Both the position numbers and the translations under genes were made by a program. From the IMG/VR virus record IMGVR_UViG_3300010401_000085, positions 1-21,559 of that record: 21,559 bases of DNA. One strand, 5' to 3'. Origin of the DNA: a virus. A model generated the notes under the pieces. That model saw only the letters and a list, made by a program, of their open reading frames with translations. It made no database searches and was not told the origin of the DNA. Shown here piece by piece: positions 1 to 21,559 of the stretch; positions within the stretch are counted from its first letter, which is position 1, and each line of letters opens with the position of its first letter.

Positions 1-1
1 A

Positions 2-1540
2 ATTCCTGGACTAACAGGGTTTACCTATGCAAGGGTGGCTTCTATGGACAAACGTGCTGTAGGTAAGCTTACTGATGCTAACCACTTGGAGAGTTTCCAC
101 TCTACTGAGCCAGCTGACTATGATAAAAAAATCATCAGCTTGTATACACAAAGTTCATTGTATAGCAATGACTTCCTTGACATGATTAACAAGAGCACTC
201 CTTATTACATTGATAATAATAGTGATGCTTGGAAATGGCAAGTAGCTGTTCCTTATAAATTCCCTAAAATTATAGATGTTCCTGCTTCTACAGCAGCTCT
301 ATCTAAGCCTGGAATTGATGGACAAGAATTCTCATTAGTATTGGATACTAATGAATTCTCTCTTAACTCTGTAGTATCTGTTGGTTCACGTCAATATGGT
401 CCTCGTTTCTATGTTGTAAAAGATCCTACTCCTTGGATGTATGGATATTTATATAGTTTCACTCTGGTGACAGACAACCCAACTGTAGATTTCGTAAGTT
501 CTGTATTCCTACAAGTAGGTATTGAACTCGAACTTATCGATGGTATAATTGGTGAATTTGACCAAGATTTGCTAGGTCTTCCTCGTTTAGGTGAGCAAAT
601 CACAATGTTTGAATCTTTAGGTTCAGCATATGGTTATGAGCACACTATTACAGAATGGGCTGATGATAAGATGTTGAGAGATAGTGGAGGAAAGCCTTTG
701 GACATTCTTGTATATGCTCCTCAACGTAGAAACCAACTTCCTATTACACGTAATGATGTTAAATGGGAACCCTTCATTGAATTCTGGATGCGTAAATCAA
801 TGCTTGAATTGAAAGTTAAGCGTATGATTTGGTCTAAGCCTGGGACAGTAAAAACAGGTGGTGGTAAGCAAGAACTTAAGCGTGTATCTGCTGGTGTATA
901 CCACAGAATGCGTAATAACGGTAACCTTGTACAATACAATCGTGGAGAATTCTCTGCAAACCTAGTTCGTAGTGTATTTGGAGATTTATTCTATCGTAGG
1001 GTGGATGTTAAAGATCGTAAGGTTAAGATGTATACTAACGAAGCTGGATTCGATGTATTCCAACAAGCTTTGAAAACAGATGCTCTTAATTCAGGATTAA
1101 CACTTATGGCAGATAGCGGTAATCGTTACATGCAAGGTGAAGGTCAACATATCACATATAACTTTGCATTCGATGCGATGGTTACTCGCGAAACTGGTAG
1201 AGTTGAACTTATCCACTTAAAAGAATTGGATTTACCTCAATCTAACCTTGAATTTGGTCAGAACAAGAAATCAACACCTGTATTCATGGTATTTGATGTA
1301 TCTCCTATGAGCGATGGTTCTATGGTGAATAATATTCGTGAAGTACGTATGCAAGGTGCTCCTTCTATGACTTGGGGATATATTGATGGTACTCGTCACC
1401 ACTTAGGATTCGCAAAATCTCAAGGTATGAGTTCTGCTAACAAATTCCCTGGATATGAAATTTGGATGAAGGATCGTTGTGATGTATTCATCGAAGATTT
1501 ATCTCGTACAGTTCTCATAGAGGAGATACCACAATTCTAG
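2..1540 (+). CDS. Major capsid protein, crAss-like (5' end outside window)
   Basis: Shell-forming capsid protein; crAss-like major capsid proteins have the HK97 fold. The reading frame is open to the window edge, and codons before the first possible start (GTG at 35) continue with the residues IPGLTGFTYAR, which looks like capsid sequence, so the true start is probably upstream. Family-like blocks are the SMDKRAVGKLTDANHLESF stretch near the N-terminus, the GEFDQDLLGLPRLGE block, the WEPFIEFWMRK block and the YTNEAGFDVFQQALK block. Arginine codon use is distinctive: from base 35 on, 21 of 26 Arg codons are CGN, whereas the metallophosphoesterase gene here uses 13 AGR of 14, as expected for a protein made in very large amounts. 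The gene ends with TAG followed directly by TAA. A terminator follows, then a tRNA. Fold and role are known for the family; the assignment rests on remembered sequence similarity. Confidence 0.93.
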   Translation: MPGLTGFTYARVASMDKRAVGKLTDANHLESFHSTEPADYDKKIISLYTQSSLYSNDFLDMINKSTPYYIDNNSDAWKWQVAVPYKFPKIIDVPASTAALSKPGIDGQEFSLVLDTNEFSLNSVVSVGSRQYGPRFYVVKDPTPWMYGYLYSFTLVTDNPTVDFVSSVFLQVGIELELIDGIIGEFDQDLLGLPRLGEQITMFESLGSAYGYEHTITEWADDKMLRDSGGKPLDILVYAPQRRNQLPITRNDVKWEPFIEFWMRKSMLELKVKRMIWSKPGTVKTGGGKQELKRVSAGVYHRMRNNGNLVQYNRGEFSANLVRSVFGDLFYRRVDVKDRKVKMYTNEAGFDVFQQALKTDALNSGLTLMADSGNRYMQGEGQHITYNFAFDAMVTRETGRVELIHLKELDLPQSNLEFGQNKKSTPVFMVFDVSPMSDGSMVNNIREVRMQGAPSMTWGYIDGTRHHLGFAKSQGMSSANKFPGYEIWMKDRCDVFIEDLSRTVLIEEIPQF

Positions 1541-1565
1541 TAATTAAAATCAGCTTTATTAATAA

Positions 1566-1590
1566 AGGGAATTAAAATCTCCCTCTTTTT
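1566..1590 (+). terminator. Probable rho-independent terminator after the capsid gene
   Basis: A 5-bp stem (AGGGA at 1566-1570, TCCCT at 1580-1584) with a 9-base loop is followed by C and five T. The stem is short, so the terminator may be leaky. It sits 25 bases after the capsid stop codon, where a highly expressed gene would be insulated from its neighbours. Confidence 0.5.
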
Positions 1591-1603
1591 CAAAAGAATG
1601 TCT

Positions 1604-1625
1604 CCCCTAAGTGCTGAGTTAGGGG
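1604..1625 (+). other. Inverted repeat (7-bp hairpin) upstream of the tRNA
   Basis: CCCCTAA (1604-1610) and TTAGGGG (1619-1625) form a perfect 7-bp stem with an 8-base loop. No T tract follows on either strand, so it is not a simple intrinsic terminator. It ends 12 bases before the tRNA and could be a 5'-leader structure that guides tRNA processing, or an RNA-stabilising 3' end for the capsid message. The role is inference. Confidence 0.55.
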
Positions 1626-1637
1626 AACTTCTAAAAA

Positions 1638-1710
1638 GCCTTAGTAGCTCAGATGGCAGAGCGCAAGTTTTGTAAACTTGATGTCGAGATCTCGGAATTC
1701 TCTTAAGGCT
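1638..1710 (+). tRNA. tRNA-Thr, anticodon UGU
   Basis: A full 73-base cloverleaf can be folded by eye. Acceptor GCCTTAG pairs with TTAAGGC (one G-T); T8 and A9 are present; D-arm GCTC/GAGC has an 8-base loop containing GG; anticodon stem CAAGT/ACTTG encloses loop TTTGTAA, giving anticodon TGT for Thr ACA; the variable loop is 5 bases. G1-C72 and C2-G71 match known threonine identity elements. CCA is not encoded. The T-arm is odd: stem GAGAT/TTCTC has a T-T mismatch at its inner end and the loop reads CTCGGAA instead of the usual TTCRANN, so the molecule may be partly degenerate or recently diverged. It lies between the capsid gene and the next structural gene and is presumably processed from the late transcript. 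Confidence 0.85.
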
Positions 1711-1743
1711 CAATAAATAAACCAAATTAACTAACTACATTTT

Positions 1744-2712
1744 ATGGGTAAAATCGGTAAAATTTCCCCTATTAAAAGGGAATATCCAAGTTCACAAACA
1801 CAAACAATGCAAAGTGGACTAGCACAAAAAGGACTGACGCGTATTCCAGGCACTGGAGTATTCAAATATCCTTATAAAGAGAGTAATGGATATTACAGAA
1901 CAGGGTTAGACCCTGATGCTGGATATATCAGACGAATTGAAGATAATACAGAAAGAGAACTAGAGATTGAAAGAGTAACCAACCTAAGAAAGAAACTAGA
2001 AAAAGAACTAGGAGCAGATTTAGGTCCAAAGAGTAAATTTTGGAATAATGCTCTATCCAATCCTAATGACCCTACTGATTTGCACGTTCAACCTGCAAAA
2101 TTAATGGATACAGATAATCTCTATGATTTATCAAATGTGCAACAAGAGTTAACATATTCATGGCTCCGAGTACATCCTACAATTGCTTCTTCTTTTCAGG
2201 CATGGGAAAGAGGAGAATATCCAGCAGATACACAATTCTATGTTGTTGATGATGAAGTGGAGAATAAGACAGCTTATAAGAAAAAGAAACTTATAAATAG
2301 TGCGATTGTTAAGTTTGATCAAATGTCTCCTGATAAAAAGAAAAAAGTAGCTAGGGTAATGGGACTTCCTGTTACAGAAGATACAAGAGAAGATGCTGTT
2401 TACAATCTAGTGGATAATCTTCTTAAACAAACAGAATTCAAAGCTGGAAAATATCAAGGATTGAATCCTGTAGAAATCTTCACAAGATTTGCTGATATGA
2501 AGGAAAACCTTTTACACATAAAAGATTTAGTAAAACAAGCAACTACACACTCTATTTATAGAATTAAACCTAGTGGTAAAATCTATGAAGGTGAGAATGA
2601 AGTAGCAAAAGATGAAGAAGAATTAGTTAAATACTTAGCAGATGAAGATCATCAAGAAGATTTAATTATTCTGGAACAAAAACTAAAAAGTAAGAAATTA
2701 GCTAATGTATGA
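1744..2712 (+). CDS. Conserved crAss-like virion-associated protein, function unknown
   Basis: 322 residues, first gene after the tRNA. The N-terminal 60 residues are basic, Gly/Pro-rich and probably extended (RIPGTGVFKYPYKESNG and similar). A charged helical stretch follows at about residues 62-90 (rich in Glu, Arg and Lys), then a mixed alpha/beta body. The C-terminal 45 residues are very acidic-basic, with an IYRIKPSGKIYEGENEVAK segment that I associate with structural proteins of related Bacteroidetes phages. No enzyme motif or membrane segment is visible. Its stop codon overlaps the next start (ATGA), indicating translational coupling. Position right after the major capsid gene suggests a head or head-to-tail joining role, but that is inference from order only. 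Confidence 0.75.
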   Translation: MGKIGKISPIKREYPSSQTQTMQSGLAQKGLTRIPGTGVFKYPYKESNGYYRTGLDPDAGYIRRIEDNTERELEIERVTNLRKKLEKELGADLGPKSKFWNNALSNPNDPTDLHVQPAKLMDTDNLYDLSNVQQELTYSWLRVHPTIASSFQAWERGEYPADTQFYVVDDEVENKTAYKKKKLINSAIVKFDQMSPDKKKKVARVMGLPVTEDTREDAVYNLVDNLLKQTEFKAGKYQGLNPVEIFTRFADMKENLLHIKDLVKQATTHSIYRIKPSGKIYEGENEVAKDEEELVKYLADEDHQEDLIILEQKLKSKKLANV

Positions 2713-3440
2713 TACCCGTAGATAGTTTATTATATAAAATAGACCAAAAACTAAATAAACTATCAAGCAACGAACATCAGCAAATACAATTAGAAGATAA
2801 AATATTAGCTTTAAATGAAGCTCAAATAAAGCTGATTAAACAGAAACTTGATGGTCAAAATACTGTTTCTGGATTAGGATTTGATGCTTTTAAAAAGCGA
2901 TATGAGGATTTAGAGAAACTCATTGAAATGTATGAAGATCATTCACTTGATTTAAATAAAGTAGATGGTCCATTAAATAGATGGGTGTGTGATTTATCTG
3001 GAGTAAAACCTGCTTATATGTTCTATGTAGATAGTTACATTACAGCAGATAAAGGAAAATGTAAAGATAGACCAGTTTATATAAATAATGATTTGGCCAA
3101 ACATGCAGATGTTCCAACATTATTAAAAAATACACACTATTCTCCTTCTTTTGAATATCAAGAAACCTTCAATATTATATCATCTGATGAATTATCTGTA
3201 TTTACAGATGGTACTTTTACACCAAAAAAACTATATCTCTCTTATGTGCGCTATCCTGAGTATATAGATAAAGAAGGATATGTGAAGCTAGATGGTACTA
3301 ATTCTTCAAATCAAGATTGTGTACTTAAAAACTATCTTGAGGATGAGTTAGTAGATTTAACAGTGCAAAATCTGGCAATGTATACAGAAAATACAGCAGC
3401 AGCTCAGAATGCACAATTTAGGATAAAAACAGACGAATAA
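2709..3440 (+). CDS. Putative head-tail connector or tail ring protein, crAss-like
   Basis: 243 residues, start overlapping the previous stop by four bases. Residues 5-48 are strongly helical with heptad-like Leu/Ile spacing (coiled coil likely), followed by a mixed domain. The C-terminal third carries a pattern typical of short-tailed phage ring and connector proteins: KKLYLSYVRYPEYIDKEGY, then a Cys-containing loop, then LEDELVDLTVQNLAMYTENT and a Gln/Ala-rich end. In this family such a 'beta strand plus helix' C-terminus builds dodecameric rings between portal and tail. I cannot say which of the stacked rings this is. No SD sequence; coupling to the upstream gene through ATGA is the probable start mechanism. 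Confidence 0.72.
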   Translation: MIPVDSLLYKIDQKLNKLSSNEHQQIQLEDKILALNEAQIKLIKQKLDGQNTVSGLGFDAFKKRYEDLEKLIEMYEDHSLDLNKVDGPLNRWVCDLSGVKPAYMFYVDSYITADKGKCKDRPVYINNDLAKHADVPTLLKNTHYSPSFEYQETFNIISSDELSVFTDGTFTPKKLYLSYVRYPEYIDKEGYVKLDGTNSSNQDCVLKNYLEDELVDLTVQNLAMYTENTAAAQNAQFRIKTDE

Positions 3441-3468
3441 AACTTAAACAATTTAATTTAAATAAAAA

Positions 3469-4629
3469 ATGAGTGACTTTTCATTACACACCCTTTTTGT
3501 AGTTCCAGTAGGTAATAGTCTACCTAGCTCTGGCTCTACCCAGGATTTAACTGCTGGACAATTTGGGATTTTCAAGAACGACTACACTGTTGCCAATGCT
3601 GGTAATATTGCAGCAGCTCCTTATTTCTATCTTGCACAAGGTAGAACAAATACCTATCTTTTAGGATCTAAAAGGTCTAATAAGATTGCAGGTGTAAATA
3701 ACACATCTGGTCAAGGATCAAATGTTATTGAATGGTACAAAGTTAGTGGATGTTCCACTGCTGTAACACAAGTAACTGATGTATCAGGATGGACTGTAAA
3801 GTGTGGTGACATTGTCACTTTAACACTAAGAGCACATTCTTCTTACCTAGATACTCTATATTTCAATGGTTTCACTCGCAGTGTAACTGTTCAAGCTCCT
3901 TGCTGTAACTGCGGTGGAGATCCTTGTACAAATGTGGATGTTCCTACCTTGATTGACAGCTTTATTGCTAAATTAAATCAAGCTGCTCCTGGTATTAACT
4001 CTGATAACATCAAACTTAGCCAGTTCTATCAATTCCAACGTATAGGAAATGATGCTAATGCAATTCTTCGTATTTCTGGTAAACCTCTTACTAGATATGG
4101 ACAACCTTGCGATATTGCAGCTTTCCCTTACGAATATGATAGAATGTACTTCCGTACTTTCGTATATTCAGGTCCTGCAACAACTGCTGATTTTATTGTG
4201 GTTGATAATTGCAATCTTGTAGCAACAGCCCTTGTAACACAGCGTGCAGACTATCCTAAAGGTACTTCTGACGAAATTAAGCAACTTGAAAAGAATCTTT
4301 ATAGCTACCAAGCTGGATACCTTAAGAGTTTATATAGAATGAATGGATATAACGAGAACTTTGAATCATGGGTAACTGATGGTACAAATTATGATACTCT
4401 TTATATCAAATTCAGAGCATACAGTAAAGGAGCTTATCAATGGGGAGATTTCATTCAACAAGATGAAGCTGTAACTATTGCAATTCCTTCAACTTTAACA
4501 TCTGGTATTACCACTGTTCTTAATGCTGCTTTAGGTACTGTACCTGATGATAGTGCTTGCGTAACAACAACATCAACTACTACTACAGTATGGCCTACAA
4601 CTAGTACAACTACAACTTTAGAGCCTTAA
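3469..4629 (+). CDS. Probable auxiliary capsid or abundant virion protein with Thr-rich tail
   Basis: 386 residues. The N-terminal part (SLHTLFVVPVGNSLPSSG, then a DLTAGQFGIFKNDY block) and the central block beginning DVPTLIDSFIAKLNQ look like a protein family common in crAss-like and related Bacteroidetes phages. A Cys cluster, APCCNCGGDPC, sits in the middle (near residue 145) and could hold a metal or disulfides. The last 22 residues are a Thr-rich tract with Val-Trp-Pro and Leu-Glu-Pro breaks. Arg codon use is intermediate (5 CGN of 12), nearer the capsid gene than other genes here, which suggests high expression. It follows the connector gene after a 28-base A/T-rich leader with no SD, and a strong terminator ends the unit. 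The auxiliary-capsid role is inferred from expression signs and position; a tail or ring role remains possible. Confidence 0.75.
   Translation: MSDFSLHTLFVVPVGNSLPSSGSTQDLTAGQFGIFKNDYTVANAGNIAAAPYFYLAQGRTNTYLLGSKRSNKIAGVNNTSGQGSNVIEWYKVSGCSTAVTQVTDVSGWTVKCGDIVTLTLRAHSSYLDTLYFNGFTRSVTVQAPCCNCGGDPCTNVDVPTLIDSFIAKLNQAAPGINSDNIKLSQFYQFQRIGNDANAILRISGKPLTRYGQPCDIAAFPYEYDRMYFRTFVYSGPATTADFIVVDNCNLVATALVTQRADYPKGTSDEIKQLEKNLYSYQAGYLKSLYRMNGYNENFESWVTDGTNYDTLYIKFRAYSKGAYQWGDFIQQDEAVTIAIPSTLTSGITTVLNAALGTVPDDSACVTTTSTTTTVWPTTSTTTTLEP
4561..4626 (+). repeat. Thr-rich codon repeat at the 3' end of the 386-aa protein gene
   Basis: Low-complexity ACA/ACT repeat encoding residues 365-386, broken by VWP and ended by LEP. 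It shares the 12-base core ACTACAACTTTA and the Thr-run, Leu, X, Pro pattern with the much longer tract in the muzzle gene (16408-16542). Confidence 0.85.
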
Positions 4630-4654
4630 TCTATAATAGTACTAAATAACCTAG

Positions 4655-4688
4655 AAAGGGAGGGAGTAAAAACTTCCCTCCCTTTTTT
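4655..4688 (+). terminator. Strong rho-independent terminator, possibly an attenuator
   Basis: AAAGGGAGGGA (4655-4665) pairs perfectly with TCCCTCCCTTT (4675-4685), an 11-bp stem with a 9-base loop, running into six T (4683-4688). The next start codon is at 4707, only 18 bases later, which leaves no room for a promoter. The element therefore probably lets a fraction of transcripts through and lowers expression of the downstream genes. Confidence 0.88.
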
Positions 4689-4706
4689 ATTTAAAAATCA
4701 ATCCCA

Positions 4707-5273
4707 ATGGCAGATTTAAAATTAGATATATTAGTAATTCCTACATATAACTCTCTCACTTTAGGGATAGCTGATATTTCTACTTATCCAGCAAGTCCTC
4801 CCATCATATCACCAACTATTACCATCACTATTCCTAATGGATTTGGTGCTGTTTCTCTTCCTTTCACTCCTAATAGTTTTAATGTATTTAATTCCTTAAT
4901 TTTAGGATTGAGTTCTCCAGGGGATGATTTAACCCCATTACCTGATGGTCAATATACACTTACATATTCTACAGATCCTTCATATCTTAATTTTGTTACA
5001 AAAACAATAGTAAGGGTAGAAAAATTACAGGAGAAGTTTGATAATGCTTTTATGAAACTTGATATGATGGAATGCGATAGCGCTATAAAAACACAATCTA
5101 AAGTGGATTTAAGTTCTATTTATTTCATGATACAAGGATCTATAGCAGCAGCTAATAATTGTGCAATAGATGTTTCTAATGCATTATACATTCAAGCAAA
5201 TAGAATGTTAGATAGATTTATCAAAAATAACTGTGGGTGTTCAGGAAACAATTTTCTTATAAACTTTAACTAA
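4707..5273 (+). CDS. Conserved phage protein, probable virion accessory, function unknown
   Basis: 188 residues. The N-terminal half is beta-rich with many Pro, Ile and Thr residues (an Ig-like or fibre-like look); the C-terminal half is helical, beginning near VEKLQEKFDNAFMKLDMMEC and containing GSIAAANNC before a CGC motif close to the end. I associate this two-part pattern with a small family found in Bacteroidetes phages next to fibre genes, without a known function. It is the first gene after the terminator and opens the accessory block. A whisker, fibre-attachment or chaperone role would fit its position, but nothing in the sequence decides between them. Confidence 0.75.
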   Translation: MADLKLDILVIPTYNSLTLGIADISTYPASPPIISPTITITIPNGFGAVSLPFTPNSFNVFNSLILGLSSPGDDLTPLPDGQYTLTYSTDPSYLNFVTKTIVRVEKLQEKFDNAFMKLDMMECDSAIKTQSKVDLSSIYFMIQGSIAAANNCAIDVSNALYIQANRMLDRFIKNNCGCSGNNFLINFN

Positions 5274-5281
5274 AAACAAAT

Positions 5282-5425
5282 ATGGCAGCATGTTCCAAAT
5301 GTGGAGCAAACCAAGGATGCTCCTGTCAATTAACTAATGGACTTTGTCCAGGATGTTATTCTGCTTCTCTACAAGCTAATAATCCAAATACACAACCTCA
5401 GAATGCTACAACCCAGACTAAATAA
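5282..5425 (+). CDS. Cys-rich 47-residue microprotein (zinc-knuckle-like)
   Basis: A complete small reading frame, ATG to TAA, eight bases after the previous stop. The first half carries six Cys as C-x2-C, C-x-C and C-x2-C pairs (CSKCG, GCSCQ, LCPGC), a spacing suited to one zinc ion or disulfides; the second half is Asn/Gln/Thr-rich and probably disordered. I recall similar small Cys-rich proteins beside fibre genes in other Bacteroidetes phages. The gene overlaps the next one by 23 bases in a different frame. The frame could be fortuitous because of its size, but the clustered Cys pairs and the leader AAACAAAT before the ATG argue that it is real. Confidence 0.72.
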   Translation: MAACSKCGANQGCSCQLTNGLCPGCYSASLQANNPNTQPQNATTQTK

Positions 5426-5669
5426 TTGTGTCGATTGTACTACAATACCTGTATTGTTGAGTGATATTGATTGTAAGTTGACAGAATTAGCAAAAAACGA
5501 GTATAATAATATAGTATTCATGCTAAACTTTCCTGTACCAGGAACAGTTTTCTTTGATTTACTAAACTATAAAAGAATATTAACTTATAAGCTAGTTAAC
5601 GAAAATTATGCTTGTAAGTATACAGTGAAGCAAATAGCTTCTAAAGTAAAACTATTAATTCATAAATAA
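5403..5669 (+). CDS. Small conserved protein, function unknown
   Basis: 88 residues from the ATG at 5403, which overlaps the end of the microprotein gene; the frame is open further upstream to an ATG at 5337 (110 residues), but that longer start would lie deep inside the microprotein gene and adds an unlikely hydrophobic leader. The protein begins with a Cys pair (NNCVDCTT) and then a compact, probably helical domain (IPVLLSDIDCKLTELAKNEY, a Pro-containing loop, LLNYKRILTYKL). It resembles short proteins found beside fibre genes in related phages, in my recollection. Overlap with the microprotein suggests the two are made together. Function is unknown. Confidence 0.68.
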   Translation: MLQPRLNNCVDCTTIPVLLSDIDCKLTELAKNEYNNIVFMLNFPVPGTVFFDLLNYKRILTYKLVNENYACKYTVKQIASKVKLLIHK

Positions 5670-5677
5670 AAAAATCA

Positions 5678-6799
5678 ATGTGTTCAAATTGTTATAACGG
5701 CTGCACTGACATAACCTCAGATCAATGTGTTAGATATACAGGTATAGATATTCCTATATTAGGAATAAAGAATGGAGATAGTTTGTCTTATGTAGAACAA
5801 GCTCTTATCACTTTTTTAGTGTCTACATTAGATGGAACAGGTATTAAACCTACGATTCCTTCTGAAATCATATGTACATTAGTTCAATCCTTTCTTCCTA
5901 CTTGTGAAGATATAACAGAAGTTGACTTATTCAAATCTTTAATTCAAGCTACATGTAGTTTACAAACTCAGATAACTACAGAGAAAAATAGAATAGATGT
6001 AATTGAAGCAGATTATACATTAGATTGTGTTACAGGTGTGAGTACTGGAGATGGTACACATGCTGTTTTACAAGCTGTTATTGTTAAACTTTGTTCTGTT
6101 AGTACAGATTTAGCAGCTTTAGCCTTAAACGTTTCTACAAACTATGTAGCTTTAGCAGATTTAAATTCATTAATTGCTGCATTCTTGGCAAGTATTGCTC
6201 CTTCTGATAACTATTCCAATAGAATGATTCCATTTACAGCAGTTGAATATTATGGATCTCTTGGTAATTTTGATGGTAGTGGTGCAGGGTTAGGACTTTT
6301 TGCAAATATTTATTTGTGTAATGGTAATAATGGCACACCTGATAAAAGGGGTAGAATTCCTGTAGGTGCAATTGCTGGTGTGTCTGGAGGAGCTTTAGAC
6401 CCTGCTGTTAATCCAGCATCTTCTACATTTAATCCAAACTATGCAGTTGGGGATACTATTTATGGAACTAATAGTGTAACATTAAATACTACACAAATTC
6501 CTTCTCATTTACATGCTATTACAGATGTGCAACACAACCATTTAACAGTATATGATAATGGAGCACCTACTGGACAAACAGGAGTAGCTCCTTCAAATAG
6601 TCAACCTATTTTAAGAACTAATGATAGTGGTACAACTATTGCATACAGTATTCAAGGTCCTATTTCAGGAACTCCTAATATTTGTATTACAAGTTCATCA
6701 TATACGGGTATAAATACAACAAATAATACAGGTGGAGGATTGGCACATGATAATAAACAACCTTCTCTGGCATGTTATTATATCATGTACATTCCGTAA
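5678..6799 (+). CDS. Tail-collar-domain fibre protein (probable receptor-binding fibre)
   Basis: 373 residues. Residues 1-40 hold Cys residues (MCSNCYNGC) and the motif YTGIDIPILGI followed by GDSL, probably a docking segment. Residues 50-180 are helical and likely a trimeric stalk. From about residue 183 the protein matches the phage tail-collar pattern: a YLCNGNNGTPDKRGRIPVG block, then an IPSHLHAITDVQHNH His-rich segment in which paired histidines could bind metal ions (as in collar domains of T4-type short fibres), and the terminal HDNKQPSLACYYIMYIP. The last motif is the usual end of the family. The product probably contacts the host surface. Whether it attaches to head or tail cannot be told from sequence. 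Eight bases separate it from the previous gene. Confidence 0.88.
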   Translation: MCSNCYNGCTDITSDQCVRYTGIDIPILGIKNGDSLSYVEQALITFLVSTLDGTGIKPTIPSEIICTLVQSFLPTCEDITEVDLFKSLIQATCSLQTQITTEKNRIDVIEADYTLDCVTGVSTGDGTHAVLQAVIVKLCSVSTDLAALALNVSTNYVALADLNSLIAAFLASIAPSDNYSNRMIPFTAVEYYGSLGNFDGSGAGLGLFANIYLCNGNNGTPDKRGRIPVGAIAGVSGGALDPAVNPASSTFNPNYAVGDTIYGTNSVTLNTTQIPSHLHAITDVQHNHLTVYDNGAPTGQTGVAPSNSQPILRTNDSGTTIAYSIQGPISGTPNICITSSSYTGINTTNNTGGGLAHDNKQPSLACYYIMYIP

Positions 6800-6823
6800 T
6801 TTATCAAAATTTGACAAAATAAT

Positions 6824-8413
6824 ATGAATGTACCAGGAATGCCAGATTGGCAAAATACTCCTACTCCTAATTGTAATTTTCCAGTGTTCACATGGTTTCC
6901 TTGTGGTTGTGCTCCATTTATAATAAATAGCACAAATGTTATATATACAGGAGACAATCTTCCTAACTCATTAATAAATACTAATGATAATCTAACTCTA
7001 GCTCTATCTAAAATAGATGTTTCTTTATCTTCTATAGTTAATAATGCAGTTCCAAGTACTAGAACTATTACAATTAATGGGTTAACTCAAGATTTATCAG
7101 CAGATAGAACTTGGAATACAATAACCCTTGCTAGCTTTTCAGCAGGTACTGGAATCTCTTATAATAATTTAACAGGAGTAATTACTAACTCTGCACCAGA
7201 TCAAACTGTTACACTTACACAAGGGTCTAATATTACTATTACTGGAACATATCCAAATTTTACTATATCATCAACTGGAGGTATAACTAATTCAGCAATA
7301 GTAAATGAGTTAATGAAGTCGGATGGGACAAATGCTGTTTCTTCTGGTTTATTTAGTACAACTCTAGGTAATTTGAATTTAGGTACTGGTATATCTGGGG
7401 CATCAAGGACAATTCAAGCTGATGGATCAGGTGCAGATGTATCATTGAGCATTTTAGGTAAAGGATTAGGAACTATTAGTTTATCAAGTAATGGTGTCAC
7501 CTATACTTTCAATAACACCACCTTCAATGTTGCAAGTTCTACAGGATCATTATCTAATTCTTCAGGAATATTTGTTATATCATCTGCCTCTGGTAATCCA
7601 GGTAAAGCAATAAAACTATTATCAGGCGATGGTGCTTCTTCTGGTCAACCTTCAGGGGTCGTAACTGTTAGTTCAGGAAATGGAGTGACCACAGGTAATT
7701 CTGGAGTATTGAATTTAAATACAGGAACAGGAGGTAATGCTACAGGGGATATAAATATCATCACTGGAAATGCAACAACTGCTTCAGGTAATATATTTTT
7801 ACAAACAGGAACAGGAACAACAAGAGGAAATATTTCACTTTTTAGTGGCACTGGTTCTTTTGGTTCTGGACAGCAAGTAACTTTTATTCATGATGCGGCT
7901 GTAAACCCAACTACTAATCCAACTGCTGGATTTATTTTTTATTCAGATGCAAGTAACTCATCACACCCTACGATTAGAATACCTGGAGGAAGCACATATG
8001 ATTTATTAGCTATAGGAAATCCAGCAGGAACAAATACTCAAATTCAATTCAATAACTCTGGTTCATTTGGAGCATCTTCTAACCTAACTTGGGATGGTAC
8101 ACACCTTACAGTTGGAGGAGTACTTGCTCTCTCCGTTAATGTAGGAATTTCAAAAATAGATGCTACAGGAGGTACAGGACGTTTAGATATTCAAACTGCT
8201 GGAAGTGGTTCATTTTGGTCAATACCAGGACTAGATATTTCTGGAGGAGATATAATAATTGGTGAAAATATTATAGCTAATAAAGTATTAACCTTACGAC
8301 TTAATGCAGCTAATGGAAATTACTTAAAAGCAACTGGTTTACCCACTTCATCAGCAGGATTACCAAGTGGAGCTTTTTGGCTCAATTCTAATGTTTTAAC
8401 AATTGTTCCTTAA
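6824..8413 (+). CDS. Fibre protein with beta-repeat shaft
   Basis: 529 residues, very rich in Gly, Ser, Thr and Asn. The N-terminal 65 residues contain a C-x-F/C-G-C cluster and VIYTGDNLPNSLI, matching the motif at the start of the preceding collar fibre. Then come fibre-type repeats (one is TITINGLTQDLSADRTWN), about six short tandem repeats of 13-18 residues at residues 260-349, and a conserved-looking end with LPTSSAGLPSGAFWLNSN. No enzyme motif is visible. The low-complexity strands suggest a trimeric beta-helix or triple-beta spiral shaft, typical of phage fibres that reach receptors or surface glycans. It is the last gene of the accessory block, followed by two hairpins and a new promoter. 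Confidence 0.85.
   Translation: MNVPGMPDWQNTPTPNCNFPVFTWFPCGCAPFIINSTNVIYTGDNLPNSLINTNDNLTLALSKIDVSLSSIVNNAVPSTRTITINGLTQDLSADRTWNTITLASFSAGTGISYNNLTGVITNSAPDQTVTLTQGSNITITGTYPNFTISSTGGITNSAIVNELMKSDGTNAVSSGLFSTTLGNLNLGTGISGASRTIQADGSGADVSLSILGKGLGTISLSSNGVTYTFNNTTFNVASSTGSLSNSSGIFVISSASGNPGKAIKLLSGDGASSGQPSGVVTVSSGNGVTTGNSGVLNLNTGTGGNATGDINIITGNATTASGNIFLQTGTGTTRGNISLFSGTGSFGSGQQVTFIHDAAVNPTTNPTAGFIFYSDASNSSHPTIRIPGGSTYDLLAIGNPAGTNTQIQFNNSGSFGASSNLTWDGTHLTVGGVLALSVNVGISKIDATGGTGRLDIQTAGSGSFWSIPGLDISGGDIIIGENIIANKVLTLRLNAANGNYLKATGLPTSSAGLPSGAFWLNSNVLTIVP
7601..7870 (+). repeat. Tandem short beta repeats in the fibre shaft
   Basis: About six imperfect units with the pattern small-hydrophobic-polar-hydrophobic, Ser/Thr-Gly, turn: GKAIKLLSGDG, GVVTVSSGNG, GVLNLNTGTG, DINIITGNA, NIFLQTGTG, NISLFSGTG, each followed by a 4-8 residue Gly/Ser/Thr spacer. 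Alternating inward residues indicate stacked strands. The repeats are visible at protein level, less so at DNA level, so they are old or under selection for shape. Confidence 0.75.
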
Positions 8414-8423
8414 TATTTCAAAA

Positions 8424-8451
8424 ACTCCATTGTTATTGGTTTCGATGGAGT
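8424..8451 (+). other. Inverted repeat immediately upstream of the fibre-block terminator
   Basis: ACTCCAT (8424-8430) pairs with ATGGAGT (8445-8451), a 7-bp stem with a 14-base loop, starting ten bases after the fibre stop codon. It directly abuts the terminator hairpin. It may strengthen termination or protect the transcript's 3' end. Confidence 0.6.
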
Positions 8452-8485
8452 CCCCTTTTGGTAGAAATATCAAAAGGGGTTTTTT
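8452..8485 (+). terminator. Strong rho-independent terminator ending the fibre block
   Basis: CCCCTTTTG (8452-8460) pairs perfectly with CAAAAGGGG (8471-8479), a 9-bp stem with a 10-base loop, followed by six T (8480-8485). Unlike the terminator at 4655, this one is followed by about 107 bases before the next gene and by a good promoter candidate. Confidence 0.9.
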
Positions 8486-8505
8486 ATTTCTAATCTTTTT
8501 AGTTA

Positions 8506-8537
8506 TTTGTCATAATTAAATTAGTTAAATAAGTTTG
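8506..8537 (+). promoter_or_regulatory. Candidate Bacteroides-type housekeeping promoter
   Basis: TTTG at 8506-8509, a 20-base spacer, then TAAGTTTG at 8530-8537. This fits the published Bacteroides primary-sigma consensus (TTTG near -33, 19-21 bases, TAnnTTTG near -7). It lies just past the strong terminator and 55 bases before the first ATG of the tail operon, leaving a leader of roughly 50 bases. It implies transcription of the tail and cargo genes by host RNA polymerase. Start site not verified. Confidence 0.65.
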
Positions 8538-8592
8538 TTAAATATAAATCTTCTTCCTATCTTTACTGCTGTTTTAACCAAAATATCACAAA

Positions 8593-9819
8593 ATGATTGA
8601 AAATCAAGGATTATTGTCAGAACTTCAGCAGCTCCTGACACAGAAGAGGTCAAAATCATATTATGCCTCAAAACTAGGAATTACAGAATCAGAAGTAGAT
8701 GAATTGTTAAAAGAACTAAGAAAAAAGGAAGTAGAAGTAGAGGAATCAAGTAAAAGAGTAAATGAAGACAAAGGTACATTAGAAAGCTCAATAGAGATTG
8801 ATTTTGAACCTAAAAATGTAGAAGATCTATATAAACTCCATAAAGTAGACAAAGAAAGATACAAAATAAGCTCATATTGGTCAAAGCTTAAATCAAATGG
8901 TAAATTCACATCTTCTATATTTGCCACCCTCAAAAAACCAGCAGACTACACTCCAGAAGACTTTGCTAAATTTCTTAGTAAATGGGAACCAGTTACGTTT
9001 ATTCCAGGAAGACGAACCTACAAACAAGTTACTAGTTATCCAGATATTGATAAGAAAGAATCAGTTGATATTGAACTAAACTTGGCTGATTTTCATTTAG
9101 CTAAGAAAACATTTCAAAGAGACTCTTTATCATCCAAAGAATTTGACTATTACAAAACTGTAGTTGATCTAGTCAGTAAAGTTAAGTCTAATTATGATAT
9201 TAACAAACTTGTATTCCCTATATCTAATGATTTCTTTCATACAGATAATATCCAGAATACTACTACAAATGGTACTCCTCAAGATGTAATCGTGTGGTAT
9301 GATGAGGAATACGAGAAAGGATTTGAAATATTAGCAAATACTATTAACTATCTAATCACTCAAGTTGGTGAAATAGAAGTAGTGTTAGTACAAGGGAATC
9401 ATGATAGAACTAAGGGGTTTTATGTAGCTCATGCATTAGAGGTATATTTTAAAGAATATAAAAAAGTTAAATTTCAAAGACATCATTCGACTACAAAAGC
9501 TGTAGTATTAGGAAATACCTTTATAGGATACCATCATGGTAATTCATGTAAAATTGATGAATTACCTTTATTATTTGCTACAGTACCTGAATTTTCAAGT
9601 GATTTTGGTAATGCTAAATATAGAGAAATTCATACGGGAGACAAACATCATTACATGGCAAAGGATATAAAAGGAGTTAGAATTCAACAACTACCATCCT
9701 TATCTGGAGATGATAGATGGCACATTGATAATAATTTTATTAATAGTGTTAGAGCAGGTATAGCTTTTGTATATGATCCTATTAAAGGAAAGGTAGCAGA
9801 GTTCGAATCTAGAGTATAA
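8593..9819 (+). CDS. HTH-metallophosphoesterase in the tail operon
   Basis: 408 residues. Residues 6-45 look like a helix-turn-helix (YYASKLGITESEVDELLKEL), followed by a charged linker to about 70. The calcineurin-like phosphoesterase domain covers about 155-400: D166-F-H168 (motif I), N212-D213 (motif II, Gly of the usual GD replaced), G268-N269-H270-D271 (motif III), H314/H315 (motif IV) and G349-D350-K351-H352-H353 where GHxH is usual. Most metal ligands are present, so a two-metal nuclease or phosphatase is likely, perhaps Mre11/SbcD-like; the changes in motifs II and V leave activity open. A metallophosphoesterase at this point is characteristic of crAss-like phages. It is first in an operon of tail genes, which suggests a role in assembly, packaging or host DNA attack rather than replication. 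Arg codons are 13 AGR of 14. Confidence 0.88.
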   Translation: MIENQGLLSELQQLLTQKRSKSYYASKLGITESEVDELLKELRKKEVEVEESSKRVNEDKGTLESSIEIDFEPKNVEDLYKLHKVDKERYKISSYWSKLKSNGKFTSSIFATLKKPADYTPEDFAKFLSKWEPVTFIPGRRTYKQVTSYPDIDKKESVDIELNLADFHLAKKTFQRDSLSSKEFDYYKTVVDLVSKVKSNYDINKLVFPISNDFFHTDNIQNTTTNGTPQDVIVWYDEEYEKGFEILANTINYLITQVGEIEVVLVQGNHDRTKGFYVAHALEVYFKEYKKVKFQRHHSTTKAVVLGNTFIGYHHGNSCKIDELPLLFATVPEFSSDFGNAKYREIHTGDKHHYMAKDIKGVRIQQLPSLSGDDRWHIDNNFINSVRAGIAFVYDPIKGKVAEFESRV

Positions 9820-9824
9820 ATATT

Positions 9825-10547
9825 ATGACAGGAAGGAAATTAGTTTCAGATGTAAGAAGTACACACAAATTATTATCTATTGATAATACAATAACTGATC
9901 GTGTTATTTTATCAGAGATTAGAAATAATACTATTTTCCTGGTAAAGAGAGAGACTAATCTTAGGAAACTATGGGCTACAGATACTATTTTTGAAAGCCT
10001 TCCTTGTTTTCAAATGAAAGAGGTTCCTATTTCTGAATGTTGTGATTATGTTGATCCCTGTACTGTTAGTAGAAGTGTAAATAAGCTCCCAAGAATAGGA
10101 GAAGGAAATTATCAATATCTCATACAGGGAGTATGGAGTATTAATGCAATGGGAGGTAAGGGAAAGAGAATAAAAGAGATTACTATAAACCGTTATCTAA
10201 ATCTTCTTAAACTAAAAATAGTTAAAAATCAAGTGTATTATTGGATAGTAGATGATTATCTTTATACCAATAATCCTTTATTACAATCTATTAGAATGGC
10301 AGCATTCTTTGAAGAAGATGTTCCTAATGAAATATTATTCCCTGATTGTGATTGTGGGAAAGAATATTCATTAGATGAACTATGTAAAAATCCATTAGAT
10401 AGAGAATTTCCATGCCCTGGATATTTACAGAAACAAGTATTAGATTTAACATCTCAAAAACTTCTTAATACTTATTATAGACTTAAAAGTGATCAAACTC
10501 AAGAAGGAGTAGATGGTCAGGCTCCTAATACTCCTCCAACTAGTTAA
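9825..10547 (+). CDS. Conserved crAss-like tail-operon protein (putative ring or virion protein)
   Basis: 240 residues, five bases after the phosphoesterase. A mixed alpha/beta protein with a core around YLIQGVWSINAMGGKGKRIK and NRYLNLLKLKIVKNQVYYWI, the latter typical of an amphipathic helix-strand pair. Cys clusters occur near residue 70 (ECCDYVDPC) and near 185-205 (DCDCG, then FPCPGY), and the C-terminus is helical then Gly/Pro/Thr-rich and disordered. I recognise the pattern as part of the conserved crAss gene set but not a function. Position between the phosphoesterase and the IHF-like protein, upstream of adaptor and muzzle, makes a tail-barrel ring protein the best guess. The next gene starts two bases after the stop (TAATATG). 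Confidence 0.75.
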   Translation: MTGRKLVSDVRSTHKLLSIDNTITDRVILSEIRNNTIFLVKRETNLRKLWATDTIFESLPCFQMKEVPISECCDYVDPCTVSRSVNKLPRIGEGNYQYLIQGVWSINAMGGKGKRIKEITINRYLNLLKLKIVKNQVYYWIVDDYLYTNNPLLQSIRMAAFFEEDVPNEILFPDCDCGKEYSLDELCKNPLDREFPCPGYLQKQVLDLTSQKLLNTYYRLKSDQTQEGVDGQAPNTPPTS

Positions 10548-10548
10548 T

Positions 10549-11031
10549 ATGAGAGTAAAGGTTGATTGGTCAAGTGGTAGTAGAGATAATTATACAAGCT
10601 TTTGTAAGAAACATCCTACAATTAAAGTTAGTTATGACCAATGGAAAAGAATTATATATGACTTCAATGAATCTTTCAAAACTTATATATTAGAAACTGG
10701 TGAGAAAGCCAGAATACCTTCAGGATTTGGAGAGTTTTCAATAACTAAGAAGAAAAGGAAGAAAATGAAACTCGGTCCTGATGGCAAGGAAAGAATAAAT
10801 CTTCCTGTAGATTGGAAGAAAACTAAGGAAAAGGGTAAGTATATATATAATTTCAATTTCCATACAGAAGGATATTTCTTTGGATGGAAATGGTTTAAAA
10901 AGTCTACAAGGTTAAAGTTTGTAGATTTGTGGTGGTTTAAGCCATCGAGAGTAACATCTAGATTACTCTCTCACTATATAAAAATAGATCCTAAATATCA
11001 ACATCTTTATCACCAATGGGGTACTAAATAA
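10549..11031 (+). CDS. IHF/HU-like DNA-binding protein of the crAss tail operon
   Basis: 160 residues from the ATG at 10549, chosen over an in-frame ATG at 10513 because it directly follows the previous stop. Residues 28-70 read as an HU/IHF core: a helix (YDQWKRIIYDFNESFKTYIL), then IPSGFGEFSITKKKRK, matching the family's G-F-G-x-F turn and basic strand. After that the protein departs from HU/IHF: instead of the short beta arm there is an 85-residue extension rich in Lys, Trp and Phe (FFGWKWFKK, LWWFKPSR). An IHF-like protein at this point is known from crAss-like genomes. In a tail operon it may bind packaged DNA or act structurally as a portal-vertex protein; genome bending in packaging is another option. 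Role is inference. Confidence 0.82.
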   Translation: MRVKVDWSSGSRDNYTSFCKKHPTIKVSYDQWKRIIYDFNESFKTYILETGEKARIPSGFGEFSITKKKRKKMKLGPDGKERINLPVDWKKTKEKGKYIYNFNFHTEGYFFGWKWFKKSTRLKFVDLWWFKPSRVTSRLLSHYIKIDPKYQHLYHQWGTK

Positions 11032-11032
11032 C

Positions 11033-11971
11033 ATGAGCTATTATTACAAATATCAATTCGTAAGTCCTGAATCAGCTTATGCTACTGTAAAAGAAGAATT
11101 TAAAAGTTACTTTGATACAGGAGCTATAGATGATTTATTATTTCCCACCTATTTAAACAAAGCATTAGATAAACTTGGTAGAAGTTCTTATGCTATTGTA
11201 CCAGAAGTGTTAGAAATATGTAACTTTGAGGCAAGACTTCCTGATAACTTCTATGCTGTTAGAGAAGCTTGGTTATGTACATCAGTTAATGGTTTCCCTG
11301 TACAGACAGCTAATTCTTTCTATTCTCAGGCAGCCTCTTTAAATACAATCCAAGTATCTCCTGTTATATCTGGAGGAAAAGCTTGTACAAATGTAAATTG
11401 TAATACAGAAGGATGTGATGGAACACAATGTCTTCCTGAATTCATACAAGCCGTATATAAAACAAATAACCAAGTAAATCAAGTATTTCATAAACAATAT
11501 CTCCTAAGACCAGGAAATATATCTAGCCATAAACATTGTTCTTTAGATTGTGCTAATTTTGGAGCAAGTGCTCCTGACAGCTTTGATATTAGAGACAATA
11601 AATTTGTTACTAATTTCAGAAATGGTCATGTCTATCTTATTTTCTATTCTACAGATTATGATAATGAAGGAAATCAAATGATTCCTGACAATTATAGAGT
11701 TAGAGAATACATAGAAGCTTTCTTAAGATATAAAGTAATAGAAACTCTTACTAATCAAGTAAATGATGAAACTTTCAATCAACTTCAGCAAAAGTTAGGA
11801 TATTATAAATCTTTATATGATGAATCGTTTATAATGGCAAAGTTAGAAATACAAAAACAAACAGCTAACGAAAAAATTACTGCTATTAAAGGACAATTAA
11901 ATAGTTTTCGTAAATATGAACTTCCAACAAGAGTATATAGAGGAAGGTGGAGAAGAAACGGTACTGTGTAA
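11033..11971 (+). CDS. Tail adaptor (tail tubular, P22 gp4 / T7 gp11-like)
   Basis: 312 residues. The family pattern is visible: an N-terminal helical part with LFPTYLNKALDKLGRSSYAI; a strand and loop EARLPDNFYAVREAWLC; and near residues 199-235 the typical HVYLIFYSTDYDNEGNQMIP followed by a helix (REYIEAFLRYKVIE). This resembles the 'D-x-E-G-x-x-x-I-P-D' loop and helix of gp4/gp11-like ring proteins that sit below the portal. A Cys-rich insert lies at 118-133 and another Cys pair at 169-173. A long helix (about 245-295) precedes a basic tail. The start lies two bases after the IHF gene, and its stop overlaps the muzzle start (TAATG). By gene order it would be the ring that contacts the muzzle. 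Confidence 0.8.
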   Translation: MSYYYKYQFVSPESAYATVKEEFKSYFDTGAIDDLLFPTYLNKALDKLGRSSYAIVPEVLEICNFEARLPDNFYAVREAWLCTSVNGFPVQTANSFYSQAASLNTIQVSPVISGGKACTNVNCNTEGCDGTQCLPEFIQAVYKTNNQVNQVFHKQYLLRPGNISSHKHCSLDCANFGASAPDSFDIRDNKFVTNFRNGHVYLIFYSTDYDNEGNQMIPDNYRVREYIEAFLRYKVIETLTNQVNDETFNQLQQKLGYYKSLYDESFIMAKLEIQKQTANEKITAIKGQLNSFRKYELPTRVYRGRWRRNGTV

Positions 11972-14900
11972 TGGCTGATCAACAAGAATCAAATATAAGA
12001 CAAGAAAGTACTGCTTTAAGAGCTGGTATGAATATGGATCTTTCGGTAAATCAAATACCTAAAGGACAGACTACTTATGCTTTAAATGGAGCAGTTGAAA
12101 ATTTTGATGCTAATGGTGTTTCTTATCAAAATGAACAGGGAAATGAACTTTGTTTGCAATTTCCCGAAAACTTCAAAAATATAGGAAATCACTTTATTCA
12201 GGAACAAAATAAACATATTTATTTCCTAGTAAATCCTGATACAGGAGATAGTCAAATCGGCCACATGGATAATAATGATTGTATATATAGAGTTTATATT
12301 AATTCTCCTTGCTTAAATTTCAATATTCACCACCCCATCCAAAAAATAGTACATAAGATAACCAACTGTACCACCGAAATCTATTGGACAGATGGGTTTA
12401 ATTCTAGAAGATTCTTAGATTTAAATAATATTCCTTATAGAACATCGATTGGGGACACTATATGTAATGTACATACTTTTACAGATATTGATTGCAACAA
12501 ACTGAAAATACAACCAAATTTTAGTATTCCCGAAATAAAAGTAACAGACGTTATTAATGGAGGAGATAACCCAGCTGGTACTTACCAATTTGCAATAGCT
12601 TATACTGATGTAGCAGGAGATCAATATACTTCTTATTATAGTGTTACAAATCCTACTCCTTTAGCTAATACTCAAATTGATACATTAAATTTTAATTATA
12701 ATGTAAATAAGTCAATTGTATTAAACATTGATAATATTGATGTAACTGGATATTTTCAATATTACAATGTTACAGTGATCAAAACCATTAATAATATCAC
12801 ATCAGTCGAACTTATAGGTACTTATTTTATAGACAATAAAACAAAGGAAATAGTTTATAGTGGACAAAATCAAACTCAAATAAAGCTAACAATAGATGAT
12901 ATATTTGAGAAATTCCCATATTATGATATTGCTCAAGATGTAACAACAGTACAGGATATATTAGTATGGGATCAACTTACTTCCATAGATAGAATTAATT
13001 ATCAACAAATATGGAGTAAAGTTAAGTTATATTGGGAAACATATAGAATTCCATCTACAGAAGATTATTCTAATGAATTAAATGCTACTAATTTAAGGGG
13101 TTATTTAAGGGATGAAGTCTATCCTTTTGAGGGATGTTTCTTATTAAATAATGGTAAACAAACAGATAGTTTCCATATACCAGGAAGGATTGCTCTTCCT
13201 CAGGATTTACAAGATATTTTTCCTACAAACAATGATTTTATAGGAATCCCAGATCCTGTAACAAGAACTCTTCCTACATGGAAAATATATAATACAGCTG
13301 ATATAATAGCTACAGATCCTTCATATACTGGAGATCCTTCTTATAAAGGACCTTACCAGTATGGAAATTTCTCATATTGGGAATCAATAGAAACATACCC
13401 TTGTAATACGGATGTATGGGGAGATTTAGCTGGACAACCCATAAGACATCATAAATTTCCTGATGTTTCAATAAGTCCTATATTTGAAACATCTACATAC
13501 ACCTTAGGGAATACAATATCTCCTATTATGGAGAATAGAGCAATATTTCCTATAGGAGTTAGACTTGATATTGATCAAATATCACAATTAATATCTTCTT
13601 CTAATTTAACAGATGATCAAAAATCATCAATTGTAGGATTTAAAATATTGAGAGGGAATAGAGATACAAATAAGTCAATTATAGGTAAGGGAATATTGAG
13701 AAATGTAGGAAAATATACTAGACAAGGCACAAGTTATTATTTCGCTAACTACCCTTATAACGATTTAAATACTGATCCTTTTCTTCTTGAAAAACCAAAT
13801 GCTTTAAATGCATTGTGTAATACATATTCATTTACAGTGGCAACTGGTGGAACGTACCAATATACAGATTGTTTTACAAACTCGACTTCAGTTGCCGAGG
13901 TAGTACAAGGACAAGCAGTACAAGTATGTTCTTTAACAGTTCCTGTAATGATTACAGCTACAATCACAGGATCTATCACTCAATTAAATTATGATACTTA
14001 TCAATTAACTGCAAATAATAACCCAACAATATTTACCTATACAGATATTTATAATATATTACAAGGTATATCTGTTTATAAAAATCTTCCACAGACAGTA
14101 AATGTTAAAACAAGCACTCATCCAAATGTAATATTCCCGTTTAGCGGAACATATGCACAAATAAATACATTTAAGAATTCATTATGTTATCCTAACAACT
14201 TATCAGCCTTTAATACAGATGATAGTAAATATAGATATGTATTTAATTCACCTGAAACTTCATTCGGACAACCCTTTTTAGGAAATGTTCTTAAATTAGA
14301 AAATGTCGTATTTGGAGCTGGAAAAGCTCATTTTGTAGAAGTTAAAAAAAATGCTTTATATAAATTATTAACAAAAGAAGCCCAGGAAGATGCACTGTTA
14401 TCAAGTGTAGAAATAGCCAGTATAACAAGCCCTTTCAATGCAACTGCAATGTTTACTGCATATCAAGCTTATTTGACTATATATATTAATGGTATTACTA
14501 GAAAGAACTATGGATGGAGTTATAATTCTATAGCAAGCTATAATTACTGGGCTAGTATAGATAATGGATTGGGAATAAAACAAAGAGAATTAGATATAAT
14601 TCAATATCTTATACCTGCTGTTCAAAGTGTAAACGAAAATAATAATATTGTAGTTAATAACTATCAAAGGGAATCATCTATTTATTTGAAAACAAATGAA
14701 GGAAAACCCCCCCTTCCATTTGATAGTCAAACTCCCTCTCTATTAATACCTGGAAATATAAGTGCTATAACTGATATTTCCAGATTTGTAAATTCTCAGA
14801 AAGACTGCTCAATTCCACAAAATCAGTTTGACATAAGTGTAGTTTCTTATTATGGATCAATAAAGAATAATATTCTAAATCAATGGGGACAAATGTATTC

Positions 14901-16929
14901 TTATGAAACTATAGATACAGGTTTCCAAGGATTTTTAAATGAAGGTTTATCAACAGTAACTATTTTTGGAGGAGATACATTCATTAATAAATTTTCTTTT
15001 AAGACTAAACTTCCATTTTTCATTGATAACAGGGTGGGTGCTCCTGATGATAGTGATATATTTTATGATGAGATAGGTAATGTTGCATATCCTCAATATT
15101 GGCATTCTGCCAGATCTATACTATTTGATTATAAGGTTGGTACTTCAAGCACTTATGGAAAAAATTTAATATCTATAAAAGCTCACTATTTAGACTGTCC
15201 TAATAATCAACTTCCAGCACCAGATCCAACTACAACTCCTCCTGTGGTGAATCCAAGTAGAACTTACTATGATGGGAAAATGTATATGTTTGCTTATGGG
15301 ATTCCTACATTCTATTGCGAATCTTCTATAAATATAGACTTAAGACAAGCTTTTAATAATAGAGAGGGAGATTTCTACCCTCATGTAACTAGATCTATTC
15401 CAGATGATTGGGTGCAAGAATCTTTTGTTCCTATAGCTCAGGATAACACATACTATTATAATGTAAGTTATTCTAAACAAAATAAGGAAAATTTCTTTTC
15501 ACATCTCCCTATTAACTGGAGACAGCAATTATGTTTCACTCATTTTCCTTTCAGAACTATATATTCTGAGGCTCAACAAAGCTTTACAGATAATAAAATA
15601 AATAGTTGGCTTATCTACAAACCAGTATCTTATTTTGATTTTCCTCAGAATTATGGAAAATTAACATCTTTAGATGGAATTGAAAATAAAGCAATTCTAG
15701 CTAGATTTGAGAATAAGAGTTTATTATATAATACATTATTAACAGTGGATACTTCTAATCCTAAAGCAGCATGGTTGGGAAATGATACTTTATTTAGAAG
15801 TAGTCCTCCTATTGATTTTGCTGAAACAGATTTAGGATTTGTTGGGAGCCAACATAAATTTCTATTAAAAATACCTCAAGGACAAATAACAGTAGATGCA
15901 AAAAGAGGACAAGTATTTCTCATATCTGGAAATTCTGTTAAAGATCTTTCCCAATTTGGGAGTGGATTAAATAGATTCTTTACAGATCATTTGGCCTTTG
16001 AAATACTTAGATATTTTCCAAATGTAGATATAGATAATAATTTCACAGGTATTGGACTACATGGGGTGTATGATAGTAAATTTGATAGAGTTATTATATC
16101 TAAATTAGATTATATTCCCTTAAGTAAGGATATTAAATATAATTCTGATACTAAAGAATTCTATGTAACTAAAACTTATCCTCAATCAGAAGGAGATCCT
16201 TTAAGTACCATAGAAATAGTTAACTTGACAGATAATAGTTATTTTTGTAATAAATCATGGACATTGTCCTATAATACAAATACACAAAGCTGGATTAGTT
16301 TTCATAGTTATATTCCTAATTATTATATAGCTGAGAATAATTTTTTCTATTCTGGTATAAATGATGGATGTGATTTAGAAGCTATAGCTTTTCAAGAAAC
16401 TCCTTTTACTACAACAACTACATCAACAACAGCCACTCCTACAACAACTACTACATCAACCACAACTTCTTCCACTACTACATCAACTACAACATCTACT
16501 ACTACAACTTTATCTCCTACAACAACAACAACAACTACATTAGCTTCTAATAGTTTCGATGGCTCATTTACATATGGTACAGGAGGAGGGAATACATTTG
16601 ATGTATCAGTTGGAAGCGGTTCACATTTACTGGCTTCAGTAGATCCAATTTTAGCAGGTAGTTCAACTTTATCTGTAATAAGCACAAGCTCACCTACTCT
16701 TAGTCCTAGTTTTACTTCTTTTGATATACTTGCAGATGCTTTTCCTACATCTACTGTATTAGGAGTAAGTTCTAATACAGCTAAGTTTCATGACAATACT
16801 ACATCAACAGATTATAACTGCGTTATTACAGGAATTGGTAGTCATACTTTAATATTAACATTTACTATCCCTAGTGTTTCAGGTCATAGTTTTACATTAA
16901 GTGGAAACGTAACTTCAACAGGAGGATAA
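11971..16929 (+). CDS. Tail muzzle protein, main part, with Thr-rich tract and added beta domain
   Basis: 1652 residues from the ATG at 11971, which overlaps the upstream stop (TAATG); an in-frame ATG eight codons earlier lies inside the adaptor gene. The N-terminus (RAGMNMDLSVNQIPKGQTTY, then ALNGAVENFDANG) and the body are typical of the very large crAss protein that forms the distal tail 'muzzle' in the solved crAss-like virion. The body is Tyr/Asn/Phe-rich and beta-rich. At about 1430-1479 a conserved run appears (FCNKSWTLSYNTNTQSWISF, HSYIPNYYIAENNFFYSGI), after which family members as I recall them either carry Thr-rich insertions or continue. Here a 45-residue Thr tract (1480-1524) and a 128-residue beta-rich domain follow, then a stop. 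The presumed remainder is encoded by the next gene. A run of seven C at 14707-14713 is a possible slippage site. Confidence 0.87.
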   Translation: MADQQESNIRQESTALRAGMNMDLSVNQIPKGQTTYALNGAVENFDANGVSYQNEQGNELCLQFPENFKNIGNHFIQEQNKHIYFLVNPDTGDSQIGHMDNNDCIYRVYINSPCLNFNIHHPIQKIVHKITNCTTEIYWTDGFNSRRFLDLNNIPYRTSIGDTICNVHTFTDIDCNKLKIQPNFSIPEIKVTDVINGGDNPAGTYQFAIAYTDVAGDQYTSYYSVTNPTPLANTQIDTLNFNYNVNKSIVLNIDNIDVTGYFQYYNVTVIKTINNITSVELIGTYFIDNKTKEIVYSGQNQTQIKLTIDDIFEKFPYYDIAQDVTTVQDILVWDQLTSIDRINYQQIWSKVKLYWETYRIPSTEDYSNELNATNLRGYLRDEVYPFEGCFLLNNGKQTDSFHIPGRIALPQDLQDIFPTNNDFIGIPDPVTRTLPTWKIYNTADIIATDPSYTGDPSYKGPYQYGNFSYWESIETYPCNTDVWGDLAGQPIRHHKFPDVSISPIFETSTYTLGNTISPIMENRAIFPIGVRLDIDQISQLISSSNLTDDQKSSIVGFKILRGNRDTNKSIIGKGILRNVGKYTRQGTSYYFANYPYNDLNTDPFLLEKPNALNALCNTYSFTVATGGTYQYTDCFTNSTSVAEVVQGQAVQVCSLTVPVMITATITGSITQLNYDTYQLTANNNPTIFTYTDIYNILQGISVYKNLPQTVNVKTSTHPNVIFPFSGTYAQINTFKNSLCYPNNLSAFNTDDSKYRYVFNSPETSFGQPFLGNVLKLENVVFGAGKAHFVEVKKNALYKLLTKEAQEDALLSSVEIASITSPFNATAMFTAYQAYLTIYINGITRKNYGWSYNSIASYNYWASIDNGLGIKQRELDIIQYLIPAVQSVNENNNIVVNNYQRESSIYLKTNEGKPPLPFDSQTPSLLIPGNISAITDISRFVNSQKDCSIPQNQFDISVVSYYGSIKNNILNQWGQMYSYETIDTGFQGFLNEGLSTVTIFGGDTFINKFSFKTKLPFFIDNRVGAPDDSDIFYDEIGNVAYPQYWHSARSILFDYKVGTSSTYGKNLISIKAHYLDCPNNQLPAPDPTTTPPVVNPSRTYYDGKMYMFAYGIPTFYCESSINIDLRQAFNNREGDFYPHVTRSIPDDWVQESFVPIAQDNTYYYNVSYSKQNKENFFSHLPINWRQQLCFTHFPFRTIYSEAQQSFTDNKINSWLIYKPVSYFDFPQNYGKLTSLDGIENKAILARFENKSLLYNTLLTVDTSNPKAAWLGNDTLFRSSPPIDFAETDLGFVGSQHKFLLKIPQGQITVDAKRGQVFLISGNSVKDLSQFGSGLNRFFTDHLAFEILRYFPNVDIDNNFTGIGLHGVYDSKFDRVIISKLDYIPLSKDIKYNSDTKEFYVTKTYPQSEGDPLSTIEIVNLTDNSYFCNKSWTLSYNTNTQSWISFHSYIPNYYIAENNFFYSGINDGCDLEAIAFQETPFTTTTTSTTATPTTTTTSTTTSSTTTSTTTSTTTTLSPTTTTTTTLASNSFDGSFTYGTGGGNTFDVSVGSGSHLLASVDPILAGSSTLSVISTSSPTLSPSFTSFDILADAFPTSTVLGVSSNTAKFHDNTTSTDYNCVITGIGSHTLILTFTIPSVSGHSFTLSGNVTSTGG
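16408..16542 (+). repeat. Thr-rich codon repeat in the muzzle gene
   Basis: Forty-five codons, of which 33 are Thr: 19 ACA, 13 ACT, 1 ACC; the rest are Ser, Pro, Leu and Ala. Units end in Leu-Ser-Pro and Leu-Ala-Ser. The predominance of ACA matches the phage tRNA-Thr(UGU). At protein level it is a stiff or glycosylatable linker; at DNA level it could be a recombination or slippage site. Confidence 0.9.
16920..16926 (+). promoter_or_regulatory. Shine-Dalgarno sequence for the 289-aa gene
   Basis: AGGAGGA at 16920-16926, four bases before the ATG at 16931, inside the last codons of the muzzle gene. It is the only start here I found with a full SD core; other starts follow A-rich leaders, as is usual for Bacteroidales. 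It may serve re-initiation after the muzzle stop. Because its bases encode Gly-Gly, chance is possible. Confidence 0.55.
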
Positions 16930-16930
16930 T

Positions 16931-17800
16931 ATGAGTAAAAATATTACTATAAAATTAACTAAAGCTGGAAATAGAACTAGTCTATTTTCCATTTCTGATG
17001 ATTTAGGAAATTTGCTTGGTAACAATATTACTAAGCAACAATTGATTTCAGGTGTGTCATTTAACATTAATGATAGTGTTAAAGTAATAATTATAAGAAC
17101 AGTTTCTGGAAATTGTGCTAAAGTCCTAAATATACCTATTACTACAATGTTTTTAGATGAGGTAGCAGGAATTCAATTTAAAGATAGTAACACTGGTAGT
17201 TTATGGAGACATCTTACAAATCCTTCAATGTATAACTCCTTTTATGGAAGTATATTTCCATATATAATAGAATATCCTTTTGCTTATCAATACTATGATG
17301 AAATAGTACAAAATGTAAAAGATTATACAAAAGTCTATAAGTATCTTCCTACTGATGATGGGATATTTAATTCTAACAGAAGAATAGAAACTGATAATGA
17401 TTACTTCAATAAAGCTGTTCTTTATAATGATCAACAATCTTCAGGAATATTGAATTTGATCCCAAAACCTATTAATAATCTATTTCAGTATGTTTCCTAT
17501 CCTAAATACAATTCTGATAGTAAAACTATATTATTCTCAAAAAGAGACAATTTCTATCAATATAACACTTTCTGGTCTTTAGTTAAAGATAAATCAGTTC
17601 CTTTATTTATAACTTCATGTACATCTTTGTCCATAGATAAAGAAGTGAATCAAGATAATATGGATTACAGTACTAGATCATTTAAAAAGGATACAATTAG
17701 AGCTAAAGACTTGAAAGTCAGAATGTTACTCGATAATAGATCAGATATACACTTAGTGAGTCAATTCTTAATAACTCCTTCACAAATAAGCTATTTATAA
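16931..17800 (+). CDS. Probable detached C-terminal part of the muzzle, with a small N-terminal module
   Basis: 289 residues, starting two bases after the muzzle stop. Residues 1-72 form a separate beta-rich module (ITIKLTKAGNRTSLF, then SVKVIIIRTVSGNCAKVLNI) like short domains often found beside Thr-rich linkers in Bacteroidetes phage virion proteins. From about 85 the sequence changes to a muzzle-like body: NSFYGSIFPYIIEYPFAYQY, DEIVQNVKDYTKVYKYL, QQSSGILNLIPKPINNLFQY, SIDKEVNQDNMDYSTRSFKK and the terminal LDNRSDIHLVSQFL. In my recollection this block normally continues the muzzle chain after the 'PNYYIAENNFFYSG' region. I therefore infer that here the muzzle is assembled from two polypeptides. 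An independent minor tail protein cannot be excluded. No membrane segment or enzyme motif is seen. Confidence 0.72.
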   Translation: MSKNITIKLTKAGNRTSLFSISDDLGNLLGNNITKQQLISGVSFNINDSVKVIIIRTVSGNCAKVLNIPITTMFLDEVAGIQFKDSNTGSLWRHLTNPSMYNSFYGSIFPYIIEYPFAYQYYDEIVQNVKDYTKVYKYLPTDDGIFNSNRRIETDNDYFNKAVLYNDQQSSGILNLIPKPINNLFQYVSYPKYNSDSKTILFSKRDNFYQYNTFWSLVKDKSVPLFITSCTSLSIDKEVNQDNMDYSTRSFKKDTIRAKDLKVRMLLDNRSDIHLVSQFLITPSQISYL

Positions 17801-17801
17801 T

Positions 17802-20800
17802 ATGGCAAAGAAAAAAACAAAAATATCTCCAGAGAAAGCAAGAGAAATGTTACATAATCCTCCTCATGGAAAACCTCTTACAGATAAACAACGTAAATAT
17901 TTTGGATATTTATCAAATGCTCATATAGGGATGAGTCTTCCTAATTATAATGATAGTAACGTATCTCTGCCTCCTAATTTTGCAGGACAAGGATATAATA
18001 AAGGAGGAAGAGCATACAATGGAGCATGGGGAGGAACAATGCAAATAGGAGGAAGCCTTCCAGGAGCTACAGGATTTATGTATGCTAGACAAGGAGCACC
18101 TTCTAATGGAAAATACGCTAAGAAAACAAAAGCTTCTGCTCAAAATGGAGGATTTTTAGCATCTGGAATCTCAGGAGCCAAACCAACAGGTAAATTTAAT
18201 AACAATAACTTACAAGGATGGAAGGTTCCTATAGATGAAGCTAAGTATTTATTTAATGCTCTTCCTGAAAGGAAAGATGATACAATGGTTCATGTTTGGT
18301 CACAAGAATCTCCTTCTACTCTATTACAAAGAAAATTACATCCAGGAAAACCTGTAAATACGAATACTATTTATGGAGATATTACTGCATTAAATCGTCC
18401 TCAAGGAGCTAATATTAATAACTTTCAACAAGGAGGTAATTTATTTGATACAAAATCTTTGAAAGCTAGAAATGCAAAAAGAGATAGTGTAAGAAGTTTA
18501 TTGTTAGAAAAATACCCTCATGATTATCAAAAGGTAAATAATGGAATGTTGGATTATTTTCAACAAGAAAAACCCATTAATGATAATAAAGGACAATATA
18601 ATCACCCAGGGAAGGTGACTAAAATAGATTCCAATAGAATAACAATGCAAGGTATAAATTATCCTGTATTAGGAATAAGTGATACAGGTCATCAACAATT
18701 AATGCAACCAGGAGGAGAATATGCATATAATGGTAGTTCTGTGACAGAATATCCTATGATGGCATCTGGAGGGGATATACAAAATCAGGGTCAATTAACC
18801 AATCTTGATAACCTTACAAACTTTACAAATTATAATATGGAAAAGGCTAAAGATGGTAAATGGATACAAAAAGCAATAAATCCAAAACATAAAGGGTATT
18901 GTACTCCTATGACAAAATCTACATGTACTCCTAAAAGAAAGGCTTTAGCTAAGACATTTAAAAAACATCATGGTTTTCATGAAGATGGAGGACTAATACC
19001 TTATGCTCAAAATGGTTTCCAATCTTTGAATCTTGGACAAACTGAACAAATGGGAGGATTTGGTAATTATCAACCTTCTCAATTAAATATTCCTGGGGGA
19101 CAATCCTCACAAATATCTTCATATGGTAATTATCAATCACCTTCTCCAAATTTAAGTGGTCAAGGGGAAAGTGCTATGGGAGAATCTGCTGGAGGTGGTA
19201 TGGCTGGTGGAGGTATGGGAATGCTAGGAAATATTGGAAAGGGAATGGATTTAGTAGGAGGGATAATGAATGGTATTAAAATGTTAAAGCAAGAAAAGAA
19301 GCAGAGACAACAAGCTGAACAGATGGCACAGTTAAGTGGTGTTGTAGCAAAAGCTTCTGAAACTAGACCAGAAGCAATAAAACGTAAATATACAAGACCA
19401 GAAGACATAGCTATTCAACCAAATCAAATGTTTCCTTCACAAGGAGTTGGTACTAATTATCTAGCTAATGGAGGAGAGATACAAAATACATATGCTCCTA
19501 ATACAATATACACAGATATGGGATATGAACCATTGGATGATAGTAATAAAGTAAAGCAATTTAGGAATGGTGGAATTAGAAAAGCTCAAGCAGGATGGCA
19601 ACAGATAGCTTCACAAGCAGGAGCAAATGATCAATCGGGTCAGATAATAGGGTCATCTTTAGGGGCTGGTCAATTTACAACTACTCCTAATGCTGGCAGT
19701 AATCTTGGAGGAACTATAGGAGGAACAGTTGGAAATATATTCGGACCTTTAGGAAGTGCTATAGGTAAACAGGCTGGTAGTCTTATTGGAGGATGGTTAG
19801 ATCAAAATCCTAAAAAAATAAAGAAATATAATGATCAAACTAATGTTAACAATAATAGAATAGGGTTACAGCAAGGTGCTAGAAATCTACAAAGTCAAAA
19901 TTCAGCATTTATGGAAAGTGGTGGATGGATAAGTCATGATTGGCAACCACAAGTGATTACTAAGTTTGGAGAACATTCAATGAAAGATTTATTAAAACCT
20001 GATCCTATGATGAATACTCTACGAGCAGGTGGTCATATTAGCGATTTGAATTATATAGCTCCTAGTAAGGAAGCCCTACAGACATATGCCCTTGGGGGTG
20101 ATATTCAGACTCATTGGGGAGGAAAAGCAGAAACTATGTCACATAATCCTTATCTTCCAGATCAAGGAGAAACTATTATGTTCAAAGGACAATCTCATGA
20201 TGAATCTGATGGGGAAGGAAATTCTGGGATAGGTGTAACTTATGGTAATAATCCTGTAGAAGTGGAGAGAGGAGAACCTGCTATTAAGCTGCATGATGGT
20301 GGAACAGGCCAAGAAAATCTTGTTGTATTTGGAAATATGACAATACCTCCTTATGGAGTAGCTGAACTTGGAGATAAAAATGCTAAAAATAAGAAATTTA
20401 AGAATTATATATCAGACTTAAGTGAATTAGAAGCAAAACAAAACAAAATAGTTGATAAAGGAACAAAGTTAGTTAACAATACTGATGATAATAATTCTTT
20501 TGATCTATTGAAAATGAACTCTGGAAAAGCATTAATAGAAGGAGGAAATATGAAATTAAAAGATATTGCCAAAAAGAAACAAACAGCCTCTATAATACAG
20601 AATGCTATTTTAGAATCAGCTGAGGAACATGGAATTGATTCTGAAGCTCTTTCTAAAGGAAAGATTAAAAAGGCTAAAATGGGAGGAAATTATGCCCAAG
20701 CTGGAGCTGATTTGGACTTATATGGAAAAATTAGTAGATGGTTTTCTCCTGAAGATGTAGACAGTCTAACTTCTAAAGGGTATCAACCTATATCCAACAA

Positions 20801-21559
20801 AAAGAATATATTAGTAAAAGAAACTAAAGGTTCAACTTCTGCACCTACAGGTAGTCCTGATTTTAATAAAGCTTTTGGAAATGCTAGAAAACAAGGATTA
20901 AAAGAATTTACTTGGAAAGGTAGAAAATACGGCACTGATTTAGCAAGTTCTTCCCCTGGACAAAAGGATTATGTAGGTATAAAACAACAAGATATAGACC
21001 TATCTATACCACAACCCCCTCAAATTCCTGTAAAAGGAGTGGAAGGAGGACCAAATATTTCTCCAATGGATCAACCAGATGGTAAGACTTATGGTAATAA
21101 ATTGAAATTTCAAGGACTAAATGCATTTGGTCAATTATGGCCTTATTTCAGACCCACTAATCAAATTGGTTTAGATCCTAATCAGTTAACTGGTGAATAC
21201 TATGCTCTTTCTAATAATCAATTAGATCCTGTACAAGCTCAATTATATCATCCTCAGTTGGATCAACCATATGATATTTCATTTCAAGACCAATTAAATG
21301 CTAATCAATCTGACTTCAATGCTATTCAAAGACAAACAGGATATAATCCAGCTGCTCAAGCATCTTTAGCTGCACAAAAATATGCTGCTAATTCTGGTGT
21401 ATTAGGTAATCAATTTAGAGCTAACCAAGCTGAAAAAGCACAAGTGTATTCTAAAAATAGAGACATTTTAAATGATGCTCAATTGAAAAATCTTGCTATT
21501 TTGGATCAACAATATGTTAGACAAGCTACAGCTAAATCTAATACTAAAGCTATTGCTCA
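17802..21559 (+). CDS. Giant cargo (ejection) protein, crAss-like; 3' end outside window
   Basis: At least 1252 residues, open to the window edge, starting one base after the previous stop. Blocks I associate with crAss cargo proteins: KPLTDKQRKYFGYLS (24-38), a domain with NYPVLGISDTGHQQLMQPG and VTEYP (271-321), INPKHKGYCTPMTKSTCTPK (359-378), WISHDWQPQVITKFGEHSM (709-727), ETMSHNPYLPDQGETIMFKG (777-796), then SHDESDGEGNSGIGV, and FNKAFGNARKQGLKEFTWKG (1021-1040). Two Gly-rich hydrophobic segments, 464-495 and 636-666, resemble glycine-zipper membrane-active stretches. Short Gly-Gly motifs (GGDIQ, GGEIQ and relatives) recur along the chain. The C-terminal 120 residues are Gln/Ala/Asn-rich and helical. 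Cargo proteins ride in the capsid and leave with the DNA; the position after the muzzle fits. No signal peptide and no virion RNA polymerase motif is visible in this part. Confidence 0.85.
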   Translation, partial: MAKKKTKISPEKAREMLHNPPHGKPLTDKQRKYFGYLSNAHIGMSLPNYNDSNVSLPPNFAGQGYNKGGRAYNGAWGGTMQIGGSLPGATGFMYARQGAPSNGKYAKKTKASAQNGGFLASGISGAKPTGKFNNNNLQGWKVPIDEAKYLFNALPERKDDTMVHVWSQESPSTLLQRKLHPGKPVNTNTIYGDITALNRPQGANINNFQQGGNLFDTKSLKARNAKRDSVRSLLLEKYPHDYQKVNNGMLDYFQQEKPINDNKGQYNHPGKVTKIDSNRITMQGINYPVLGISDTGHQQLMQPGGEYAYNGSSVTEYPMMASGGDIQNQGQLTNLDNLTNFTNYNMEKAKDGKWIQKAINPKHKGYCTPMTKSTCTPKRKALAKTFKKHHGFHEDGGLIPYAQNGFQSLNLGQTEQMGGFGNYQPSQLNIPGGQSSQISSYGNYQSPSPNLSGQGESAMGESAGGGMAGGGMGMLGNIGKGMDLVGGIMNGIKMLKQEKKQRQQAEQMAQLSGVVAKASETRPEAIKRKYTRPEDIAIQPNQMFPSQGVGTNYLANGGEIQNTYAPNTIYTDMGYEPLDDSNKVKQFRNGGIRKAQAGWQQIASQAGANDQSGQIIGSSLGAGQFTTTPNAGSNLGGTIGGTVGNIFGPLGSAIGKQAGSLIGGWLDQNPKKIKKYNDQTNVNNNRIGLQQGARNLQSQNSAFMESGGWISHDWQPQVITKFGEHSMKDLLKPDPMMNTLRAGGHISDLNYIAPSKEALQTYALGGDIQTHWGGKAETMSHNPYLPDQGETIMFKGQSHDESDGEGNSGIGVTYGNNPVEVERGEPAIKLHDGGTGQENLVVFGNMTIPPYGVAELGDKNAKNKKFKNYISDLSELEAKQNKIVDKGTKLVNNTDDNNSFDLLKMNSGKALIEGGNMKLKDIAKKKQTASIIQNAILESAEEHGIDSEALSKGKIKKAKMGGNYAQAGADLDLYGKISRWFSPEDVDSLTSKGYQPISNKKNILVKETKGSTSAPTGSPDFNKAFGNARKQGLKEFTWKGRKYGTDLASSSPGQKDYVGIKQQDIDLSIPQPPQIPVKGVEGGPNISPMDQPDGKTYGNKLKFQGLNAFGQLWPYFRPTNQIGLDPNQLTGEYYALSNNQLDPVQAQLYHPQLDQPYDISFQDQLNANQSDFNAIQRQTGYNPAAQASLAAQKYAANSGVLGNQFRANQAEKAQVYSKNRDILNDAQLKNLAILDQQYVRQATAKSNTKAIA

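Follow-up and report, generated by a model that had tools for sequence, protein, structure and literature searches.

A tail muzzle divided between two chains, with exchangeable domains at the break, in a clade of crAss-like phages

The muzzle closes the tail at its tip and controls ejection, and it ranks among the hallmark proteins of a phage order that is one of the most abundant. In phiCrAss001 it is gp44 (PDB 7QOK/7QOL; PF25731), a single chain of 1371 aa whose IG2/crass region spans residues 318-1021 and whose IG1 domain is suspended beneath the propeller, between its second and third blades (PMC10172136). The length variation that the Crassvirales atlas reports among muzzles stems from inserts in crass and IG2 rather than from a split (PMC10172136), and no report of a split muzzle was found in the open-access literature searched. 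Both muzzle parts also lie in one ORF in csAssE-Sib (2257 aa), the Leptolyngbya phage Lbo-JY46 (1654 aa), Fpv1 (1783 aa), phi17:2 (2289 aa) and the fecal contig MT837925. Here we describe a contig of an uncultured virus, analysed over its 21,559 bases (a 21.6-kb fragment; hereafter the window), in which the muzzle is divided between two ORFs.

A muzzle gene in two reading frames

The window has the gene order of phiCrAss001, ring protein 1 and then the muzzle (Table 1), and its core and C-terminal block are homologous to those of gp44; however, gp44 forms a tight turn where the window has two chains and cassettes. The core chain, P0001, matched Pfam crAss_MUZ (PF25731) at 2.4e-29 and phrog_37948 at 7e-110. 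Residues 90-287 of the second chain, P0002, matched the last 193 of the 1783 positions of the muzzle family phrog_15100 (1.6e-9), the beginning of which matched P0001. The window's core and C-terminus both match the Crassvirales muzzle family by sequence, but the window, like 112/112 loci of its clade, has two ORFs in place of that family's single polypeptide per protomer. The split muzzle that a preliminary description had proposed is therefore real: the core ORF (11971-16929) is followed by an ORF (16931-17800) that carries the muzzle C-terminal ~200 residues. The add-on domains were correctly placed exactly at the break, namely the Thr-rich tract and terminal domain of P0001 and the N-terminal module of P0002. 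The second chain does have a module of its own, although its length is rather ~75-78 residues than the 72 first given.

Table 1 Features of the muzzle locus in the window
Feature	Position	Strand	Remarks
Tail ring protein 1	11033..11971	+	Upstream neighbour of muzzle core; Pfam CrAss_Ring_1 3e-11
Muzzle core chain P0001	11971..16929	+	1652 aa from ATG; Pfam crAss_MUZ, phrog_37948, phrog_15100
Core part alignable to single-chain muzzles	11971..16362	+	Residues 1-1464, end ...NNFFYSGIN
Site B loop, unbroken in window	16120..16254	+	Residues 1384-1428
Inserted tail start, DGCDLEAIA...	16363..16404	+	Contains Cys1467
Thr-rich linker	16405..16545	+	Residues 1479-1525 of core chain
Variable beta-rich cassette domain	16546..16926	+	127 aa; residues 1526-1652 of core chain
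Break	16927..16930	+	TAA stop (16927-16929) and one base, then ATG
Muzzle C-terminal chain P0002	16931..17800	+	289 aa; ATG at 16931, +1 frame relative to core
P0002 N-terminal module	16931..17155	+	Residues 1-75, with Cys62; AF2 fold confident
C-terminal muzzle block	17186..17797	+	P0002 residues 86-289; remainder of last propeller blade and muzzle C-terminus

Single-chain muzzles run straight through this position. In five of six there is no insert at the window's break loop and the halves abut; in csAssE-Sib, Lbo-JY46 and MT837925 the C-terminal match begins within a few residues of the end of the core match, while phi17:2 and Fpv1 make the same short turn at the break loop and carry an insert ahead of it, in or close to a second loop (site B, below). 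Across single-chain loci, ~3-14 residues lie between the two halves. The turn FQTGxNxxxGLWSHLLTNKSY also occurs in 38 loci found with a profile built from an alignment of four single-chain ends; single-sequence scans with the C-termini of Lbo-JY46 and csAssE-Sib found no loci. One clear exception, L278, has a small in-chain domain at the break loop. Relative to single chains, the window has in addition residues 1465-1652 of P0001 and 1 to ~86 of P0002, with a stop and a start in the middle. The same C-terminal block ends the muzzle in Lbo-JY46, csAssE-Sib, phi17:2/phi4:1 and Fpv1, which have neither the break nor the module at the window's break loop; in phi17:2 the insert is at the site B loop only. 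The preliminary description had allowed that single-chain homologues might end before this point and that the 289-aa protein might belong to an unrelated family found apart from the muzzle. Instead, single-chain homologues pass through the break, and the 289-aa protein always adjoins the core. Among the annotated phage records searched, the muzzle closest to the split clade is that of Lbo-JY46 (PP438436.1), for which a cyanobacterial host is recorded.

PDB sequence searches with P0001, P0002, A1 and A3 gave no significant match, and no relatives were found in the GTDB genome contigs searched. No Pfam or PHROG family was found for the window's cassette domain (residues 1526-1652), relatives of which occur on the core tails of two other loci (L174 and L228). 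When P0002 was modelled alone with AF2, the module reached pLDDT 76-90 and the prediction was poor elsewhere (mean pLDDT 61), which fits a fragment that needs a partner but may also stem from a narrow alignment; a Foldseek search of this model against the PDB returned no match under 1e-3. A full-length relative of P0002, with 53% identity in the Foldseek alignment, is A0A7S9SU37 (287 aa) of Virus NIOZ-UU157, which is annotated as 'uncharacterized' and not as a muzzle. The 939-aa A0A7S9STY0 of the same virus matched over 75 columns with an rmsd of 2.2, probably through the module.

The position of the break in the fold was approached through a natural single-chain segment of 536 aa from locus L242 that spans it. 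Its model (mean pLDDT 67, with the break loop below 50) matched the phiCrAss001 muzzle (7QOL/7QOK) with an E-value of 1.3e-13 over 455-459 columns, so that the gp44 propeller fold was recognized in a single-chain relative aligned with the window rather than in the window's own chains. By hhalign (96.7%, 3e-10; one target sequence), the break falls at the gp44 turn EFYAFKDG/KMWEQF, residues 1229-1242 (~1236) of 1371. This is after the IG2/crass region and therefore in the last propeller blade; with strands read A-B-C-D, the one-target alignment and motifs would map it to the B-C hairpin of that blade. B-C and D-A loops of propellers share a face, and because IG1 lies below the propeller, the break may point to the distal side. 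The earlier wording, which placed the added domains 'at the tail tip', is not supported: the break maps to the last blade of the beta-propeller, which in the sequence follows the distal crass domain.

Fixation of the split and cassette turnover in one clade

From ~400 relatives of P0002 in IMG/VR, the best 80 per query were taken, and 150 loci with both muzzle parts were retained after duplicates were removed by C-terminus. These comprised 23 single-chain loci, 112 split at the window's position (site A) with the module, and 15 split elsewhere. The 112 formed one clade on the C-terminus tree (SH-aLRT 99) and were set apart by a single branch (93) on a core tree built independently, and no fused member was seen within this clade. 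Beyond what had first been described, the split is thus the fixed state of a whole clade, with a single origin. The C-terminal chain starts with ATG in 110/112 loci and stops are TAA in 108/112; the relative frames of the two chains are spread 35/38/39 over the three frames, and the gap in loci without a middle ORF is -1 to 34 nt, mostly 10-12, two three-piece loci excepted. The C-terminal chain was single copy in 16/16 contigs. The C-terminus is strongly conserved and under purifying selection. Between the window and L002, dN/dS values were ~0.11/2.07 for the core and ~0.14/1.86 for the module, and for the C-terminus dN was 0.16 with dS saturated.

The break is a hypervariable site for cassettes. 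Counted outside Thr-rich stretches, the inserts of the 112 loci comprised 185 domain pieces, which fell into 69 families, including 33 with a single member; no cassette domain of at least 45 aa was recognisable in 12 loci. Cassette domains were shared by 59% of pairs whose core segments are ≥95% identical, 24% of those at 85-95% and 8% of those at 75-85%. L080 and L081, which are 100% identical over a 322-residue core segment, 98% in the C-terminus and 97% in the module, have no cassette domain in common. The site can also take whole extra ORFs, a feature that had escaped the preliminary description: one or two middle ORFs, up to 1.4 kb, lie between the halves in 53/112 loci, and every one begins with a relative of the P0002 module. 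Some cassette families occur both on core tails and in middle ORFs (one of them 16 and 5 times, respectively).

Relatives of the module also head Thr-rich, adhesin-like ORFs in other crAss-like contigs, often in tandem, which sit in an appendage cluster before the phosphoesterase gene. The N-terminal module of P0002, which had not been traced before, is borrowed from such appendage genes. ORFs that do not belong to the muzzle set contained relatives of 18/185 cassette pieces; the best of these matches included some module-bearing appendage ORFs (e.g., L157 4963-6354, 43% over 249 aa), and a few of the 18 were muzzle pieces from loci broken at site B. Most cassette domains are without a known family. 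The order core-[Thr-domain] stop, ([module-Thr-domain] stop)n, [module]-C-terminus is what would be expected if a stretch of such an array had been inserted into the muzzle gene. Tandem arrays of module-headed appendage ORFs were noted in L115, L128, L133, L142, L157 and L160, and the module also occurs as a stand-alone 71-aa ORF (L157, L160).

Judged by motif, 111/112 split cores have a cysteine after the FYSG loop, of which Cys1467 of the window is an example, whereas 1/23 single chains have any cysteine in the corresponding loop. The module has a cysteine at positions 50-72 in 112/112 split loci. A disulfide across the break, from core to module, is possible from this pairing, and phiCrAss001 tails use inter-chain disulfides (PMC10172136). 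One to several CxLxGTA repeats, with Thr-rich linkers between them, were seen in the core tails of L006-L020 and others, starting at GCDLEAIA; a fixed one-to-one count of repeats and modules, checked by eye in a few loci, did not hold.

A second break one blade earlier

A second split, likewise absent from the preliminary description, was found in 15 loci (L251, L252, L254-L256, L259, L265, L267, L269, L270, L272, L274 and L277-L279) of the sister group to which phi17:2 belongs. The break at this site B follows FITKKDYIP, one blade earlier; its placement relies on the motif and AF2 strands, as that given by hhalign against gp44 was judged unreliable. Variable domains form the end of the first chain; in L256 they include PKD_5 and Ig_7 above cut-off, and leucine-rich-like repeats are also seen by eye in these ends. 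The second chain begins with a Cys-rich module (MxCNCP...CPEGC...) and continues with FEDVSWTIAYSP to the C-terminus; in L259 a middle ORF (PKD_5) lies between the two. In single-chain members of the sister group the site B loop is either free of inserts or holds one within the chain, with a weak VWA match in L262.

The site B muzzles resemble the window's in that a core ending in variable domains, a stop, a new start with a small module and the muzzle C-terminus follow one another. However, the break is one blade earlier and the Cys-rich module is unrelated. The split label at site B needs at least five changes (gains or losses) on the trees, and the site B split is independent of that at site A. 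Two members of the window's clade, L071 (2036-8882) and L342 (2-5870), have three-piece muzzles, broken at both sites. Corresponding hairpins of two neighbouring blades were broken independently, with swappable domains at the cut.

Proposed assembly and alternative readings

Based on these findings, we propose a muzzle of two chains whose propeller is completed in trans and whose break serves as a plug-in site for exchangeable cassettes that are likely to contact the host, a reading that we hold with considerable confidence. The first chain would supply the N-terminal part, most of the propeller, the IG domains and the crass domain, and would end with a Thr-rich linker and an exchangeable domain. 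The second chain, headed by the small beta module from appendage proteins, would contribute the last half-blade and the C-terminus and complete the propeller in trans, probably as a 6+6 complex, so that each protomer would consist of two subunits. Within the B-C hairpin of the last blade, whole module-Thr-domain ORFs could be inserted between the two chains. Since an ordinary gene end lies on either side, cassettes could be exchanged with no need to preserve the frame or to refold the core. The cassettes, probably exposed, would most likely contact the host surface. Taken as a whole, the earlier reading is partly supported, its two subunits per protomer and host contact being inferred.

For ALTERNATIVES, readings of the split as a frameshift, readthrough, intron, intein, retroelement or assembly error were each considered and rejected. 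Chance or assembly error is ruled out because the same break and the same module are present in 112/112 distinct site A loci sampled. Programmed frameshifting, stop readthrough or bypassing could fuse both ORFs into one muzzle chain, as a single base separates them in the window and stops are recoded in crAss-like phages (PMC7886860). This is very unlikely, given that the evenly spread frames leave no fixed frame relation at the junction, that complete ORFs lie in between in about half of the loci, and that the ATG at the module and the TAA stops are nearly invariant. In Zeta crAss-like phages, MCP, TerL and PolB are interrupted by introns and inteins (PMC7886860), and a self-splicing intron or an intein would likewise leave a mature muzzle of one chain; we consider this highly improbable. 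An Rfam intron was absent from the window and eight relatives, searches of Pfam and NCBIfam gave no match to an intein or endonuclease family at the break, the insert is coding on both sides of it, and the cassettes vary completely between near-identical cores.

Diversity-generating retroelements, by which tail fibres of Zeta crAss-like phages are hypermutated (PMC12386605), might be thought to act on the cassette. However, the variation consists of whole-domain replacement and not of site mutation, and the reverse transcriptase RVT_1 was absent from 16 contigs of the clade, most of them >90 kb; this reading is largely refuted and has a next to negligible chance of being correct. A different objection accepts the split but sees the cassettes as neutral linkers and passengers, so that the two-chain muzzle alone would be of consequence. 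The loci in which no cassette domain was recognisable and the lack of a known function for most domains speak for it. Nonetheless it appears unlikely, since the same families of domains are found repeatedly, in different loci and at either position, some are common to appendage ORFs, PKD/Ig types occur at site B, and open frames are kept. Beyond the two-chain muzzle with a plug-in site that we favour, we can offer only tentatively, as a rather doubtful extension, a modular multi-chain propeller in which the module holds the broken blade, possibly through the disulfide, middle ORFs share its seat, and receptor binding could help to open the gate. If true, adhesins would be mounted straight on the propeller that bears the gate, and the blade could be pulled apart when a receptor is bound.

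Two independent breaks suggest how an essential hexameric machine may gain host-contact parts without refolding. The break also offers a defined place in which to seek receptor-binding determinants in uncultured crAss-like phages. For annotation, a C-terminal muzzle chain listed as uncharacterized can now be corrected, and a split gene would otherwise be misread as truncated.

Elsewhere in the window, a tRNA gene (Rfam RF00005) lies at 1638-1710, between the first ORF and the next, and a tail-fibre-like protein (phrog_8763, phrog_8469) is encoded at 5678-6799. Another structural ORF, at 3469-4629, has a Thr-rich tract at its end (TTTSTTTTVWPTTSTTTTLEP), with the next ORF starting at 4707; this end is possibly a second variable end.
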